From assembly GCF_000021485.1 (NCBI RefSeq), contig NC_011761.1, positions 1,456,001 through 1,520,000 of the forward strand: DNA of 64,000 nt. Direction: 5' to 3'. The stretch is from Acidithiobacillus ferrooxidans ATCC 23270 (lineage in GTDB: Bacteria > Pseudomonadota > Gammaproteobacteria > Acidithiobacillales > Acidithiobacillaceae). The notes beneath the pieces were generated by a model. It had not been told where the DNA came from, did no database searches, and worked only from the letters and a program-made list of their open reading frames with translations. How positions within the stretch are numbered: the stretch's first letter is position 1; each line of letters starts with the position of its first letter. This document shows, one piece after another, positions 1-64,000 of the stretch. Both the position numbers and the translations under genes were made by a program.

Positions 1-178
1 CGTAGGTTTTCCCGAAGCTCACATTCGGATAGTAGCCCTCGCGTTTGGACAGATCAGCCATTTGATCCAGAAAATGGCGTGTCTGAACGTAACTTCCAAA
101 CTCAAATCGCCAGTTCAGCGTGGGCAGAAGTTCCTGTGGTCCTGATGAGGCCGCATTCAGATCCTTTACAGCGTTCAT
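1..178 (-). CDS. acRAF / pterin carbinolamine dehydratase-like protein, partial
   Basis: The gene starts at 178 and runs off the left edge, so only about 59 residues are visible. The visible part contains LPTLNWRFEF and REGYYPNVSFGKTYV, which I recognise from the PCD-like RuBisCO assembly factor (acRAF) encoded in alpha-carboxysome operons. Family knowledge: this protein is thought to help RuBisCO assembly rather than to act as a dehydratase. The ATG overlaps the stop codon of the ferritin-like gene in an ATGA arrangement, so the two are probably translationally coupled. The missing C-terminus prevents a check of the catalytic residues. Confidence 0.75.
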   Translation of the reverse strand, partial: MNAVKDLNAASSGPQELLPTLNWRFEFGSYVQTRHFLDQMADLSKREGYYPNVSFGKTY

Positions 179-618
179 GATGTTGCTCCTCGATGCATCT
201 CGATCAACAGGTGATCCAGGTCGCGCAAGTGACCCAACTCCTCTTGCAGCAGACCGGCGAACAAGGCTTGTAACTCTTCTGCGCGCATGCGGGCGCAGTA
301 GTGGGCCGCTTCTTCATACAGGCGGATCACGTCGATCTCCAGTCCGCGATCGATCAGTAGCATTTCCTCCAGGGATCGACCCGGACGAATGGGCGGCAGT
401 TGCGTACCATTGGAAGCAATACCCAATATCAACATGCGCTCAATCAATTGCTGTGCATGTCCGAGCTCTTCTTCCGCATCACGGCGGAAACGGCTACTGT
501 ATTCCTTCAACTGCCACATGGCGGTCAGGCTGGCCTGGGTGAGATACTGTTGCACGGCGGCCATCTCGGCACTGAGCGCGCGCGTCAGGTAGCCCGTCAT
601 TCGCGGATCGTTCGCCAT
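175..618 (-). CDS. Ferritin-like (bacterioferritin-type) diiron protein of the carboxysome operon
   Basis: A 147-residue protein with a four-helix ferritin-like pattern. Candidate diiron ligands are visible: Glu in SAEMAAVQQY, ExxH in EEELGHAQ, Glu in GLEIDVIRLYEE and a second ExxH in LQEELGHLRD. Bacterioferritin homologues commonly sit at this place in alpha-carboxysome operons; their role in the carboxysome is unsettled. I chose the start MANDPRMTG because it lies 13 bases after the csoS1 stop codon; a longer in-frame start would overlap that gene. No strong Shine-Dalgarno sequence is seen. The stop overlaps the next start (ATGA). Confidence 0.85.
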   Translation of the reverse strand: MANDPRMTGYLTRALSAEMAAVQQYLTQASLTAMWQLKEYSSRFRRDAEEELGHAQQLIERMLILGIASNGTQLPPIRPGRSLEEMLLIDRGLEIDVIRLYEEAAHYCARMRAEELQALFAGLLQEELGHLRDLDHLLIEMHRGATS

Positions 619-631
619 GGCCGCGCCGGCG

Positions 632-970
632 CTAGCTGAGTGACTGCCTGACCACGCCATCCAGGCCGCTGTCACCGGCATCGGGCGTCTTCGGTAGTAT
701 GTTTTCTACCTCTGAGTGCACGCGGGCGATGATATGGGCGGCCACCAGTCCGTCGCCAACACGCTCACACGCATCCGCCCCTGCCCGTACCGCCGCATTC
801 ACCGCACCAGTCTCACCGCGCACCAGCACGGTGACATAGCCGCCGCCCACGAACTGGCGGCCCACCAGGCGCACTTCTGCCGCCTTGGTCATCGCGTCCG
901 CCGCCTCAATCGCCGGCACCAGGCCGCGCGTCTCGATCATACCCAGTGCCACTCCGCTGACATTTATCAT
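632..970 (-). CDS. csoS1B: Carboxysome shell protein CsoS1 (BMC-H), C-terminally extended paralogue
   Basis: A 112-residue BMC-domain hexamer protein. The core ([22 protein letters not shown], then [14 protein letters not shown]) is nearly identical to the two neighbouring paralogues, but the C-terminus carries about 14 extra residues ending VVRQSLS. This matches the extended CsoS1B member of the Halothiobacillus-type operon. The start at 970 (MINVSG) is supported by GGAG eight bases upstream, in the same position as in the paralogues. It is the third of three tandem shell genes and lies directly before the ferritin-like gene. Confidence 0.93.
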
Positions 971-1015
971 TTCCATCACTCCATGTTCCGGTTCGGTTGA
1001 TTCGGATAATACGGT

Positions 1016-1312
1016 TCATTCCACCGGGCTGCTGGGCAGAATATTCTCCACTTCACTGTGTACGCGGGCGATGATATGGGCGGCTACCAGTCCGTCACCG
1101 ACACGCTCACACGCATCTGCTCCGGCGCGTACCGCCGCATTTACCGCACCGGTCTCACCGCGCACCAGTACGGTGACATACCCACCGCCCACGAACTGGC
1201 GGCCCACCAGACGCACTTCCGCCGCCTTGGTCATCGCGTCTGCCGCTTCAATCGCTGGCACCAGGCCGCGCGTCTCGATCATACCCAGTGCCACTCCGCT
1301 GACGTTTGCCAT
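1016..1312 (-). CDS. csoS1A: Carboxysome shell protein CsoS1 (BMC-H)
   Basis: A 98-residue BMC-domain protein, nearly identical to the copy at 1357-1653 in protein and DNA. It should form the hexameric tiles of the alpha-carboxysome facets. The start MANVSG has GGAG eight bases upstream. The intergenic spacer before it is also similar to the spacer before the next copy, so the repeat unit includes regulatory DNA. The A/C naming follows operon order and is not proven by sequence alone. Confidence 0.93.
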
Positions 1313-1356
1313 TTTCATTACTCCTTCTCTGGTTCAGTTGACTCAAGTAATACTGC

Positions 1357-1653
1357 TCATTCCACCGGGCTGCTGGGCAGAATATTCTCCACTTCACTGT
1401 GTACGCGGGCGATGATGTGGGCGGCTACCAGTCCGTCACCGACACGCTCACACGCATCTGCTCCGGCGCGTACTGCCGCATTTACCGCACCGGTCTCACC
1501 GCGCACCAGCACGGTGACGTAGCCGCCGCCCACGAACTGGCGACCCACCAGACGCACTTCTGCCGCCTTGGTCATCGCGTCTGCCGCTTCAACCGCCGGC
1601 ACCAGGCCGCGCGTCTCGATCATACCCAGTGCCACTCCGCTTACGTTTGCCAT
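1357..1653 (-). CDS. csoS1C: Carboxysome shell protein CsoS1 (BMC-H)
   Basis: A 98-residue BMC-domain shell hexamer protein and the first of three tandem copies. It differs from the middle copy mainly at one residue (VPAVEAAD in place of VPAIEAAD). The start at 1653 is preceded by AAAAGGAG. It lies directly after csoS4B in the conserved order csoS4A-csoS4B-csoS1. The name C follows operon position in Halothiobacillus. Confidence 0.93.
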   Translation of the reverse strand: MANVSGVALGMIETRGLVPAVEAADAMTKAAEVRLVGRQFVGGGYVTVLVRGETGAVNAAVRAGADACERVGDGLVAAHIIARVHSEVENILPSSPVE

Positions 1654-1684
1654 GTCCACTACTCCTTTTGGGTTAAAAAAATGG

Positions 1685-1951
1685 TTAGTTTCCTGTCTGG
1701 CTACCGCTGGGGTCCCAATGATCAATGATCCCGGCGATGGTCAGGTCTGTCAGTATCCGGTAATCTCCCGCAGCGTAACGGGCTGCCGAACCGCTCACGG
1801 CAATCACCCATTTGCCTGGTGGCACACCTACTGGGTCGGCGGCCACGCTGATCCGACCTTTCGCATCGGTGAGTACCCGGAGCGATGCATTCTGCAGCCC
1901 GGGTATTCTCCGGGTGGCCACGAGATCAGAGACGACGCGCATAATGTCCAT
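1685..1951 (-). CDS. csoS4B: Carboxysome vertex protein CsoS4B (BMC-P)
   Basis: An 88-residue protein of the EutN/CcmL/CsoS4 pentamer family. The family pattern is visible in GKWVIAVSGSAARYA and in DLTIAGIIDHWD. Family knowledge: these pentamers close the twelve vertices of the icosahedral shell. It follows csoS4A after 10 bases and shares the IIDHW end motif with it. Confidence 0.93.
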   Translation of the reverse strand: MDIMRVVSDLVATRRIPGLQNASLRVLTDAKGRISVAADPVGVPPGKWVIAVSGSAARYAAGDYRILTDLTIAGIIDHWDPSGSQTGN

Positions 1952-1961
1952 ATCGGATATC

Positions 1962-2210
1962 CTAATCTTCCGACCAGTGGTCGATGATGCCGACGATGGT
2001 AAGATCGCTCGGAAAGTCTTTGCTGCCCGCCGCTTCGCGCGCTGCGGATGAACCCACGCAAATCACCCAGTCGCCAGAAACACATCCCACCGCATCCACG
2101 GCGATGCTTCTTGCACCGCCTTTTTCCTTTACCACCAACAGTGGGCGATGCCCCATTTCCTTGATCCGGTTGGTCGAAACCAGGGTTTTTTCCACCTGAC
2201 AAATCTTCAT
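1962..2210 (-). CDS. csoS4A: Carboxysome vertex protein CsoS4A (BMC-P)
   Basis: An 82-residue pentameric vertex protein: MKICQVEKTLVSTNRI at the N-terminus, GDWVICVGSSAAREA in the middle and LTIVGIIDHW near the end. Its ATG overlaps the csoSCA stop codon as ATGA, which points to translational coupling. It works with CsoS4B to seal the shell. Confidence 0.94.
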   Translation of the reverse strand: MKICQVEKTLVSTNRIKEMGHRPLLVVKEKGGARSIAVDAVGCVSGDWVICVGSSAAREAAGSKDFPSDLTIVGIIDHWSED

Positions 2211-3808
2211 CGTGCGCTCCGTAATGCTGAGGCACCATTCGCCTCGACCGGTTCGATCGGGCTGCCCGGGGGCTTGTCCTGCACGGTCATGCCGCAGACC
2301 AGCAAACCCTGCCGATGCAATTCCGCATAGCGCGCCTCGATCGCGGCTTTGACCCGCTGACAGCGTTCTACAGTGCGTTCGCGACTGCCGGGCACGCGAC
2401 GGTCATAGCGGAAATGAATCGCCACAGGCACGGGTAATCCATGCAGGACATTAAGCGTGCTAAAAATCTGAAGGCCCACGTCCAGATCCGGCCCTCCTTC
2501 TTCCACCGTGTGCAAGTAAACGAAATACGCCAGGTTGCGTACCTGGAATTCCTCAAATCCATCCCCCACGCTGATGAATCGCTCGTTATGGCCGATGTCC
2601 GGGTAGCGCCCACCCCAGTTGCCGCATACATACTCAATCTGCGACAGGTTGTTGATCAGAAGCGTGGCAATGAGTCGGCGCATACCCTCGTGTGGTTCGC
2701 CGTTGCCCTTGCCCCATCCGTCCGTAGCGCTGGCGGCTTGAATTGCCTGATACACCTTGAGTCGTGCATTGCTGGCATCATCGTTAACCGTGTCTTTATA
2801 TAACGTCAGATTGCTGACGCAGCGATATAAACTCATTTCGCCATCCGCGTCGGGCACATGCACTTTAATGCCGTCGGTATCCGTATCGACACCAATCAGT
2901 AAGGTGTCGACCGAGGCACCGCAACAAAAACTGTTTTCGATGGCCTGACGAAATTCACGCAACCGCCCCAGGCCTGCTTCTGCAGCATCCCTCTCGCTGC
3001 TGTGATGCGCCGCACAACCCTCGTGGGCGGGGTCGGAACTGCTCCAGTGGTAGACCGCTATTTTTAGGTACCGCGTACCTGCATCGGCAGACACCGGACG
3101 GCCTTCGCGATAGCGCATCAGTTCGGTTTCGATCCAGCGTTTGACATTGGCCTCAACGTCGAACATGGCCCCGGCGTAAGCCTTGCGGCTGCGCACCGCG
3201 TCATCGGGCAAGCGCAGAATGTAGCGCACCAAGCCCTTCAGCCGCCCGTCCGAGCACGGTGTGATATCCACCGCGTGGTAGCCACAGTCGAGCAAGAACG
3301 AAGTCACCTCGTCTGAATTCTGCGGCACGGCCTGCGTTTGCTCCGCCATCAGGCGAATGGTGTGCATGACGCACGCCCCATACAGCGCGCGCATATCCAG
3401 GTTAGCTATCCAGGCATCCTCCAGAATTCCTGCCGGTAACAGGAAGCCAAGATCCGTGTGGGCAACGCGCTGTGCGCGTTCGAGAAAATCGGCCTCATGC
3501 TGCTGGGCGGCAAGGTGCTTTAGCGCCGGAATGATGGCTGCGAAGTGCCCCTTCACCGCCTGTTCGTGGGCCAGCAGGCGGTGGTTCTCCAACTCATTGG
3601 TGAGCGGGTGCCGACAAGGCCGTGCCGGATCCGACGAGCAGGCCGGGTTGGGTGCACTCTTCGGGCTGAGTACAAGGTCCCGCGCCGCAAATACCGGTTT
3701 CTGCGGCCGCGCTTGCAGCGTGCTGGCCGGCGTACCCAGACCGTAAGGTGGTCGGTTTACTCCTGGCTGAGGGCTCACATGCCGCCCGGGACGGTTTCTC
3801 GTATTCAT
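2207..3808 (-). CDS. csoSCA: Carboxysomal carbonic anhydrase CsoSCA
   Basis: A 533-residue carbonic anhydrase that converts bicarbonate to CO2 inside the carboxysome. Zinc and catalytic residues are visible: Cys185-x-Asp187-x-Arg189 in CSDGR, His254 in VYHW, and Cys265 in HEGC. The spacings (69 and 11 residues) equal those between Cys173, His242 and Cys253 of the Halothiobacillus enzyme. I chose the start at 3808 (MNTRNRPGRH), 55 bases after csoS2. An upstream ATG at 3910 is in frame but would overlap the conserved csoS2 end and encode an unlikely extension. The N-terminal region is proline- and arginine-rich, probably the flexible segment that binds RuBisCO. Confidence 0.93.
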   Translation of the reverse strand: MNTRNRPGRHVSPQPGVNRPPYGLGTPASTLQARPQKPVFAARDLVLSPKSAPNPACSSDPARPCRHPLTNELENHRLLAHEQAVKGHFAAIIPALKHLAAQQHEADFLERAQRVAHTDLGFLLPAGILEDAWIANLDMRALYGACVMHTIRLMAEQTQAVPQNSDEVTSFLLDCGYHAVDITPCSDGRLKGLVRYILRLPDDAVRSRKAYAGAMFDVEANVKRWIETELMRYREGRPVSADAGTRYLKIAVYHWSSSDPAHEGCAAHHSSERDAAEAGLGRLREFRQAIENSFCCGASVDTLLIGVDTDTDGIKVHVPDADGEMSLYRCVSNLTLYKDTVNDDASNARLKVYQAIQAASATDGWGKGNGEPHEGMRRLIATLLINNLSQIEYVCGNWGGRYPDIGHNERFISVGDGFEEFQVRNLAYFVYLHTVEEGGPDLDVGLQIFSTLNVLHGLPVPVAIHFRYDRRVPGSRERTVERCQRVKAAIEARYAELHRQGLLVCGMTVQDKPPGSPIEPVEANGASALRSAR

Positions 3809-3863
3809 CGCAATCTCTGGTCCATGCTGCGTGTGTGGGCGTACAGTCGCCGTCGGTATCACA

Positions 3864-6164
3864 TCAACCTCGTGCACCGCCGGAATAGGTGATCGGAGAG
3901 CCTTTGGCATCGTTGCCGCTGCTGCCGGTCACTCGGCTGGTCGGCAACGCCGGCCGCTCGCGGTCTTTCATCTGGGAAGCCCCAAGCACCTTACCGCGTT
4001 GATCTCCACGCAAGGTCTGGTTGCGGCGCGTGGATGTGCCTTCGGTGCCGGTAATGCTTTCATTGCGCCTCCATGCCGCCCCCGTGATGGCAAAACCGCC
4101 CTCGTGCCCGTCTCCGGTGAGGCGACTGCGCGGCACTTCTGTTGCGGCGGTCGTTGGCACGGCACCATAGGCCTCATCGCGATAACGGAACTCAGGTGTG
4201 CCGGAAACCAGACCAGCCGCCAGATTCACCGGACCGGTAATACGTCCCACTGCGCCATAGGCAATACCGGTAACTCGGTTGAGCGGTCTCTCCTGCGCGC
4301 TGCGCGCGGGAGTCGTGACGCTAAAATTTCCGCGGACTGCTGCCACCTCCGGGGCAGCGACTGCCGTATGCGGCGCATCGGCTGGGCCACGGGTGAGTGG
4401 ATGCATCCGCGTCCCATTTCCACTCTTGTGCAGTGCCCGTTGATCAGTGCCCGCATAAGGGGTGCCACTCAAAACCTGCCCTTCACCACGAGCAGATCCG
4501 GTCACTTTGTTGTCCGGTCCCAGCCGGATGCCGGTCATCATCGCATCGGCGACGCCACTTTGTTTTGCCATCAGTGCTTGTGCTGTGGCCTGGTGGTCCG
4601 AGGCACAAAATGCCGCGTACTGATCGGGACCCGCGTATTCCGTGCCCGTGACAGGCTGGCAACCGCCATATTCATCCCCGGTGACCTTGGGGCTGCGTTC
4701 CACCGACGTGCCGGATACCGGCTGTTCGTGCCAGGTGTGCGTCACGCCGACTTTTTCCGGTGTAGGAACGGGTTTGCGGTTGCAGGCCTGATACTGAGCC
4801 AGTCCAGCAGATTCGGTGCCCGTCACACTGGCGCAAACTCCACGTTCCGTACCCGTCACGCGGTTTCCAGGGGCGGTCTCCGTACCCGTCAAAGCATGCT
4901 CGCGCAGCGTACTCATCACGCTCACCTTGTGTGGAGCGCTGCCGCCGTCGCGACACAGGCTGCCAAACGACTCCGGCTGGTAATATTGGCTGCCGGTAAG
5001 CTTGCGGCAGGATCCGGGCTCATCCCCGGTCACTCTGGCGCTGCGCCCGACTTCGGTTCCACTCACGCGCTGACCAGCCTCGGTGGCCGCTACGCTGACC
5101 TTGGCCGGAGTCAGCGCTGGCCGGGTTGCGCAAAAGGATTCAAATTTGTCGGCGCTGAGATATTCGGTGCCGGTCACGGCCTTACAGGTGCCATGTTCAT
5201 CTCCGGTGACCTTCACGCTGTGCCCAAGCTCGACGCCGCTCACACGCTGGCCTCGGGTGGTCCGGCCTACATTCACCTTAGCGGGAGCCGGCTCCGGGGT
5301 AGCGGTGCACAATGCGCCGTATTGCTCGGTGCCAATATATTCAGTGCCGGTGATGGCCAGGCAACTGCCCGGCTCGGCACCCGTGACCTTGGCGCTGCGT
5401 TCCACCTGGGTGCCGGTCACGGATGTGCCACTCAGGGTAGTCCCTTGCTCCACTTTGGCAGGTGCTGCAGGCTTCTGACGGGTCCGGCCGCTGGGTCGAT
5501 ATGCGGACTGATCGCTGCGCCCTTTTTGGCACATGGCTTCACGGCGTGCCTGGGCGGCGTCGCGCCCGCTCAATCCTGCCAAGGCGTCGGGCTGACCGCT
5601 GTTGTGCGATATACGTGAAACACGGCTACAAGACGACGCTACCTTTCCCTGAGTGGAAAGCGCGCGGCGACGCTCCTGGCAGAGTTTGCGCACCGCGGAG
5701 GCGCTCGGCCCGGCCACTGATGCCGGGTCTTCGTCTACCAGCGCGCATACCGCTTCGAGCAACTGTTCCCGCTCGGCGATTTCAGTTGCGTCCTTACCTT
5801 TGCAGCCACAGCCATTCGGGGGGGGTAAGTCTTGCGCGGCAGCTGCCGCTTCTACAGGCGCAGCGGTGACAGTCGGTGTATCCGAGGCAACGACACGAAT
5901 CCCCGTATGCGCAGTAGAGTTGGCCTGCGCAAGCCCTATGGCGCCACCCTGCGACAATGCCTCGCGGCGCGCACGGGAAAGCGACTTGCCGGTAGCCCCT
6001 GTCGCCTCCATGGCGGCCATATTGCCCACTGTCCGCGCCTCCGATGCGGATGGTTTTGCCCCCAGCGCGGCGGCACCATTGTGCGACAGTGCCCGCCGCC
6101 GCTCCAGCGCAGCGGCACGTGTCGAGCGTGGGGACGCCATATTGTTTGCCATAGAGTCACTCAT
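3864..6164 (-). CDS. csoS2: Carboxysome assembly scaffold protein CsoS2
   Basis: A 766-residue intrinsically disordered scaffold. The N-terminal region (about residues 15-230) has four copies of an arginine-rich helix with the theme RRxALSxxG (RRRALSHNG, RREALSQGG, RRRALSTQG, RREAMCQKG), known to bind RuBisCO. The middle region (about 230-550) has repeated VTG/SGT triplets with paired Cys residues, which bind the shell. The C-terminal region ends with the conserved SGGARG. The start is supported by GGAAGGA seven bases upstream. In Halothiobacillus a programmed frameshift makes a short isoform; I did not find a slippery site I could defend here. Confidence 0.95.
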   Translation of the reverse strand: MSDSMANNMASPRSTRAAALERRRALSHNGAAALGAKPSASEARTVGNMAAMEATGATGKSLSRARREALSQGGAIGLAQANSTAHTGIRVVASDTPTVTAAPVEAAAAAQDLPPPNGCGCKGKDATEIAEREQLLEAVCALVDEDPASVAGPSASAVRKLCQERRRALSTQGKVASSCSRVSRISHNSGQPDALAGLSGRDAAQARREAMCQKGRSDQSAYRPSGRTRQKPAAPAKVEQGTTLSGTSVTGTQVERSAKVTGAEPGSCLAITGTEYIGTEQYGALCTATPEPAPAKVNVGRTTRGQRVSGVELGHSVKVTGDEHGTCKAVTGTEYLSADKFESFCATRPALTPAKVSVAATEAGQRVSGTEVGRSARVTGDEPGSCRKLTGSQYYQPESFGSLCRDGGSAPHKVSVMSTLREHALTGTETAPGNRVTGTERGVCASVTGTESAGLAQYQACNRKPVPTPEKVGVTHTWHEQPVSGTSVERSPKVTGDEYGGCQPVTGTEYAGPDQYAAFCASDHQATAQALMAKQSGVADAMMTGIRLGPDNKVTGSARGEGQVLSGTPYAGTDQRALHKSGNGTRMHPLTRGPADAPHTAVAAPEVAAVRGNFSVTTPARSAQERPLNRVTGIAYGAVGRITGPVNLAAGLVSGTPEFRYRDEAYGAVPTTAATEVPRSRLTGDGHEGGFAITGAAWRRNESITGTEGTSTRRNQTLRGDQRGKVLGASQMKDRERPALPTSRVTGSSGNDAKGSPITYSGGARG

Positions 6165-6234
6165 GACTTGATCCTTCCGTATCCATCAAACCCCTGCGCG
6201 GGCCACCCGCTGGATAGCCCCGCACCGATCTTGC

Positions 6235-6567
6235 TTATCGCCCGCGGAACACCACAAAAGCGCTGCCCTGGCTCTGCGAGTAGTTGTCATACCCGATCAG
6301 GCGCACGTGATGGTTGGGGTGGGCGCGATGGCATGCCTCCAGTTCGGCAATAACGGTGTCCACTGACTGCTCGCCGAACATGGGCAGTTTCCACATGTAC
6401 CAGTAGTATGTTGATGCGCGTTCAGGCTCCACATGCTCGATGCCGGGGTTCCAGCCCTGGTTCACGAGATAGGCGATCTGACGACGCATTTTTTCCGGTC
6501 CCATTGCCGGCAAATAGGAGAAGGTTTCGTACTTGGGTGTTGAGTCGTAGTCTTGAATGTCAGCCAT
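6235..6567 (-). CDS. cbbS: RuBisCO small subunit, form IA
   Basis: A 110-residue RuBisCO small subunit: [16 protein letters not shown], then the [11 protein letters not shown] motif typical of form I small subunits, then [13 protein letters not shown]. It pairs with the large subunit as L8S8 in the carboxysome lumen. It lies 91 bases after cbbL and 70 bases before csoS2, the usual order. Confidence 0.97.
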
Positions 6568-6658
6568 TTTCTATTCCTTTCTTTGGCGCGCGGAGCGAGC
6601 CGTCAAGCCTCGCGCCACGCGGGTTTTCGTTTGCGCCTTTGCGATTACTGTCACAGAA

Positions 6659-8080
6659 TCAGCGATTTACCACGTCCAATTTGTCCACGGTATCAAATTC
6701 AAACTTGATCTCTTTCCAGGTTTCCAGAGCAATTTTTAACTCTGGACTGTCTTTCGCTGCGTTGGTGAGAATGTCCTTGCCCTCGCGCTCGAGATCGCGA
6801 CCTTCATTGCGCGCTTCCACACACGCCTCTAGCGCGACACGATTGGCAGCTGCTCCGGCAGCGTTGCCCCATGGGTGCCCTAGCGTCCCGCCACCAAACT
6901 GGAATACCGCATCATCGCCAAAGATTGCTAACAACGACGGCATGTGCCAGACGTGGATACCGCCAGAGGCTACTGCGAACACACCTGGCATGGATCCCCA
7001 GTCCTGGTCGAAGAAGATGCCTCGACTGCGATCCTCAGGGACGAACGATTCGCGTAGCAGGTCGACCCACCCTTGAGTGGAGGCGCGGTCACCTTCCAGT
7101 TTGCCAACCACCGTGCCTGTATGCAGGTGATCACCACCCGACAGACGAAGCGCCTTGACCAGCACCCGAAAGTGAATGCCGTGGTGCGGATTACGGTCCA
7201 CAACCGCATGCATGGCACGGTGGATGTGTAGCAGGGTGCCGGTTTTCCGGCACCAACGCGCCAGACCGGTATTGGCACAGAAACCACCCGTAAGGAAGTC
7301 GTGCATGATGATGGGCATATTGAGTTCCTTGGCGAACTCTGCCCGCTCATACATTTCCTCGGGCGAGGGTGCTGTAACATTTAAATAGTGTCCTTTGCGC
7401 TCACCAGTTTCAGCTTCGGCCGTGTGGATCGCATCAGCCACGAACAGAAACCGATCGCGCCAGCGCATGAAGGGTTGCGAGTTGACGTTCTCATCGTCCT
7501 TGGTGAAATCCAGACCGCCGCGCAGACACTCGTAGACTGCACGACCATAATTCTTGGCAGATAGACCAAGCTTGGGCTTGATGGTGCAGCCGAGCATTGG
7601 TCGGCCATATTTATTCATCTTGTCGCGCTCGACCTGGATGCCGTGGGGCGGTCCGTTGCAGGTTTTGACGTAGGCGAGTGGGAAGCGTACATCTTCCAGG
7701 CGTAGTGCACGCACTGCCTTGAAGCCGAAGACATTACCCACCAAAGAGGTGAATACGTTAACCACGGACCCTTCTTCGAACAAATCTATGGGATAGGCGA
7801 TAAATGCGTAAAAGCTGGTGTCATCGCCCGGCACATCTTCGATGCGATAAGCACGGCCTTTGTAGTAATCCATGTCAGTCAGCAAATCGGTCCACACCGT
7901 GGTCCAAGTGCCGGTAGAAGACTCGGCGGCTACCGCGGCGGCGGCTTCTTCACGATCCACCCCTGGTTGTGGCGTAATTTTGAAACAGGCTAAGATATCA
8001 GAGTCCAAAGGCACGTACTCGGGGGCCCAATAGGTCTGCCGGTATTCCTTTACTCCGGCCTCATACTTTTTTACGGCCAT
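6659..8080 (-). CDS. cbbL: RuBisCO large subunit, form IA, carboxysomal
   Basis: A 473-residue RuBisCO large subunit that fixes CO2 onto ribulose 1,5-bisphosphate. The active-site segments are intact: [16 protein letters not shown] with the lysine that is carbamylated, HIHRAMHA, and [10 protein letters not shown]. The form IA assignment rests on the carboxysome operon context and the sequence style ([15 protein letters not shown]). I chose the start at 8080 because AAGGAG lies seven bases upstream; the longer open frame to 8125 extends into the promoter region shared with cbbR. Confidence 0.98.
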
Positions 8081-8224
8081 GCTTGCTCTCCTTGTGTCAT
8101 GGTAGACGATGGTGATTGGAGCCACCTGCCAGGTTCCAATGCTTGGGTAGCATTGTGGACGATCTGTAACTATATAAAAGTAAAATATATTTACTATTAT
8201 AATTTAGTATGGTTTACTATTGGC
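8081..8224. promoter_or_regulatory. Divergent cbbR-cbbL control region
   Basis: This 144-bp spacer separates the divergent cbbL and cbbR starts and is strikingly AT-rich from 8165 on, unlike its surroundings. The nonamer TTTACTATT occurs twice (8190-8198 and 8213-8221), close to the cbbR start. LysR-type regulators bind T-N11-A sites, and CbbR controls cbb operons from such spacers; assigning these repeats as CbbR contacts is an inference. Confidence 0.6.
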
Positions 8225-9151
8225 ATGTCTATCCGTCATGCAACCTTGCACCAACTCAAGATCTTCGCTGCCGTAGCTCGGCACATGAGCTTCGCCCGTG
8301 CCGCTGAAGAGCTACATTTGACACCTCCTGCTCTGTCCATTCAGGTCCGGCAACTCGCCGAGGCAGTCGGCCAGCCGCTTTTTAATCAGATTGGCAAGAA
8401 AATCTACCTGACCCCGGCGGGGGAGGCGCTGACATCGGCGTGCCACGATGTGCTGGATCGACTGGAATATTTCACTCAAGAGATAGCCGCTCTGCAAGGA
8501 CTGGAGAAGGGCAGCTTGAAGGTCGCCACGCTCTCTACCGCTAAATACTTTATTCCACGTATTATGGGAGGGTTCTGTACGGAGCATCCTGGTGTTGCTA
8601 CTGCTTTGTTTATTGGTAATCGGGAAGCACTGCTGGAGCGGCTTGCGCGTAACCAGGACGACCTCTACATCCTGGGTCAGCCGCCGGAACACATAAACGT
8701 CGTCGCGGAAGCTTTCGCCGATAATCCCTTAGTGGTGGTATCCCGATCGGATCATCCCCTGGCGTCGGAAAAAGACCTTGAGCCATCACGTCTACGAGAC
8801 GCACCATTTATTTTGCGCGAACCCGGTTCGGGAACACGTCTGGCTGCAGAGAAGTTTTTCGAGCAACACGGCGTTGTTCTCAGAACACGTATGGAATTTG
8901 GAAGTAATGAGGCTGTCAAGCAGACTGTGGCTGGCGGTTTAGGCATTGCCGTGCTGTCGGCAAGTACGATACACGCGGAACTTGCCAGCGGCGAACTGGT
9001 GATTCTCGACGTGCGTGGTTTTCCTCTAGAGCGCAAGTGGTATGCGGTTTATCCGGCGGGAAAACTGCTTTCTCCAATCGTCAGGGCCTTTATGGGGTGC
9101 CTGTTTGCGGTATCTGCACATGGTGAAAAGGAATGGCGCGCTCAAGAATGA
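8225..9151 (+). CDS. cbbR: LysR-type regulator of CO2 fixation genes CbbR
   Basis: A 308-residue LysR-type regulator. The N-terminal winged helix-turn-helix is clear (MSIRHATLHQLKIFAAVARH, AAEELHLTPPALSIQVRQL), followed by a periplasmic-binding-protein-like effector domain with KQTVAGGLGIAVLS. Divergent placement from cbbL supports the CbbR name. Known members respond to metabolites such as NADPH or phosphoenolpyruvate. I chose the start at 8225, which gives the usual length; the open frame continues upstream into the AT-rich promoter. Confidence 0.93.
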   Translation: MSIRHATLHQLKIFAAVARHMSFARAAEELHLTPPALSIQVRQLAEAVGQPLFNQIGKKIYLTPAGEALTSACHDVLDRLEYFTQEIAALQGLEKGSLKVATLSTAKYFIPRIMGGFCTEHPGVATALFIGNREALLERLARNQDDLYILGQPPEHINVVAEAFADNPLVVVSRSDHPLASEKDLEPSRLRDAPFILREPGSGTRLAAEKFFEQHGVVLRTRMEFGSNEAVKQTVAGGLGIAVLSASTIHAELASGELVILDVRGFPLERKWYAVYPAGKLLSPIVRAFMGCLFAVSAHGEKEWRAQE

Positions 9152-9594
9152 AGTAATGGGATGAACGTCCCCTTCCCCCCAGCCGCGGTCCGATGCCACG
9201 ATGGGGGCCCATTGAACAAGGAGGTTCATCCCATGAAAGCGTAGTAATTGGCCCTGGGTGCCGCAAATCGCGCCGAAGAAACACGCTGCGACTCCGTTTA
9301 TGGCAAAGTAAGGGTGTGGCACTGCAGAAGGCCGATAAATCACGGGAGTATGTATCGTGTCTTCCTTTATCCTGCCGGTATTTGGATGCTATTCTGCTTG
9401 ATAGTCTGACTCATGTGTTAGAAGTAAACAAGCGGACCATTGTTGGATCAGTGAATTCTTCATTGTACTTTACCCGTCTCCTGTCATGGTAGGATAATGT
9501 AGCTCCATAGATTTCTGATTCTCTACAAGACATGAAGCGCTCATAAGGCGCGCATAGGATAACCGATGCCTTCCAAGCTTTTTGTAAATCATCC
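9152..9594. other. Intergenic region with possible IS110/IS1111-type remnant
   Basis: No intact gene is seen. An 11-bp inverted repeat, ATGGGATGAAC at 9156-9166 and its complement at 9224-9234, flanks a GC-rich spacer. It is followed by GGAGG and an ATG at 9233 that opens MKA and then stops at once; a one-base change of frame would give VVIG, like the start of an IS110-family transposase. This suggests the left end of a decayed element, but the evidence is thin. Confidence 0.3.
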
Positions 9595-10452
9595 ATGACT
9601 ACGGCGTATGATCGTGAAATTCTCCAGTTAGATCCGGTCAAGGATCACTGCCGAATCACCTTTCTGATGGCAACTTGTGTGTATCCTTTTGATATCGCGC
9701 GTGCGCTTGAACTAGCCCTGTTTCGCACGTATGCGGTACCTCGTATTTCTGCTCTCCTTCGCCATACAGGAGAACTCACTGAACGGACCCGCAAACGTTA
9801 CGATGATACGGACCTGCTCCTCAGTGAATTGATTGAACACGGCTACGATAGTCCACAAGGGCAGGCTGCCATTGAAAACATCAACCGCCAGCACGCCAAA
9901 TATACGATTCGCAATAAGGACTATCTATATGTATTGTCGACGTTTATTTTTGAACCGATACAATGGATAGCGCGTTTCGGGCATCGCCCCCTATCAGAAA
10001 AAGAACGCTTGGCCTGGTTCCACTTCTGGCGGGCCATAGGCGTGCGCATGAACATCCAAGATATTCATGATGAATATGCTGAGCTGGAGCAGTTTAATCG
10101 TTCCTATGAGGCAGAGTGTTTTCATTATTCCAATTCAAACCGATGTGTCGCAGAAAAAACGATAGACTTGCTACTGGGCTTTTATATGCCGCCCGTACTG
10201 TTTCGACTGGGAAGGCCTGCCGTTTATGCTCTACTGGATCGACCCCTACTAAACGCTTTAGGCTTATCTGGACAATCAATCTGGTTGAGCCGAGTGCTCA
10301 CCCGTGCATTACGTTTACGCGGACGAATAGCCAGTGCGCTACCGATCAAAAACAAACCAGTGATGCGTACGCAATTGCGTCGGCCAACCTACCCAGAGGG
10401 CTATCGCATTGAAGATCTTGGCCCAGAAAAACCTACGCAGCAGCGGGATTGA
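9595..10452 (+). CDS. DUF2236 / MpaB-like oxygenase family protein
   Basis: A 285-residue protein resembling the DUF2236 family (ER-bound oxygenase MpaB and bacterial latex-clearing protein relatives). Recognisable features are FRTYAVPRISALL, RHTGELTERTRKRYDDT, and the segment RMNIQDIHDEYAELEQF. Family members bind a b-type heme and cleave unsaturated substrates with O2, but many are uncharacterised, so the substrate here is unknown. The start ATG has no strong ribosome binding site. It stands alone between degenerate DNA and the conjugation block. Confidence 0.65.
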   Translation: MTTAYDREILQLDPVKDHCRITFLMATCVYPFDIARALELALFRTYAVPRISALLRHTGELTERTRKRYDDTDLLLSELIEHGYDSPQGQAAIENINRQHAKYTIRNKDYLYVLSTFIFEPIQWIARFGHRPLSEKERLAWFHFWRAIGVRMNIQDIHDEYAELEQFNRSYEAECFHYSNSNRCVAEKTIDLLLGFYMPPVLFRLGRPAVYALLDRPLLNALGLSGQSIWLSRVLTRALRLRGRIASALPIKNKPVMRTQLRRPTYPEGYRIEDLGPEKPTQQRD

Positions 10453-10761
10453 AGGTCTACTTTAAAGACAAGCTCTTGGCCTTTCCTATCTACCAGTCGC
10501 GATTCTCAAAATTCATGCTCATAAGACTGCCACGTTTTACAGCATTAGTGACGAGTTGCGAGAACATGCTGGTCAGTCCGCCGAATGACTGCTTCCGCTG
10601 CCCTGCCGCCGTTGAGCTTTGGTAGTCGCCAGTAGATGGATTGCAGTCATCCAGCAGAGGGAATCATTTGTAGGCTGGCATAAGGCGACGCCGCCTCATG
10701 CCGGTTATCCCCCCAACCCTCGATCTATACCCTTTCAGGAATCATCTGAGAGGGTTATTTC
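10453..10761. other. Non-coding leader of the conjugation operon
   Basis: I see no gene with support here; a 36-codon frame ending near 10620 lacks recognisable similarity. The 3' part holds the decamer GATCTATACC at 10722-10731, about 30 bases before the VirB8 start. The same decamer precedes the parAB-type operon, the TraB gene and topB on the other strand, so it is a candidate promoter element of this mobile element. Confidence 0.4.
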
Positions 10762-11430
10762 ATGTCGAGCAATCCCGATTATCTGGCTGCCCGCCAGGAA
10801 TGGCTTGAGCGCTACGGCTCCTACATCGCGCAGGCGAGAAACTGGCGCATCGCTGCCCTGTCGGCTATCGGCATTGCCGCCCTGTTTGGGGCGGGCATGG
10901 TGTACGAGGCAGACCGTGTCCATATCGTGCCCTATGTCGTCGAAGTGGACAAACTGGGCAAGGCTGTGGAACTGGCGCAGGCCGTGCGGGCCGGTTCTTT
11001 CGCCCAGCCGGTAGTGCAGCACATCGTTTCCCGCTTCACCTGGCTCGCTTTCACGCGCAGCCCGGACAAGCATGTGCAGAAGCACTTCATCGATGAATCC
11101 TATCATTACATCGCATCGAGCGCGGAATCCTCGCTGGACGCCTTCTACGCGCAGCACAATCCCTACGCGGCCTATTCCAACAAGACGCAGGGCAACACGG
11201 TCACGATCCAGAGCGCCGTTCCCGTTGGGCAGGTGACGGGCAAGGGTGGCTCGTACATCGTCGATTTCCTGGTAAAGCACTATGGCCCGCATGGCGGCGT
11301 GGATGGCGAGCAGAACTGGCAAGGCACGGTCACTTACGCGACGGTCCCGCCATCGAACAACCCCAATGTCCTGAAAGGCAATCCATTCGGCATCTACATC
11401 ACGCACTTTGCATTCAGTCCGCAGGTGTAA
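10762..11430 (+). CDS. Conjugal transfer protein VirB8/TrbF-like
   Basis: A 222-residue inner-membrane component of a type IV secretion system. There is a short cytoplasmic N-terminus, one membrane segment (IAALSAIGIAALFGAGMVYE), and a periplasmic NTF2-like domain with VPYVVEVDKLGKAVELAQAV, the TrbF signature style. VirB8 proteins form a dimeric scaffold that links the inner-membrane complex and the core. It is the first gene of a compact operon and is followed by VirB9 after 12 bases. Confidence 0.85.
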   Translation: MSSNPDYLAARQEWLERYGSYIAQARNWRIAALSAIGIAALFGAGMVYEADRVHIVPYVVEVDKLGKAVELAQAVRAGSFAQPVVQHIVSRFTWLAFTRSPDKHVQKHFIDESYHYIASSAESSLDAFYAQHNPYAAYSNKTQGNTVTIQSAVPVGQVTGKGGSYIVDFLVKHYGPHGGVDGEQNWQGTVTYATVPPSNNPNVLKGNPFGIYITHFAFSPQV

Positions 11431-11442
11431 GGAGAAGATGAC

Positions 11443-12588
11443 ATGAAAACCAAGACATGGCTTTCTTTGGGGCTCGCCGTCCTTCCTGGATTGGCGTTGG
11501 CTGGCGTAGATACTGGACTCCCCGCGGTGAAGCCGATCGGTTCGCTGCAGGGAAAACCGCCAATACAGCCTGCAGGGACGAAAACCGGTTCCGCCCATCC
11601 GTCCACGACACCATCCGCATCTGGCGGCACCACATCTGCGCGCCAGAAGGTCCCGGCCATCTCCCCGGAGGCTGCCGAGCGGATAGCGGCGGTGCAGGTG
11701 TGGCAACAGTCCATCGCCACCCCGCCCGAGGGCCCAGAAAGTGCTGCAACCAGAGCGTTGGCACGTCAGTCGCTGACGGCGTCCCAGGCAATGGATAACA
11801 CTCTTCCCGTGGTCGGCGGCGCGAACGGAACCGTCGACAGCCTGGCCGGTCGGCCCGTGCTGGTTTGCTCGCCGCTGCACACCTGCATCATCGAGCTGCC
11901 CGACGGTGTCAGGCCCGTGACGACCGTCGGCGTCAGCAAGTCGGAATGGAATGTGCAGCAGGCGCTGGTTGGGAAACAGCCGGAAATCTTCCTGAGCCCG
12001 AAATTCAAGGGTCTCCACCAAAACATCGTGGTAGCCGCAACCGACCAGAGCAGGCCCATCAACTATGAAATCCGTCTGGTCAGTGACGCAGTGCGCTACA
12101 TTCCCGCCCTGAAGATCGAGGATAGCGGGGGCGAGGTCCGTTCCTGGAAAACAGACTTGCAGTCAGCAGACTCGCAGGCAGCAGACTCGCAGGCGGCGGC
12201 CTTGCTGACGGCAGACAACGCACCAACGGATCAGTCGGCTGCTGACCATAAAGGCAATGTACTGCCTCTGCCCAATATCCGTCTCAACCACGTCAATCTT
12301 CGCTGGTCCATTCATTGCGGTGGCGGCGGATGGTTCCGTTCCAGCGACTGCAAACCAATCCGTCCATTGCGCGTGTATGACGATGGGACCCATACCTTCA
12401 TCGACATGCCTCAGGGGCTGGCGAGCCACGGAGGCTTTCCCATCCTGCAAGCCCGCAATGCCAGCGGACACCTGATCGGAGTCGATACCCAGATCCGGGG
12501 CAACACCTATGTCGTCGATTCAGTTCCTGCCGAGATCCTGTTACGGCTGGGTTCTGAGGTGGTCACCATCCAGCAGGAGGGGAGGTAA
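11443..12588 (+). CDS. Conjugal transfer outer-membrane core protein VirB9/TrbG-like (first copy)
   Basis: A 381-residue exported protein with a signal peptide (WLSLGLAVLPGLALA). The VirB9-like domain starts near residue 120 (HTCIIELPDGV, VGVSKSEWNVQ), and the C-terminal beta domain has FIDMPQG and LLRLGSEVVTI. VirB9 forms the outer ring of the secretion core with VirB10. Between the domains is an in-frame 15-bp tandem repeat (ADSQA twice, 12166-12195). A second VirB9-like gene follows directly, which is unusual. Confidence 0.82.
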   Translation: MKTKTWLSLGLAVLPGLALAGVDTGLPAVKPIGSLQGKPPIQPAGTKTGSAHPSTTPSASGGTTSARQKVPAISPEAAERIAAVQVWQQSIATPPEGPESAATRALARQSLTASQAMDNTLPVVGGANGTVDSLAGRPVLVCSPLHTCIIELPDGVRPVTTVGVSKSEWNVQQALVGKQPEIFLSPKFKGLHQNIVVAATDQSRPINYEIRLVSDAVRYIPALKIEDSGGEVRSWKTDLQSADSQAADSQAAALLTADNAPTDQSAADHKGNVLPLPNIRLNHVNLRWSIHCGGGGWFRSSDCKPIRPLRVYDDGTHTFIDMPQGLASHGGFPILQARNASGHLIGVDTQIRGNTYVVDSVPAEILLRLGSEVVTIQQEGR

Positions 12589-12589
12589 C

Positions 12590-13591
12590 ATGCGCTACGG
12601 GGCAAAAACGATGAAAAAACGGTCTGTATTGGTGATGGCCACGATTGCCATAACAGTAAGCGTACCCGCTTCCATGGCATCCACGGTGAAGGTGCCGGGA
12701 ATTGCCGGACAGTCCGCGCCAATTGCCGGAACGGTGAACACCGCCCAGATTTTTCGGCACAGTCTGAACATCCGTTATGGCGAACCCATCCGGGCGGTGG
12801 AGCAACAATCGGTGCGGGCCTTTGCCCTGGGCACGCTCTCGCAGCTCCCTGTATTCACGCGCCCGGGCGGAGAGGTCATTGTGCCACTGGGGCAAGTCCT
12901 GCCGGTGCTTCAGACCGCCCCTGGCAATTTCTCTGTGGTTATTCTGGGGAAGGGCGTCAAGCCGGTATCCCTGGTCGGCGCCCCACGCGCCGAGTGGGTC
13001 GTGAAGGAGACCGCCGCCGGCGGGCTTGCGGCCGGCAGGCATCCCATTCTGGAAATCATGCCCCGCTTTGCCGGACTCAAAGGCAGTATCCAGATCGTCG
13101 CGACCAGCCCTCATGGCTATCCGTTGACGTACACCGTGGGCCTGGTCAGCGGTACCTCCCGGTTCACGCCGGTTCTGTCCTTCTATCGCGTCCCTCACGT
13201 TATCCACCAACCTCGGGAAGTGGGTACACGCGACCAGGACAGGCAGGCCACGGCCCCCATCGCCCATGCTTCGCATGCCAATACTCCACCTGTGAATGCC
13301 ACACATGCCGATCTCGACTGGAAAATGCAGTGTTTTACGGGCGACTGCAAGCCTGTCCAGCCGATCAGCGTGGTCAGCGACATAAAGGACAGGATGACCT
13401 ATATCCGCCTGCCCACAGGGAAAACCCCGATGGTTCTGGTGCGCAACAAGTCCGGCAAATCCTTGCTGGTGGGCTACCGCATGGAAGGGCACACGCTGGC
13501 CGTGGGGGCCATCCCCTACCGCATCGATCTGCTCACGGGCAACTGGAATCACCTGGCCGAAATTAGCCTCACGAACGAGGCAGGAGCGTAG
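12590..13591 (+). CDS. Second VirB9/TrbG-like protein
   Basis: A 333-residue exported protein with a signal peptide (SVLVMATIAITVSVPASMA). It shares the layout of the preceding gene: LVGAPRAEWVVKET aligns with the VGVSKSEWNV region, CFTGDCKPVQPI aligns with FRSSDCKPIRPL, and TYIRLPTGK aligns with TFIDMPQG. The start at 12590 follows GGAGG and lies one base after the previous stop. Two adjacent VirB9 paralogues suggest either a hetero-ring or a second core protein with a changed role; this is an inference. Confidence 0.72.
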   Translation: MRYGAKTMKKRSVLVMATIAITVSVPASMASTVKVPGIAGQSAPIAGTVNTAQIFRHSLNIRYGEPIRAVEQQSVRAFALGTLSQLPVFTRPGGEVIVPLGQVLPVLQTAPGNFSVVILGKGVKPVSLVGAPRAEWVVKETAAGGLAAGRHPILEIMPRFAGLKGSIQIVATSPHGYPLTYTVGLVSGTSRFTPVLSFYRVPHVIHQPREVGTRDQDRQATAPIAHASHANTPPVNATHADLDWKMQCFTGDCKPVQPISVVSDIKDRMTYIRLPTGKTPMVLVRNKSGKSLLVGYRMEGHTLAVGAIPYRIDLLTGNWNHLAEISLTNEAGA

Positions 13592-13593
13592 CC

Positions 13594-15081
13594 ATGAAAA
13601 GCGGCAAAGACTTTTTCTCCGATTTGCTCCAGAAAAAGAAAGGGCTGCTCCCGGCAGGGCAACAGCCCGCCGCGGATAGCCGCAAAGGCCCTGGCGGGCA
13701 GCAAGACCCTGGCGGGCAGCAAGGCCCTTGCAGGCCGCAAGGCCCTAGCAGGCCGCAAGGCCCACAAGCCAGTCAGCTTGGGATCGAGGTCAAGCCGGAC
13801 AGGGACCGGATGGCGACGCGCATCAAGCGGACGCCGCTCTATATCGCGGCTGCGGTGGTCGGACTGGGCGCCTATGGCGGCTATGAGTATCTGCAAAGTC
13901 ACCCGATGTTCGGGAACGCCAAGCCGCAGGTGCAGGCCAAAACTATCCAGCCGGCGAGCGGGACTGGCGCACCGGTCGCCCCTGCGCACCGGAAGCAGGT
14001 CCACAAGCCCACCACGCCTGGAGGGGCGTCGGACACGTCGGCAACCGCAGCCACGAACAGCGCGGGTGGACCGTCCGATCCAACGCCCGCACCAGCGTCC
14101 ACAGTGCCCACAAAGAATCCCTACGCAACGCAGGACGCCGCCTTCGCGTCCGCCCTGGGTACGGAAAGCACTGGGAGCGGAGCCGGTGAGGGCCTTGCCT
14201 GGAAAACGCCGGAGTCAACGCCGTCTGCGCAGGCCCCGGCAGTTCTCCCTACGGCCCTATCAGGTGCAGCCCTGGCTGATGCAGAACAAGCAGCCGATGG
14301 CGCTAGGAAAACGAAGAAAAAGACCCCGCCGCCCCTGGTGACCCGGGAGACGAGCCCCTACGAGATTCTTTCCGGGTCGGTCATTCCCGCCGTTTTGCAG
14401 ACGGGCATCAAGAGCTATCTGCCGGGAGAGATCACGGCGGTGGTCAGCCAGAACGTCTATTCGTCCGTGAATGGGGCAACGCTCCTGATCCCTGCCGGCG
14501 CCAAATTGGTGGGCACCTATGACACACAGACGGCCCTGGGCATCAACCGGCTGGCCGTTGCCTGGACGCGCATCGAGTTTCCGAACGGCACCACCATGAA
14601 CCTGCCGGGATACGAAGGGGCAGGCGGTGCTGGATACGCCGGCTTCGCTGGGGAGGTCAATGACCACACCTGGCTGATCTTCAAGAATGCGTTATTGATG
14701 TCGATCGTGGATGCAGGGATGGCGATTGCCTCTCCGTCCACATCGACCAGTGTGACAGGCCAGATGTCCGGGAATGTGGCGCTTCAGGACAGCGAGCAAG
14801 CCCTGGCGCAGACCTTTGGGGAAGCCGAATCCCAGCTGCTGGAAAAGTACATCGACATCGCACCCACGATCACCATTCCCACCGGCTATCTGTTCTCGGT
14901 GGTGGTGGCGCATGACATGGTCTTCCCCGGCCCCTACGACCCGGCCATGCAGACGGGATCGGCCATGGTCGACCCAGCGCTTGGGCCGAATCTCAATCCC
15001 TATGGGTTGCACCCTGCGAAGGGGTTGCACCCTGCCAAGGGGCTGCGCCCTGCGAAAGGGTTGCGCCCTGCCAAGGGGTAA
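13594..15081 (+). CDS. Conjugal transfer protein VirB10/TrbI-like
   Basis: A 495-residue inner-membrane-anchored core protein. It has a proline- and glutamine-rich N-terminus, one membrane segment (TPLYIAAAVVGLGAYGGYEY), a linker, and the TrbI-like domain with GSVIPAVLQTGIKSYLPGEI, LLIPAGAKLVGTYD, and RIEFPNG. VirB10 spans the envelope and senses ATP use by the motor proteins. Two in-frame 18-bp repeat arrays decorate the N- and C-terminal ends (13687-13758 and 15004-15075, GLHPAK-like). The start lies 2 bases after the previous stop. Confidence 0.9.
   Translation: MKSGKDFFSDLLQKKKGLLPAGQQPAADSRKGPGGQQDPGGQQGPCRPQGPSRPQGPQASQLGIEVKPDRDRMATRIKRTPLYIAAAVVGLGAYGGYEYLQSHPMFGNAKPQVQAKTIQPASGTGAPVAPAHRKQVHKPTTPGGASDTSATAATNSAGGPSDPTPAPASTVPTKNPYATQDAAFASALGTESTGSGAGEGLAWKTPESTPSAQAPAVLPTALSGAALADAEQAADGARKTKKKTPPPLVTRETSPYEILSGSVIPAVLQTGIKSYLPGEITAVVSQNVYSSVNGATLLIPAGAKLVGTYDTQTALGINRLAVAWTRIEFPNGTTMNLPGYEGAGGAGYAGFAGEVNDHTWLIFKNALLMSIVDAGMAIASPSTSTSVTGQMSGNVALQDSEQALAQTFGEAESQLLEKYIDIAPTITIPTGYLFSVVVAHDMVFPGPYDPAMQTGSAMVDPALGPNLNPYGLHPAKGLHPAKGLRPAKGLRPAKG
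13687..13758 (+). repeat. In-frame 18-bp tandem repeat x4 in VirB10 N-terminus
   Basis: Four 18-bp units of the form GGCCCTGGCGGGCAGCAA, coding for GPGGQQ, DPGGQQ, GPCRPQ and GPSRPQ. The later two units drift in sequence. Confidence 0.85.
15004..15075 (+). repeat. In-frame 18-bp tandem repeat x4 in VirB10 C-terminus
   Basis: Four units close to GGGTTGCACCCTGCGAAG, coding for GLHPAK, GLHPAK, GLRPAK and GLRPAK, right before the stop codon. Confidence 0.9.
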
Positions 15082-15091
15082 GGAGCGAAAA

Positions 15092-15394
15092 ATGCGCGGA
15101 AGCATCATCATTCGGACAGAGCACGATTGCGCTGGGCTTTCGCCGGCAAGGCGAACGGCGATTGTGACACAGAAAGTGCGCTCCCTGTCCGATGAGGGCC
15201 TGCAGGATCTGGCCCAGCGCCGGGAGAAACAGCACCCGGGGCGCCACCTTCGCCCCATGTCGATCACCCTGCCTGCCGACGTGCTGGAACGACTGCAATG
15301 CTTTCAGGGAAGCAGATGGAGCGTCTCCGCGCTGATCGATCGGATTCTGGAATCGGAAGATGCCCGCCCAGCATCGTCACGGAGTTCGCGATGA
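15092..15394 (+). CDS. Small ribbon-helix-helix-like protein of the transfer operon
   Basis: A 100-residue protein of unknown role. The C-terminal half (RPMSITLPADVLERLQCF, then WSVSALIDRILE) has the beta-helix-helix pattern of ribbon-helix-helix DNA-binding proteins. AAGGAG lies upstream of the ATG. The stop overlaps the start of the VirB1-like gene (ATGA). It could be an accessory regulator or relaxosome factor; that role is inferred only from the fold and position. Confidence 0.65.
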   Translation: MRGSIIIRTEHDCAGLSPARRTAIVTQKVRSLSDEGLQDLAQRREKQHPGRHLRPMSITLPADVLERLQCFQGSRWSVSALIDRILESEDARPASSRSSR

Positions 15395-16062
15395 TTTTAC
15401 TCTCCCAGATTAACGCGGAATGCGCCCCCATGGTCGCACCCTCGACGATGGCCGCCATTGTGCGGGTGGAGTCCGGGGGCAATCCGTTGGCGATGTGGAA
15501 CAACAGCACGCAGAGCATGGTCATTCCCGGCAGCCGGGCTCAGGCCATCCGGTATTTGCGGCACGCCATGGCCGCAGGTCAGCGGGTCGACGTGGGGCTG
15601 GCCCAGGTGGATACCGGGAACTTCGCCGCCTTCGGACTCAGGCCCCGGAACGCCTTCAATGCCTGCGCCAACCTTCGGGCTGGCGGCGAGATCCTGCACA
15701 TGGATTGGCAACAGGCGCTGTCCAGCGGCTACCGGGGTCAACAAGCGCTCTATCACGCCTTTGAAGCGTACAACTCCGGGCGGCTCCGGGGCGATGCCCA
15801 ATATGCCAACCGGATACTGGGTGCCGCTGGAGTACCCACGTCCGCCGGCTGCAAGCTTGCCGGCTACAAGCCTGCCGGCCGCAAGCCTGCCGGCTGCATG
15901 CCCGCCGACTACGGCGGACTGCGCACCGTCTCCTGGGGCAACCAGGGTAACGCGGCACTGCCGAGCAATCCCTTTCCCCAATTTCGGTGGCTGGCAAAGC
16001 CTGCTCAGGCGGTAACGCCTGCACCCTCAGATGACTCCCACTCCTGGCCGGTTCTCCCATAA
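15391..16062 (+). CDS. VirB1-like lytic transglycosylase
   Basis: A 223-residue lytic transglycosylase-fold protein. The catalytic glutamate motif is VRVESGGNPLAM, and the second motif is VDVGLAQVDTGNF, both typical of the SLT/VirB1 family, which cuts peptidoglycan locally to let the secretion channel through. No N-terminal signal peptide is obvious from this start, which is unusual; the frame is coupled to the previous gene by ATGA. The C-terminal half carries four in-frame 15-bp repeats (15847-15906). Confidence 0.85.
   Translation: MILLSQINAECAPMVAPSTMAAIVRVESGGNPLAMWNNSTQSMVIPGSRAQAIRYLRHAMAAGQRVDVGLAQVDTGNFAAFGLRPRNAFNACANLRAGGEILHMDWQQALSSGYRGQQALYHAFEAYNSGRLRGDAQYANRILGAAGVPTSAGCKLAGYKPAGRKPAGCMPADYGGLRTVSWGNQGNAALPSNPFPQFRWLAKPAQAVTPAPSDDSHSWPVLP
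15847..15906 (+). repeat. In-frame 15-bp tandem repeat x4 in VirB1-like gene
   Basis: Four 15-bp units close to GGCTGCAAGCCTGCC, coding for GCKLA, GYKPA, GRKPA and GCMPA. Confidence 0.88.
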
Positions 16063-16072
16063 GGATGCCAAG

Positions 16073-18577
16073 ATGGTAAACAGTATCCATGCTCCCAACT
16101 CCACCGTCTCCGACTACAAGATCCAGCGCCTCGCCCGGGGCGGCAGGCTCAAGACGACGCTCGCCGGCGTTGCGGCGGGCGTTCTCGGTTACACGTTGGG
16201 CATATCCTATGTGGCTCGGGACGTGTTTCCCGGCTACCAGTGGACCGATGATTTCATCCAGAAGGCGCATGCCTACATCGCATTGCCCTACGGCTGGCGG
16301 CTATATGATCCCCTGCCGTTCCTGCGGCCGATGATCCTGAACATCCACTATCCAGTGATTCATCAGGCGTTCTATGACGCCGGTCTGCCGGCCGTGGTGC
16401 TGGGCATACTCACGGCGGGGATACTTGGGAAAAAGCACAAGGACGCGCAAAAAGCCGTCCTGGACAATCCTGTGCATGGCTCAGCGCATTGGGCGGGTAA
16501 AAGTGATGCGATCCGGGCGGCGCTCCTGCCTTCTCCACCGCCAAAGACGGTAATGGACTCCCTGCGCCCCTGGCTTGGCATGCACCCTGCGAAGGGCATG
16601 CACCCTGCGAAGGGCATGCACCCTGCAAAGGGCTTGCACCCTGCAAAGGGGCTCAAGGGAGGTTCCGACTGGGCCCGCTGGCAAGAGCGGCGGGAAAAGC
16701 GGAAAAAGGAGGCCGCCGAGTGGCGGAAGAGGAGGGCGGAGAGGGAGAAGAAACGCCTGTCGGAGATCCCGGAGCCGACCGTTTTCGACCGGTTCGACTC
16801 TCCCCATGTCTGCTATGTGGGGGCCTTCGTCGAGAACGGCGCGGCCACCCCACTCCAGCACACCGGGGCGGAACACATCCTGGTCTTTGCCCCGACCCGA
16901 TCGGGCAAGGGCGTGGGCCTGGTGCTGCCCACGTTGCTGGACGGCTGGATGGACTCGGTGGTCGTGCATGACATCAAGGGGGAAAACTTCCACCTGACGG
17001 CGGGCTATCGCAAGGCCATGGGCCACCACATCCTGAAGTTTTCACCGGGATCGGTATCCGAAGAAGGTTGCCACTTCAACCCGCTGGACGCGGTGCGTGT
17101 CGGAACCCAATACGAAGTCAAGGACGTGATGAACATTGCCACGATGATTGTGGACCCGGATGGCAAGGGCCTGAACGATCACTGGCAGAAAACCGGTTTT
17201 GCCCTGCTCACGTCCATCATCCTGCATGTGCTCTACGCCATGCCGGACAAGACCCTGCGGGGCGTTGCCGCCTATCTCAACGATCCCACGCTGGAAAGCG
17301 TGGACGTAGCCTTTGAGCGCATGATGCAGACGGAGCATGACCCGGATGAGCAATATGGCTGGAGGGACGGCAACGGCCAGTGCTCCAGGGTCCATCCGGT
17401 CATCGCGCAATCCGCGCGGGAGATGCTGAACAAGGCCGAGAATGAAAAATCGGGCGTCATTTCGACCATGATGAGCTTCCTGTCCCTCTACCGGGATCCC
17501 ATCGTCGCGAAGTGGACCGAGTATTCGGACTTTCGCATCGCCGACCTTCAGGACGCCGAACAACCCGTCTCTCTGTACCTGGTCACCAGTCCGGAAGACA
17601 AGAACCGGCTCAAGCCCCTCATTCGCCTGGTGCTCAACCAGATTGCCTCCCAGTTTACCGCGGAAGAACGCCTGGAAGCGAAAGACGGGCGAATCGTCGC
17701 CAAGGGAAAGCATCGGCTGCTCTTGCTGCTCGACGAATTCCCGAGCCTGGGCAAACTCGATGTGTTCCTGGACAGCATCGCCTTCCTCGCAGGCTACAAC
17801 GTCAAGCTATATCTCATCACGCAGGACATCGCCCAGCTGGAAGATGAAGGCCACGGCTACGGCAAGGCCGGGGCCAAGACCATCATCGGCAACTGTCACA
17901 TCCGGGCGGCCTACGCGCCCAACCAGGTCGAGACGGCCAAGTGGATCTCTGACATGCTGGGCACCCGTACCGTGACCATGGAAAACGACAACCAGAGTTT
18001 TGACGGTTCCCTGTTCGGTCAGAACAAGGGCTATTCCACGAGCCTCAGCTACCAGTCCCGCCCCCTGCTGACAGCGGATGAGGTCATGACCTTGCGGGGA
18101 CCGGAAAAGGAAGGTGCCAATATCAAGACCCCCGGCGATATGCTGGTATTCGCGGCGGGCTTTCATCCCATCTATGGACAGCAGCTGCTCTATTTCAAGA
18201 ACCCGGAATGGCTCGATCGGGCATCCATGCGGTGGCCAGAGAAGAGCGATTCCATCCCCGGAGCCAGGAAAGACTACAAGGCCATTCTGGGTGAGTCGGG
18301 TGGAACGCTACCCATCCCCCATATCGAGAAAAAGCCGGAAGGGCAGGATCCTGTCGAGGAGGTGAGCGAGGCTGAAAGGGCGGCATTGGCCGCGGCGGCT
18401 GGCGATCTGGACGCCGTGGCAGGAGAGTGCAAGCCCCTCGCGGGGTGCAAGCCCTTTGCTGAGTGCAAGCCACTCGCGGGGCGCAAGCCCACGGGGGACG
18501 GGAAATATGACACGTCCGAGCGGGACGCGGAGAGAGGCGTTATCGGGGGTTTGATGGGGGATGACGGCGACGGATGA
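16073..18577 (+). CDS. traG: Type IV coupling protein VirD4/TraG
   Basis: An 834-residue coupling ATPase that brings the relaxase-DNA complex to the secretion channel. It has two N-terminal membrane segments, Walker A in APTRSGKGVGLVLPTLL (about residue 273) and Walker B in LLLLLDEFPSLGKLD (about 549), followed by the RAAYAPNQ and KWISDMLGTRTV region typical of TraG. I chose the start at 16073, where AAGGA lies seven bases upstream, over an ATG at 16031 inside the preceding gene. In-frame repeat arrays lie at 16577-16648 and 18428-18481. Confidence 0.95.
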   Translation: MVNSIHAPNSTVSDYKIQRLARGGRLKTTLAGVAAGVLGYTLGISYVARDVFPGYQWTDDFIQKAHAYIALPYGWRLYDPLPFLRPMILNIHYPVIHQAFYDAGLPAVVLGILTAGILGKKHKDAQKAVLDNPVHGSAHWAGKSDAIRAALLPSPPPKTVMDSLRPWLGMHPAKGMHPAKGMHPAKGLHPAKGLKGGSDWARWQERREKRKKEAAEWRKRRAEREKKRLSEIPEPTVFDRFDSPHVCYVGAFVENGAATPLQHTGAEHILVFAPTRSGKGVGLVLPTLLDGWMDSVVVHDIKGENFHLTAGYRKAMGHHILKFSPGSVSEEGCHFNPLDAVRVGTQYEVKDVMNIATMIVDPDGKGLNDHWQKTGFALLTSIILHVLYAMPDKTLRGVAAYLNDPTLESVDVAFERMMQTEHDPDEQYGWRDGNGQCSRVHPVIAQSAREMLNKAENEKSGVISTMMSFLSLYRDPIVAKWTEYSDFRIADLQDAEQPVSLYLVTSPEDKNRLKPLIRLVLNQIASQFTAEERLEAKDGRIVAKGKHRLLLLLDEFPSLGKLDVFLDSIAFLAGYNVKLYLITQDIAQLEDEGHGYGKAGAKTIIGNCHIRAAYAPNQVETAKWISDMLGTRTVTMENDNQSFDGSLFGQNKGYSTSLSYQSRPLLTADEVMTLRGPEKEGANIKTPGDMLVFAAGFHPIYGQQLLYFKNPEWLDRASMRWPEKSDSIPGARKDYKAILGESGGTLPIPHIEKKPEGQDPVEEVSEAERAALAAAAGDLDAVAGECKPLAGCKPFAECKPLAGRKPTGDGKYDTSERDAERGVIGGLMGDDGDG
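16577..16648 (+). repeat. In-frame 18-bp tandem repeat x4 in TraG (N-terminal third)
   Basis: Three units of GGCATGCACCCTGCRAAG (GMHPAK) and one of GGCTTGCACCCTGCAAAG (GLHPAK), nearly the same unit as at the VirB10 C-terminus. Confidence 0.9.
18428..18481 (+). repeat. In-frame 18-bp tandem repeat x3 near TraG C-terminus
   Basis: Three units close to TGCAAGCCCCTCGCGGGG (CKPLAG, CKPFAE, CKPLAG). The unit is close to the reverse complement of the 16577-16648 unit, so the same element appears here in the opposite orientation. Confidence 0.82.
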
Positions 18578-18686
18578 TGGTGGATGGTTCCTGCAAGAGG
18601 GAAAACCGCCTAATATAGATATCAGGGACCGCATGAGGGCTTTCTTTAACCCCTCGCTGATGATCGATACCAGAGGAGCGTCCAGA

Positions 18687-18881
18687 ATGAATGCCGTTTT
18701 ACCTTCTATCATCTCCGAGTTTGAGACCGCCGAGCAGGAGGCCAGCTATACTGCGTGGCTGCGTACAAAGGTCGCGTCGAGCTTGGCTGATCAGCGACCC
18801 AGTATTCCGCATGACGAGGTGATGGCCGAAATGGACGCGATCATCGCGGAAGCGGAAACCTCTGCTCAAAGGAAATTCTGA
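18687..18881 (+). CDS. Antitoxin, PaaA2-like stability determinant
   Basis: A 64-residue protein: SEFETAEQEASYTAWLR and RPSIPHDEVMAEMDAIIAEAE match the stability-determinant/PaaA2 antitoxin type that pairs with ParE/RelE toxins. GAGGAG lies upstream. The toxin frame starts one base after this stop codon. Confidence 0.8.
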   Translation: MNAVLPSIISEFETAEQEASYTAWLRTKVASSLADQRPSIPHDEVMAEMDAIIAEAETSAQRKF

Positions 18882-18882
18882 G

Positions 18883-19178
18883 TTGTTACCCATTATCTGG
18901 CGGGCCTCGGCCCGCGATGACTTGGCGAATATCATTCGCTACATCGCCAACGAGAATCTGCCAGCGGCGCGGCGTATGAAACGCCTGCTGGAAGAGTCTG
19001 TCTTGCCTACTGCCGAACATCCCTACCTATACCACATCAGCGATCGCGTGCCGGGCTTGCGTGAGATCGTCGCGCACCAAACTACATAGTGCTCTATCGT
19101 GTCACGGCCACCTGCATTGAGATCGTGAACGTGGTGCATGCCCGCCGTGAGTTCCCGGTTTCCACCCAAAATGAGTAG
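18883..19178 (+). pseudogene. ParE/RelE-family toxin, frameshifted
   Basis: The frame starts with TTG at 18883 and encodes IIWRASARDDLANIIRYIA and VPGLREIVAH, a ParE-type toxin. It then stops at 19089. The +1 frame directly continues with NYIVLYRVTATCIEIVNVVH and ARREFP to a stop at 19178, exactly the expected ParE C-terminus (usually VAHPNYIVLYRV). A single-base deletion near 19078-19082 explains the break. The toxin is thus likely dead while the antitoxin frame is intact. Confidence 0.85.
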
Positions 19179-19393
19179 CCTCATTGTAATGTCCCATAAC
19201 AGCCCCTCACAGGCAGGCGGAGAACCCCGCAAAACCGGGCCATCCGTCGCTCATGATGCCGATCCAACGAGGCAGAAGGGCGAATTCTGTCTGGTATAGA
19301 AAAACCAGGTCTGGGTCTGCCCCGGAATATTCGTTGATAAATTCCTCAGGACGCTCCATATTCATAGATGATAAAAATGCGGAGGAATATGTC

Positions 19394-19642
19394 ATGCCTA
19401 TTTCAACTGGAAGAATCGCTGTGATTGCCTTGGGTATTTTGGCTTTGTCAGGCTGTGCTGTTGGCCCCTACGGTCGATATGGATATCAGGGGTACAACCA
19501 GCCGCCCCCACCCCCTCCTGGTCAGTACAACAACGGCTACGGCAATCCACCACCGCCGCCACCTCCTCCTCCCGGTCAGGGGCCTGGTCAGTACAACAAT
19601 GGCTACGGTAATCCGCCGCCCCCACCCCCTCCTGCGCCATAA
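19394..19642 (+). CDS. Small proline-rich lipoprotein
   Basis: An 82-residue protein with a lipoprotein signal peptide (VIALGILALSGC, lipobox LSGC) and a mature part of two QYNNGYGN segments separated by polyproline. GGAGG precedes the start. No known domain is seen. It is probably anchored in the outer membrane, and the next gene is another secreted proline-rich protein, so the pair may form a surface layer or matrix component; that is inference. Confidence 0.75.
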   Translation: MPISTGRIAVIALGILALSGCAVGPYGRYGYQGYNQPPPPPPGQYNNGYGNPPPPPPPPPGQGPGQYNNGYGNPPPPPPPAP

Positions 19643-19699
19643 GCAACATTCTGGGACAAGTTCAGCTTTATCCAGTAAAACAATAAAAGAGGATTTGCT

Positions 19700-20578
19700 A
19701 TGCCGCGTAAACCGATTGTACTCAGTATCGCCATGGGCCTCGCCGGATTAGGGGTTTTATCACTCTCTATACCGGCGTCTGCTGCGCCGTTTGATCTCAG
19801 TGTCATGCTGGGCGATCTCGGGATCAATCTCGGTAACACGGGCTTGCCCCTGCAATATGGCTATTTTGAGCCACCCTCCGCGTATACCAACTATTACAGT
19901 CAGCCACTCTATGCGCAGTACATGATGTGGTACTACTACCCGCAGACATATTACCAATATTATCCGGCACCGCCCCCGCCTATGCCGGCGGGGGCACCGC
20001 CTCCACCGCCTCCACCACCTGGTGCGCCGCCGCCGCCACCACCTGGCACTTATTTTAATTATCTGGGGGTACAACCACCGCCACCGGCTCCACCTGGCGC
20101 ACCACAACCACCCCCGCCTGGTCCTCCCGGTGGACCAGGCTTTGGGCCCCCAGGGGGACCACCACAGGGTCTCCAACCGGGTGGACCTGGATTCGGCCCA
20201 CAACAAGGACCGCCTCCCGGAGGACCACCTGGAGGAGCTCAGTTCCAGCAAGGACCAGCAGGAGGGCCTCCGCAGGGACCACAATTTGGTCCGAGAAGGG
20301 GGCCACCACAGGGTGGACCAGGAGGGCCGGGACCTCAACAGTTTCCCCAAGGACCTATGGGTGGACCTGGATTCGGCCCACAACAAGGACCGCCTCCCGG
20401 AGGACCAGGACTTGGAGGACCTCTACAGGGACCACAATTTGGTCCGAGAAGGGGGCCACCACAGGGTGGACCGGGAGGGCCTGGACCTCAACAGCCACCC
20501 CACCAAGGACCTATGGGTGGTCCGCGTCCACCGGGAGGACCAGGTGGACCGCCCCCTGGAGGTCCCGGCGCACCTTAA
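19700..20578 (+). CDS. Secreted proline/glycine-rich repeat protein
   Basis: A 292-residue protein with a signal peptide (IAMGLAGLGVLSLSIPASAA), a tyrosine-rich segment (YTNYYSQPLYAQYMMWYYYP), and then about 190 residues of PPPG/GGPPQGP repeats. A block around FGPQQGPPPGGP and FGPRRGPPQGG occurs twice, showing internal duplication. The composition is elastin- or collagen-like and the protein is likely disordered and extracellular. A strong hairpin terminator follows at 20592. I do not recognise a named family. Confidence 0.75.
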   Translation: MPRKPIVLSIAMGLAGLGVLSLSIPASAAPFDLSVMLGDLGINLGNTGLPLQYGYFEPPSAYTNYYSQPLYAQYMMWYYYPQTYYQYYPAPPPPMPAGAPPPPPPPPGAPPPPPPGTYFNYLGVQPPPPAPPGAPQPPPPGPPGGPGFGPPGGPPQGLQPGGPGFGPQQGPPPGGPPGGAQFQQGPAGGPPQGPQFGPRRGPPQGGPGGPGPQQFPQGPMGGPGFGPQQGPPPGGPGLGGPLQGPQFGPRRGPPQGGPGGPGPQQPPHQGPMGGPRPPGGPGGPPPGGPGAP

Positions 20579-20591
20579 CGGCCAAAACAAA

Positions 20592-20622
20592 ACGAGCCGC
20601 TCATCATGGGGCTCGTTGTTTG
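20592..20622 (+). terminator. Hairpin terminator after the proline/glycine-rich gene
   Basis: Stem ACGAGCC (20592-20598) pairs with GGCTCGT (20610-20616), followed by TGTTTGG. It lies 14 bases after the stop codon. Confidence 0.65.
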
Positions 20623-20739
20623 GTACTCTTTACGCCCTCAATAAACGAGAAAACAGCATCCACAAGACCGAATGATGCATCCTGTCCTGTAGACCAAGAA
20701 CAAACCAATTGAACCGCCATCGACTTCAAAAGATCCCCC

Positions 20740-23728
20740 ATGACAGCACCAGATACCGCTAATTTTCTCACCCTGGACGCCCTGCTAACCAAGATTAATC
20801 AGATGATTTCTGGCGCTGAAGATGAGTCAGTACTTCTGCAACACATATGCGAAATCGCTGTGCAGCAAAGCGGTCTGAAGCTGGCCTTTGTTTCCCGACC
20901 AGATACACAAGGGCGATTTCAGTTTCTTGCCGCTGCCGGACAAGTGGGCTACCTCAAAGATCTGTTCATCTCCAGTGATGCGCAGATTCCGGAAGGGCAA
21001 GGTCCCGCAGCTCGCGCTTGGCGCGAGGCGCGCGTTTATTTTGGCACTAATTTTACGAAGGAGCCGTTCCTGGCCCCCTGGAAAAAGCGTGCGCAGGCCT
21101 ATGGCCTGGCCGACAGCGCAACACTGCCCATCTTCCGCGACGGAAAGGTCTGGGCAATTTTATCGGTATATCGCGGCGACGAAGCCCAATTCGACGACGC
21201 CCTGCAGACCATACTGCAACAATTGTCCCTCCAGATCAGTCAGGGCCTGGAGCGACTGCAGGATGTGCAGAGGTTGCGATTTTTGCGCGCATCGGTGGAG
21301 GCGCTGGAAGACGGCGTCACCATTGCTGACCCGCAAAGACACCTTATCTATGTCAACCAGGCTTTCCTGAAGCTCACCGGCTACGCCATGAAAGAAGTGC
21401 TTGGCCGCGACTGCAAGTTCCTGCAAGCCCCGCAGACCGATGCGCAGACAGTCCGGCAGATTGCTATTGCTTTGGCGCAGGAACAGTCCTACACCGGAGA
21501 CATTCTCAACCAGCGCAACGACGGCACCCTGTTCTGGAATCGGTTGCACATTGACCCGGTTCTCAATGACCAGGGCGCATTGACCGGATTCATCGGCCTG
21601 CAACGGGACATCACACAAGAGCGCGAAAACAGGAACCTCATCCAGACACTGCTGGACAACGCGGCGGTGGGGATCACGGTAGTACGCCAACGCCAAATCG
21701 TGCAGTGCAACCAGCATCTAGCAGGCATGATAGGTCTGTCGCCAGAGCGCGTGATCGGGCAAAGCAGTCGGTTGTTTTACCCCGACGAGGCAACCTGGGA
21801 ACGGATCGGACAGGCCTATGCCGAACTCCTCCAAACGGGATCGACCATTATCCGCCATGTAATGCTTGCGCACTACCACAATCAAAACCCACCAGTCGTC
21901 GACGCTTTTGTTAAATTGCTGGACGATCAGGAGACCTCCATCTGGACCGTGGTGGATGTGACGGAGTCGGTACAGCAGGCACAACAGCTAAAGAAACTGC
22001 AAAATATCTATCAGGCGTTGACGGTAGAAGCGGATATTCTTCTGCAGGGGCGTAATGTGCAGGACATGCTGGAAACCACCTGCACCCGGCTCGGGGAAAT
22101 GGGGATCTTTCACACGGTCGGCGTTGTGCGTCCCGATGCGCAGGGAAGGGTGCGGGTGTTAGCTGGAGCGGGTCCCGGGATCGAGATGATGCAACCGTTT
22201 CAAATCCACGTGGACGATCCCTCTAGCATGTCTGCGCGCGCATGGCGCGAGCAGAGAACCATCGTACATTCCGATTTCTCCTCCTCACAGGCAGATCGTC
22301 CGTGGGGGCAGGTACTCGCTACATCCGGATGGGTTTCGGCATTGGCGACTCCCGTATGGCGAGATGGGACGCCCTTTGCCGTTATAAAATTTATTTCCAC
22401 GGAGCAGGTGTTTGATGCCGATACCACCACCGCCTGTGAGCGCTTGGCCTCCTTGCTCGGCCATAGTCTCGACGAGCATGACCTCAAGGAGCACTTGCGT
22501 TTACTGCAGGAACAGGAGGCGAAGATCGCCAGGACCGACCTGCTCACGGGATTGCCCAACCGGCGCTTCCTGGAAATCCAGATGGAACAGGCCATAGCTC
22601 GTGCCGAACGCCACAACCAGCTCCTGGCGGTCTGCATGCTGGATCTGGACGGCTTCAAGCCTGTCAACGATACCTATGGCCATGGGGCCGGAGATGAAGT
22701 GCTGGTGGCCTTGGGAAAACGCCTGTCCGAAGCCTTGCGCAAATCGGACTTCGTCGCCCGCCTGGGAGGGGATGAATTCGTCCTGCTGGTGGAAGATCTC
22801 GAGGATCTGGACGATCTTGCCAACATCATGAAAAAGATCGAGGACACCATCACCGCCCCCATTCCGCTGAGCAATGGCAAAAGCGTTCAGATCGGGGCGA
22901 GCATGGGGGTCGCCCTTTACCCCTTTGGGGATACAGACACGGGGGACAAACTCCTGCGCCTGGCGGATCAGGCCATGTACGAGAGCAAGGCAAATAAGGC
23001 GGCCCGGGAGCGCTTCTGGGTGCTTTTTGGCGAGGAAGTACAAAAAGAAAAATGCACCCCCGGGCAACAGCTTTTGGATGCTGGGGCTCTGGAGGTCTGG
23101 TATCAACCTGTCCTGGATAGCCGGACACGCAGGGTGGTCGGTGTCGAGGCCTTGGCACGTCTACGGGATACGGATGGTACCCTCTGGACGCCGGCGGAGT
23201 TCCTGCCGCAATTGCAGATTGGAAATCTTTCTGATCTGACCGGGAAAGTCTTGGCGCAGTCCTTGGCCGATCTGTCTCTTCTGGATGCACATGGATGGTC
23301 CCTATGGGTCTCTGTCAATCTGGATCCACGCTCCGTCTCGGAAGGCTGCATCACCTGCCTACAGGAAATGATCGCCCAAAGCACAGTGGATCCCTCCCGC
23401 ATCACTCTGGAGATTCTGGAGGGAGATGATTTCCTGGAACAGCAGAAGGCGTTGGATCATCTCCTGGAAATAAAAGCATTAGGTGTCCGGCTGGCCCTGG
23501 ACGATGTGGGCAGCGCCTATAGTTCCCTGCTGCGGATAAAGGATCTTCCTATTGATGAGATCAAACTGGACCAGAGCTTTATCCGCTCCTTGGAGCAGCG
23601 ACCTCAGGATCTGCATTTTGTAGGTACCATTCAGGATCTCGCTGCTGGCATGGGCGTGGATCTGGTGGTGGAGGGGGTGGAAACGGAGGATATTCTGGAT
23701 GCGATCATCGTCACGGGTGCGCAGTTCC
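20740..23728 (+). pseudogene. GAF-PAS-PAS-GAF-GGDEF-EAL c-di-GMP protein, interrupted by IS66 (5' part)
   Basis: About 996 codons of a large c-di-GMP turnover protein. Visible order: GAF-like sensor (about 20-165), PAS with YVNQAFLKLTGY (about 180-300), second PAS (about 300-410), GAF-like (about 425-570), GGDEF with LGGDEF and an RKSD inhibitory site five residues before it (about 590-745), EAL with EALARL (about 775 on). The EAL loop reads DDVGSAYSS in place of DDFGTGYSS. IS66 inserted after the GAQF codons; deletion of the element plus one target copy restores GAQFLQGYAIAKPMP exactly. The present frame runs 61 codons into the IS. Confidence 0.9.
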
Positions 23729-23768
23729 GTAAACGTTCAGCCAACCCACCCTTGCGGGTTGGCGCCAA

Positions 23769-25406
23769 TCAGGCTAATGCAGATTTTTTCCAGTTCCACG
23801 GCAAGAGTTCGTGGAGTTTTTTGTTGGGCCAGGTCGGGAGCTTTTCGAGCACGTCACAGAGGTACGCGAAGGGCTCGATGCCGTTGAGTTTGCACGTTTC
23901 GATGATGCTGTAGAAGGACGCGGCACGCTCGCCACCGGCATCATTTCCAACAAATAAAAAATTCTTGCGACCAATGGCCACGCCCCGCAGCGCTCGCTCC
24001 ACCGGATTATTATCGATGCTGAGTTGTCCTTCTTCGAGGTAGAGCGTCAGTGCTTTCCAACGGTTGAGGGCATAGCCGATGGCTTTAGCGATGCCACTTT
24101 GCGGCGCCACCTGCATCTGGGTTTCCGTGAGCCAGGCATGGAAGGCTTCCAGCAGGGGACCGGCACGCTGCTGCCGGGCGGCGACTTTCTGATCTGGTAG
24201 AGATTCCTTGATCTCCGCTTCGATGGCGTAGAGTTTGACGATCCAGGCCAGGGCCTTCTGGGCTACCGGACTGGGACCCCGCTGTTCCACGTCATAGAAG
24301 TGGCGGCGGACATGCGCCCAGCATCCCGCTTCGATGATCTGTTCCTTGCGGTAGAGGGCATCATACCCCCCATAGTCATCGGTCTGGAGGATGCCTTGCC
24401 AGTCACCCAGAAAGTGCTGCGCGTGGATCCCCTTACGGTCCGGGGCATAATCAAAGACCACGATGGGATGCGGGGCATCCGCCTGGCTGCGATACACCCA
24501 GAGATAGGCTTTATCCGTCTTGCCGCTGCCGGGGTTGAGGACGGGCAAGGGCGTCTCGTCGGCGTGCAGAATCTTTCCTTCCAGCAAGGCCATTTTGCAG
24601 GCTTCGGCGAGAATGCTGATCCAGTATTCGCCCTGACCCAGCCAGCTGCAGAGAGTGGCGCGAGAGATCGGTACGCCCGCTCGCTGGTACTGGGTTCCCT
24701 GCCGGTACAAAGGCAGGTGATCCACGTGTTTCGCCGTCATCACATGGGCCACTAGGCGCGCCGTGGGCAAGCCCTTGTCAATCACCTGTGCCGGTAATGC
24801 CGGACTTTCGAGGGTACCGCAGGGGCGGCAGGCCAGTTTGGGGCGGATATGGCGAATCACCTGGAAGCGTCCGGGGATATAATCCAGTTTTTCGCTGATC
24901 TCTTCCCCGACCGTTTCAAGTGGACCCCCACATTGCGCGCAAGTGCAAGTCTTGGGATCGTGACGTACTTCTACCCGGGGCAGATGGGCGGGGATCGCCA
25001 TGCGGCCGGGGTGCCGGCGTACGGGACGGGCGGGGACCGTTACGGTCTGCGCGTCGGCGGCTGCTCCCTCTGCACGGCCAGCGGTCACGGCCGCACTGTC
25101 TTCCAGAACGGTTTCGAGGAGGCTTTCCATCGCCGCGATTTCGGTATCCAGCGCTTCTTCCCAAAGACTGATCTGGTCGGGAGAGAGCTTTTCCGAACGG
25201 CGTCCGAATCGCCAGCGCTGCAGTTTGGCGATGGTGCTTTCCAGGCGGGCGATGGTTTCATCGCGCAGGGCAATGGCCGCTTGCTGTTGGGCGATGATCC
25301 GGGTGCGTTCCGCTTCCTGTTCCTCCTGCTGTTGCAGCAGGCTCAGCACCAGATCGCGCAGGGCGTCCGGGCTGGTGGGAAGCAGTGTGTGTGAGGTTGA
25401 AACCAT
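23769..25406 (-). CDS. tnpC: IS66 transposase TnpC
   Basis: A 545-residue DDE transposase of IS66 type. It has an N-terminal coiled coil (LLQQQEEQEAERTRIIAQQQ), the WRFGRRSEKL motif, a zinc-binding segment with CTCAQCGG and CRPCG, the catalytic region HADETPLPVL, and a C-terminal LSIDNNPVERALRGVAIGRK motif. The length and motifs are those of an intact transposase. Confidence 0.96.
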   Translation of the reverse strand: MVSTSHTLLPTSPDALRDLVLSLLQQQEEQEAERTRIIAQQQAAIALRDETIARLESTIAKLQRWRFGRRSEKLSPDQISLWEEALDTEIAAMESLLETVLEDSAAVTAGRAEGAAADAQTVTVPARPVRRHPGRMAIPAHLPRVEVRHDPKTCTCAQCGGPLETVGEEISEKLDYIPGRFQVIRHIRPKLACRPCGTLESPALPAQVIDKGLPTARLVAHVMTAKHVDHLPLYRQGTQYQRAGVPISRATLCSWLGQGEYWISILAEACKMALLEGKILHADETPLPVLNPGSGKTDKAYLWVYRSQADAPHPIVVFDYAPDRKGIHAQHFLGDWQGILQTDDYGGYDALYRKEQIIEAGCWAHVRRHFYDVEQRGPSPVAQKALAWIVKLYAIEAEIKESLPDQKVAARQQRAGPLLEAFHAWLTETQMQVAPQSGIAKAIGYALNRWKALTLYLEEGQLSIDNNPVERALRGVAIGRKNFLFVGNDAGGERAASFYSIIETCKLNGIEPFAYLCDVLEKLPTWPNKKLHELLPWNWKKSALA

Positions 25407-25455
25407 CGGAATATAGTACCGGAACTGGGCTATTTATACAAGAAATTCCCGCTAG

Positions 25456-25803
25456 TTACAGCAGTTTTGGCGTGCATTTTTCCAGGCTCGGTAACGGCGT
25501 CCACGGGCGCCCCTCTACCAGCATCGCCCACTGCGCAGCGGAGAGTTCCAGGGCACCGGCATCGGCGCGGGGCCAATGGAGTCGTCCCTGATCCAGACGG
25601 CGATACACCAGCCAGAAACCCAGTCCATCCCACAGTAACAATTTCAGACGATCCCCTCGGCGGTTGCGAAAGACAAAAGCATGACCGCAAAAAGGATCGG
25701 CAGCCAATACCCCCTGTACCTTGGCCGCCAGGCCATCAAAGCCTAACCGCATATCTACGGGCGCTGCCGCGAGCCAGATCCGGCTGCTCGAATTTAGCCA
25801 CAT
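25456..25803 (-). CDS. tnpB: IS66 accessory protein TnpB
   Basis: A 115-residue IS66 Orf2 protein (DMRLGFDGLAAKVQ, GHAFVFRNRRGDRLKLLLWDG) that is conserved in IS66 elements and needed for transposition. It overlaps tnpA by about 10 bases, as is usual. Confidence 0.95.
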   Translation of the reverse strand: MWLNSSSRIWLAAAPVDMRLGFDGLAAKVQGVLAADPFCGHAFVFRNRRGDRLKLLLWDGLGFWLVYRRLDQGRLHWPRADAGALELSAAQWAMLVEGRPWTPLPSLEKCTPKLL

Positions 25804-26132
25804 GGTCTTTCCAGAATCTGCACCAAGGTCTGGAGCCAGCTGGTATCTACCGGCGCCGCAAGCTTCAGGCTACGACCGGATAACAGGTGAATTTCCACCG
25901 GTGAAACAGGCGTCCTGACCGGCGCGGCCAGAGTTACCGGCAAAAACCCTTCGGGCACGGCGGACAGCAACGGCGTTTGTACAGAATCGGCAAAGCGTTT
26001 GCGCCAGTAATGCAGCGTGGCTACGGCGATCCCCGCCTGCGCACAATAATTCTTGACCGACTGTCCGCTCGCCTGAAATCCCTCTACCTGCTGCCGCCAA
26101 TAAGCGACTTTCTCTTCTTTCTTCATCACCAT
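25794..26132 (-). CDS. tnpA: IS66 accessory protein TnpA
   Basis: A 112-residue IS66 Orf1 protein with a helix-turn-helix segment (SVKNYCAQAGIAVATLHYWR). First gene of the IS66 operon. Confidence 0.92.
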   Translation of the reverse strand: MVMKKEEKVAYWRQQVEGFQASGQSVKNYCAQAGIAVATLHYWRKRFADSVQTPLLSAVPEGFLPVTLAAPVRTPVSPVEIHLLSGRSLKLAAPVDTSWLQTLVQILERPCG

Positions 26133-26213
26133 CCCTCCGCGCTGAATGCAGATCAGGATCGGTCAGGTCAGGAAATTTGGGAAGGTGGGTTGCTTAGACG
26201 CTTACGCAGTTCC

Positions 26214-26662
26214 TACAGGGCTACGCCATCGCCAAACCTATGCCGCTATCAGAATTGCAGGCATTTCTCCAACGCCCCCCCTGCCATGGTCGACCGCATC
26301 CAACCAGTCTGCTGGGATTTTATGCCAAGCAAATCGCAGCCCATAATGCCCTAAAAAAAGCGATGCTCCATACCCCCCATCTAATAGACTATGTGGCAGT
26401 GGCCGACGCTACCATCTGTCCTGGCCATAACCATATCCGCAGATTAGGAATTGGTGACCACAAACGACTGGAGCGACTCCATCAGGAGTACCACCAATCC
26501 ATTGCGGCCATGGGCGAACGGTCGATTTCCTCTCCGAACAATGGTGACTGGAGCGACGTAGATTCAGCGGAGAATGCGTTCGAACAGGCCATTATAGGTG
26601 CTTACTGGTACAAGAAAATGGAAGACGGAAATCCGGCTTGTGAAGCAGAGAAGCCAACATGA
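26214..26662 (+). pseudogene. 3' part of the IS66-split GGDEF-EAL gene, with CZB-like domain
   Basis: Continues the frame of the gene interrupted at 23728: LQGYAIAKPMPLSEL is the end of the EAL domain. The C-terminal 110 residues carry a CZB-like zinc-binding pattern: His in IAAHNALKKAM, Cys in ICPGH, and HxxxH in LHQEYH. The reconstructed protein would be 1145 residues. This part has no start codon or ribosome site of its own that I can defend, so it is probably not expressed. Confidence 0.85.
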
Positions 26663-26798
26663 TCTACGTTCCTTGGCGGTGGAAGAACCGAGCAAAACCG
26701 GCCACTCTGCCACCCATGGCACCGATGCGATAAGAAAGAATGGTACAAATTATCTTGCTAGGCGATGGATTAAACCGTTGTCTCAAATTCAGGGTCAA

Positions 26799-27575
26799 CT
26801 ATACCGTTTCTGGGGGTGCCCAGCGATGTCGCTCAGGGGCGGACAGTTGCCGGATGGCCTCCGCCTTCTTGCACAAATACAGTTGTTCTGCCTTTTGCAG
26901 TTGTGCTTTTGTCAGGTGAAAATAAATACCGACCAGATATCCATAGTGAGAATGAGAGAGAGTTTCTACCCGGACAATGGTGGCCGTGGTTTCGCAGCTG
27001 CCACAACCAGAGATCTCAAATTCCGCCAACAACATTTCTCCAGAGCGGAAATCTGCGGCATCGGTATAAAAACTTGCACCACTGGGACCAAAGTCATATA
27101 GCTTGGAGAGCAGTGTGCTCCCATTTCGGCGACGCACGATAATGTCTCCGTCCAGGCGCAGACGTTGTTTTTGGCGGGCGCGTCGAGTCAACACCAGGTT
27201 CGGCCTACGAAAATGATGCGCACCTTTCTGAAAAGATTTCCAGTCCGCAAAAAAACCAAGAAGATTAGGTTTGGCGAAGAGAAATATAAGCGCTTTGTTA
27301 TAGCTGGGGATTTCTCCGTTGGCCGGCGTCGTCGGCTCCAGGACCAAGTCCCCCATATCCCACCCCTGCGCATGGCAGAGAAGACCGTCATCATCCTCTT
27401 CTGGACCGTAAACAATGGCGCTCCGCCCCTCTACGGCACCCAGAGCCTCCGGTTCTGGCAGTGGGAGTTCATCTGCCCCGCTGAGGAAGACCAGTGGTAG
27501 ATATTCCACGAGTGGAAGTCCAGACCGATGCGGCAAAATTAAGGCTAGCTCGGTATCGCTTTCGGTAAGGCTCAT
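26799..27575 (-). CDS. PilZ-domain c-di-GMP receptor
   Basis: A 258-residue protein with a YcgR-like N-terminal half and a C-terminal PilZ domain: RQKQR gives the RxxxR motif and DFGPSGASF replaces the usual DxSxxG (the serine is glycine here). PilZ proteins bind c-di-GMP and pass it on to motility or secretion systems. It lies 104 bases after the globin-GGDEF-EAL gene on the same strand, so enzyme and receptor may form one operon. The changed serine could lower affinity. Confidence 0.78.
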   Translation of the reverse strand: MSLTESDTELALILPHRSGLPLVEYLPLVFLSGADELPLPEPEALGAVEGRSAIVYGPEEDDDGLLCHAQGWDMGDLVLEPTTPANGEIPSYNKALIFLFAKPNLLGFFADWKSFQKGAHHFRRPNLVLTRRARQKQRLRLDGDIIVRRRNGSTLLSKLYDFGPSGASFYTDAADFRSGEMLLAEFEISGCGSCETTATIVRVETLSHSHYGYLVGIYFHLTKAQLQKAEQLYLCKKAEAIRQLSAPERHRWAPPETV

Positions 27576-27679
27576 ATCCGATCATCCTATTTGTTTTGGT
27601 TTATCCAGCGGAAGCAATCCACACCATCAAAAACATGTTTTAATAATCTAATTTTATTAACAGTACGATTGTTTCACCT

Positions 27680-30319
27680 CTAGATATTATCCCGGCTTTC
27701 ACCCGCCATGGCCAGCAATTCGGCCAGCAGCAAGCCATTTTCCATATCCAGCAGCTTTCCCTGTTCCATGGCTCCATCTGCATCCCCAGCATCAAAGTGC
27801 AACTTGGCCACACGGGCGACCTGATGAAGGCGTTCGTGGCGAGTGAGGAGACGCATAAATTGGGGGGTCGCACCAAAACGTTGTTTTCCCTCCCCACGCA
27901 ACCACAGACCCAGATGACAATACTCCTCGGCATCCTTTTCAATAACATGGGCGGGAAACGGGTTTTCCTGGCGCAGTGCGCCGATGAATTTCTGTACGCG
28001 CAGGATGTGCCCCTCCAGGATGGGCGACAGGATATTCAGGGGATGCAAGGAATCTTTCGTCCGTGGAGCCGGGCGAAAATGGGCTACCCAAGCAGGAACG
28101 TCCTCTGCCGGAATCGGTTTGGAGAAAAAATACCCTTGCAGGTGGTTACAGCCCGTCTTCACCAACAAGTCGACATGATCTGCCGTTTCTACCCCTTCCG
28201 CGATCACGTTCATACCCAGCATGCGGCTGGCCGTGATGACCGCTGTAACGATAGCGAGATCCTTGGGGTCATCGATCACATCTCGCACGAAACTCTGGTC
28301 GATCTTGATGGAATCGGCAGGGAGCCGCTGGAGGTAGGTCAGAGAGGCATTGCCCGTGCCGAAGTCGTCGAGGGCAACGCGTACTCCCAAGCGATGGCAG
28401 GCGACCAAGAGTCTTTGCGCTTCTAGCATATCTCGCAAAGGAGCCGACTCGGTGATTTCGATCTCGACCAGCTCCGGCCGCAGGCCAGGGTACTTGGCCA
28501 ACATCTCCTGGAGATCCTCCAGGAACCGGGCATCCAGCAGGTGACGGGTGCTGATATTGACCGACACACGCAGTGGATGGCCCGCTTCTTGCCAGAGGGC
28601 TGCCTGATGCAACGCCACGTTCAGGACAAAGCGACCGATGGGCCGCGCGAGGCGGACATGATCCAGGGCGGAGAAAAAGGCTGCGGGTGGAATCAAGCCT
28701 CTCTCCGGGTGTTGCAGGCGGATGAGGGCTTCCACCCCTATCACCGCTCCGGCGCTGGACACGACCGGTTGGTAGTACAGCACCAGACGGTTTTCCTGCA
28801 ACGCTTGTTCGAGCAGGGCACGCGTCCCTGCTTCAGTCCGCATGGCCTCATCCAGGGCTAAGCTATGCAGTTGAAACTGATCCCGGCCCGCGTCCTTGGC
28901 GGCATAGAGCGCCATATCGGCGTGCCGGATTAGGGTGCTGGCATCACTGTCATCCAGTGGGAAAAGGGTGATACCCAGGCTGCCGGTAACGCTGGCCGCT
29001 TCACCATCGATTTCCAGCGGCTCACGGAGGGCGGCGAGTAATCGTTCGCTGACACCGTCTAGATCGTCGAGGCGCTCCAGGTCTGGCAATATCAGGCCGA
29101 ACTCGTCGCCACCCAGACGAGCAAGGATGTCTCCTGCCCGTAACTGCACCTGCAGCCTTTGCACCACGGCTTGCAGCACCTGATCTCCAGCACCATGCCC
29201 CAAGCGGTCATTCACCTGCTTGAAGCCGTCCAAATCCAGAATCGCTACCCCCAGAAGCCGCTCGTGCCGCAGTGTTTGGTTTCTGGCGTTCTCCAGGAAG
29301 TCCATGAAGAGGAAGCGGTTGGGCAGGGCGGTAAGGGGATCGCGCAAAAATTGATTGCGTAGCAGAAATACCAGTTCCCCAAGATGGGCAAAGGCATTGA
29401 AGTATGCCGATCCAACCCGTTGGAAATAACCCTTTTCGCGCACGCCGATCAGGCCTGCGCCACGCAAATCCTCTGTCCCGAAAGGAAAGATGCCGATTTC
29501 CTCTACTTGGTTGCGCAAGGCCTTGATCCATTCCGGCGCTTGCGGATCATCCACGGCTTGGATGATGCTCTGCCCACTTCCCAACGCTTTCCAGCAGGGA
29601 TCTCCGGTGCTCTTCTGGAGCTGTAGCCCTGGCGACAGAAGCCCGGCCTGGTGCTCCAAGGTTAAGGTCTCTCCCATGACGTCGCTCACCATGTAACCGG
29701 CCAGACGTACGCTGCCGCTCTTGGCCGGCAAGTCGTCGCAGATTTGCTGCAGCAAGTCTTCCGGCCGCAAAGACACCTTGCCGCGAGGGGCGGCAAGGAC
29801 GCTCATCAGCACATTAGACAAGGCCAACCTCTCGGAATCGGTCTCGCGGGAGGCGTGGGCGTAGCCCTCGAGCTGAACCATGAGGTCACCGACCAGCAGA
29901 CGGAACAGGGCGTCCCGCAGCAAATCCCGGTCACTCTCGGGAACCTGCACCTGAAGTATTTTTTGCCAATGGCGCCAGTAGAGAATATAGGCGCCGGCGA
30001 TCCAGGAGGGTCCGATGCCGAGGTGGTGGTGCAGAGCCCCGATTTTGCGCATGGACTCCCGCCACGGCCTATCCAGGCGGCTGACCAGAAGGCCTTTAGC
30101 GTGTTCCGTTTGCTTCTGGATCAGAGCGTCCAGACGCGCGCTGGAGAAATCCCGGAATACGGCGGCGGTGGCGGGATGACTGAGCAGATAATCGTAAAAA
30201 GCGTGGGCAAGCGCCGATGCTTCTTTATCCAAGGCATCGCGATAACGGTCGATGACCTGAAAGTCAGAATCCTGCAGGCCAAGAAACGCGGGTAGAGTGC
30301 CACTATTGTCAATAATCAT
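27680..30319 (-). CDS. Globin-coupled GGDEF-EAL protein with C-terminal CZB-like domain
   Basis: An 879-residue protein. The N-terminal globin-coupled sensor (about 1-160) includes KIGALHHHLGIGPSWIAGAY, which holds a candidate heme-binding His. A GAF-like segment follows, then GGDEF with an RAGD inhibitory site and LGGDEF (about 340-500), and EAL with EALIRL and DDFGTGNAS (about 520-760). The last 110 residues show a CZB pattern: His in EGHILRVQKF, Cys in EYCHLGLW, HxxxH in RHERLHQ. The protein should read oxygen and possibly zinc and set c-di-GMP levels. It is followed by a PilZ gene. Confidence 0.9.
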   Translation of the reverse strand: MIIDNSGTLPAFLGLQDSDFQVIDRYRDALDKEASALAHAFYDYLLSHPATAAVFRDFSSARLDALIQKQTEHAKGLLVSRLDRPWRESMRKIGALHHHLGIGPSWIAGAYILYWRHWQKILQVQVPESDRDLLRDALFRLLVGDLMVQLEGYAHASRETDSERLALSNVLMSVLAAPRGKVSLRPEDLLQQICDDLPAKSGSVRLAGYMVSDVMGETLTLEHQAGLLSPGLQLQKSTGDPCWKALGSGQSIIQAVDDPQAPEWIKALRNQVEEIGIFPFGTEDLRGAGLIGVREKGYFQRVGSAYFNAFAHLGELVFLLRNQFLRDPLTALPNRFLFMDFLENARNQTLRHERLLGVAILDLDGFKQVNDRLGHGAGDQVLQAVVQRLQVQLRAGDILARLGGDEFGLILPDLERLDDLDGVSERLLAALREPLEIDGEAASVTGSLGITLFPLDDSDASTLIRHADMALYAAKDAGRDQFQLHSLALDEAMRTEAGTRALLEQALQENRLVLYYQPVVSSAGAVIGVEALIRLQHPERGLIPPAAFFSALDHVRLARPIGRFVLNVALHQAALWQEAGHPLRVSVNISTRHLLDARFLEDLQEMLAKYPGLRPELVEIEITESAPLRDMLEAQRLLVACHRLGVRVALDDFGTGNASLTYLQRLPADSIKIDQSFVRDVIDDPKDLAIVTAVITASRMLGMNVIAEGVETADHVDLLVKTGCNHLQGYFFSKPIPAEDVPAWVAHFRPAPRTKDSLHPLNILSPILEGHILRVQKFIGALRQENPFPAHVIEKDAEEYCHLGLWLRGEGKQRFGATPQFMRLLTRHERLHQVARVAKLHFDAGDADGAMEQGKLLDMENGLLLAELLAMAGESRDNI

Positions 30320-30743
30320 TCATGTACTCTTATATAATGTTTATTAGGGGCTGATGTTCCTCTGCTTTTTTCAATCGATCAAGATCACTTCAACGTCATG
30401 CGGACAAGAAAAATATAGTATGGACTGGCCCGCCCTGTGAAAAAACTCGAAACCGGCCTTTTTGAGAGGGCAACCAGCCACGGGCGCCATGACTAACAAT
30501 CAACAGGTTGCCGTTTTCGAAAATCACTCTTGATTGAGATTCTCGATTTTACCTGCCTGATGACGGGTTTTGAGAGGACGTGACCATTCGCGCTTTTTCG
30601 TTACGCTGTAACAGCTTTTTACAGAACACCTGATTGCCCATCCAATTGTCAATCATGCAATAATATCAAAATAATCAATTGTTTAGCGAATTAATGAATG
30701 CCGCAAACTGGCAAATGCCCACATGTTGCCCAAGTGGCCTCTT
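30320..30743. other. Intergenic region without a recognised gene
   Basis: Two neighbouring minus-strand units meet here. The side next to the globin gene is AT-rich and has TATATAA-like sequence about 15 bases upstream of its ATG, a plausible promoter. The rest shows no open frame with support. Confidence 0.4.
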
Positions 30744-30932
30744 CTAGGCGTCAGTTTCCGTAACTAACTGCATCCTTCCGGCCTCATACAGGGCCTGCAA
30801 CTTGGCGCGCACCACGTTGAGTTCCATATCAATCGAGGCAATAGGGGCGCCGCGCTGTTCGCGCCGCTGAAGCAGGATGTGGCGATGGTTCTGGAGTTGG
30901 GCAATTCGGGTTTGGCGGTAGCTTTCGTTCAT
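30744..30932 (-). CDS. Small hypothetical protein
   Basis: A 62-residue protein (MNESYRQTRIAQLQNHRHIL, then SIDMELNVVRAKLQALYEAG). It is highly charged, probably helical, and unlike anything I can name. The start is preceded by GGAG and overlaps the stop codon of the AbiEii-like fragment as ATGA, so it belongs to the same transcript. Confidence 0.5.
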   Translation of the reverse strand: MNESYRQTRIAQLQNHRHILLQRREQRGAPIASIDMELNVVRAKLQALYEAGRMQLVTETDA

Positions 30933-31162
30933 GATGCTTCTCCTGTGGTGGCGGTCATGATCTGTAAGGTGCCGGTGATTTTTATCGGGCATGCTGACGC
31001 CTGGATAACCTGAGCCCGCTTGAGGAAAGGCATATTCCGAAGAATTGCGCTTTCATTCAGCTTACGGTCAGTAAACAGGTCAAAATCGACGGATTGCCTG
31101 TGCCCAAGCTGTAACGCGATGGCGGGTCCGCTGAATATTAATACCACCCCCCTTTCGCGCAT
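30929..31162 (-). pseudogene. AbiEii-like nucleotidyltransferase fragment
   Basis: 77 codons encode GPAIALQLGHRQSVDFDLFT, the N-terminal nucleotide-binding part of the AbiEii/AbiGii-type nucleotidyltransferase toxin family. The rest of the 250-300-residue domain is missing and the last 20 residues look unrelated. It lies 7 bases after a PLD-like gene. I infer a truncated toxin or phage-defence gene whose antitoxin is absent. Confidence 0.6.
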
Positions 31163-31169
31163 CAGAGGG

Positions 31170-32069
31170 TCAACCGGCCCGCGCCCAATCCTTATCGAAC
31201 TGCGTTTGCAGCTTGCCGATGTCTGACCCGTTGAGCAGCAGGCCCATTTCCCGGTTATTGTCCAGGCTGGTCTGGGTGAAATTTTCGGAGCCGATGAAGG
31301 CCAGCGACTTGCCCGCGATCATCTTGGCGTGCATGTACAAGGGCTTTTTCGATAGCAAACGTACGCGACAGCCATGCTCCCGCAAGAAAGCCACAGCCCG
31401 CTTATCCTTCGCATTGATGCTGGCCGGCAGGATCATCCGGAGATTCCGGCCCTTCGCCGCCAGGGCATCCAGAATGGGTGCGTATGGCCCTAATTCCTCG
31501 CTCTCTACGTCGATGGGACCGGGCTGGTCGATCACTTGCAGCAGTTGCGCCGCAGACGTCCCCGGAGAAAGAACCAGCACCCGATGCGCGTAAGCCGGTG
31601 CGCGTTGATTGCCGCCCTGCGCCGCAGTCCAGTCCGCATTGAACACCGCGTTGACCGCCTGAACCACGGTCGCGTTGCGTGTGACATCGACATACTCCCG
31701 GTTCCGGTGGAAAGCCGACCAGTCGAAATTTGCCGTGCCGATCTCGACCTCATGCCCATTGGCACAATACTTACAGTGGAAAAACGAGTAGTCATTGCCG
31801 TGGCTGGTGAAGCGCGGCGGGGCCACCTTCCACCGTGCGCCGGTCGCGGCAATGGTCCGTTCCTCCCGGCGCACCTGCCAGGGCTTCATGCCGTAGGGCT
31901 TGCCCTCGATGATGACGCGCACATCCACCCCACGACGGTGAGCCGCAGCGAGGGCGCGAAGGATTTTGCGGTCGGACAGATAATACACGCCTACGTCCAG
32001 TTCACGGCGGGACGAATGGATGACCTGGATAATGGGCGCTGGACCTGCCTGTGGTTCGATAGAAAGCAT
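31170..32069 (-). CDS. Phospholipase D-like protein with altered HKD motifs
   Basis: A 299-residue protein with two PLD-like halves. The first motif region reads FHCKYCANGHEVEIGTANF and the second reads MHAKMIAGKSLAFIGSENF. Both keep His-x-Lys and the GSxNF-type end, but the Asp at the eighth position of HxKxxxxD is Gly in the first and Lys in the second. No signal peptide is seen. It may be a nuclease-like or inactive PLD protein. It is the first gene of a three-gene unit with the AbiEii fragment. Confidence 0.75.
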   Translation of the reverse strand: MLSIEPQAGPAPIIQVIHSSRRELDVGVYYLSDRKILRALAAAHRRGVDVRVIIEGKPYGMKPWQVRREERTIAATGARWKVAPPRFTSHGNDYSFFHCKYCANGHEVEIGTANFDWSAFHRNREYVDVTRNATVVQAVNAVFNADWTAAQGGNQRAPAYAHRVLVLSPGTSAAQLLQVIDQPGPIDVESEELGPYAPILDALAAKGRNLRMILPASINAKDKRAVAFLREHGCRVRLLSKKPLYMHAKMIAGKSLAFIGSENFTQTSLDNNREMGLLLNGSDIGKLQTQFDKDWARAG

Positions 32070-32396
32070 ATTTTTCCTTTTCAGGCCAGACTTGGTGTCT
32101 GGGTTGGTATTTTCCGGGACTTCCGGACCTCTATTTTGACCTGTGGCTTACTGGGCACCCTGCATTCCGGAACAGGGTCTTCTGGCAATGCCAGATCGCG
32201 CGGATAATGAAACCCACTTCCGCCCGTTCCGGCTGCCATGGACGTACTGACACCACCACAGGATTTTACGATGTTCTGTTTAATTTCTTGTATACACCCA
32301 TCGGGTTGCGTGGCGTCCTGAATCGGTGCCTGTTCTTTTTTTGGCTGCCGCCGCACCCCATACTGGGGTGCATGGAAAATTTTGCTGATACCCAAT
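32070..32396. other. Intergenic region with a perfect hairpin
   Basis: No gene with good support. A perfect 8-bp stem, GCACCCCA at 32353-32360 and TGGGGTGC at 32364-32371 with a 3-base loop, lies 26 bases after the stop of the zinc-ribbon gene. No T-run follows it on the minus strand, so it may be a site rather than a simple terminator. A TTG-started 104-codon minus frame here lacks a ribosome site. Confidence 0.4.
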
Positions 32397-32654
32397 TTAC
32401 AGCCCTTTGCGGTATTTCAACCGCACATCCTGGCACTGGGGACAAACGTAAATATCGACTTCCAGCTTTTTCTCAAAGGCTTCTTCGCCGTCGGTAGCCA
32501 CCTGACCGCCCAGGAAAGCAGCGCCCGCCCCCAACATGCCGGTCAGCCCACCCATACGCAGGCCGTGTGGGCCCTGGTAGGCCATATTGGTTCCGCAGGT
32601 GCAGATGACCTGCTGGACGTTTGCGTGATCGTTGTGTTCGCCAAATCCAAACAT
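32397..32654 (-). CDS. Small zinc-ribbon-like protein of the parAB operon
   Basis: An 85-residue protein with CTCG near residue 19 and CPQC near residue 72, which could bind one zinc, separated by a glycine-rich stretch. I do not recognise the family. It lies about 80 bases downstream of parB on the same strand and is probably co-transcribed. Confidence 0.55.
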   Translation of the reverse strand: MFGFGEHNDHANVQQVICTCGTNMAYQGPHGLRMGGLTGMLGAGAAFLGGQVATDGEEAFEKKLEVDIYVCPQCQDVRLKYRKGL

Positions 32655-32737
32655 GACTATTCTCCTTTAGGGTTGGGCCAATATGAGACCGCAAAACAAC
32701 CTCAAGCGTTCACGCTCCTTCCTGTCGCGGTTTGCGG

Positions 32738-33991
32738 TCACTCGTTTAACACCAATTCCAACACCTCAACGATCTCCACCGTTCCCATCGTCCCGGGCAA
32801 TTCGCGCCCGGCCTTTGCAAAAGCCCTCTCCAACAAAGGGCGGGGGAGGGTCACCGTCACCTGATTCGGCAGGGATGCCCCCGGCAGGGATGCTCCCGGC
32901 AGGGATGCTCCATCCGCCGGATCTCCGACGACCACTCCGTTCTCATCCACGGCGCCCCCATCCTCGATGTCCTCATCGCTATCGATACTGCGCAGATCGA
33001 TCGTGGACAAATCCACTTCTTCCCCATTGGCATCAAAAGCCCTTGCAGGGTGCGAACCCATCACGGCCCCATTTTCCTGCTGCATGTCTACCTCCTGCGG
33101 TTTTCCGCTCAAACCTTGTTCGTAGCGATCTTCCTCTCTATCCACCAGCACGCGGGAGAGGGTTTCCCCGGCCTGCAGGCTGGCACGGATGGCGTCCAGC
33201 ACGATGCGCTTGTCCTCGTCCTTCATCCATCCTTTCATGCGACTGATGTCCGTTTGCCCGATGGACTCCAGCGGCACGCCCAGATACTCCGCCACCGCCT
33301 GCGCATCTTCGCTTCCCAGAGAGAGCATCTGATGTACCCATGCCTTGGATCGACCCAGCCGCTTGCCCAGATCCGCCAGGCTCGGCTTGGGATCCAGGCT
33401 ATCCATCAACTGCTTTACGGCCTTCGCCGTATCCACAGGCGTCATATCCGCTCGCGCCAGATTTTCGACCAGCTGCATTTCCAGCCGATCGGCGTCTGTG
33501 TCGGGCTCCAATATCACGGCGGGAATCCGGGATAGGTCATAGCCCTTGCGACCGCATGGCTGGCCACTGTCTCGGGCAGCCATGGATGCCCTCCAGCGCC
33601 GCTCGCCCGCTATGATCCGATACCTTCCCGACGCGACAGGATGTACCGCGATGGGCTGCAATACCCCATGCTGCAGGATGCTCTCCTTCAGCAGTTCCAG
33701 ATCATTGTCGATGGCGTCCTGCGCCCCGGATGCCACAAACGTCTTGCGCGGCTGCTCCGGGTCCGGCTCGATCTCCGACAACGCCAGAAAGAGCGCCGAA
33801 GCGGCTCCGCCGCCGACCGTTCCGCTCGCGACGGCATTCCGTTCATCCGCACGGGCCGCTTCCTGCCCCGAATTTCGTCTACCGGGTAGACGATCGGCTT
33901 TGGCAGCGGTCTCGCCGGAATCTCCCGCCATCTCGGCCAGCGTGCGCTTCATCTCATCAAAGAGATTCTCTGAAAGATCTACCTTGGCCAT
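32738..33991 (-). CDS. parB: ParB/KorB-family partition and DNA-binding protein
   Basis: A 417-residue ParB-family protein. The ParB box is visible: LLKESILQHGVLQPIAVHPV and IIAGERRWRASMAARDSG, followed by VENLARADMTPVDTAKAV and the helix-turn-helix SLADLGKRLGRSKAWVHQML. Function: binds centromere-like sites and acts with ParA in segregation; KorB-type members also repress promoters. The gene carries one copy of the 15-bp palindrome near its 5' end (coding RLPGR) and an in-frame 15-bp repeat x3 near its 3' end (GASLP). It follows parA after one base. Confidence 0.92.
   Translation of the reverse strand: MAKVDLSENLFDEMKRTLAEMAGDSGETAAKADRLPGRRNSGQEAARADERNAVASGTVGGGAASALFLALSEIEPDPEQPRKTFVASGAQDAIDNDLELLKESILQHGVLQPIAVHPVASGRYRIIAGERRWRASMAARDSGQPCGRKGYDLSRIPAVILEPDTDADRLEMQLVENLARADMTPVDTAKAVKQLMDSLDPKPSLADLGKRLGRSKAWVHQMLSLGSEDAQAVAEYLGVPLESIGQTDISRMKGWMKDEDKRIVLDAIRASLQAGETLSRVLVDREEDRYEQGLSGKPQEVDMQQENGAVMGSHPARAFDANGEEVDLSTIDLRSIDSDEDIEDGGAVDENGVVVGDPADGASLPGASLPGASLPNQVTVTLPRPLLERAFAKAGRELPGTMGTVEIVEVLELVLNE
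32868..32912 (-). repeat. In-frame 15-bp tandem repeat x3 in parB
   Basis: Three units close to GGCAGGGATGCTCCC on the plus strand, coding for GASLP three times near the ParB C-terminus. Confidence 0.88.
33876..33892. promoter_or_regulatory. Palindrome GTCTACCSGGTAGAC, copy 1 (inside parB)
   Basis: Perfect copy within a CG-flanked 17-mer, inside the N-terminal part of parB. Confidence 0.9.
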
Positions 33992-33992
33992 T

Positions 33993-34763
33993 TTATCCCT
34001 CCTTCACCGTTTCTTCCGTCGGCACCCGGTCCGTTTCCAGAATCATCTTGCAGGCCATGGCCCATTTCGCCGCCGCTGCGTCTTTCGGGTCCAGCTTCCA
34101 GACGGGCATCCCCTGTTTCATGGCGTTGGAAACAATCTGCCGATTGGTCAGATGCACCGGAAGCACATGCTGACCGAAACCCGATTCGGTGATCGCATCC
34201 ACGACCATCTGCTGATTCGTGGAGTTCAAAACCCGCTTGTTGATGACCAGGGACAATCCCAGATCGACCTGCGAGGCGATCTCCCGCCAAACCTTGAGCA
34301 GCGAAGTGAGCCCCTGCAACGCCAGCAGGTCGGGCTCCACGGGCGCCACCAGCAATCCGCCCAGATAGAGCGGGGCCAGCTGCTGTACGCCGGCGGCTGG
34401 TGGCGTGTCGATGACCACCACATCGAAATCGATGTCGAGCAAACGGCTCATTGCCTCCTGTCCGGCCTTCAATCCCTGCTTTTCCACCAGATGCACATGC
34501 TGGTGGCCTGGCAGGATTTGGAGATCCCCATACCGGGTATCCTGGAACTCCAGGCGGGTGTCCCCATCCCACAGTTCCAATACCGATTTGCCGCGGCCAT
34601 ACGGCTCCCCCGTAGTGATGAAAGTGGCGTTGCGTTGGCCGTCCATATCCACGAGCAGGGTCTTTTTCTTCGCCGCCATGCTGGCGTAAGCCGCAATGTG
34701 AACGGCAAGAGCGGTCTTTCCTACTCCGCCCTTCTGATTGGTCACGGTAATGATCTGTGGCAT
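33993..34763 (-). CDS. parA: ParA-family partition ATPase
   Basis: A 256-residue ParA/MinD-type ATPase. The deviant Walker A motif is TNQKGGVGKTALAVHIA, Walker B region is FDVVVIDTPPAAG. It drives segregation of DNA bound by ParB. Its start overlaps the end of the upstream 146-residue gene by about 20 bases, and parB starts one base after it stops. Confidence 0.94.
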   Translation of the reverse strand: MPQIITVTNQKGGVGKTALAVHIAAYASMAAKKKTLLVDMDGQRNATFITTGEPYGRGKSVLELWDGDTRLEFQDTRYGDLQILPGHQHVHLVEKQGLKAGQEAMSRLLDIDFDVVVIDTPPAAGVQQLAPLYLGGLLVAPVEPDLLALQGLTSLLKVWREIASQVDLGLSLVINKRVLNSTNQQMVVDAITESGFGQHVLPVHLTNRQIVSNAMKQGMPVWKLDPKDAAAAKWAMACKMILETDRVPTEETVKEG

Positions 34764-35182
34764 CTCTCCCTCTCTTCTCGCGCTTTGCTAGCGCGAAACT
34801 TCGTTTTCCGCCGCTCCTGCTCCTGCAGTGGCGGATACAGAATCCAGGAATACCAATACAACATCGTATAGAGCACATCGGGCAGGCCTACTCCGTTGCG
34901 GCGGCTGACCTCTGCCAGGTTGTCCGCCAGATGCGCCGGAATCCGCACGTGTACTTCCACCCATTCCGGGCCGGACACGGCCGGAGGGTGCCCATCCCGC
35001 CATCGAAGTCCTTTCTCCCAGGCTTTTTCGGCCAGAAACCGGGAAGCGCAGTCCTCATGGACGGCCCGCAGCGTCATCCCCTGAACGAAGGCCAGAGCCT
35101 GGATGTACAGGTGCATCTTTAGCGGGATCACTGTCGATTCCCCCGCATAGGGCATACCGTTAAAGAGAGATGGTGTCAGCAT
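34742..35182 (-). CDS. Hypothetical protein heading the parAB operon
   Basis: A 146-residue protein. The segment WVEVHVRIPAHLADNLAEV followed by LPDVLYTMLYWYSWIL could be a ribbon-helix-helix fold, as in small plasmid regulators. I cannot assign it. It is the first gene of the parAB operon and lies behind a promoter with the 15-bp palindrome, so it may be an auto-regulator. Confidence 0.55.
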   Translation of the reverse strand: MLTPSLFNGMPYAGESTVIPLKMHLYIQALAFVQGMTLRAVHEDCASRFLAEKAWEKGLRWRDGHPPAVSGPEWVEVHVRIPAHLADNLAEVSRRNGVGLPDVLYTMLYWYSWILYPPLQEQERRKTKFRASKAREERERCHRSLP

Positions 35183-35212
35183 GCTTTTCCCGGCTTGACC
35201 CTTTCACGAATG

Positions 35213-35222
35213 GGTATAGATC
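35213..35222 (-). promoter_or_regulatory. GATCTATACC promoter-like decamer of the parAB operon
   Basis: On the minus strand the decamer lies 15 bases downstream of palindrome copy 2 and about 30 bases before the first gene. The same palindrome-15 bp-decamer layout occurs before the TraB gene. TCTATA is a candidate -10 and TAGACG at the palindrome edge a candidate -35. Confidence 0.5.
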
Positions 35223-35237
35223 AGCGCCGGGCCAGAT

Positions 35238-35254
35238 CGTCTACCGGGTAGACG
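35238..35254. promoter_or_regulatory. Palindrome GTCTACCSGGTAGAC, copy 2 (parAB promoter; P460 gene breakpoint)
   Basis: Perfect copy in the putative parAB promoter. On the plus strand it also marks the exact 5' limit of a truncated cytochrome P460-like frame. Confidence 0.9.
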
Positions 35255-35680
35255 ATTTACGAAGGCTTTTCCAGGGTCCACAAGAGCAGCAACCAGCCGG
35301 CCAATGAAGCCATGGCCAAGACCGGAGGTATTCTCAAGGTTCATCGCTATCCCGGCGGCGCATTGGTGGTCAAGGAGAACTTCGCGAAGGATAAGAAGCC
35401 GACCGGGGTCACGGCAATGCTCAAACTCAAGGGATATGATTCGGCGGATAGGGATTGGGTGATGGCCGCCTACGATCCTCGGGGGAAGATATTGGCCTAC
35501 GGCAAGATGGGATCCTGCATCGCCTGCCATGTGATGGGCCGCAAGCAGGATCTGGTTTTTGCTCCCCCGCCGACCCAACTCCTGCCGGTTTCTACCTGGA
35601 AGGCGTTTTTCCGAAAACAAGAGATTTCTCCGGTCTACGCCCACCTCTTGAAAACGCATGCCGCGAATGTCATGCAGTGA
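35252..35680 (+). pseudogene. Cytochrome P460-like gene, 5' end missing
   Basis: An open frame begins right after a stop codon inside palindrome copy 2 and continues for 142 codons. It encodes YPGGALVVKENF, then WVMAAYDPRGKI, then the heme motif CIACH, which is the c-heme CxxCH of cytochrome P460 proteins. The first third, including the signal peptide, is absent. It is therefore a truncated gene; an internal ATG at 35312 could only make a non-exported fragment. Confidence 0.7.
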
Positions 35681-35690
35681 TGGAGTGCGC

Positions 35691-36689
35691 TCAGACCATT
35701 CCCGGGCGCTTGGCTGGGGGCGCCATGAATTCCGGCCCCACCGGGTTCGGTACACAGCGCGCAAGGATGGCTTCGATCTCTGTCTTGCAGTCGGCATCCA
35801 ACTTCCAACCCTCCACCTCGTTCACCGAATCGATCTGGCCGGGATGGCGCGCGCCCCAAAGCGCAATGGTTGGCCCCTGATCCAGTACCCAGCGCACGGC
35901 CAAAGCTAGTACAGATTTGCCATAGCGTCGCTGCGCAAGTTCGCGCAGTTCATCCACCGCGCGGAGGTAATGGGGGAAGCGTTCGCCTTGGAATTTCGGG
36001 TCGATACGGCGGAGATCATCACCCTCGAATTTCGTATCTGCCTGTATTCGTCCGCTCAGGAGGCCGCGGCACAGCGCACCGTAACCGAGCACAGTGAGGC
36101 CGGTTTTCTCGGCGTAAGGCAGTTCGGCCGCCTCGATGCCGCGCTCGAATAGGTTATAAGGAGACTGTAGCGCATCCAGCCGGGCAGCGGAGCGGAAAGC
36201 GTCCATCTGCGTTGGTGTGAAATTGCTGACTCCGATGGCGAGGATCTTGCCTTCGCGGCAAAGATCCTCCAGCACTCGGGCGGTTTCCTCAAGCGGCGTC
36301 TCCAAGTCCGGCCAGTGCACCTGGTAGAGATCGATCCGATCTGTGCGCAGGCGGTGCAGCGAATCCTCGATTTCCTGACGGATGCGAGTCGGACGGCTGT
36401 CGCGAAATACCTTGCCGTCCTTCCAGGCAAGACCGAGCTTGGTGGCAAGCTGTACTTTGTCCCGCAGTTTGCCTTCCTGAATCGCCCGGCCGACGATTTC
36501 CTCCGACCGTCCGAAACCGTAAACCGGGGCGGTATCGATCAGCGTGATGCCGCGCTCTACGGCGCGTTGGATGGTTTGAATGGACTCCTTCTCATCTGTG
36601 CCGCCCCACATCCAGCCGCCGATGGCCCAAGTGCCGAGGCCGATACGTGAGGTGACAACGGCGCTATGGCCGATGGTAATGGTTTCCAT
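35691..36689 (-). CDS. Aldo/keto reductase
   Basis: A 332-residue NADPH-dependent oxidoreductase of the AKR superfamily with a TIM-barrel pattern. The family motifs are visible: GLGTWAIGGW, LIDTAPVYGFGRSEEIVG (catalytic Asp and Tyr), LATKLGLAW (catalytic Lys) and YQVHWPD (catalytic His). The substrate is unknown. It stands alone, facing the P460 remnant. Confidence 0.93.
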   Translation of the reverse strand: METITIGHSAVVTSRIGLGTWAIGGWMWGGTDEKESIQTIQRAVERGITLIDTAPVYGFGRSEEIVGRAIQEGKLRDKVQLATKLGLAWKDGKVFRDSRPTRIRQEIEDSLHRLRTDRIDLYQVHWPDLETPLEETARVLEDLCREGKILAIGVSNFTPTQMDAFRSAARLDALQSPYNLFERGIEAAELPYAEKTGLTVLGYGALCRGLLSGRIQADTKFEGDDLRRIDPKFQGERFPHYLRAVDELRELAQRRYGKSVLALAVRWVLDQGPTIALWGARHPGQIDSVNEVEGWKLDADCKTEIEAILARCVPNPVGPEFMAPPAKRPGMV

Positions 36690-36941
36690 GTACTGCTCCT
36701 GTATGGTCCAGTCAATACAAGCCTACCATGAAGGCAGGTCCGCACAAGGCGGATTGATCAGAGTCCACACGAATCCGGAGATCCGGTATGGTTTCCACTC
36801 TCATGCAGGCGGTGACCCGATCGGTTCACCGATGCTGCTTCCGGAGGGGTGGAAGTTCGCCAGGAAGCTCGCATGGCAATAGTCGCCTTTCATATCGGCT
36901 GGAGAATCCCATACCGGCCCGCTCTGGTGGCGGTCGTTTAG
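36690..36941. other. Intergenic region with an unassigned gene end
   Basis: A plus-strand frame reading PEIRYGFHSHAGGDPIGSPM and LLPEGWKFARKLAWQ stops at 36882. The composition looks protein-coding, but the frame has no start in the spacer and I cannot name it. It may be a 3' remnant. Confidence 0.35.
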
Positions 36942-39900
36942 ATGTTTTATAAATATGGTACCGACAACGTCCAGGGACGCAGTTTGAATCACTCGCACCC
37001 GCAATCGCCCCGACACAACTCCTATGTCCCGCGCTGGCTGCACCGGCTTTGGCTGGGTTTCATGGCGGTCGTGTTGGTGGCAGGGGCATGGCTGGCCTGG
37101 TCCGACTGGCAGCAAACCCGGTCTTGGGAGATATCCGGCCTTCGGACGCTGGTGGCATCGGTGGCGGAGGGGACGCGGGTGATGCTGGATGGCACCCGGA
37201 TCTCGCTGGTGTTGCTGGGGCGGCAATTGGAGTCGGGTTCGCCGGTCCTGGGCCCCGGCGCAGGAAAAATGCTGCGGGACTATCTCGCGCTGCAGCCGGA
37301 TCTGGCCGCTGTGGGGACCCGCATACCCGATGGGCAGGTGCTAACGGCAGGCGGAGGCCGGCATTTCCTCGCCGATCTCCTGTTTGCCCTCGATAACCCG
37401 GTGAATGCCCGGCGGCTGGGGCTAAATCCGGTGCAGCGGAGCGCGCTGGCCCAATGCCTGCATTCCCCGGGCTTCTGCCTTGGCCCTCCGGTACGCGATG
37501 TTTTCGCCGGGGCCGGTCATGGCCTCTGGATGATCCCCCTCTTTCAAGTAGTTCCGATCAAGGGCGGCAGCCGGCAATTGGTCGCCTTGCTGCCGCTCGT
37601 GGACGGTCGCATGCCGTCCTGGCGGGGGCTGCCGCTGCCATCCCGGGTGTCCATCTTCCTGCTGCGGGACGACGGCTTCCTGGAAAGCCGTTCTCCGCCG
37701 CCCACCCAGACCACCTACGCCGTCCGCCAGCACGGCATTGCCGCGCGCTATGTCCTTGCCCATCCGGAACTGCCGTCGGGCGTCTATTATGGCCTGTCCA
37801 CGGCGGTGGACCAGTGGCGCCTGGGTGCCGTGCAGCGGATCAAAGGCTATCCCCTGGTGGCAGGGGTGGGCATTCCGCGTTCCGTTTTGTGGGCGGACTG
37901 GTGGAATAGCGTCGAGGGGCCAGCCGCCGGTGCGTTCGGTCTGCTGCTGTTGTCCATCTTCGGCTACGGCTACCTGCGGAGGGTCGGCCGAGAGCGGGAG
38001 GGGGAACGGCAAAGCGCGGAGCAGACCCTGTGGGAGGAGAAGGAGCGGGCGGAAGTCACCCTGCATTCCATCGGGGATGCGGTGATCACCACCGATACCG
38101 AAGGCCGGGTGATGGACATGAACGTCGTCGCCGAAGCGTTGATGGGCTATGCCCGGACGGAAGCCGTGGGCAGGCCCCTGGAAGACGTCTTCCGCATTGT
38201 CCAGGAAGGCAGCCATGCTCATTTGGACAATCCCGTCCGGCGAGTTCTGGAAGAGGGCCAGGTGGTGAGGCTGGCCAACCACACCATGCTCCTCACCAAG
38301 GACGGCCAGGAACGCGCCATCGAGGACAGCGCGGCGCCCATCCGAGACCGGCAGGGCGTACTGTTGGGCGTGGTCCTGGTCTTCCACGACGTCACCGAGA
38401 AGCGCCGGCTGATCGCCGAACTGGCCCATCAGGCCACCCACGACGCCCTCACGGGCCTCCCCAACCGGGTGCTCTTCATGGACCGGCTGGGCCATGATCG
38501 AGCCCAGACCCTGCGCCATGAGCACCTGCTGGCGGTGGGTATCCTGGACCTGGACGGCTTCAAGCAGGTCAATGACCACTTCGGACATGCCTCCGGCGAC
38601 GCGCTGCTGCAGGAAATGGCACAAAGGTTGCATAGGGAAATGCGTTCCGGGGACACCTTGGCACGCATGGGCGGCGACGAGTTTGGGCTGCTCCTCCCGG
38701 ATGTCGGGAACCTGGAACAGGTGGAAGACGCCTGCACGCGCCTGCTGGAAGTGCTCCGCGCTCCCTTCTATCTAGGAGACGAAGAGATCCCGCTGTCCTC
38801 CAGCATCGGCCTGACCAGCTATCCGCTGGATGACAGCCTGCCAGAGGACCTCCTGCGCCATGCGGATCTGGCCCTCTATGCGGCCAAGGCCGCCGGGCGG
38901 GATCGCTATCATTGGTTCGACTGGCCGATGGATAAGCTGCAGCAAGAGGCCATGGAGGTGCGGAAGATGACGGAAAATGCGCTCGATCGGGGCCGCCTGC
39001 TGCTCCACTATCAGCCCGTGGTGGAGATCGGCAATGGTCCCGTGGGCGTGGAGGCCCTGATCCGCCTCGACCACCCCGAGCGCGGCCTGCTGCCTCCCGC
39101 CGCCTTCGCCGCCGCCCTCGACGCACCGCGCCTGACCCGGCGCATCGGCTGCTTCGTGCTTGCCACGGCTCTGACCCAGACCCAGACTTGGCATCGGCAG
39201 GGCATGCCCTTGCGCATCTCGGTGAATATCAGCGCCCACCATCTCCTGGACCAGCGCTTTCTGTCCGACCTGCGGGCCGCCCTCGACGCCCATCCGGATC
39301 TGCCCCCATCCGCCGTCGAGATCGAGATCACCGAAACGGCCCCGCTGCTGGATTTCGCCGGGGCGCGGGAAACCCTGCTGGCCTGCAACCGCCTGGGAGT
39401 GCGCATCGCCCTCGACGACTTCGGCACCGGCAACGCCTCGCTGACCTATCTGCAGAAGCTGCCCGCGCAGACCATCAAGATCGATCAGAGCTTCGTGCGC
39501 GACATCATCAACGATCCCAAGGATTACGCCATCGTCTCCGGCGTGGTCACCAGCGCCCGACTCCTGGGCCTGGAAGTGATTGCCGAAGGGGTGGAAACGG
39601 CCGAACACGCCGCCATGCTTGGCCACTTGCAGTGCCACTGCCTGCAAGGCTATGCCATCGCCCGGCCCATGGCACCGGAAGCGATCCCGGGTTGGATCAG
39701 ACAGTATAAGCCTTTGCTTTATCATGGCTTTTCTGCAACTCCTACCCCAACTGGCATGATTTCAATTCATAATCAACGTGTTAAAAGATTTATTGAGGCG
39801 CTGCGCCACCAGACTCCCTTTCCCTCCTTGGTCATCGAACCCGAGGCGGAGCAGCAATGCCATCTGGGACTATGGTTGCAAGGGGAAGGGAGGCTCCAAT

Positions 39901-40079
39901 ATGGGGACGACGCGGCCTTCTACCAGCAATTGCTGGCACGGCATGCCCATCTGCACGCCCTGGCCCGGGAAGCCAAGGCCCTGTACGACGCGGGGGACGG
40001 GGAAGGGGCGGAGCAGAAAGGGGCGGAGTTGGAACGGGAAAACCAAGCGCTGAACTCGCTCATCATCACAACTCATTGA
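36942..40079 (+). CDS. Membrane PAS-GGDEF-EAL protein with C-terminal CZB-like domain
   Basis: A 1045-residue protein. Two membrane segments (LWLGFMAVVLVAGAWLAW near 37-54 and GAFGLLLLSIFGYGYL near 325) enclose a periplasmic sensor of about 270 residues. Then come a PAS domain, GGDEF with an RSGD inhibitory site and MGGDEF (about 500-650), and EAL with EALIRL and DDFGTGNAS (about 690-925). The last 110 residues carry the CZB pattern: His in SIHNQRVKRF, Cys in QQCHLGLW, HxxxH in RHAHLHA. The start is uncertain because no ribosome site is seen at 36942. Both catalytic domains look intact. Confidence 0.9.
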   Translation: MFYKYGTDNVQGRSLNHSHPQSPRHNSYVPRWLHRLWLGFMAVVLVAGAWLAWSDWQQTRSWEISGLRTLVASVAEGTRVMLDGTRISLVLLGRQLESGSPVLGPGAGKMLRDYLALQPDLAAVGTRIPDGQVLTAGGGRHFLADLLFALDNPVNARRLGLNPVQRSALAQCLHSPGFCLGPPVRDVFAGAGHGLWMIPLFQVVPIKGGSRQLVALLPLVDGRMPSWRGLPLPSRVSIFLLRDDGFLESRSPPPTQTTYAVRQHGIAARYVLAHPELPSGVYYGLSTAVDQWRLGAVQRIKGYPLVAGVGIPRSVLWADWWNSVEGPAAGAFGLLLLSIFGYGYLRRVGREREGERQSAEQTLWEEKERAEVTLHSIGDAVITTDTEGRVMDMNVVAEALMGYARTEAVGRPLEDVFRIVQEGSHAHLDNPVRRVLEEGQVVRLANHTMLLTKDGQERAIEDSAAPIRDRQGVLLGVVLVFHDVTEKRRLIAELAHQATHDALTGLPNRVLFMDRLGHDRAQTLRHEHLLAVGILDLDGFKQVNDHFGHASGDALLQEMAQRLHREMRSGDTLARMGGDEFGLLLPDVGNLEQVEDACTRLLEVLRAPFYLGDEEIPLSSSIGLTSYPLDDSLPEDLLRHADLALYAAKAAGRDRYHWFDWPMDKLQQEAMEVRKMTENALDRGRLLLHYQPVVEIGNGPVGVEALIRLDHPERGLLPPAAFAAALDAPRLTRRIGCFVLATALTQTQTWHRQGMPLRISVNISAHHLLDQRFLSDLRAALDAHPDLPPSAVEIEITETAPLLDFAGARETLLACNRLGVRIALDDFGTGNASLTYLQKLPAQTIKIDQSFVRDIINDPKDYAIVSGVVTSARLLGLEVIAEGVETAEHAAMLGHLQCHCLQGYAIARPMAPEAIPGWIRQYKPLLYHGFSATPTPTGMISIHNQRVKRFIEALRHQTPFPSLVIEPEAEQQCHLGLWLQGEGRLQYGDDAAFYQQLLARHAHLHALAREAKALYDAGDGEGAEQKGAELERENQALNSLIITTH

Positions 40080-40205
40080 CCAAAATACGCGACAAGCTCC
40101 GCCCTCCAGGGTGGGGTAGTTGACGACCCGCACCGGTATCTGCACGGTCGCTATATTCCGCGACTTTTCGAAGCATCTTTTGGCCTCCAGCTTTAGTTCC
40201 CAAGG

Positions 40206-40841
40206 TTAGTCACCGTTCCGAAGCCAGAACTGACTCCCGGGAATCGTCCACCAGGGAACCGCTCGTTGCAGGATGCTGGTCTCCGGGACCGGGCCATAAT
40301 AGCTGGAGTCAAAGGCATAGTTGCCCGGAGCGTAGAGCCAGATCTGCCCACGCTTCAGGTGATAGGTGCCGAAAGGGTAATGGACAATCCGGTGATGGTG
40401 GCCGGGCGTCCAGCGATCCACCCGGGAGTTCGGCAGAGTGTGCCCATCTACCCCGACCCCGGATCTCGTAAGCCGCACGGTCTGCCCGGGGATGGCGGCG
40501 ATCTCTTTGATCCACGGCTGTCCAGCGGGAAACCACTGGTACTTCAGGCCCTCCGCGACGGCGGCGTGATGGGAGGGGCCAGGAATCTCGACTTCGACCA
40601 GTTCTCCATCATGCAAAGGATAGGGCGAGCCGAGAAGCTGGTAGAGGCCCACCGGCTCGCAGGTCGAGTCGTTGAAGACCAGATGCTGGTACTGCATCCA
40701 AAGACCAACATCCGCGACCAGGGTGATCAGCCCGGTCCAGATCCAGAACATCCACCAGAATCCGCGTTTAGCGATGGTGATGAGTCGTGTGTTCAACCCG
40801 ATGTCCCTCCGGAAGATTTGCGTTGGTGTATTTGCCAACAA
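40206..40841 (-). CDS. TraF-like conjugal signal peptidase (S26), Ser replaced by Cys
   Basis: A 211-residue protein with an N-terminal membrane segment (GFWWMFWIWTGLITLVADVG) and a periplasmic S26-type peptidase domain. The nucleophile region reads NDSTCEPVGLY, where TraF/LepB proteins have Ser before x-P-x-G-x-Y; here it is Cys. The general base Lys is present in WIKEIAAIPGQ, and GHTLPNSRV and PFGTYHLKRGQIWL complete the family pattern. In IncP and Ti plasmids TraF matures or cyclises pilin. The start overlaps the region before the divergent TumE gene. Confidence 0.82.
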   Translation of the reverse strand: MLANTPTQIFRRDIGLNTRLITIAKRGFWWMFWIWTGLITLVADVGLWMQYQHLVFNDSTCEPVGLYQLLGSPYPLHDGELVEVEIPGPSHHAAVAEGLKYQWFPAGQPWIKEIAAIPGQTVRLTRSGVGVDGHTLPNSRVDRWTPGHHHRIVHYPFGTYHLKRGQIWLYAPGNYAFDSSYYGPVPETSILQRAVPWWTIPGSQFWLRNGD

Positions 40842-40866
40842 CCAGGCGGGCGACTATGCTTCGTCC

Positions 40867-41163
40867 ATGAAAGCGGAAAAACTGTTTCAACGGCGGGTAA
40901 TCCTCTCGGAGACGGCTTTCGCGGAAATCATGATTTGGCACGTCCCTGCACCGATATCCGGCAGCATACACTCGTACAAATACCGGCTTGCTTACGTGAT
41001 TCGTGGGGAATGTGTGCTGCGATACGACAATGAGGCCGGAAAAGGCGATCATCGCCATATAAATGGTCGGGAGGAGGCGTATCGCTTCTCCAGCCCCCGT
41101 CAACTGATGACCGACTTCTTTGAAGAGATAAGGAGGTGGAGTGATGAGCATGCTGACGATTGA
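40867..41163 (+). CDS. TumE-family (DUF6516) toxin
   Basis: A 98-residue protein: FAEIMIWHVPAPISGSIHSYKY, then RYDNEAGKGDHRH and GREEAYRFSSPRQLMTDFF, the pattern of the DUF6516/TumE toxin family. It pairs with the MarR-like DNA-binding protein that starts 20 bases before its stop. The start at 40867 lacks a strong ribosome site, but it begins the conserved domain. It is encoded divergently from TraF within 25 bases. Confidence 0.82.
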   Translation: MKAEKLFQRRVILSETAFAEIMIWHVPAPISGSIHSYKYRLAYVIRGECVLRYDNEAGKGDHRHINGREEAYRFSSPRQLMTDFFEEIRRWSDEHADD

Positions 41164-41485
41164 TATTCGATCCCTCCGGGATACCCTGGACGATGCCGTG
41201 CAGGCGATGGAAAGATTGGAATGTTCACAGCCGCATATCAGCTTTGAATCGCCGGAACTCCTATGGAAAATTCTGACTGGCAAGCGCTGGGAGATCCTGA
41301 GGGTCATGACGGCTGCGGGCCCCTTGGCGCTACGCGAGATCGCCCGGCGGGTCGGGCGCGACGTAAAGTCCGTACATCTGGATGTCCATGCGTTGCTGGA
41401 CGCAGGACTCATCGAACGGCAGGACAATGGCTTTGTATTTCCATACGATGCCGTGCATGTGAATTTTCTGCTCAAGGCAGGTTGA
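41144..41485 (+). CDS. HVO_A0114/MarR-like antitoxin partner of TumE
   Basis: A 113-residue protein with a winged helix-turn-helix (ILRVMTAAGPLALREIARRV, SVHLDVHALLDAGLIE). It belongs to the HVO_A0114-type regulators found with DUF6516 toxins. The start at 41144 follows AGGAGG at good spacing. It overlaps the toxin gene by 20 bases. Confidence 0.82.
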   Translation: MSMLTIDIRSLRDTLDDAVQAMERLECSQPHISFESPELLWKILTGKRWEILRVMTAAGPLALREIARRVGRDVKSVHLDVHALLDAGLIERQDNGFVFPYDAVHVNFLLKAG

Positions 41486-41492
41486 GTTATAT

Positions 41493-41705
41493 TCATCGGC
41501 TTTTTCCGCCATGCGCTTTGGCGCGCTGGTCCAGAAAGAAACGCGCAGGCGCCGTGAATGGCCGAAAGGGGAAGAAGAATAGCCGCTCGAACTGGGTGGC
41601 CCCCCAAAGCAGGGCTTCGGCCACCTTGCGCGGGCCTGACCGCTCGAAGAAGGCGATGAGCCTCTGGTCAAGCCGAGCGATGACTTGTCGAAGAGGATTG
41701 CTCAC
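41493..41705 (-). CDS. Small hypothetical protein of the TraB operon
   Basis: A 70-residue basic and aromatic-rich protein (FERLFFFPFRPFTAPARFF). GTG start with AAGGAG eight bases upstream. It overlaps the end of the preceding gene. Unknown function; probably a small transfer-operon protein. Confidence 0.5.
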   Translation of the reverse strand: MSNPLRQVIARLDQRLIAFFERSGPRKVAEALLWGATQFERLFFFPFRPFTAPARFFLDQRAKAHGGKSR

Positions 41706-41997
41706 GCACCCGCTCCTTCAGGACAATGATCGCCTTTTCCAGAGAGGCTTTCAGGGTAGCAATGTGCTGTTCAGCCGGAATCCGCGAATAATCCGCAGAG
41801 AGCACCTTTTCCCATTTGGCAATCCACTGTTGCGCGGTGAGGGGACGGGACAGGTGCGTCTTGAGCAGATCCTTGAGTCGTTCACGACCCTTAGCCTCCA
41901 GGGAATCCAGAACGGATTTCCAGGTCAGCATTGGATCGCAGGGATCAGTTGGGTTTCCCATGGAAACTCCTGCCTTCATATGATCAGGCTTCTTCAT
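41668..41997 (-). CDS. Hypothetical protein of the TraB operon
   Basis: A 109-residue, charged, helical protein (MLTWKSVLDSLEAKGRERLK, AEQHIATLKASLEKAIIVLK). It starts 13 bases after the TraB-like gene with a purine-rich ribosome site. The position resembles the small genes after traB in Ti plasmids, but I see no recognisable family. Confidence 0.55.
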   Translation of the reverse strand: MKKPDHMKAGVSMGNPTDPCDPMLTWKSVLDSLEAKGRERLKDLLKTHLSRPLTAQQWIAKWEKVLSADYSRIPAEQHIATLKASLEKAIIVLKERVREQSSSTSHRSA

Positions 41998-42009
41998 CCG
42001 TTCCCCCCA

Positions 42010-43350
42010 TCATTGATTCACCGCGAACAATACCGGCACGCTGAAGAACGCAGCCCAGGCCTTTGCCGACACTCTCTGGATGGCCGGGATATCTGTCCCC
42101 CGCGCCCACCAGTCATTGGCCGGTGCCAACAGGATTTGTATCCCATGCGGGTATAGAACGAGGGCCGGCCACATCAGCAGTTGCTCATAGCAGATGAGAT
42201 AGCCGACCTTTTTGCCGTCCATCTCCGTGGTTTCCGGTTTTCGGGAAAACGGGGTCATCCGGAAACTGCCCTGGGGGCGCCACGGGTGCCACATAGAGAA
42301 AGGTACAGGGATGTGATCCGGCAGTACCGTCTGATGGCCATCCTGAATCTTCACCAGAGCGTCCAGGTAACCGTTGGCAAGGGGCACATCGGCCCCGAGC
42401 AACACGATTGGTTCTGGATGTCGCGCCGTCCAGCGGATGACCGGGCGCCAAATGGCCCGGGTGCCCGGCAGCCATGGCCCTGCCACGGTTTCCGGGAGAA
42501 ACACCACCTTGTCGCCAGAGCGCAGATCCGCCAGGACCTTCGGAGCCAGTTCCATGGATGCATCGACATAGGAAAGATTGGAACGCAGACGGCCCAGATC
42601 AGTGTTGATGCCCACCCAGCCAGTGGGCGCTGTGGGCAGCGGGTGCCCCATCATGGCATCCAGGGCAGGGAAAGCAAAAGGCAAAAGCCAAAGAGCGACG
42701 ACAACAAATCCAACCACCAGCAGACGGGCCAAGATCTCTTGATTCTTCTGCGTCAAGCGCCCCAGAGCGAAGATCCCGAGAATGGTCAGCAGGATGCCGC
42801 TCGGGCCTGCGGCGACGGCGCCGAGCCAGGGGGAAGTCCAGCCGATGACCCCCAAAGGTGGGAAGATCGTGGATATGGCGGATGTAATGACGGTGGCCAT
42901 GACCGCGCCAAAACCGCCGCCAGCAGGGCTGCCGCCTGCAGGGCTGCCGCCAGCAAGGCCGCCGCCAGCAAGGCCGCCGCCACGGAAATACAGAGTAATG
43001 TACGGGTACGCCAGATAGGGCAGGGCAAAGGCCAGAGATGACAGCGACCAGAACCCAATACCGAGAAACAGCCCGGCGTGTAGGAAGAAAACCGACGTGC
43101 CTTTGATGAGGCCGTAGGTCGTCGCCAGGTGGTAACCCAGCATCAGCAGAAACGGGTGCAACCAGTGCCGCTTGTTCACGATGGGCAGAAGTAGCAACGC
43201 CAGTGGGGCAAGCCAGATGGCATGAGGCCAGGCCAGGGTGCCAACCATGGCACCCTGGAGTGCCGGAATGGCGAATCCGGAGACGGGAGCGGACTTCCTC
43301 CGCGAATCGTCTACCGGGTAGACGGAAACGGGTACGTATTTGCTCTGCAT
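42010..43350 (-). CDS. traB: TraB-like protein (nitrilase/apolipoprotein N-acyltransferase fold)
   Basis: A protein of up to 446 residues with about six N-terminal membrane segments and a C-terminal carbon-nitrogen hydrolase domain. The hydrolase triad candidates are Glu in VVFLPETVAGPW, Lys in the DALVKIQDG region and Cys in GYLICYEQLLMWP. This is the layout of TraB of Ti-type conjugation systems. A palindrome copy lies in the first codons and the decamer GATCTATACC ends 6 bases upstream, so a later start such as 43248 is possible. An in-frame 15-bp repeat x4 (GGSPA-like) lies at 42923-42982. Confidence 0.75.
   Translation of the reverse strand: MQSKYVPVSVYPVDDSRRKSAPVSGFAIPALQGAMVGTLAWPHAIWLAPLALLLLPIVNKRHWLHPFLLMLGYHLATTYGLIKGTSVFFLHAGLFLGIGFWSLSSLAFALPYLAYPYITLYFRGGGLAGGGLAGGSPAGGSPAGGGFGAVMATVITSAISTIFPPLGVIGWTSPWLGAVAAGPSGILLTILGIFALGRLTQKNQEILARLLVVGFVVVALWLLPFAFPALDAMMGHPLPTAPTGWVGINTDLGRLRSNLSYVDASMELAPKVLADLRSGDKVVFLPETVAGPWLPGTRAIWRPVIRWTARHPEPIVLLGADVPLANGYLDALVKIQDGHQTVLPDHIPVPFSMWHPWRPQGSFRMTPFSRKPETTEMDGKKVGYLICYEQLLMWPALVLYPHGIQILLAPANDWWARGTDIPAIQRVSAKAWAAFFSVPVLFAVNQ
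42923..42982 (-). repeat. In-frame 15-bp tandem repeat x4 in TraB-like gene
   Basis: Four units, two GCAGGGCTGCCGCCN and two GCAAGGCCGCCGCCA on the plus strand, coding for GGGLA and GGSPA blocks in a loop between membrane segments. Confidence 0.88.
43308..43324. promoter_or_regulatory. Palindrome GTCTACCSGGTAGAC, copy 3 (5' end of TraB-like gene)
   Basis: Perfect copy. On the minus strand it lies about 32 bases after the promoter-like decamer, so it would be in the leader or first codons. Confidence 0.9.
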
Positions 43351-43355
43351 GAGCA

Positions 43356-43365
43356 GGTATAGATC
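43356..43365 (-). promoter_or_regulatory. GATCTATACC promoter-like decamer of the TraB operon
   Basis: Lies exactly 15 bases downstream (minus strand) of palindrome copy 4, the same geometry as before the parAB operon. Confidence 0.5.
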
Positions 43366-43380
43366 GGAGATGGGGCAGAT

Positions 43381-43397
43381 CGTCTACCGGGTAGACG
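43381..43397. promoter_or_regulatory. Palindrome GTCTACCSGGTAGAC, copy 4 (TraB promoter)
   Basis: Perfect copy just upstream of the promoter-like decamer; a stable hairpin (CCTGGCC/GGCCAGG, 43418-43435) follows on the plus-strand side. Confidence 0.9.
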
Positions 43398-43568
43398 ATA
43401 GGAAACCGTGCCCCCCTCCTGGCCTACGGGCCAGGAAGGGGAATGCGCGGGCATATGTTCAAAGCGGCAGGTCTTGTCCAAGCGAGGCGCCAAAATCCAC
43501 GGCACTTGTCCTATCGCAGTGACAGAACCTGTCTGCAAGGCGGTGGGGTTTTAGACAAGGCGGACACT

Positions 43569-43596
43569 TGCTGTTCGTACATATACGTACGATAAT
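43569..43596 (+). promoter_or_regulatory. Promoter and inverted-repeat operator of hicAB
   Basis: TTGCTG (43569-43574) and GATAAT (43591-43596) are spaced by 16 bases. The spacer contains the inverted repeat CGTAC/GTACG (43576-43591). HicB and many antitoxins repress their own promoter by binding such a repeat; the assignment is inferred. Confidence 0.55.
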
Positions 43597-43626
43597 GAAC
43601 ACATCGTAATGGAATGGATGTGCTCG

Positions 43627-43839
43627 ATGACCGGGTCGGAGTTTGAAAAGCGTGTGAAGCGGTTAGGTCAGAAAACCGGACAACCGGTGCGGTTCGATAG
43701 GCGCCACGGTCATGGTAGCCATGGACGCCTCTACTACGGGACCAGGTTCACCACGCTCAAAGACCGCAAGAAAGAAATCGGCATAGGTTTGCTAAAAGCA
43801 ATGTGTCTGCAACTGGGCATTAGTCCGGATGATCTATAA
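43627..43839 (+). CDS. hicA: HicA-family mRNA interferase toxin
   Basis: A 70-residue HicA protein: MTGSEFEKRVKRL, then GHGSHGRLYYGTR with the catalytic His, then KDRKKEIGIGLLKAMCLQLG. Family knowledge: a small dsRBD-fold ribonuclease. An upstream ATG at 43609 is also in frame; the conserved domain starts at 43627. HicB follows after 11 bases. Confidence 0.9.
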   Translation: MTGSEFEKRVKRLGQKTGQPVRFDRRHGHGSHGRLYYGTRFTTLKDRKKEIGIGLLKAMCLQLGISPDDL

Positions 43840-43850
43840 AGGAGTTTAAT

Positions 43851-44294
43851 ATGCGATATGTTTACCCTGTAACGCTGGTAAAGGACGAGGATGGTGAGTT
43901 CCTCGCTACCTCTCGTGATGTTCCCGAAGCCATCACTAGCGGCGCCACCGAAAGCGAGGCGTTGCAAGCCATGAGCGATGCGCTGGGCGCGGCACTGGCA
44001 GGTTACGTGCTGGACCAGCAAGATGTTCCCTCACCCTCCACCCCCGCACAAGGCGAATACCTGGTGCCAGTAGCGGCGCTGGTAGCGGCCAAGTTGGCAT
44101 TGAGATCAGCGATGCAATCAGAAGGCGTCAACAATACGGAACTGGCGCGACGCCTTCACCTATCTGAAGGCGCCATCCGTCGTCTGGTGGATATGGACCA
44201 CGCATCGCGCATGGATAGGGTTATCGCGGCGCTGGCCGTCCTGGGCGCGGGCATCATCATCGAGGATCAGCGGCAAACGATGGTTGCGGCTTAA
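43851..44294 (+). CDS. hicB: HicB-family antitoxin
   Basis: A 147-residue antitoxin with the HicB partial RNase H fold (YPVTLVKDEDGEFLATSRDV, ITSGATESEALQAMSDAL) and a C-terminal helix-turn-helix (NNTELARRLHLSEGAIRRLV) for autorepression. AAAGGAG precedes the start. Confidence 0.92.
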   Translation: MRYVYPVTLVKDEDGEFLATSRDVPEAITSGATESEALQAMSDALGAALAGYVLDQQDVPSPSTPAQGEYLVPVAALVAAKLALRSAMQSEGVNNTELARRLHLSEGAIRRLVDMDHASRMDRVIAALAVLGAGIIIEDQRQTMVAA

Positions 44295-44320
44295 CGCAGC
44301 GCCAAGAAGCAGCCCGCCAT

Positions 44321-44335
44321 GTCTACCGGGTAGAC
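44321..44335. promoter_or_regulatory. Palindrome GTCTACCSGGTAGAC, copy 5 (breakpoint before HigB remnant)
   Basis: Perfect 15-mer. The flanking bases are AT and AG, not the usual CG. It abuts the 3' remnant of a toxin gene. Confidence 0.9.
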
Positions 44336-44397
44336 AGCGCACGCAAGAGAAGGACATCAAGGCGGCGAAGCGCCTGGCTGCTGAATGGAGTGAATGA
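44336..44397 (+). pseudogene. HigB/RelE-type toxin, only the 3' end left
   Basis: The codons TQEKDIKAAKRLAAEWSE and a stop match the C-terminus of addiction-module killer (HigB-like) toxins, which normally end with a TQ-rich helix. Everything upstream is missing, and the break coincides with palindrome copy 5. The stop overlaps the antitoxin start (ATGA), as in an intact pair. Confidence 0.65.
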
Positions 44398-44696
44398 CCA
44401 TGAGTGAAAAATTGCCTACTTTTGACCCTGCCGAAGGGCTGACATCAGACGCCGCCATCGCAGCCTTCATCGCCGGTACGTTTGAATCTGCAGACGCCGG
44501 CTACATTGCGCACGCGCTGGGCGTCGTGGCCCGCGCCAAGGGAATGGCCCAGATCGCTGGGGAAACTGGTCTTTCGCGTGAATGGTTGTACCGCTCATTC
44601 AGCGAACGCGGCAATCCGACGCTCAAGACCACGCTAGCAGTCATGAAGGTCCTGGGGATTGAACTTACGGCAAAACCGGGCCCTCAGGGCCGATGA
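44394..44696 (+). CDS. HigA-type antitoxin without its toxin
   Basis: A 100-residue antitoxin (LPTFDPAEGLTSDAAIAAFI, GMAQIAGETGLSREWLYRSF, NPTLKTTLAVMKVLG) of the putative addiction-module antidote type, with an XRE-like helix-turn-helix. The cognate toxin is reduced to its last codons. It could still neutralise related toxins. Confidence 0.85.
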   Translation: MTMSEKLPTFDPAEGLTSDAAIAAFIAGTFESADAGYIAHALGVVARAKGMAQIAGETGLSREWLYRSFSERGNPTLKTTLAVMKVLGIELTAKPGPQGR

Positions 44697-44919
44697 TGGC
44701 CAAGCATATCGGTAAAGCCACCGACTATTAGACTATGCTCGCCCGAACTGACCGTTTTCTGAGCCTGGATAGCTCCGGTGTGCTATCACCGCACGACAAC
44801 CAGGACTGCTACAACAGGGATCGAGCGAAGAGATCTTCCTGACAAGCATCGTTCCACGCATTGTGCGCTTCAGTTGTTTTTTGGGGGACAGGGCAGGGCA
44901 GGGCAGCGGGGCGGGCGAT

Positions 44920-44936
44920 CGTCTACCGGGTAGACG
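44920..44936. promoter_or_regulatory. Palindrome GTCTACCSGGTAGAC, copy 6
   Basis: Perfect copy, 14 bases before the first GTTTTCCCGGAAAAC palindrome. Confidence 0.9.
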
Positions 44937-44950
44937 GTCACGCGGGCCAC

Positions 44951-44986
44951 GTTTTCCCGGAAAACGGTTCCGTCTTCCCGGAAAAC
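44951..44986. promoter_or_regulatory. Second palindrome family, GTTTTCCCGGAAAAC and GTCTTCCCGGAAAAC
   Basis: One perfect and one near-perfect 15-bp palindrome, 21 bases apart start to start (two helical turns). They share the CCSGG core with the other palindrome family but differ in the arms. Confidence 0.75.
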
Positions 44987-45053
44987 GCCCACATGACCCC
45001 TTCTTTATCTTGCGTTCCGCTTTTTTTTCGGTAGACGCTTTTTTGGGCGTTTT

Positions 45054-45070
45054 CGTCTACCCGGTAGACG
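45054..45070. promoter_or_regulatory. Palindrome GTCTACCSGGTAGAC, copy 7
   Basis: Perfect copy with C as the central base on the plus strand. Confidence 0.9.
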
Positions 45071-45085
45071 ATTCTTTTGGGCAGT

Positions 45086-45100
45086 GTTTTCCGGGAAGAT
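45086..45100. promoter_or_regulatory. Third, imperfect member of the second palindrome family
   Basis: GTTTTCCGGGAAGAT, which keeps one full arm and the CCSGG core. Confidence 0.55.
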
Positions 45101-45127
45101 AATTTTATTAGCCGATAATAGGGCGAC

Positions 45128-45144
45128 CGTCTACCGGGTAGACG
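45128..45144. promoter_or_regulatory. Palindrome GTCTACCSGGTAGAC, copy 8
   Basis: Perfect copy next to an AT-rich stretch. Confidence 0.9.
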
Positions 45145-45330
45145 ATTACCTTGAAGCGTTACCCCCAAAATCCATGGCCAGAAGCCCAGACAACGAAGCG
45201 AGGTCCAACCGGACCCCCGGCGGCAAGCCGCGGGGCGTGGCCCGGCTGGTCCCCTGCAAGGGGAGCCGTCCACAAGGCGGTGGAGCTGCGGGGATAACGC
45301 GACCATATGTCCTGCGGGAAAAACGCGGAT

Positions 45331-45347
45331 CGTCTACCCGGTAGACG
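45331..45347. promoter_or_regulatory. Palindrome GTCTACCSGGTAGAC, copy 9
   Basis: Perfect copy with C as the central base, 40 bases from the stop of the small gene after topB. Confidence 0.9.
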
Positions 45348-45386
45348 ATTCGGCGATGTCGTTTTTTTCGGAAAGACGATTTTATA

Positions 45387-45635
45387 TCAGTAGTCATCAT
45401 CATCATCGAGAGCGGGTGGTTGAATGTGTGACTTCCGGGAATTTCTGACCGGGCCATCAAAAATATCTCTGAGTCGGATGAAAATATATTCACGGCCATC
45501 CTCGCCGACATATTTCCGACCGGACAACAAATACACCTGTCCGTCGATTTTTGCTTTGCCTGTGAAATCAGGAATACTCTTCCCCTCAATCCTGCTGTGT
45601 GTGAGAAATCCAGTCTTCTCTTCTAACGTACTCAT
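45387..45635 (-). CDS. Small hypothetical protein downstream of topB
   Basis: An 82-residue protein (FTGKAKIDGQVYLLSGRKYV, IFIRLRDIFDG) ending in an acidic DDDDDY tail. It overlaps the end of topB by about 50 bases, so it is co-expressed with it. The family is not recognised. An acidic tail of this type recalls ssDNA-binding protein tails, but there is no OB-fold evidence. Confidence 0.55.
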   Translation of the reverse strand: MSTLEEKTGFLTHSRIEGKSIPDFTGKAKIDGQVYLLSGRKYVGEDGREYIFIRLRDIFDGPVRNSRKSHIQPPALDDDDDY

Positions 45636-47685
45636 TCTTTTCTAGCCCCCACTTCGTTCCGAGCTTCTTGGCATCCTGCTTGTCCGGCCACCAGCAAGAC
45701 TGGCAGCCCTCGCACTTGAAAAAGGCATCGCCCTTCTTCGTCTTCAGGGTGATGGTCAGCTTCTTGCAGTCCGGGCAGGCGGGGCCAGTCTTTTGTCCGA
45801 CGCCCCGCGTTTTTCCGGTAGACGACTTGCCACGCCCAGCGCCGGAAGTTGGCCGTGCCTGGCCGACAGCTACGGTCGTCGCCTTGGCCGCCTCGATCAT
45901 ACGCACCACGAATTTGCGCTGGGCTTCCTCGAACTGCTGTAGCGTCACGCGGCCCTCAGACACGGATGACAGGGCATCTTCCCAGCGTGCCGTCAGGACG
46001 GGATCGGTCAGGTCTTTGGGCAGCGCGTGAACCAGCGCCCGCCCTGCCTGGGTGGAGAGGATCTGCTTGCCTTTGCGCTCCAGGAATCCCCGGGTCAGCA
46101 GCGTTTCAATGATGCTGGCCCGAGTGGCCTCGGTTCCCAGGCCAGAGGTTTCCTTGAGTTTGGCCTTGGCGGCTTCATCCTCCACCACCTTATGGATGTT
46201 GCTCATGGCCTCAATGAGCGACCCATCCGTAAATCGGGCCGGCGGCTTGGTCTGTTTTGCCTGGACATCTGCATCCTGGACGGTCAGGACCTGGCCTTTT
46301 TTGAGCGCCGGGATCGGCTGGGCGGGGGTGTCATCATTATCGTCATCGGTCATCCCATACACGGCTTTCCAGCCTGCGGATACCGGGATGTTGGCAGTCG
46401 CCTTCCAGTCCTCGCTGGTGCAAGTCAGTAGAGCCTTGATCGCCCGGTACACATAGGGCGGATAGAACTGCGCGAGATAGGAGCGGACGATGATATCGTA
46501 GACTTTGGCCACTGCGGGGCTCATAGAGCCCTGCATGGAGCCGGTCGGAATGATGGCGTGGTGCGCCGTCACTTTGCCCGTATTCCAGATGGCCGACTTC
46601 CGGTTAGAATCGGCGGCTTTCACCAGATCCGCAAATCCAGCTTTTGCCAGGCCGGACAGTATCTGTCCGGCATCCCCATGCTGTTCTTCCGGAAGATAGC
46701 GGCAATCGGTCCGGGGATAGGTCGCCGCCTTGTGCTCCTCGTACAGCGCCTGGGCCGCATCAAGGACACTTTGTGCCGACATGCCGAGCTTGGCGGAGCA
46801 GACCTTTTGTAACTCTGCAAGGGAGAAGCCTAATGGTGCCTGCTGCTGCTTTTCCGCGCTGGTGAAGTCCTTCACCGTGGCCTTGCCTTCCGCCTTGGCC
46901 CGGGATGCCAGCCGGTCAGCGGCTTTCCGGTCGGTGAGATACCCTTCGGCATCGACCCCCTCGAAATCCTCCCGCAACTCCCAGGTGGCCCAGAAGCCCG
47001 CGTTGATGCGCGGAACGTAGTAGTCCTTCGGCTTGAAGTGCTCGATCTTCTCATCACGGGCCACGACCAGAGCCAAGGTCGGCGTCTGCACCCGACCCAC
47101 GGAGACGACTCCGGCGCCGCTGTTGCGCAGGGTGAAAGCACGGGTGAGATTCATGCCCATGAGCCAGTCCGCGCGGGCACGGGCTTCGGCTGAGTTTCGG
47201 AGATTCTGGTAGTCGTGGTTATCCTTGAGCGATGCCAGCGCCTTACGCACGGACTGCTCATCGAGGGCGGCCAGCCAGATCCTCAGGGTTGGTCCTTTCC
47301 AGCGGAGTTCCTCCAGGACCTCATCCACCAGCAGCTGGCCCTCTCGGTCCGGGTCGCCTGCATTGACGACAGACGAGGCTTTCTTGAGCAAGGCCCGGAT
47401 CACCTTGATCTGGGCCTTGGCGTCATCCTTCGCCCGCTTCTTCCATTGCTCAGGAAATATGGGCAGTTCCTCAAATCGCCATTTCTTCTTGCCCTTTGGC
47501 GTGGTGGGAACATCATCAGGCGTATAGAAGTCCGGCTCTTCCTGCTCGAAGATATGGCCGAAACACCAGGTTACGACGGTATCCACTCCGCACTGGATGA
47601 AGCCGTTCCCTTTGTTTTTCGATCCGGGCAAATACTCGGCGATCCCTTTGCCCAGGCTGGGCTTCTCGGCGATGTATAGTTTCAT
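45586..47685 (-). CDS. topB: DNA topoisomerase III (type IA)
   Basis: A 699-residue type IA topoisomerase. The Toprim domain starts at MKLYIAEKPSLGKGIAEYLP and includes NAGDPDREGQLLVDEVL. The core has SVGRVQTPTLALV and the catalytic tyrosine in ATYPRTDCRYL. The C-terminus carries a zinc finger (CPDCKKL, CEGCQSCW). Plasmid and ICE copies of TopB resolve precatenanes and aid transfer. The leader has a palindrome copy and the promoter-like decamer. Confidence 0.96.
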   Translation of the reverse strand: MKLYIAEKPSLGKGIAEYLPGSKNKGNGFIQCGVDTVVTWCFGHIFEQEEPDFYTPDDVPTTPKGKKKWRFEELPIFPEQWKKRAKDDAKAQIKVIRALLKKASSVVNAGDPDREGQLLVDEVLEELRWKGPTLRIWLAALDEQSVRKALASLKDNHDYQNLRNSAEARARADWLMGMNLTRAFTLRNSGAGVVSVGRVQTPTLALVVARDEKIEHFKPKDYYVPRINAGFWATWELREDFEGVDAEGYLTDRKAADRLASRAKAEGKATVKDFTSAEKQQQAPLGFSLAELQKVCSAKLGMSAQSVLDAAQALYEEHKAATYPRTDCRYLPEEQHGDAGQILSGLAKAGFADLVKAADSNRKSAIWNTGKVTAHHAIIPTGSMQGSMSPAVAKVYDIIVRSYLAQFYPPYVYRAIKALLTCTSEDWKATANIPVSAGWKAVYGMTDDDNDDTPAQPIPALKKGQVLTVQDADVQAKQTKPPARFTDGSLIEAMSNIHKVVEDEAAKAKLKETSGLGTEATRASIIETLLTRGFLERKGKQILSTQAGRALVHALPKDLTDPVLTARWEDALSSVSEGRVTLQQFEEAQRKFVVRMIEAAKATTVAVGQARPTSGAGRGKSSTGKTRGVGQKTGPACPDCKKLTITLKTKKGDAFFKCEGCQSCWWPDKQDAKKLGTKWGLEKNEYVRREDWISHTQQD

Positions 47686-47699
47686 CAGGCACCCTCAAT

Positions 47700-47716
47700 C
47701 GTCTACCGGGTAGACG
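47700..47716. promoter_or_regulatory. Palindrome GTCTACCSGGTAGAC, copy 10 (topB leader)
   Basis: Perfect copy 15 bases upstream of the topB start, on the downstream side of the GATCTATACC decamer, so it is placed to block the early transcript. Confidence 0.9.
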
Positions 47717-47738
47717 CTCTGCGTCACCCCAACGCGAG

Positions 47739-47748
47739 GGTATAGATC
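47739..47748 (-). promoter_or_regulatory. GATCTATACC promoter-like decamer of topB
   Basis: Fourth copy of the decamer. Here the palindrome lies 22 bases downstream of it, not upstream as at parAB and TraB. Confidence 0.45.
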
Positions 47749-47784
47749 GTTGTTGGGTCGGTTACTGTCACTGGTCGGCAGATG

Positions 47785-48470
47785 TTATATCCAAACGACC
47801 AAGATGCAGCGTTTGCAGTCATCCAGAAATTGGTGGGCAGCACGTAAAATCGCCCGGTGACGTTTGCTGCGCATAGAAAAATCGACAAGTTGATGGACAG
47901 AATCAGGGTCAGCAATGGCCCAGGAAGTGTCCAGAAACGAAGTGTTGATTAAACGTTTCTTCTTACATTTTGCCTGAGAAAGGTCAGATGCGGCTACTGC
48001 ATCATTTTCGTCACGATAATAAACGTATCGCTTATCATGTATTTTATGCACGCAAAGATTTTGCGATGTGGCCTTCTCGAAGAAAAAGTAATCCTCCCAG
48101 AAACGCAACTTGGGAAAACCACCAAAAGCATGAAAAATCTCTGCACGCACTACCGAAGTAGCGCCCTGACACTTATCTATTATATGAATGGTTCTACTAT
48201 TATCTCGCGCATCCATCACCGTATAAAGATTTCCATCGACAACCAAGCCGACAAATAGCATATCTACCTCGGGATGCTCCTGAATATACTGAAGACAGGA
48301 CTGTAGATAATCAAATAAATATGCATCATCAGAATCCAATTGTGCTATTCACCGAGTATTCAAGTGCCACGCACCATGTCTTCCATAATAGAGCGCACCT
48401 TATTTAGTGAATGATCTGTACTGACGTCATCTACAATGACACATGAAACATTCGTAACCGTTTTAGTCTT
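47785..48470 (-). pseudogene. Family 2 glycosyltransferase, broken
   Basis: The 3' part (47785-48339) encodes DSDDAYLFDYLQSCLQYI and FGGFPKLRFWEDYFFFEKA, the DxD and acceptor regions of a GT2 enzyme. The upstream DNA encodes NVSCVIVDDVSTDHSL, the GT2 start, in another frame with a stop at RGT. The bases before DSDD look like a GEY-IAQ coding segment with about four bases lost. The gene is therefore decayed by at least two lesions. The low GC content differs from the neighbours. Confidence 0.75.
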
Positions 48471-48834
48471 TAATTAAAGAAATTATCTTTTAAGAAAGTG
48501 TTCTCTATTAAATACAGCTATTATCACACCACAAAACGGTTTTATATCATCCGATATTACAGCCATAAAGCAGAATCCCCATTGTTTCGCTCTTGCTTGG
48601 ATGCTTGACCTGGCCCCGTCGGGTTCTCGTTGCCATTTTCTCCGGTGTGAGTGCTTGACACCGTAATGGTGCTGTGCGACCGACCCTTGGTAAACAGTCG
48701 GAATCACTACCATACCCTTTATTGTCTCGTTTCTCTCCGCCTCTTGGAGCGGTTTTCCTGCTTTTTGAAGGTCGTGCCGACCCACTCGCGGCGCAGCTTC
48801 CTCGAAATCCTCTGCCGGACTCCAATTTCGCCGA
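48471..48834. other. Intergenic region, probably degenerate
   Basis: Short frames on the minus strand (for example GTTFKKQENRSKRRRETR and TKGRSHSTITVSSTHTGENG in neighbouring frames) look like a decayed coding sequence with several stops, but I cannot name it. Confidence 0.3.
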
Positions 48835-50172
48835 TTAAAGCCAGTTTGCGAACAGGCGCGCTAACGATTCCTTGAATCTTTCAAAGATCGACCGCTTCCG
48901 CCATTGCTTCAGAGTTATCTTCTTTGAATTCCGCAAGTCGTTTTCGAACATCGCCTCCATTTTGCCTGCAAAGTCCTTCCCTACTATGACGGCGTTAACC
49001 TCCTTGTTGTTTGCGAAGCTCCACATGTCCAGATTCGTGGAACCTACAGTTGACCATATACCGTCTATCACTGCGGTTTTCGCATGGAGGATACGCCCTT
49101 TCAGCTGGTAGATTCGGACTCCGGACTTAAGGAGATGGGTATAGTAAGATTGCCCGGCATATACTGCGATCGGGACGTCGTCCTCGGTCGCAAGTATTAA
49201 CTGGACGTCTACCCCCCGCATTGCTGCGCCGGTTAGTGCGTTTATAATTGCCCTATTCGGCACGAAATAAGCCGCTGTAACGTGGATATAATTTTTGGCA
49301 TTTGAGAAAGCGGTATAATACATCAAATAAGTCAGGCGATTCCGCTCCCCGGGTCTGCTCCCTATGGCCATGACGTAGTCATCGCCTTCTTTCTTGAGAG
49401 GAGGAAAGTAGTCCTGTTCTGGTAATATGGGGCCTTTGTGCCGTTTCCAGGTATCATAAAACAGTCTCTGGAATGCGGCGACCGCCGGGCCTTGGATCAT
49501 GACGTCCGCGTCCTTCCAAGGTTTTGCCGCGTTTTTTTCTTCCCCGCTGCTAGCCTCTTCGCTGGTGATGTTGACGCCACCCGTGAATGCCGTCTTTCCG
49601 TCAACCACCAATATCTTGCGGTGATCGCGGTGGAAAGGATCTGTTGGGTTGTATTTGATGACGTTGACACCACCCGCCCGCAAGCGTCGGAAGAAGGCGG
49701 CGGGCGTATCTATACTGCCGATGCTATCGTATATAAGGTTTACCTGCACACCCTCAGCCTGCTTTTGAAGTAGAAGGCTAGCGAATTTCCGGCCAGTTTT
49801 ATCGTTGCTGAATGTGTACGTCTCAAGATTTATGTTGTCCTTTGCGCCGCGAATGGCCTCCAGCATCATTGCAATGGCCTCGGGTCCAGTCAGAAGTGTC
49901 GCTTCGTTGCCCGCGATAATCGGCTTGCCGGTTATCTCCTCCATCAGCTTTAACTGCCGCGTCAGGATACTCGTGGCGCCTGATTCCTTCTCGAGATTGT
50001 CCATAAGCGCCTTGCTCTTGGCCGGAGGCAGTTCCCTTCCGTTGCTTTGGATCTCGGGTGGCCCGGTCACCGGCAATGCCGCCAAGCGTTCAGCGTTCGG
50101 CAGGTTTGAAGCACAGCCAGACATGAGCATGCTCAGCGTGAGAAGCGCGTAGAGGAATTTATTTTTTGCCAT
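48835..50172 (-). CDS. Cardiolipin synthase-like phospholipase D lipoprotein
   Basis: A 445-residue PLD-superfamily protein with two intact HKD motifs: HRDHRKILVVDGKTAFTGG and HAKTAVIDGIWSTVGSTN. The N-terminus is a lipoprotein signal (LYALLTLSMLMSGC). This combination resembles ClsB/ClsC-like periplasm-facing enzymes that make cardiolipin from phosphatidylglycerol. I chose the start MAKNKF at 50172, which begins the signal peptide. It differs from the altered PLD protein at 31170 in having full catalytic motifs. Confidence 0.88.
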   Translation of the reverse strand: MAKNKFLYALLTLSMLMSGCASNLPNAERLAALPVTGPPEIQSNGRELPPAKSKALMDNLEKESGATSILTRQLKLMEEITGKPIIAGNEATLLTGPEAIAMMLEAIRGAKDNINLETYTFSNDKTGRKFASLLLQKQAEGVQVNLIYDSIGSIDTPAAFFRRLRAGGVNVIKYNPTDPFHRDHRKILVVDGKTAFTGGVNITSEEASSGEEKNAAKPWKDADVMIQGPAVAAFQRLFYDTWKRHKGPILPEQDYFPPLKKEGDDYVMAIGSRPGERNRLTYLMYYTAFSNAKNYIHVTAAYFVPNRAIINALTGAAMRGVDVQLILATEDDVPIAVYAGQSYYTHLLKSGVRIYQLKGRILHAKTAVIDGIWSTVGSTNLDMWSFANNKEVNAVIVGKDFAGKMEAMFENDLRNSKKITLKQWRKRSIFERFKESLARLFANWL

Positions 50173-50247
50173 AAATGCCTCTAGTTTAGATCGGAAAATT
50201 ACAGTTACCAAAAAACTTTACCAGACCATTGATTGGCTTAACCACAC

Positions 50248-52185
50248 TCATGACTTGATAATTTTCAACCGTCGATACAGGGTATTACGACTGATTCCTA
50301 GTCGTCTGGCAGCTTCAGACATATTACCATCGCTGATATCGATTGCCCGTGAAATAGCTGCCGAAGACAAAACATGCAAATTTTCTTCCTGAGGAAGATG
50401 CATGGAGGAAATATCCAGGCTTTGAGAAGCTTGTCTGAGTTCATTGATTAGATCATCCGGCAGATGATCCCAAAGTATCGTGCTTTCATCATCGTTTAAA
50501 AGTGCACAGGCAGTCCGCAGAGCATTGACCAACTGCCGCAGATTACCCGGCCAAGAATACTTGGCGAATGCCAATGCTACTGCATCACCAAGATACAGAT
50601 GACGTTCTGGCGACAGATCGCGCAACACGCGTGAGGTCAGGGCAGCAAAATCACTCCTCTCCCGTAATGGAGGCAACATCAAGGTTAGGCCGTTGATGCG
50701 GTAGTATAGGTCGGCTCGGAAACGTTCTGCCTCCATTTCCGTCTTGAGATTGCGATGAGTAGCGCAGACCAGTACAAAATCCACCGGAATCGGCTTGCTG
50801 CCACCGACTGGTACAACCTCACGTTCCTGCAACACGCGTAATAATCTGGCCTGTTGTGCCATCGGCATGTCGCCAATCTCATCCAGAAATAGAGTTCCGC
50901 CAATGGCCGAACGGATGCGGCCTGCATATCCTTCCTTTCGCGCACCAGAGAACGCACCAGGCATATAGCCGAACAACTCGGCCTCGATCAGGTTCTCAGG
51001 CAGCGTTGCGCAATCCACTGCAACAAAGGGCTTGGATCGGCGGGGACCAGAGTCATGAAACGCCTTGGCAAAGATTTCCTTTCCAGTACCAGACTCCCCT
51101 TGAAGTAATAGTGCAATCGGTTTGCCTACGACACGGCGTGCCTTCTCGATAGTGGCTTTCATCACTGCATCACCTGTGTTCAATGGCTCAAGTGAATCTG
51201 CACAGGCTTCCTCTTGCGGATGCGACGGCACGATGATTTGTCTTGCACCACGGCCTAGTTCGACACGCAGAAAAATCCTTTCGCCATTGTTCCGGATGAC
51301 CGACATGATTTCACCGGGACGCCTGCGCCCCCAGCTGGCAAGTTCGGAGGTTCCGATCTGAAATACCCGCGTAACTGGCATTGCACCGAGATCTGCGGGA
51401 CACAACCCGAGCAGAGAAAGCCCAGCATGATTGGCGCACGTAATCCAGCCATCTTCCTTCAGTACAATGATTCCTTCGGCAACTGTTCCGATGCCTTCTG
51501 CTAATGGATGAAAACGTACACGAATTGTATCGCCATGACACGTCTCGAACAGCCGATTCTCAATCATCTGCGCCGCTGAACGTACCAGGCCTATGGTATG
51601 TGGATGATGACCCCTGTGGTCTCCGGAAATGTCTAATACACCCAGCAACCTGCCATCTGGTGCCATGACTGGAGCTGCTGCACAGGTCAGAAATCCGTTG
51701 CGTTCAAGAAAATGTTCGGGACCATGCACCACGACCGGAGCAATTTCGGCGATAGCTGTCCCAATGGCGTTGGTTCCTTGTTGAGACTCATGCCACGAGG
51801 CTCCTTGCATCAGGGCAACCCGCTCCGCCCGTCCGAGGAAGTCGGTATCGCCTAACGTCTGAAGCAGCGTGCCACGTTCGTCGGCAAGGATGACCATGCT
51901 GCCTGTATCACGGGTTTGGGCGTAAAGGTATTGCATGACGGGGCGAGCATGAGCAACCAGTTCGCCTTGCCGGTCCGTTGCGTGGGCAAGCTGGCTGGCA
52001 TTAAGCTGAGGTGGCGTTTGCAATCGGCCAACCGGTGCGAGGCTAGCATCCAGGCAACGCCGCCATGATCGCGACACCACACTGCCGACAAGTTCGGCTG
52101 GCGGTGCTTCGCCATGCGCTAGATAGCGTTGCCGGGCATGACGTAACCCCGGCCGAGTCTGGGTTGGCAGCGTTCTCTCCTCCAA
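50248..52185 (-). CDS. Sigma-54-dependent activator, AcoR type
   Basis: A 645-residue enhancer-binding protein. The N-terminal GAF-like sensor (about 60-210) includes WHESQQGTNAIGTAIAE, typical of AcoR. A PAS-like segment follows. The AAA+ domain has Walker A GESGTGKEIFAKAF and the sigma-54 contact loop GAFSGA (a GAFTGA variant). The C-terminal Fis-type helix-turn-helix is GNMSEAARRLGISRNTLYRR. It is divergent from an aldehyde dehydrogenase with a sigma-54 promoter, which it probably activates. The start codon appears to be TTG and is uncertain. Confidence 0.9.
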   Translation of the reverse strand: MEERTLPTQTRPGLRHARQRYLAHGEAPPAELVGSVVSRSWRRCLDASLAPVGRLQTPPQLNASQLAHATDRQGELVAHARPVMQYLYAQTRDTGSMVILADERGTLLQTLGDTDFLGRAERVALMQGASWHESQQGTNAIGTAIAEIAPVVVHGPEHFLERNGFLTCAAAPVMAPDGRLLGVLDISGDHRGHHPHTIGLVRSAAQMIENRLFETCHGDTIRVRFHPLAEGIGTVAEGIIVLKEDGWITCANHAGLSLLGLCPADLGAMPVTRVFQIGTSELASWGRRRPGEIMSVIRNNGERIFLRVELGRGARQIIVPSHPQEEACADSLEPLNTGDAVMKATIEKARRVVGKPIALLLQGESGTGKEIFAKAFHDSGPRRSKPFVAVDCATLPENLIEAELFGYMPGAFSGARKEGYAGRIRSAIGGTLFLDEIGDMPMAQQARLLRVLQEREVVPVGGSKPIPVDFVLVCATHRNLKTEMEAERFRADLYYRINGLTLMLPPLRERSDFAALTSRVLRDLSPERHLYLGDAVALAFAKYSWPGNLRQLVNALRTACALLNDDESTILWDHLPDDLINELRQASQSLDISSMHLPQEENLHVLSSAAISRAIDISDGNMSEAARRLGISRNTLYRRLKIIKS

Positions 52186-52301
52186 TTATCCATGGTCGGT
52201 CTTGCCTTCTGCGCCTGATACTTGTCTCAACTTAATGAATGTTGTCGGGATTTGCAAGATTTCCTAGATCAATTCATATTGATGTGTGCCATTCCATGAC
52301 A

Positions 52302-52318
52302 GTGTCACAAAATGACAC
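52302..52318. promoter_or_regulatory. Inverted repeat, likely binding site of the sigma-54 activator
   Basis: GTGTCA (52302-52307) and TGACAC (52313-52318) with a 5-base spacer. It lies about 80 bases upstream of the sigma-54 promoter, a common place for an upstream activator site. Confidence 0.6.
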
Positions 52319-52396
52319 GAAACATCTTTATGTTACAAAAACGGCATGATACTGGTTAATTAAATAAAATTATTAAGTTAAGTAATATTCTCATGC

Positions 52397-52412
52397 TGGC
52401 CCGCTTTCTGCA
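52397..52412 (+). promoter_or_regulatory. Sigma-54 promoter of the aldehyde dehydrogenase gene
   Basis: TGGCCCGCTTTCTGCA keeps the GG and GC doublets ten bases apart as in TGGCAC-N5-TTGCA. It lies about 55 bases before the start codon, divergent from the sigma-54 activator gene. Confidence 0.75.
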
Positions 52413-52467
52413 TAAGGGTAGCAGGCCCGCTGTCCGTGGCGCAATAGACCAACCTGGAGGAAGAAGC

Positions 52468-53988
52468 ATGATTTACGCAGCACCCGGCGCAGATGGCGCC
52501 AAGGTTAAATACAAGTCCAAGTACGACAATTTTATCGGCGGCAAGTGGGTTGCCCCGGTCAAGGGCCAGTATTTTGATGTAATCACCCCGATCAATGGCA
52601 AGAGCTACACGCAGGCTGCCCGTTCTACCGCAGAAGACATCGAACTGGCGCTAGACGCTGCCCATGCCATAGCGGACAAGTGGGGCAAGACATCCCCCGC
52701 CGAGCGCGCCAACATTCTTCTGAAAGTTGCTGACCGTATCGAAGCGAATCTCGAACTACTGGCTTATGCAGAGACCGTCGACAACGGCAAGCCGATCCGC
52801 GAGACCCTCAACGCTGATATACCTCTGGCAGTTGATCACTTCCGTTATTTCGCCGGCTGCGTCCGCGCTCAGGAGGGCGGTATCAGCGACATCGACGAGA
52901 ACACTGTTGCTTACCACTTCCACGAGCCGCTCGGCGTTGTCGGCCAGATCATCCCGTGGAACTTCCCGATCCTGATGGCATCCTGGAAGCTAGCTCCCGC
53001 ACTTGGCGCCGGCAACGTGGTGGTACTCAAGCCAGCCGAATCGACCCCAATCAGCATCCTGATCCTGGCAGAGTTGATCGCCGACCTACTCCCTCCCGGC
53101 GTGCTGAACATCGTCAATGGCTATGGCCGCGAGGCTGGCATGCCGTTGGCCACCAGTAAGCGCATTGCCAAGATAGCCTTTACCGGTTCGACTACTACGG
53201 GTCGTGTCATCGCCCAGGCAGCCGCCAACAGCCTAATCCCGGCGACGCTGGAACTTGGGGGCAAATCGCCCAACATCTTCTTCGCCGATGTGATGGATAA
53301 GGACGACAGCTTCCTCGACAAGGCCATCGAAGGCCTCGTGCTGTTTGCCTTCAATCAGGGCGAAGTCTGCACGTGCCCCTCGCGCGCTCTGATCCAAGAA
53401 TCAATCTACGACAAGTTTATGGAACGCTGCCTGGACCGCATCAAGGCTATCAAGCAGGGTAATCCTCTGGACACCAACACGATGATCGGAGCCCAGGCGT
53501 CCAAGGAACAGTTGACGAAAATCCTGTCCTATCTCGACCTCGGTAAGCAGGAAGGCGCTCAGGTGCTGATCGGTGGTTCGCAAGCGATTGTAGACGGTGA
53601 TCTCGACGGCGGCTACTACGTCCAGCCGACCCTATTCAAGGGCCACAACAAGATGCGCATCTTCCAGGAGGAAATTTTCGGGCCAGTGCTTGCTGTAACT
53701 ACCTTTAAGGATGAAGCTGAAGCCTTATCTATCGCCAACGATACGCTTTACGGTCTCGGTGCGGGTGTCTGGAGCCGCAACGGCAACGTCGCCTATCGCA
53801 TGGGCCGTGCCATCAAGGCCGGGCGTGTCTGGATTAACTGCTACCACGCTTATCCGGCGCATGCAGCCTTCGGCGGTTACAAGGAGTCGGGCATAGGTCG
53901 CGAGACCCATAAAGTGATGCTCGACCACTACCAACAGACCAAGAACCTGCTGGTCAGCTACGCCGAGCAGAAACTGGGCTTCTTCTGA
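52468..53988 (+). CDS. NAD(P)-dependent aldehyde dehydrogenase
   Basis: A 506-residue aldehyde dehydrogenase that oxidises an aldehyde to the acid. The fold signatures are visible: [31 protein letters not shown] with the general base Glu, and [14 protein letters not shown] with the nucleophile Cys. It closely resembles the AldA/ExaC type that pairs with AcoR-like activators and DUF779. The start at 52468 follows GGAGGAAG; the open frame runs back into the promoter. Induction by sigma-54 is supported by the upstream sites. Confidence 0.95.
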
Positions 53989-54064
53989 TCCCCTTCATTG
54001 CCGGGGCACAACGTCAAGGCGACTTGCGGGGGCGGGCAATCGCTCCCACTTTTGAAAAGGTGAA

Positions 54065-54436
54065 ATGATGGTTGATAAGGTCACCGCGACGGAAGCCACT
54101 CTGGAACTCATCGAGTTCCTCAAAAAAAAACACGGCAACGAATTGATGTTCCACCAATCTGGCGGATGCTGCGACAACAGCGCTGCCAACTGTTACCTCT
54201 CTGGCGAACTCACCATTGGTCCTGGCGACGAATACCTCGGAGCTATTGGTGGATGTCCCTTTTACATGAGTAAGTCGCAGTACGAATACTGGAAGCATAC
54301 ACAACTCATCATTGACGTTATCGATGGCCATGGCGGGACGTTCTCCCTTGAAGGACCTGAGGGGAAAGCCTTCCATACGCGTTCAAGGGTGTTTACTGAT
54401 GAGGAGTTGGCCGAATTGAGTAGTGCAAAGAACTAA
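54065..54436 (+). CDS. DUF779 family protein
   Basis: A 123-residue DUF779 protein with the conserved cysteines in GGCCDNSAANCY and GGCPFYMS. Family members are encoded directly after aldehyde dehydrogenases of this type; the function is unknown. The gene starts 76 bases after the dehydrogenase stop and is likely in the same operon. ATG codons at 54065 and 54068 are both possible starts. Confidence 0.9.
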   Translation: MMVDKVTATEATLELIEFLKKKHGNELMFHQSGGCCDNSAANCYLSGELTIGPGDEYLGAIGGCPFYMSKSQYEYWKHTQLIIDVIDGHGGTFSLEGPEGKAFHTRSRVFTDEELAELSSAKN

Positions 54437-55064
54437 CTTAATCACGTGGCAGGCATTCCAGATATCAGTATCATAAACAGCAGGTTGTGGCATACAGTCC
54501 GCGTACTGAATCCTATCCAATCCCAGCAAGTTACGCTCAACATCATTCTCAATAGCCTAAGCAAGATGACATTTGAATCATCTAAAATGGGAACATCAGC
54601 CGTGTCTCAGCAGACACAATGTACCGGATGATGCCGTTAGGCAGGCCAAAGCAGTACAGGTTGCATGCAGTAACGCATAGGGCAGGGCCAGAGACTGGAT
54701 GCCAAGGCCGAGGCGTACTGAATGACCGCGGGATAAAAACCTCTCTCTTCCTCCGATAACGAGAGACGTAACAATCAGAGTCAGGCCGGTATGGTTCAAC
54801 TCAGAAAGGAGAACGCCACCGATTAAATACCGCGTAAAAATGGCTACCCGCTCCACAAAGTCAAAATGGGAGGTGTATCAGTTTTAAATCGCTGCATGCA
54901 GGACGCAGGAAAAGTGTGTCAGTTTTAAATCGCCGTTGACATCGCAAGTCAGGCCATTGAGCGGCAGTTCCTGCAAGTTGTCCTACACCAGGCGCAAGGG
55001 GTGCTACGTTTTTGGCGTAAGCCACAATGGCACCCCCCGCCAAGGGCGCGCCAGATCAGGATGC
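54437..55064. other. 628-bp region with a probable insertion-sequence end
   Basis: No intact gene. A 20-bp sequence of the form GTGTRTCAGTTTTAAATCGC occurs twice (54873-54892 and 54914-54933), 41 bases apart, followed by CGTTGACA at the second copy. Repeated subterminal blocks of this style are seen at IS21-family ends. A small hairpin (GTGTCT/AGACAC, 54602-54617) lies upstream. Confidence 0.4.
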
Positions 55065-55598
55065 TCAAAAATCTCGCTCTACCTTGAAGGCATTGATGAT
55101 GACATCTGCCATCTGATTGCGGGCGCCATGCACCACCGCGTCCAGGACATCACTTTCCGTCCAGCCGTGGGTAAGCACCGTCTCCACATCTTCCCGTGTC
55201 AACAATACCGGTGTCTTCACGGCCTTGAGCACCAGCAGAAGCATGGCCCTGTCCCGGTCACTCAAGGGTGCCGAACCTGGGTCTCGCTTGGTGGCTGCCA
55301 CCGCTTCAGCGCTTTGGCCCAGATGGTTGATCAGCATGGCCTCATTAAAGCCTACACAGTAATCGCAGTGGTTGGCCTGGGAAATCAGCATTCGGATAGT
55401 GGCCAACAACGCCGCTCCAAGGCGGGGATGGTGGCGGTAGTATTGGATGCCCTCCCACTGTTGGGCGAGAAGCGCCGGGCTCGATCCGTATACTTGTAAG
55501 ACGGCAGGAACCCGTCCGAAAGCACCTTCAATTTCCTGGTACAGATCGGCGGTTTTACCGGATGCTTCTTCCGGCGTGATGATTTGCAGGATGGTCAT
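55065..55598 (-). CDS. AhpD-like peroxidase-related protein (carboxymuconolactone decarboxylase family)
   Basis: A 177-residue protein with the CxxC redox motif in ANHCDYCVGFNEA and the helical AhpD fold pattern (RLGAALLATIRMLISQ, SDVLDAVVHGARNQMADVI). Members reduce peroxides or protect against reactive species using the cysteine pair. The start MTILQI at 55598 follows GGAG. Confidence 0.88.
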   Translation of the reverse strand: MTILQIITPEEASGKTADLYQEIEGAFGRVPAVLQVYGSSPALLAQQWEGIQYYRHHPRLGAALLATIRMLISQANHCDYCVGFNEAMLINHLGQSAEAVAATKRDPGSAPLSDRDRAMLLLVLKAVKTPVLLTREDVETVLTHGWTESDVLDAVVHGARNQMADVIINAFKVERDF

Positions 55599-56015
55599 AG
55601 ATATCTCCAATTGTACGTCCATGTGCGCGATTGCGCATACAGACTAGTCGGTATGAACTGCGTTTACAAGCGTTGGGTTATGAGGCGCGCACCCTGTTTA
55701 CGGGCAGAACAATGGGTCCGGAAAACCTACCTGCAGTATCATCAAAGGAGCATCTCGTCACTTTTGCACGCGGCACGAATGAGTACTTTCATCGCATCGG
55801 CATCATCATGGCTCAATTGCTCCATATGCGTCATACACTCCCGCGATTTCGGTGGGGTTGATTCTGACTCACCTTCCATTTACCCAGCAGACGGCTAACC
55901 GAAATTGCTATTGCCGACTACCTGTTCGATGAGCCACTCAGTGAGGTCGGTAGGGGTGCATCCGCAACCCTGCAAGTCACTGCAAAACTTTGCTCCTGCT
56001 GCCGCGTGAGCGCGG
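55599..56015. other. Region without a recognised gene
   Basis: A plus-strand frame of 76 codons (55631-55861, RYELRLQALGYEARTLFTG) has no named family; its ATG lies in a promoter-like spacer. The rest looks non-coding. Confidence 0.35.
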
Positions 56016-56400
56016 TCATCTGTTTACGCACCCAAAGGGGTCATCCCTGATTTGCATAGGGCCCCAAGCATGGACGACGGCATAGTTCCAGGTAGGTACC
56101 ACCTTGCCGGTTTCCACCTTGGTCGCGTACCCCGAGGGGCTGATATCGTGTTGCGGCCCCTGGAAGATGGCCAACACCTCGCTGTTCGAGGGCACTTCCC
56201 GCCAGAGCGGATTAGCGCGGGCCACATGTCCCTGCAGCACCGGTTGCGGTCCTTCACCATGCACACGGGGTACAAGGGAATACGATTTGCCTCCAGACCA
56301 TTGCCGCCCATACTGACCAGTGTTGCGAGGGGATAACGCTGAATCAGTGTCCGCAGGATTTCCGGGCGGTTTTCTGCAAATGGCTCAGGACAATACCAGT
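56016..56400 (-). pseudogene. FMN-binding transcriptional regulator (PaiB-like), frameshifted and truncated
   Basis: One frame encodes CPEPFAENRPEILRTLIQRY and PLATLVSMGGNGLEANRIPL, the PaiB N-terminus, without a good start codon. The next frame continues with QGHVARANPLWREVPSNSEV, then GKVVPTWNYAVVHAWG to a stop at 56016. The change of frame falls near 56265. The last third of PaiB is missing. Three lesions mean the gene is dead. Confidence 0.8.
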
Positions 56401-56409
56401 TCGGCCTCC

Positions 56410-56931
56410 TGTCATTCCATGTTCGGCGCTTCAGACTCACTTGCGCACAAAACCGCAGCGGGCGGACAGGCGTCAATGGGATTGGCCACCCAGCCGCTGT
56501 TTCGGGAGGCCTTTCGCGCGAGACGGGCACTGGTGCCGGCGGACTGGTATTTCGAGTGGCCCTTTGTCCCCGAAGACCCATCTGAAAAGCATCCCATGCT
56601 CATCCGGGCGCAAGACCATCGTATTCTGGCGCTGGCCGGGATATGGGACCAGCACACCACCGCAGAAGGTCAGACCGAGGAGACCTTTGCCATCATTACC
56701 GTCCCCGCCCAGCCTGCCTTGCAGCACATCCACCAACGTATGCCTTTGGTGCTGGATCGCAGCCATTGGCCGCTCTGGTGGCATCCTCATGCGCGGCGGA
56801 CTCATCTGGAACCCTGTTTTCAGCCTGCAGACTTTTCCTGGGAAAGCTTTCCGGTCTCTCCGCAGGTGAACAGCACCCGTTACGATGCACCAGAAGTGAT
56901 TTTGCCTTGGGACGGGACGATCCCGGACTGA
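56410..56931 (+). pseudogene. SRAP-family (YedK/HMCES) DNA-protein crosslink protein, N-terminus missing
   Basis: The frame encodes PLFREAFRARRALVPADWYF, then ILALAGIWDQHT, then HQRMPLVLDRSHWPLWW, the middle and end of an SRAP protein. The family's catalytic Cys2 and first 70-80 residues (MCGRF...) are absent, and the PaiB remnant begins there. The loss of the catalytic Cys makes this a remnant. Confidence 0.75.
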
Positions 56932-56988
56932 CGGAATGGCCAGAGAATGCCGACGATGGGAGGACACTTGCGTGCCGTTGACTAGGTG

Positions 56989-57004
56989 CTGTATAAATAT
57001 ATAG
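56989..57004 (+). promoter_or_regulatory. LexA-like SOS box before the umuDC locus
   Basis: CTGTATAAATATATAG resembles the gammaproteobacterial LexA box CTGT-N8-ACAG; the right arm ends ATAG in place of ACAG. It lies directly before a small membrane-protein frame and 240 bases before umuD. Confidence 0.55.
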
Positions 57005-57028
57005 TACATGGCTACAGAGCGCATTCAG

Positions 57029-57271
57029 ATGCAGACAAAGAACGCGAAACCCATCCAGAAGTTCCAATGGCTGCTGGTCCTGATTCTGGCGCCTTTGTGG
57101 GCCGGCTGGCTGGGCCATCAATCTCCACGCTATGCGGCCGGGAATGGTGCCATATTTCAAAACGCCCGCCAGGTCACCTGGACGCGTGCCTCGAGCCCCA
57201 GGACGACAACGCCCGCAGCGCAACAAAAAGGGGATGGCCGCCAGGATGGGAAGCCGCGCCATGCACTGTGA
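57029..57271 (+). CDS. Small membrane protein in the SOS locus
   Basis: An 80-residue frame with one membrane segment (WLLVLILAPLWAGWLG) and a basic tail. Its end overlaps the umuD start. I chose the second ATG (57029) because the first (57008) lies only four bases after the LexA-like box. I do not recognise it. The position behind an SOS box suggests an SOS-induced membrane protein, as with small cell-division inhibitors in other bacteria; this is an inference. Confidence 0.45.
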   Translation: MQTKNAKPIQKFQWLLVLILAPLWAGWLGHQSPRYAAGNGAIFQNARQVTWTRASSPRTTTPAAQQKGDGRQDGKPRHAL

Positions 57272-57740
57272 TCCGATTCCCATACCGCAGGGTATATTCG
57301 GCGCCAACGGCATGGTGGCCACATCGCCCCAGGCAGTGGGCGGCTGGCATCGTGGCGGTACGCTACCGTTCATGGTGTCGCGGATTGCCGCGGGTTTTCC
57401 GTCTCCTGCCGATGGCTATGTCGAACAACAGATCGATCTGAATACCCATCTGATCCAGCACAGGGAAGCGACTTTCATCCTGCGGGTTTCCGGCTGGTCC
57501 ATGCGGGACGTGGGGATATTCGATGGCGACGAGATCCTTGTGGACCGGGCCATTACCCCGGTGGATGGCAAAATCGTGGTGGCGGCCATCAATGGCGATC
57601 TCACCGTCAAACGCTTGCGCCGGATCGGCAGTGCCGTACATCTGGTGGCGGAAAATCCCGAGTTTCCCACGATCATCCTCAAAGAAGGGGAAGAACTCTG
57701 CATCTGGGGTGTCGTGACCCGGGTGCTGCATCGCGTCTGA
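57246..57740 (+). CDS. umuD: UmuD-like SOS peptidase subunit
   Basis: A 164-residue S24-family protein. The self-cleavage site is Ala-Gly in [17 protein letters not shown], the nucleophile Ser is in [14 protein letters not shown], and the Lys is in NGDLTVKRL. After cleavage UmuD' joins UmuC to form a translesion polymerase. The N-terminus is uncertain (ATG at 57246 or 57261). It is followed by umuC after 7 bases. Confidence 0.88.
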
Positions 57741-57747
57741 GGCCCGC

Positions 57748-59031
57748 ATGGCCATTGCCCTGGTAGACGCCAATAATTTTTATGTTTCCTGCGAACGGGT
57801 ATTTCGCCCGGATCTGGAAGGGCGGCCCGTGGTGGTGCTCTCCAATAATGATGGCTGTGTCGTAGCGCGCTCGGCGGAAGTGAAGGCCTTGGGCGTCGCC
57901 ATGGGCACACCGTGGTTTCAGTTGCAAAAACTGGCCAGGCGGGAAGGAATCATCGCCTTGTCGAGCAATTACAGCCTCTATGCCGATATGAGCAATCGCA
58001 TGATGGGGATTCTTTCGACCTTCAGTCCCATTCAGGAAGTCTACAGTATCGACGAATGCTTTCTGGATCTGAGCGGCTTTGCGCAGGATCGGCTATCCCA
58101 ATTGGGGCAAGCGGCCCGGCAGAGAGTCCGGCAATGGGTGGGATTGCCGGTCGGGGTAGGCATTGCAGCGACCAAGACGCTCGCCAAACTCGCCAACCAT
58201 GTCGCCAAGAAGAGGCCGGAATATGCGGGAGTCTGCGTGTGGGACGATCTGCCTGAAGGGGATCAGCGGCATCTCTTGCAACAATTGCCCGTTTCCGAAG
58301 TCTGGGGGGTGGGTCGCCAGTGGACCACACGATTGCAGGAGACGGGCATTCAGACGGTCTGGGATCTCCGGCAAGCGGACCCCGCGCTGATGCGCAAGCG
58401 CTTCAGCATCCTCATGGAACGGAGCATACGGGAACTGCGCGGGGAACCTTGCATCGCCATGGTGGAAATCCCGCCGCCCCGGCAGGAGATTCAATCCTCG
58501 CGTTCCTTCGGCCGCCCGGTGACCAGCGCGGAGGAATTGGGCGAAGCGATCAGCCTGTATACCGTAAGGGCCGTCTATAAACTGCGTCGTCAGGGTTCAG
58601 TGGCCGGTGCCCTGCGAGTGTTTATCCACACCAGCCCCTTTCAGGCCCGTCTACCGTCATACCATGCCACGAGAACCGTCGCCCTGAATCGTCCCAGTCA
58701 GGATACCCGGGTGTTCCTGCAGGCCGGCCGTATCGCACTGGCGGATATGTATCGGTCGGGATTTGCCTATGCCAAGGCGGGGGTGCATCTCCTGGAGATC
58801 ACTTCGGCGGATGCCTTGCAGGCCGACCTTTTCCTGTCGGCCGAAGAGGAGGCGCGTGCCCATCGACTAATGACCACGCTGGACCGGGTGAATGCGCGTT
58901 TTGGCACCGGCACCCTGCAGCCGGGCGTGGCCGGGCTGCAGGAACCGCGTGGATGGGCCATGAAACGCGGCAACAAGTCTCCTGCCTACACGACACGATG
59001 GGCGGAACTGGCCAGAGCAACACTGGAGTAA
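57748..59031 (+). CDS. umuC: UmuC-like Y-family translesion DNA polymerase
   Basis: A 427-residue Y-family polymerase V catalytic subunit. The acidic residues of the active site are in [19 protein letters not shown] and SIDECFLDL, and [19 protein letters not shown] is the conserved palm/fingers segment. The DUF4113-like C-terminal end RWAEL is present. With UmuD' it bypasses lesions. The SOS-box context upstream fits induction by DNA damage. Confidence 0.95.
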
Positions 59032-59168
59032 CCGGGATCAACCCCTATGGGATCAAAGACAACGCGCGGGGAGTGGCGGGTCCGGGAAGCGGCGTTTGCG
59101 CCATGAAAGAGCCTCGGCGTAGACTGGTGTCTTCCCTCTTTCCCTGTTCCCTACCACAGGATATCGGC

Positions 59169-60281
59169 ATGCCCCCCTTACGACTTCCTGCACGGCTGAT
59201 GATGCAACCGGAACGGACTGACGCCCCTCTGTCGTCGGAACAAAAGACTTTTCACCGGCTCAGCCAGCAGATTGCCAAAGTCCGGCAACAGATGAGCGAT
59301 TGGGAGTCCGCTATGGAGGTGACGCGACAGCGTGTGCTCAAGGACCTGCTGCCGTTGCGGGATCAGCATCTGCAATTGCGTATTCAGCTGCTGGTTCAGC
59401 TGGACAGCATCAGCCTGACCCAGAAACTCGGGAAAGCGGATAGCGAGACTCTATCCCAGATGATCGCCCAATTGGCCGAGAACCTCATGACGGAATCTTC
59501 CGATCCACAGTTGCAGGAAATATATGATCGGCATGGCGGCCCTGATGCAGAAGAACAGGCCATGTTCGCCGAGATGAAAGCGTCCATGGAGGATTTTTTC
59601 AACCTCAACCCCGAAGCTGCTGGGGCGGGTGCGGAAAATGGACCTTCAGAAAACCCAGAAGCATGGACGGAAAGGGAAAGGCGCCAAACGCAGGCACAGC
59701 GGGAACGTCAACGTGCCCGACCCAAAACGGCCCGACAAAAGGCGGAAGAAGCGCGTCAGGCAGAACAGGCAGGGCAGATCCGCGAGTCCTTGCAGAGCAT
59801 CTATCGGCGCTTGGTCAGTGCCGTGCATCCCGACCGGGAAGCGGATCCGATCCTACGTGCTCAGAAAACGGCGCTGATGCAGCGGATCAATCAGGCCTAT
59901 GGGGAAAATGATCTCCTGCAACTGCTGGCTCTCCAGCACGAGTTGGGCCTGATGGATGCGCAAGCCATTCATCATCTAGGCGATGCGCATTTGAAAAAGT
60001 ATAACCAAGCCCTCAAGGAACAACTCGCGACCTTAAAAGGTAAAATGCAGGCACTTCAGCAGCATCTGGCCGGCAATCTCGGGGTACCCCCTTTTGCGAT
60101 ACACTCACCGCAGGCCCTGTCGCGGGATCTTCAGGAAACCATCCAGGCAACCCGACAGGCCATGAGCGGGTTACGACTGGAGATGAAACGACTTGCGCAA
60201 CCCGTCTACCTCAAACGCTGGATAAAGACGGCTCGACGCGAAATGGCCTTGCAACATTGCATAGAGGATGATTTTTTCTGA
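59169..60281 (+). CDS. Coiled-coil protein with a J-domain-like segment
   Basis: A 370-residue protein rich in Glu, Gln and Arg with long coiled coils. Near residue 210 the sequence RESLQSIYRRLVSAVHPDRE has the HPD motif of J-domains and is followed by MQRINQAYGENDLLQLLALQ, the usual helix IV region. It may recruit DnaK. The start at 59169 follows AGGAT at good spacing. It ends before a strong terminator and may be transcribed with umuDC. Confidence 0.7.
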   Translation: MPPLRLPARLMMQPERTDAPLSSEQKTFHRLSQQIAKVRQQMSDWESAMEVTRQRVLKDLLPLRDQHLQLRIQLLVQLDSISLTQKLGKADSETLSQMIAQLAENLMTESSDPQLQEIYDRHGGPDAEEQAMFAEMKASMEDFFNLNPEAAGAGAENGPSENPEAWTERERRQTQAQRERQRARPKTARQKAEEARQAEQAGQIRESLQSIYRRLVSAVHPDREADPILRAQKTALMQRINQAYGENDLLQLLALQHELGLMDAQAIHHLGDAHLKKYNQALKEQLATLKGKMQALQQHLAGNLGVPPFAIHSPQALSRDLQETIQATRQAMSGLRLEMKRLAQPVYLKRWIKTARREMALQHCIEDDFF

Positions 60282-60380
60282 CGCGACGGTCACAGCTACA
60301 AAATCGTGCCCATATCACGGGGTGAATGGACGGTATGCAGCGCGCTTGGGTGACGTTTATTAGGCATAGCATGTATATGC

Positions 60381-60410
60381 AGCTTCTGGATATCGGTCCA
60401 GAAGCTTTTT
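60381..60410 (+). terminator. Rho-independent terminator after the J-domain-like gene
   Basis: Perfect 10-bp stem, AGCTTCTGGA (60381-60390) with TCCAGAAGCT (60397-60406), a 6-base loop, and TTTTT at the end. Confidence 0.9.
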
Positions 60411-60486
60411 AGGAAAAACTTGCTCGTGCTTCTTGATGGCAGGTTATGGCGGAATTCTCCGCCGCCAGTCTTTTCATGAGGATGTT

Positions 60487-62421
60487 ATGGCTGATCAGAA
60501 GAAACCCTTGCAGGGTGGTGCAACCCTTCCGCTGATGGCCATGGCCGCTCTCGGTGTGGTTTTCGGGGATATCGGCACGAGTCCGCTGTATACTCTCAGC
60601 GCCTGTCTGTCCGCCATGTCCCTGCAACCTACCGCGGTAAATCTCCAGGGTATCCTCTCCCTGATTTTCTGGACCCTGGTGCTGGTCGTGAGCGTCAAAT
60701 ACGCCTGGGTGATCATGCGGGCGAGCAATCAAGGCGAGGGCGGCGCCATGGCGTTGACCGCTTTGGCCTCTCATGCAACCGGGCACTCCAATCGATTGCG
60801 CTGGTGGATACTGAGTATCGGGCTTTTGGGCGCGGCTCTTTTTTACGGAGATGGTGTCATCACGCCGGCCATTTCAGTGCTGTCGGCTATAGAAGGCATG
60901 GAGGTCGCGTCCCCCGCATGGAAACCATTGGTTATCCCTCTGGCGCTGGGCGTGATCATTGGACTTTTTATGGTCCAGCGTCGCGGGACAGCGGCCATCA
61001 GCCACCTCTTTGGTCCGAGCATGCTGGTATGGTTCCTGCTCCTTTTCGGCTCGGGGCTCACCTGGATCGTCGCAGATCCGCAGGTGCTGATTGCGCTCAA
61101 CCCGTGGTACGCTCTGCAATTTTTCGGAATACACGGCATCGGCGGGTTGGTAATTCTGGGCGCCGTCGTCCTTGCCGTCACAGGGGCGGAGGCCCTTTAT
61201 GCCGATATGGGTCATTTTGGTGCGCGGCCTATCCGCATGGCCTGGTATTTTCTGGTGCTGCCTGCTTTGGCCCTCAACTATCTCGGCCAAGGCGCCTTGC
61301 TGGAACTTGATCCATCAGCGATCCAGAATCCTTTTTTCATGCTTTTCCCCGCCTGGGCAACCATACCCATGGTGGTGATATCTGGCATCGCCACAGTGAT
61401 CGCCTCGCAATCGGTAATTTCCGGAGCCTACTCGGCGACACGACAGGCGCTGCTGTTGGGATATTTGCCACGGCAGGCCATCATTCACACGTCGGCATCC
61501 GAACGCGGACAGATTTATCTCCCCCTGCTTAATTGGCTGTTGATGGTGGCGGTTATCGTGGTGATCCTCTGGTTCAGGTCTTCGAACGCGCTGAGTTTCG
61601 CCTATGGTACGGCGGTTACCGGCACCATGTTGATGACCACCATCCTGGTCTTCTTCGTCGCCCGCCACAGTTGGAAATGGTCGTTGTGGAAAGCGGGCCT
61701 GTTCTGCGGTTTCTTTGTCCTGCTGGACGGCGTTTTTTTCGGCGCGAATCTGCTGAAATTCGTAGAGGGGGGATGGTTTCCTCTGGCAATCGGCCTGGCG
61801 GTATTCACCACCATGTCGACATGGCGCTGGGGACGAGGAATTCTCGCCAGCAAACTGTACCCGGATACCCTTTCGGTGGAAGACTTTCTGAGCAGCGTCA
61901 CCCCTGGCGATCCTATCCGTGTCCCGGGCACTGCGGTATATCTGACCATGCGCGAGAAGGCCATTCCGCATGCCTTGCTGCACAACCTGAAACACAACAA
62001 GGTGCTTCATGAACGAGTCGTCATCCTCACCATCAAATTTGAGGAGGAACCCCGCGTCCTTCCCGCGAACCGCGTGGTAGTGCTGGATTACGGGCAGGGG
62101 GTGCGCCGACTCACCGCCCGTTATGGATTCATGGAACACCCAGACATTCCTGAGATTCTGAAATCTGCTGAAAATTCAGACAACCTATGGAATCCGTTGG
62201 ATACCACGTATTTCGTTTCTCGCCAACGGGTCATTCCGACCGCCAAGGCGTCGCTTTCTTTATGGAGAGAACACCTGTTTGCCATCATGCTCCGCATTTC
62301 CGCCAATGCCACCGACTTTTTCCGGCTCCCGCCCAATCTGGTGATGGAACTGGGAGATGTTGTCGAGTTTTCGCATAAGGTCCCCGATGCGCCAAAGAAG
62401 GAAAAGACCACACAGCAATAG
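60487..62421 (+). CDS. kup: Kup-family potassium uptake protein
   Basis: A 644-residue transporter with about twelve membrane segments. The family start is clear: ALGVVFGDIGTSPLYTL, then GEGGAMALTAL and FYGDGVITPAISVLSAIEG. The C-terminal cytoplasmic domain follows at about 450. Kup works as a K+/H+ symporter and is useful at low pH, where acidophiles keep a K+-based inside-positive potential. The start MADQKK at 60487 follows AGGATGTT. Confidence 0.96.
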   Translation: MADQKKPLQGGATLPLMAMAALGVVFGDIGTSPLYTLSACLSAMSLQPTAVNLQGILSLIFWTLVLVVSVKYAWVIMRASNQGEGGAMALTALASHATGHSNRLRWWILSIGLLGAALFYGDGVITPAISVLSAIEGMEVASPAWKPLVIPLALGVIIGLFMVQRRGTAAISHLFGPSMLVWFLLLFGSGLTWIVADPQVLIALNPWYALQFFGIHGIGGLVILGAVVLAVTGAEALYADMGHFGARPIRMAWYFLVLPALALNYLGQGALLELDPSAIQNPFFMLFPAWATIPMVVISGIATVIASQSVISGAYSATRQALLLGYLPRQAIIHTSASERGQIYLPLLNWLLMVAVIVVILWFRSSNALSFAYGTAVTGTMLMTTILVFFVARHSWKWSLWKAGLFCGFFVLLDGVFFGANLLKFVEGGWFPLAIGLAVFTTMSTWRWGRGILASKLYPDTLSVEDFLSSVTPGDPIRVPGTAVYLTMREKAIPHALLHNLKHNKVLHERVVILTIKFEEEPRVLPANRVVVLDYGQGVRRLTARYGFMEHPDIPEILKSAENSDNLWNPLDTTYFVSRQRVIPTAKASLSLWREHLFAIMLRISANATDFFRLPPNLVMELGDVVEFSHKVPDAPKKEKTTQQ

Positions 62422-62506
62422 CAGACCAACTCCACTTGTTGCGAAGCTCAGGCCGTGGGAACCTATGCCTACAACGCGCAGAGCCCGGACTGGATGGAGG
62501 TATATC

Positions 62507-62866
62507 GTGAGCATTCGTGTGGAAGAGATCGAAAAGATGGATTTTTCCGATGTGGCGAATTTGCGCGCAGGTCGGTCTGTCCCCATTCACCCCGGCGAAA
62601 TCTTGCTGGAAGATTTTCTGAAGCCGATGGGTATCACCCAGTACCGTCTAGCCAAGGAACTCTGCGTCCCGCAGCTCCGTATCGGGGAGATCGTGATAGG
62701 AAAGCGGGCTGTTACCCCGGATACCGGGCTGCGGCTGTCCCAGTTTTTCGGGATGAGCGACGATTTCTGGGTGGGCCTGCAAATCGATTACGACCTTGCC
62801 GTGACGCGCCACGCCATGCAGGCAGTTCTCAATAAGATTCAACGATACGACGTTCATGCGGCGTAA
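62507..62866 (+). CDS. HigA-family antitoxin
   Basis: A 119-residue XRE-type antitoxin: SVPIHPGEILLEDFLKPMGI and TQYRLAKELCVPQLRIGEIV, the HigA pattern. I chose the GTG start at 62507 because GGAGG lies six bases upstream; an ATG at 62537 is the alternative. The HigB toxin normally lies just upstream, but the 85-bp spacer after kup holds none, so it is an orphan. Confidence 0.85.
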   Translation: MSIRVEEIEKMDFSDVANLRAGRSVPIHPGEILLEDFLKPMGITQYRLAKELCVPQLRIGEIVIGKRAVTPDTGLRLSQFFGMSDDFWVGLQIDYDLAVTRHAMQAVLNKIQRYDVHAA

Positions 62867-63429
62867 CGACCAAGATCCACTGGTAACGACTCCGGCAGGA
62901 TGAGTTTGCCACACTCTGGGCAGGTGGACTGAAAGGCTATATTGCAGCGGGAGCAGTCATTCACAAATTTGTGGTTAATGAATTCTCGCGGTCAGATCTA
63001 CGGGGTTTCAAATGGACGCGATGAACGTGTCGCTAATTGACCTGGATGTCGAGACCGGTATCGCAAAACCACCTACCGCAGCAGGTGGTCATGTCAGTTG
63101 ATCCGTGCCTTGTAGTTCATCAATTGCCCAAGAAAATCTTTTGGTTTTCGAGCCCGAGCCGAAGTGATGTCTGAGCGTAAAAAAGAGTTATATAGCGGCG
63201 TTGCATTTAAACATTGAAACCGCTAGGTCCAAACTTCATGTAGCCATATGGAAACAGTTTGTGCTGGAAGGAAAAGGCAATGTTTTTAGATTGTTATATC
63301 GTGCAACGGGGTTTGGATCCAAATATTATGTAGCCAAATTGGAACAGGTACGGCAACATATTGTTCTGTATTTCTTATCGGCATAAAGTTTGCATGGCAC
63401 TCTTGATAACACCAGTTGAGGAGGCTTTC
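62867..63429. other. Intergenic region with hairpin and a 30-bp imperfect direct repeat
   Basis: A hairpin (CCACCT/AGGTGG near 63071-63090) lies in the middle. Two similar blocks of the form TCCAAA-N4-ATGTAGCCA-N3-TGGAA (about 63228-63253 and 63312-63339) lie about 85 bases apart before the secreted proline-rich gene and may bind a regulator. No gene is supported; a 61-codon frame at 63201-63386 spans the repeats. Confidence 0.4.
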
Positions 63430-63915
63430 ATGAATAAATCAATTATTATGTCACTGATCACGCTCGGCACGATGGGCATGGCTAGTTCTGCCTTTGCCGC
63501 ATTACCCTCTACAGGCCCGGCGGCCCCCACGGCCCCCCTGCCACCGATTGGATCAGGACCCGCAGCGCCACTACCTGGCAGCGGACCGGTAGCCCCGACG
63601 CCAATTGGTGCCCCGATGCCCTCCGCCCCAGCCCCAGCGCCATTACCCAGTCCTAGCTCTTATGCTGCTACACCGGCGCAACCAAATGGTTCTGGTAACC
63701 CTGCGACCCCAGCCATGCCGGGAAATCCCAAAGCCTACAATCAGGTGATTACCCACCGGCGGGGGTATGATGACAACAATGGTATGATGCGAGGAAATGT
63801 TGGTCCAGTTCATGCGATGCGACCCGACATGGTGCGACCCGACATGGTGCGACCCGAGGTAGGTCGCCCCAATATTGTTCGGCCCAATATCGGGCGCCCA
63901 CATTTTCCGCACTAA
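63430..63915 (+). CDS. Secreted proline-rich protein
   Basis: A 161-residue protein with a signal peptide (IIMSLITLGTMGMASSAFA) and a mature part rich in Pro, Ala and Gly. The C-terminus has a run of repeats of the form RPDMV/RPNIV. GAGGAGG precedes the start and a hairpin terminator follows. It resembles in style the proline-rich secreted proteins at 19394 and 19700, but the sequence is not the same. Unknown function. Confidence 0.72.
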   Translation: MNKSIIMSLITLGTMGMASSAFAALPSTGPAAPTAPLPPIGSGPAAPLPGSGPVAPTPIGAPMPSAPAPAPLPSPSSYAATPAQPNGSGNPATPAMPGNPKAYNQVITHRRGYDDNNGMMRGNVGPVHAMRPDMVRPDMVRPEVGRPNIVRPNIGRPHFPH

Positions 63916-63933
63916 TTTCAGCCAGTCCATAGT

Positions 63934-63954
63934 CGGCAGGGGGGTTCCCTGCCG
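63934..63954 (+). terminator. Hairpin after the proline-rich gene
   Basis: Stem CGGCAGGG (63934-63941) with CCCTGCCG (63947-63954), loop of five bases. The T-run is weak. Confidence 0.6.
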
Positions 63955-63981
63955 CAACTAAATAATCATAAGGAGTATACC

Positions 63982-64000
63982 GTGCGCTGGAGCCATTTTG
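63982..64000 (+). CDS. Partial coding start at the right edge
   Basis: A GTG start preceded by AAGGAGTATACC opens MRWSHF before the window ends. Too short to identify. Confidence 0.4.

Follow-up and report, generated by a model that had tools for sequence, protein, structure and literature searches.

The window analysed here is a stretch of 64,000 nucleotides of Acidithiobacillus ferrooxidans ATCC 23270, taken from a single-contig genome of 2,982,397 bases (positions 1456001–1520000). It carries a small gene for a predicted membrane protein between a LexA-type box and umuDC, with the following features.

56320–56931, plus strand: SRAP (SOS response-associated peptidase) gene, upstream; PF02586 and comparison with the A. 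caldus protein
56978–57005, plus strand: sigma-70-like promoter TTGACT-16-TATAGT; consensus scan, 10 of 12 positions
56987–57006, no strand assigned: very probable LexA operator TGCTGTATAAATATATAGTA; matrix from lexA-gene boxes, kindred boxes before lexA
57008–57028, plus strand: upstream in-frame ATG and six codons; ATG absent from three near relatives
57029–57271, plus strand: group A small membrane protein gene, 80 aa, stop TGA at 57269–57271; alignment A1, dN/dS and the A. caldus RefSeq gene
57062–57112, plus strand: predicted membrane helix, codons 12–28, with A21xxxA25 and W27-L28; hydropathy and AlphaFold
57107–57133, plus strand: signature W-L-G-H-Q-x-x-x-Y, codons 27–35, at and just past the helix end; conservation in 24 copies
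57261–57740, plus strand: umuD, with possible starts at ATG 57261 or ATG 57312; NF007621, 153.6 bits (cut-off 110), and Peptidase_S24, model searches run from 57264
57748–59031, plus strand: umuC; NF002955, 454.7 bits (cut-off 431)

A sequence-only reading of this DNA had proposed a LexA-like box ahead of the small frame, and the box is indeed present. Its core, CTGTATAAATATATAG (56989–57004, plus strand), lies in a site that scores 30.05, against 13.2 for the next-best place in the window, with a matrix built only from eight boxes preceding lexA genes; since a pattern of similar type had served to find most of these lexA boxes, the matrix is not an entirely independent test. The score is above that of the genome's own lexA box (25.9; TACTGTATAAAAATATAGCC, located via an E. 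coli-like consensus), and no position reached it in 25 simulated 64-kb first-order Markov sequences (maximum 12.6). By the bare pattern CTGT-N8-ACAG with one mismatch the box is not special, with 13 matches in the window against 17.2 expected. A 20-base box pattern, searched with a tolerance of three mismatches, had 68 strand matches (palindromic places may count twice, once on each strand) in 26 of 29 genomes of the Acidithiobacillaceae, and a reversed control pattern gave three. Boxes of this type front lexA in 16 genomes of the family that were read (ten, five and the window's own), the identity of lexA being judged by eye except in the window's genome. Four places in that genome lie within two mismatches of CTGTATAAAAATACAG, and three of them precede the group B paralogue described below, lexA and the window gene. 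A scan of 56900–57400 found one promoter-like site, TTGACT-16-TATAGT, where shuffles average 0.1; it is a consensus match only, and its −10 element is covered by the box. The site at 56987–57006 is thus very probably a LexA operator, and LexA control of the window gene is strongly supported by its sequence context. A perfect CTGT-N8-ACAG at 59144–59159, behind umuC, does not rank among the eight best lexA-matrix scores of the window and looks fortuitous.

The single-pass membrane frame that had been described after the box was found at 57008–57271 (87 aa, with a predicted hydrophobic segment). Its first codons (57008–57028) are probably not translated: three near relatives carry GCG or CCG at the position of ATG 57008, which itself coincides roughly with the transcription start expected from TTGACT-16-TATAGT. 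The conserved start is ATG 57029, which gives 80 aa and has a usable equivalent in all 24 intact copies of the protein family (one as GTG), and the RefSeq copy of A. caldus is a 246-nt gene, matching the length from a start of the 57029 type.

Comparison of the copies indicates that the small frame is a real gene under purifying selection. Nei–Gojobori dN/dS between the window copy and four relatives is 0.43–0.57. Fisher tests were made for five pairs (three of group A and two of group B), and synonymous differences exceed non-synonymous ones (pS > pN) for the window copy and A. caldus (p = 0.0034), for another group A pair (p = 0.0013) and for two group B pairs (p = 1.1e-5 and 0.0052); the window copy compared with A. 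ferruginosus was not significant (p = 0.061). Other reading frames are interrupted by stops in most of the 24 copies, the exceptions being one other forward frame without stops in nine of the 14 group B copies and one on the reverse strand in five of the 10 in group A; by construction, no copy has a stop within the named frame. A chance open frame between the box and umuD would be compatible with a dN/dS only moderately below 1 and with the A. ferruginosus value, but is extremely improbable, as the frame is kept in seven genomes despite varying length and has homologues at other loci, including a paralogue in the same genome.

The protein family consists of two groups. Group A (alignment A1), to which the window gene belongs, has 10 intact copies in seven of the 29 Acidithiobacillaceae genomes, and seven of these copies precede umuDC. 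The three away from an intact umuDC differ in their surroundings: in G016 SRAP, the box and the group A gene stand together, and the 8 kb read there contain neither a UmuD nor a UmuC match; the chromosomal copy of G017 is accompanied by the box alone over the 6 kb read; and G015 has SRAP, the group A gene and a partial umuD match. A further copy (G010, L186) is broken and was left out of the 24. Group B (alignment A2) is a stand-alone paralogue behind the same type of box; in the window's genome it encodes a protein of 74 aa whose helix ends in the same way, and is fronted by the highest-scoring box among those scored in that genome. By protein profile group B occurs in 15 of the 29 genomes, all in the window's genus (17 genomes), and is intact in 14; the G012 gene, split over two frames, and a weak second match in G010 (E = 0.0089) were left out of the 24. 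The same 14 intact copies were recovered by the box and by the profile, which adds no intact one. All 24 intact members are preceded by the box, with the start codon 20–24 nt downstream of it. Group B is absent from three genera of the Acidithiobacillaceae, in two of which group A matches are weak (E = 0.01–0.07), and a checkpoint formed by these proteins would therefore be lineage-specific. Among weak group A matches with E between 0.009 and 0.1, L100, L104 and L107 turned out to be group B; L090 was read and is not a member.

The family signature, [small]xxx[small]xWLGH[QP]xxxY (also written [GA]xxx[GAT]xWLGH[QP]xxxY), lies at the end of the predicted helix. W27, L28, G29 and Y35 are invariant in all 24 members, H30 and Q31 are present in at least 90%, and small residues occupy positions 21 and 25. 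The motif WLG[HRN]Q misses the WLGHP copies of G010 and G016, which were recovered by locus reading and profile scan. The profiles of groups A and B align over the helix and the collar that follows it (hhalign E = 1.4e-6, probability 90.5), and shared descent is probable but not proven because the alignment spans 29 columns only and is not trusted beyond that stretch.

Searches for known relatives of the 24 members with Pfam, NCBIfam and PHROGs gave no convincing match; the best, phrog_4568 (E = 0.0057) and phrog_3774 (E = 0.0065), were each seen in six of the 24, and COX4 (E = 0.016) in four, and none of these was accepted. PADLOC with three of the proteins and the PDB with the joint profile gave no match, none of the 24 members matched a SulA model at E ≤ 1, and one scan of viral contigs returned 27 pattern matches, none of which is a relative. 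Phage records searched for group A yielded none; among plasmids, group A gave the copy on the A. caldus megaplasmid plus four weak matches in copper ATPases, and group B gave none. The joint profile matched two genomes among 369 of the class and two among 398 of the phylum; in each case one was the window's own. The match in G054 resembles the membrane anchor of a thioredoxin-like protein and was rejected on reading, as was that in G666, which resembles a DjlA-type protein with a helix that happens to read GLWLGHQVDKY; the NCBIfam DjlA model gives E = 0.17 against one family member. Absence outside the Acidithiobacillaceae is not exhaustive, because at most 14 or 15 candidates were scored per genome in these joint-profile searches. 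Among the matches listed in the open-licence literature on Acidithiobacillus LexA/SOS, mitomycin, umuD/umuC and division inhibitors, none describes these genes in its title or the opening of its abstract; one of them (PMC6370655) covers mitomycin C treatment of A. ferrooxidans in the context of conjugation genes. The family thus appears to comprise lineage-specific, LexA-controlled small membrane proteins that were previously undescribed and are ordinary in kind.

Conservation of the small frame in related umuDC loci, on which the sequence-only reading depended, holds among close relatives and fails beyond them. Nineteen umuC loci were scanned in the Acidithiobacillaceae; a group A gene is present at seven of the eight with a complete UmuC at least 75% identical (the sole exception being the second G003 locus, L057), at none of the other 11 and at none of 48 loci elsewhere. 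The latter set comprises L004–L053 minus L047 and L050 (matching G012 and G011 contigs); five of its loci (L023, L043, L046, L049 and L053) either showed no umuD or gave little or nothing to read ahead of it. The umuC counts exclude incomplete UmuC matches at the contig ends of G011 and G012 (as well as L047 and L050), two short fragments in G016 and G021 and the weaker matches of DinB type. A LexA-type box also occurs at the umuD genes of G008 (L179) and G023 (L066), which lack a group A gene. The A. caldus SRAP–group A–umuDC cassette lies on the megaplasmid mpAca1.1 and is flanked on both sides by transposase genes, the downstream one ∼3.4 kb off. The A. caldus SRAP protein is matched over all or almost all of its length in G003, G007, G016 and the two G015 copies. 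The window's SRAP aligns with that of A. caldus from residue 79 onward only and so is without the MCGR start, which in SRAP proteins normally bears the catalytic cysteine.

The overlap of the small frame with umuD, also put forward from the sequence, stands in part. The small frame ends 11 nt into umuD as read from ATG 57261, and all seven umuDC-linked copies keep such an overlap, of 8 or 11 nt, with the umuD ATG; the second possible umuD start (ATG 57312 in the window) is likewise an ATG or TTG in all seven and is the one from which RefSeq annotates umuD in A. caldus, so that translational overlap is not certain. The conserved overlap would suit a pol V accessory, either a membrane tether or timer of UmuDC or a leader frame whose translation is coupled to, and so sets, that of umuD, and UmuC is described as membrane-held in E. 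coli (PMC6375631). This role is nonetheless improbable, since intact group A copies occur without an intact umuDC nearby, group B lies elsewhere and selection acts at the protein level. By its copies without umuDC and the paralogue elsewhere, group A is, as far as these loci indicate, not tied to umuDC.

The proteins of the family are 67–88 aa long, with a variable tail of 43–51 residues after the helix. The window protein has a single hydrophobic segment near the N-terminus, with a hydropathy maximum at residues 12–30, and AlphaFold predicts one helix at residues 9–28 with low confidence (mean pLDDT 55). The helix is only moderately hydrophobic, with a KD19 of 1.37 in the window copy and of 0.70 in that of G003. 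In the window protein the charge on the N-side is +3, which suggests an N-in topology; in group B the net charge before the segment picked as the helix is only 0 to +1, and the topology of that group is therefore weakly supported. We infer one helix with an N-in topology, although the segment, which was judged by eye, could still be a cleavable signal peptide. The small size, the LexA-type operator and the one weakly hydrophobic helix would also be expected of a membrane-acting SOS toxin of the TisB/DinQ type, which would lower the membrane potential and slow growth without being a specific division inhibitor. TisB/DinQ-type peptides are ∼20–30 aa long, however, and are exceeded by proteins of 67–88 aa with a 43–51-residue tail; the invariant W-L-G and Y, moreover, suggest a protein partner, and we consider such a toxin distinctly unlikely.

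Two genes recur beside group B.

L189:2447–2710, minus strand (G000:C1:790946–791209): gene 3′ of group B, a conserved neighbour
L134:1564–2115, minus strand: DNA-3-methyladenine glycosylase; PF03352, tested in L134 only

The first, which encodes 86–88 aa (VELDHKAREAIEDIINRREG...), follows group B on the same strand in 13 of 14 loci compared, has no convincing match in Pfam, PADLOC or PHROGs and might be co-induced with group B. The glycosylase gene is upstream of group B on the same strand in six of the 14. Reverse-transcriptase-like fragments, of group II intron type by eye, lie just 5′ of group B at G000:C1:791500–792200 (L114) in the window's genome. An SOS role in the envelope unrelated to division, for example in import, secretion or energy metabolism while repair proceeds at low pH, would fit a family found in these searches in one family of acidophiles only, and a group B gene adjoining a glycosylase gene or a small uncharacterized gene; as no neighbour or domain found indicates such a pathway, we regard this role as unlikely.

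SulA, the checkpoint of E. coli, shares SOS control with ImuA, and PF03846 (SulA) matches occur in 16 of the 29 Acidithiobacillaceae genomes. In the window's genome the sole match is ImuA (NF033429, 189.7 bits, cut-off 150), and SulA was rejected there as the checkpoint. Five more matches (L191–L195) were read as ImuA by eye, eight in G020–G027 were rejected solely from their position ∼0.8 kb behind the lexA box, and the remaining two lie in G003 and G007; a divergent SulA could be missed. The window's genome has a single LexA by PF01726, which is above the TIGR00498 cut-off, and its gene is followed by imuA, imuB and dnaE2 (assigned by order and Pfam). Gram-positive inhibitors of the SosA/YneA/DivS/ChiZ group usually adjoin lexA, whereas the group A and B genes lie away from lexA in this genome.

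Several known division inhibitors resemble the predicted architecture of groups A and B. SosA of Staphylococcus aureus is an SOS-induced division inhibitor of 77 aa with a helix at 10–30 and a conserved stretch just outside the membrane (PMC6851548). Its single helix, short N-terminus, outside tail conserved just past the membrane and LexA control are all predicted for the present proteins; this is a likeness of architecture and not a sequence match, and sosA is divergent from lexA, whereas the group A and B genes lie at umuDC or alone, in a Gram-negative acidophile. Caulobacter SidA (29 aa) and DidA (71 aa), which target FtsW/FtsN, are, as is predicted for groups A and B, small single-helix inner-membrane proteins of a Gram-negative bacterium and give a pair of inhibitors per cell, but DidA is outside LexA control and the likeness to groups A and B is by description (PMC4211646). 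YneA of Bacillus subtilis is also SOS-induced, with one helix, which binds FtsW, and an outside part, in which the LysM domain is needed (PMC13396833); unlike YneA and ChiZ, the proteins of groups A and B have no LysM match in Pfam. SulA, in contrast to these predicted membrane proteins, is soluble and binds FtsZ (PMC6051672). The same paper, from 2018, gives small size and membrane binding as the sole unifying feature of membrane SOS inhibitors; being without a common sequence, such inhibitors must be found lineage by lineage.

Because of the SosA-like architecture, the precedent of SidA, DidA and YneA and the lack of a true SulA among the matches seen, we propose, with a probability of roughly one half, that groups A and B are SOS-induced membrane-bound division inhibitors that form the SOS checkpoint of this lineage; division arrest and its target are suggested purely by analogy. 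LexA, by covering the −10 element, would keep the gene repressed, and its cleavage after DNA damage would free transcription, so that the protein would be made together with pol V (UmuDC). The short protein would insert in the inner membrane with its N-terminus in the cytoplasm and ∼50 residues outside. The small-xxx-small face of the helix and the W-L-G-H-Q-x-x-x-Y collar could then bind a membrane-bound part of the machinery that builds the septal wall, FtsW, FtsI and FtsN being candidate targets, and the outcome would be delayed division. A more specific version, which we put forward tentatively as the less probable, is that a two-branch SOS checkpoint family stands in for SulA in Acidithiobacillus, with group B as a fixed chromosomal brake and group A travelling with the SRAP–umuDC cassette, both acting on the septal wall synthase in the membrane; if so, a mobile mutagenesis operon would bring its own division brake. 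The family has a checkable signature and a clean operator, which make it a new candidate throughout the lineage; its two copies can be compared, and no true SulA was seen in the organism. If they do inhibit division, these proteins would reveal what restrains it under DNA damage in the iron- and sulfur-oxidizing acidophiles of biomining, and would put the proposal that such inhibitors commonly target FtsW (PMC13396833) to a further test.

Few strong LexA targets were seen in the window's genome, because its own recA locus (L213, G000:C1:845694) has no LexA-type box (best matrix score −1.7), and recA is probably not under LexA control there; weaker boxes in the genome may have been missed. The strong targets are four: lexA with the mutagenesis genes, group B, group A with umuDC and an ERF-family recombination gene. 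Two of the four thus begin with a member of the group A/B family. The box before the ERF-family gene (G000:C1:1114168–1114187, L211:2169–2188) is of the LexA type, as if an element in this genome exploited the SOS switch of its host.
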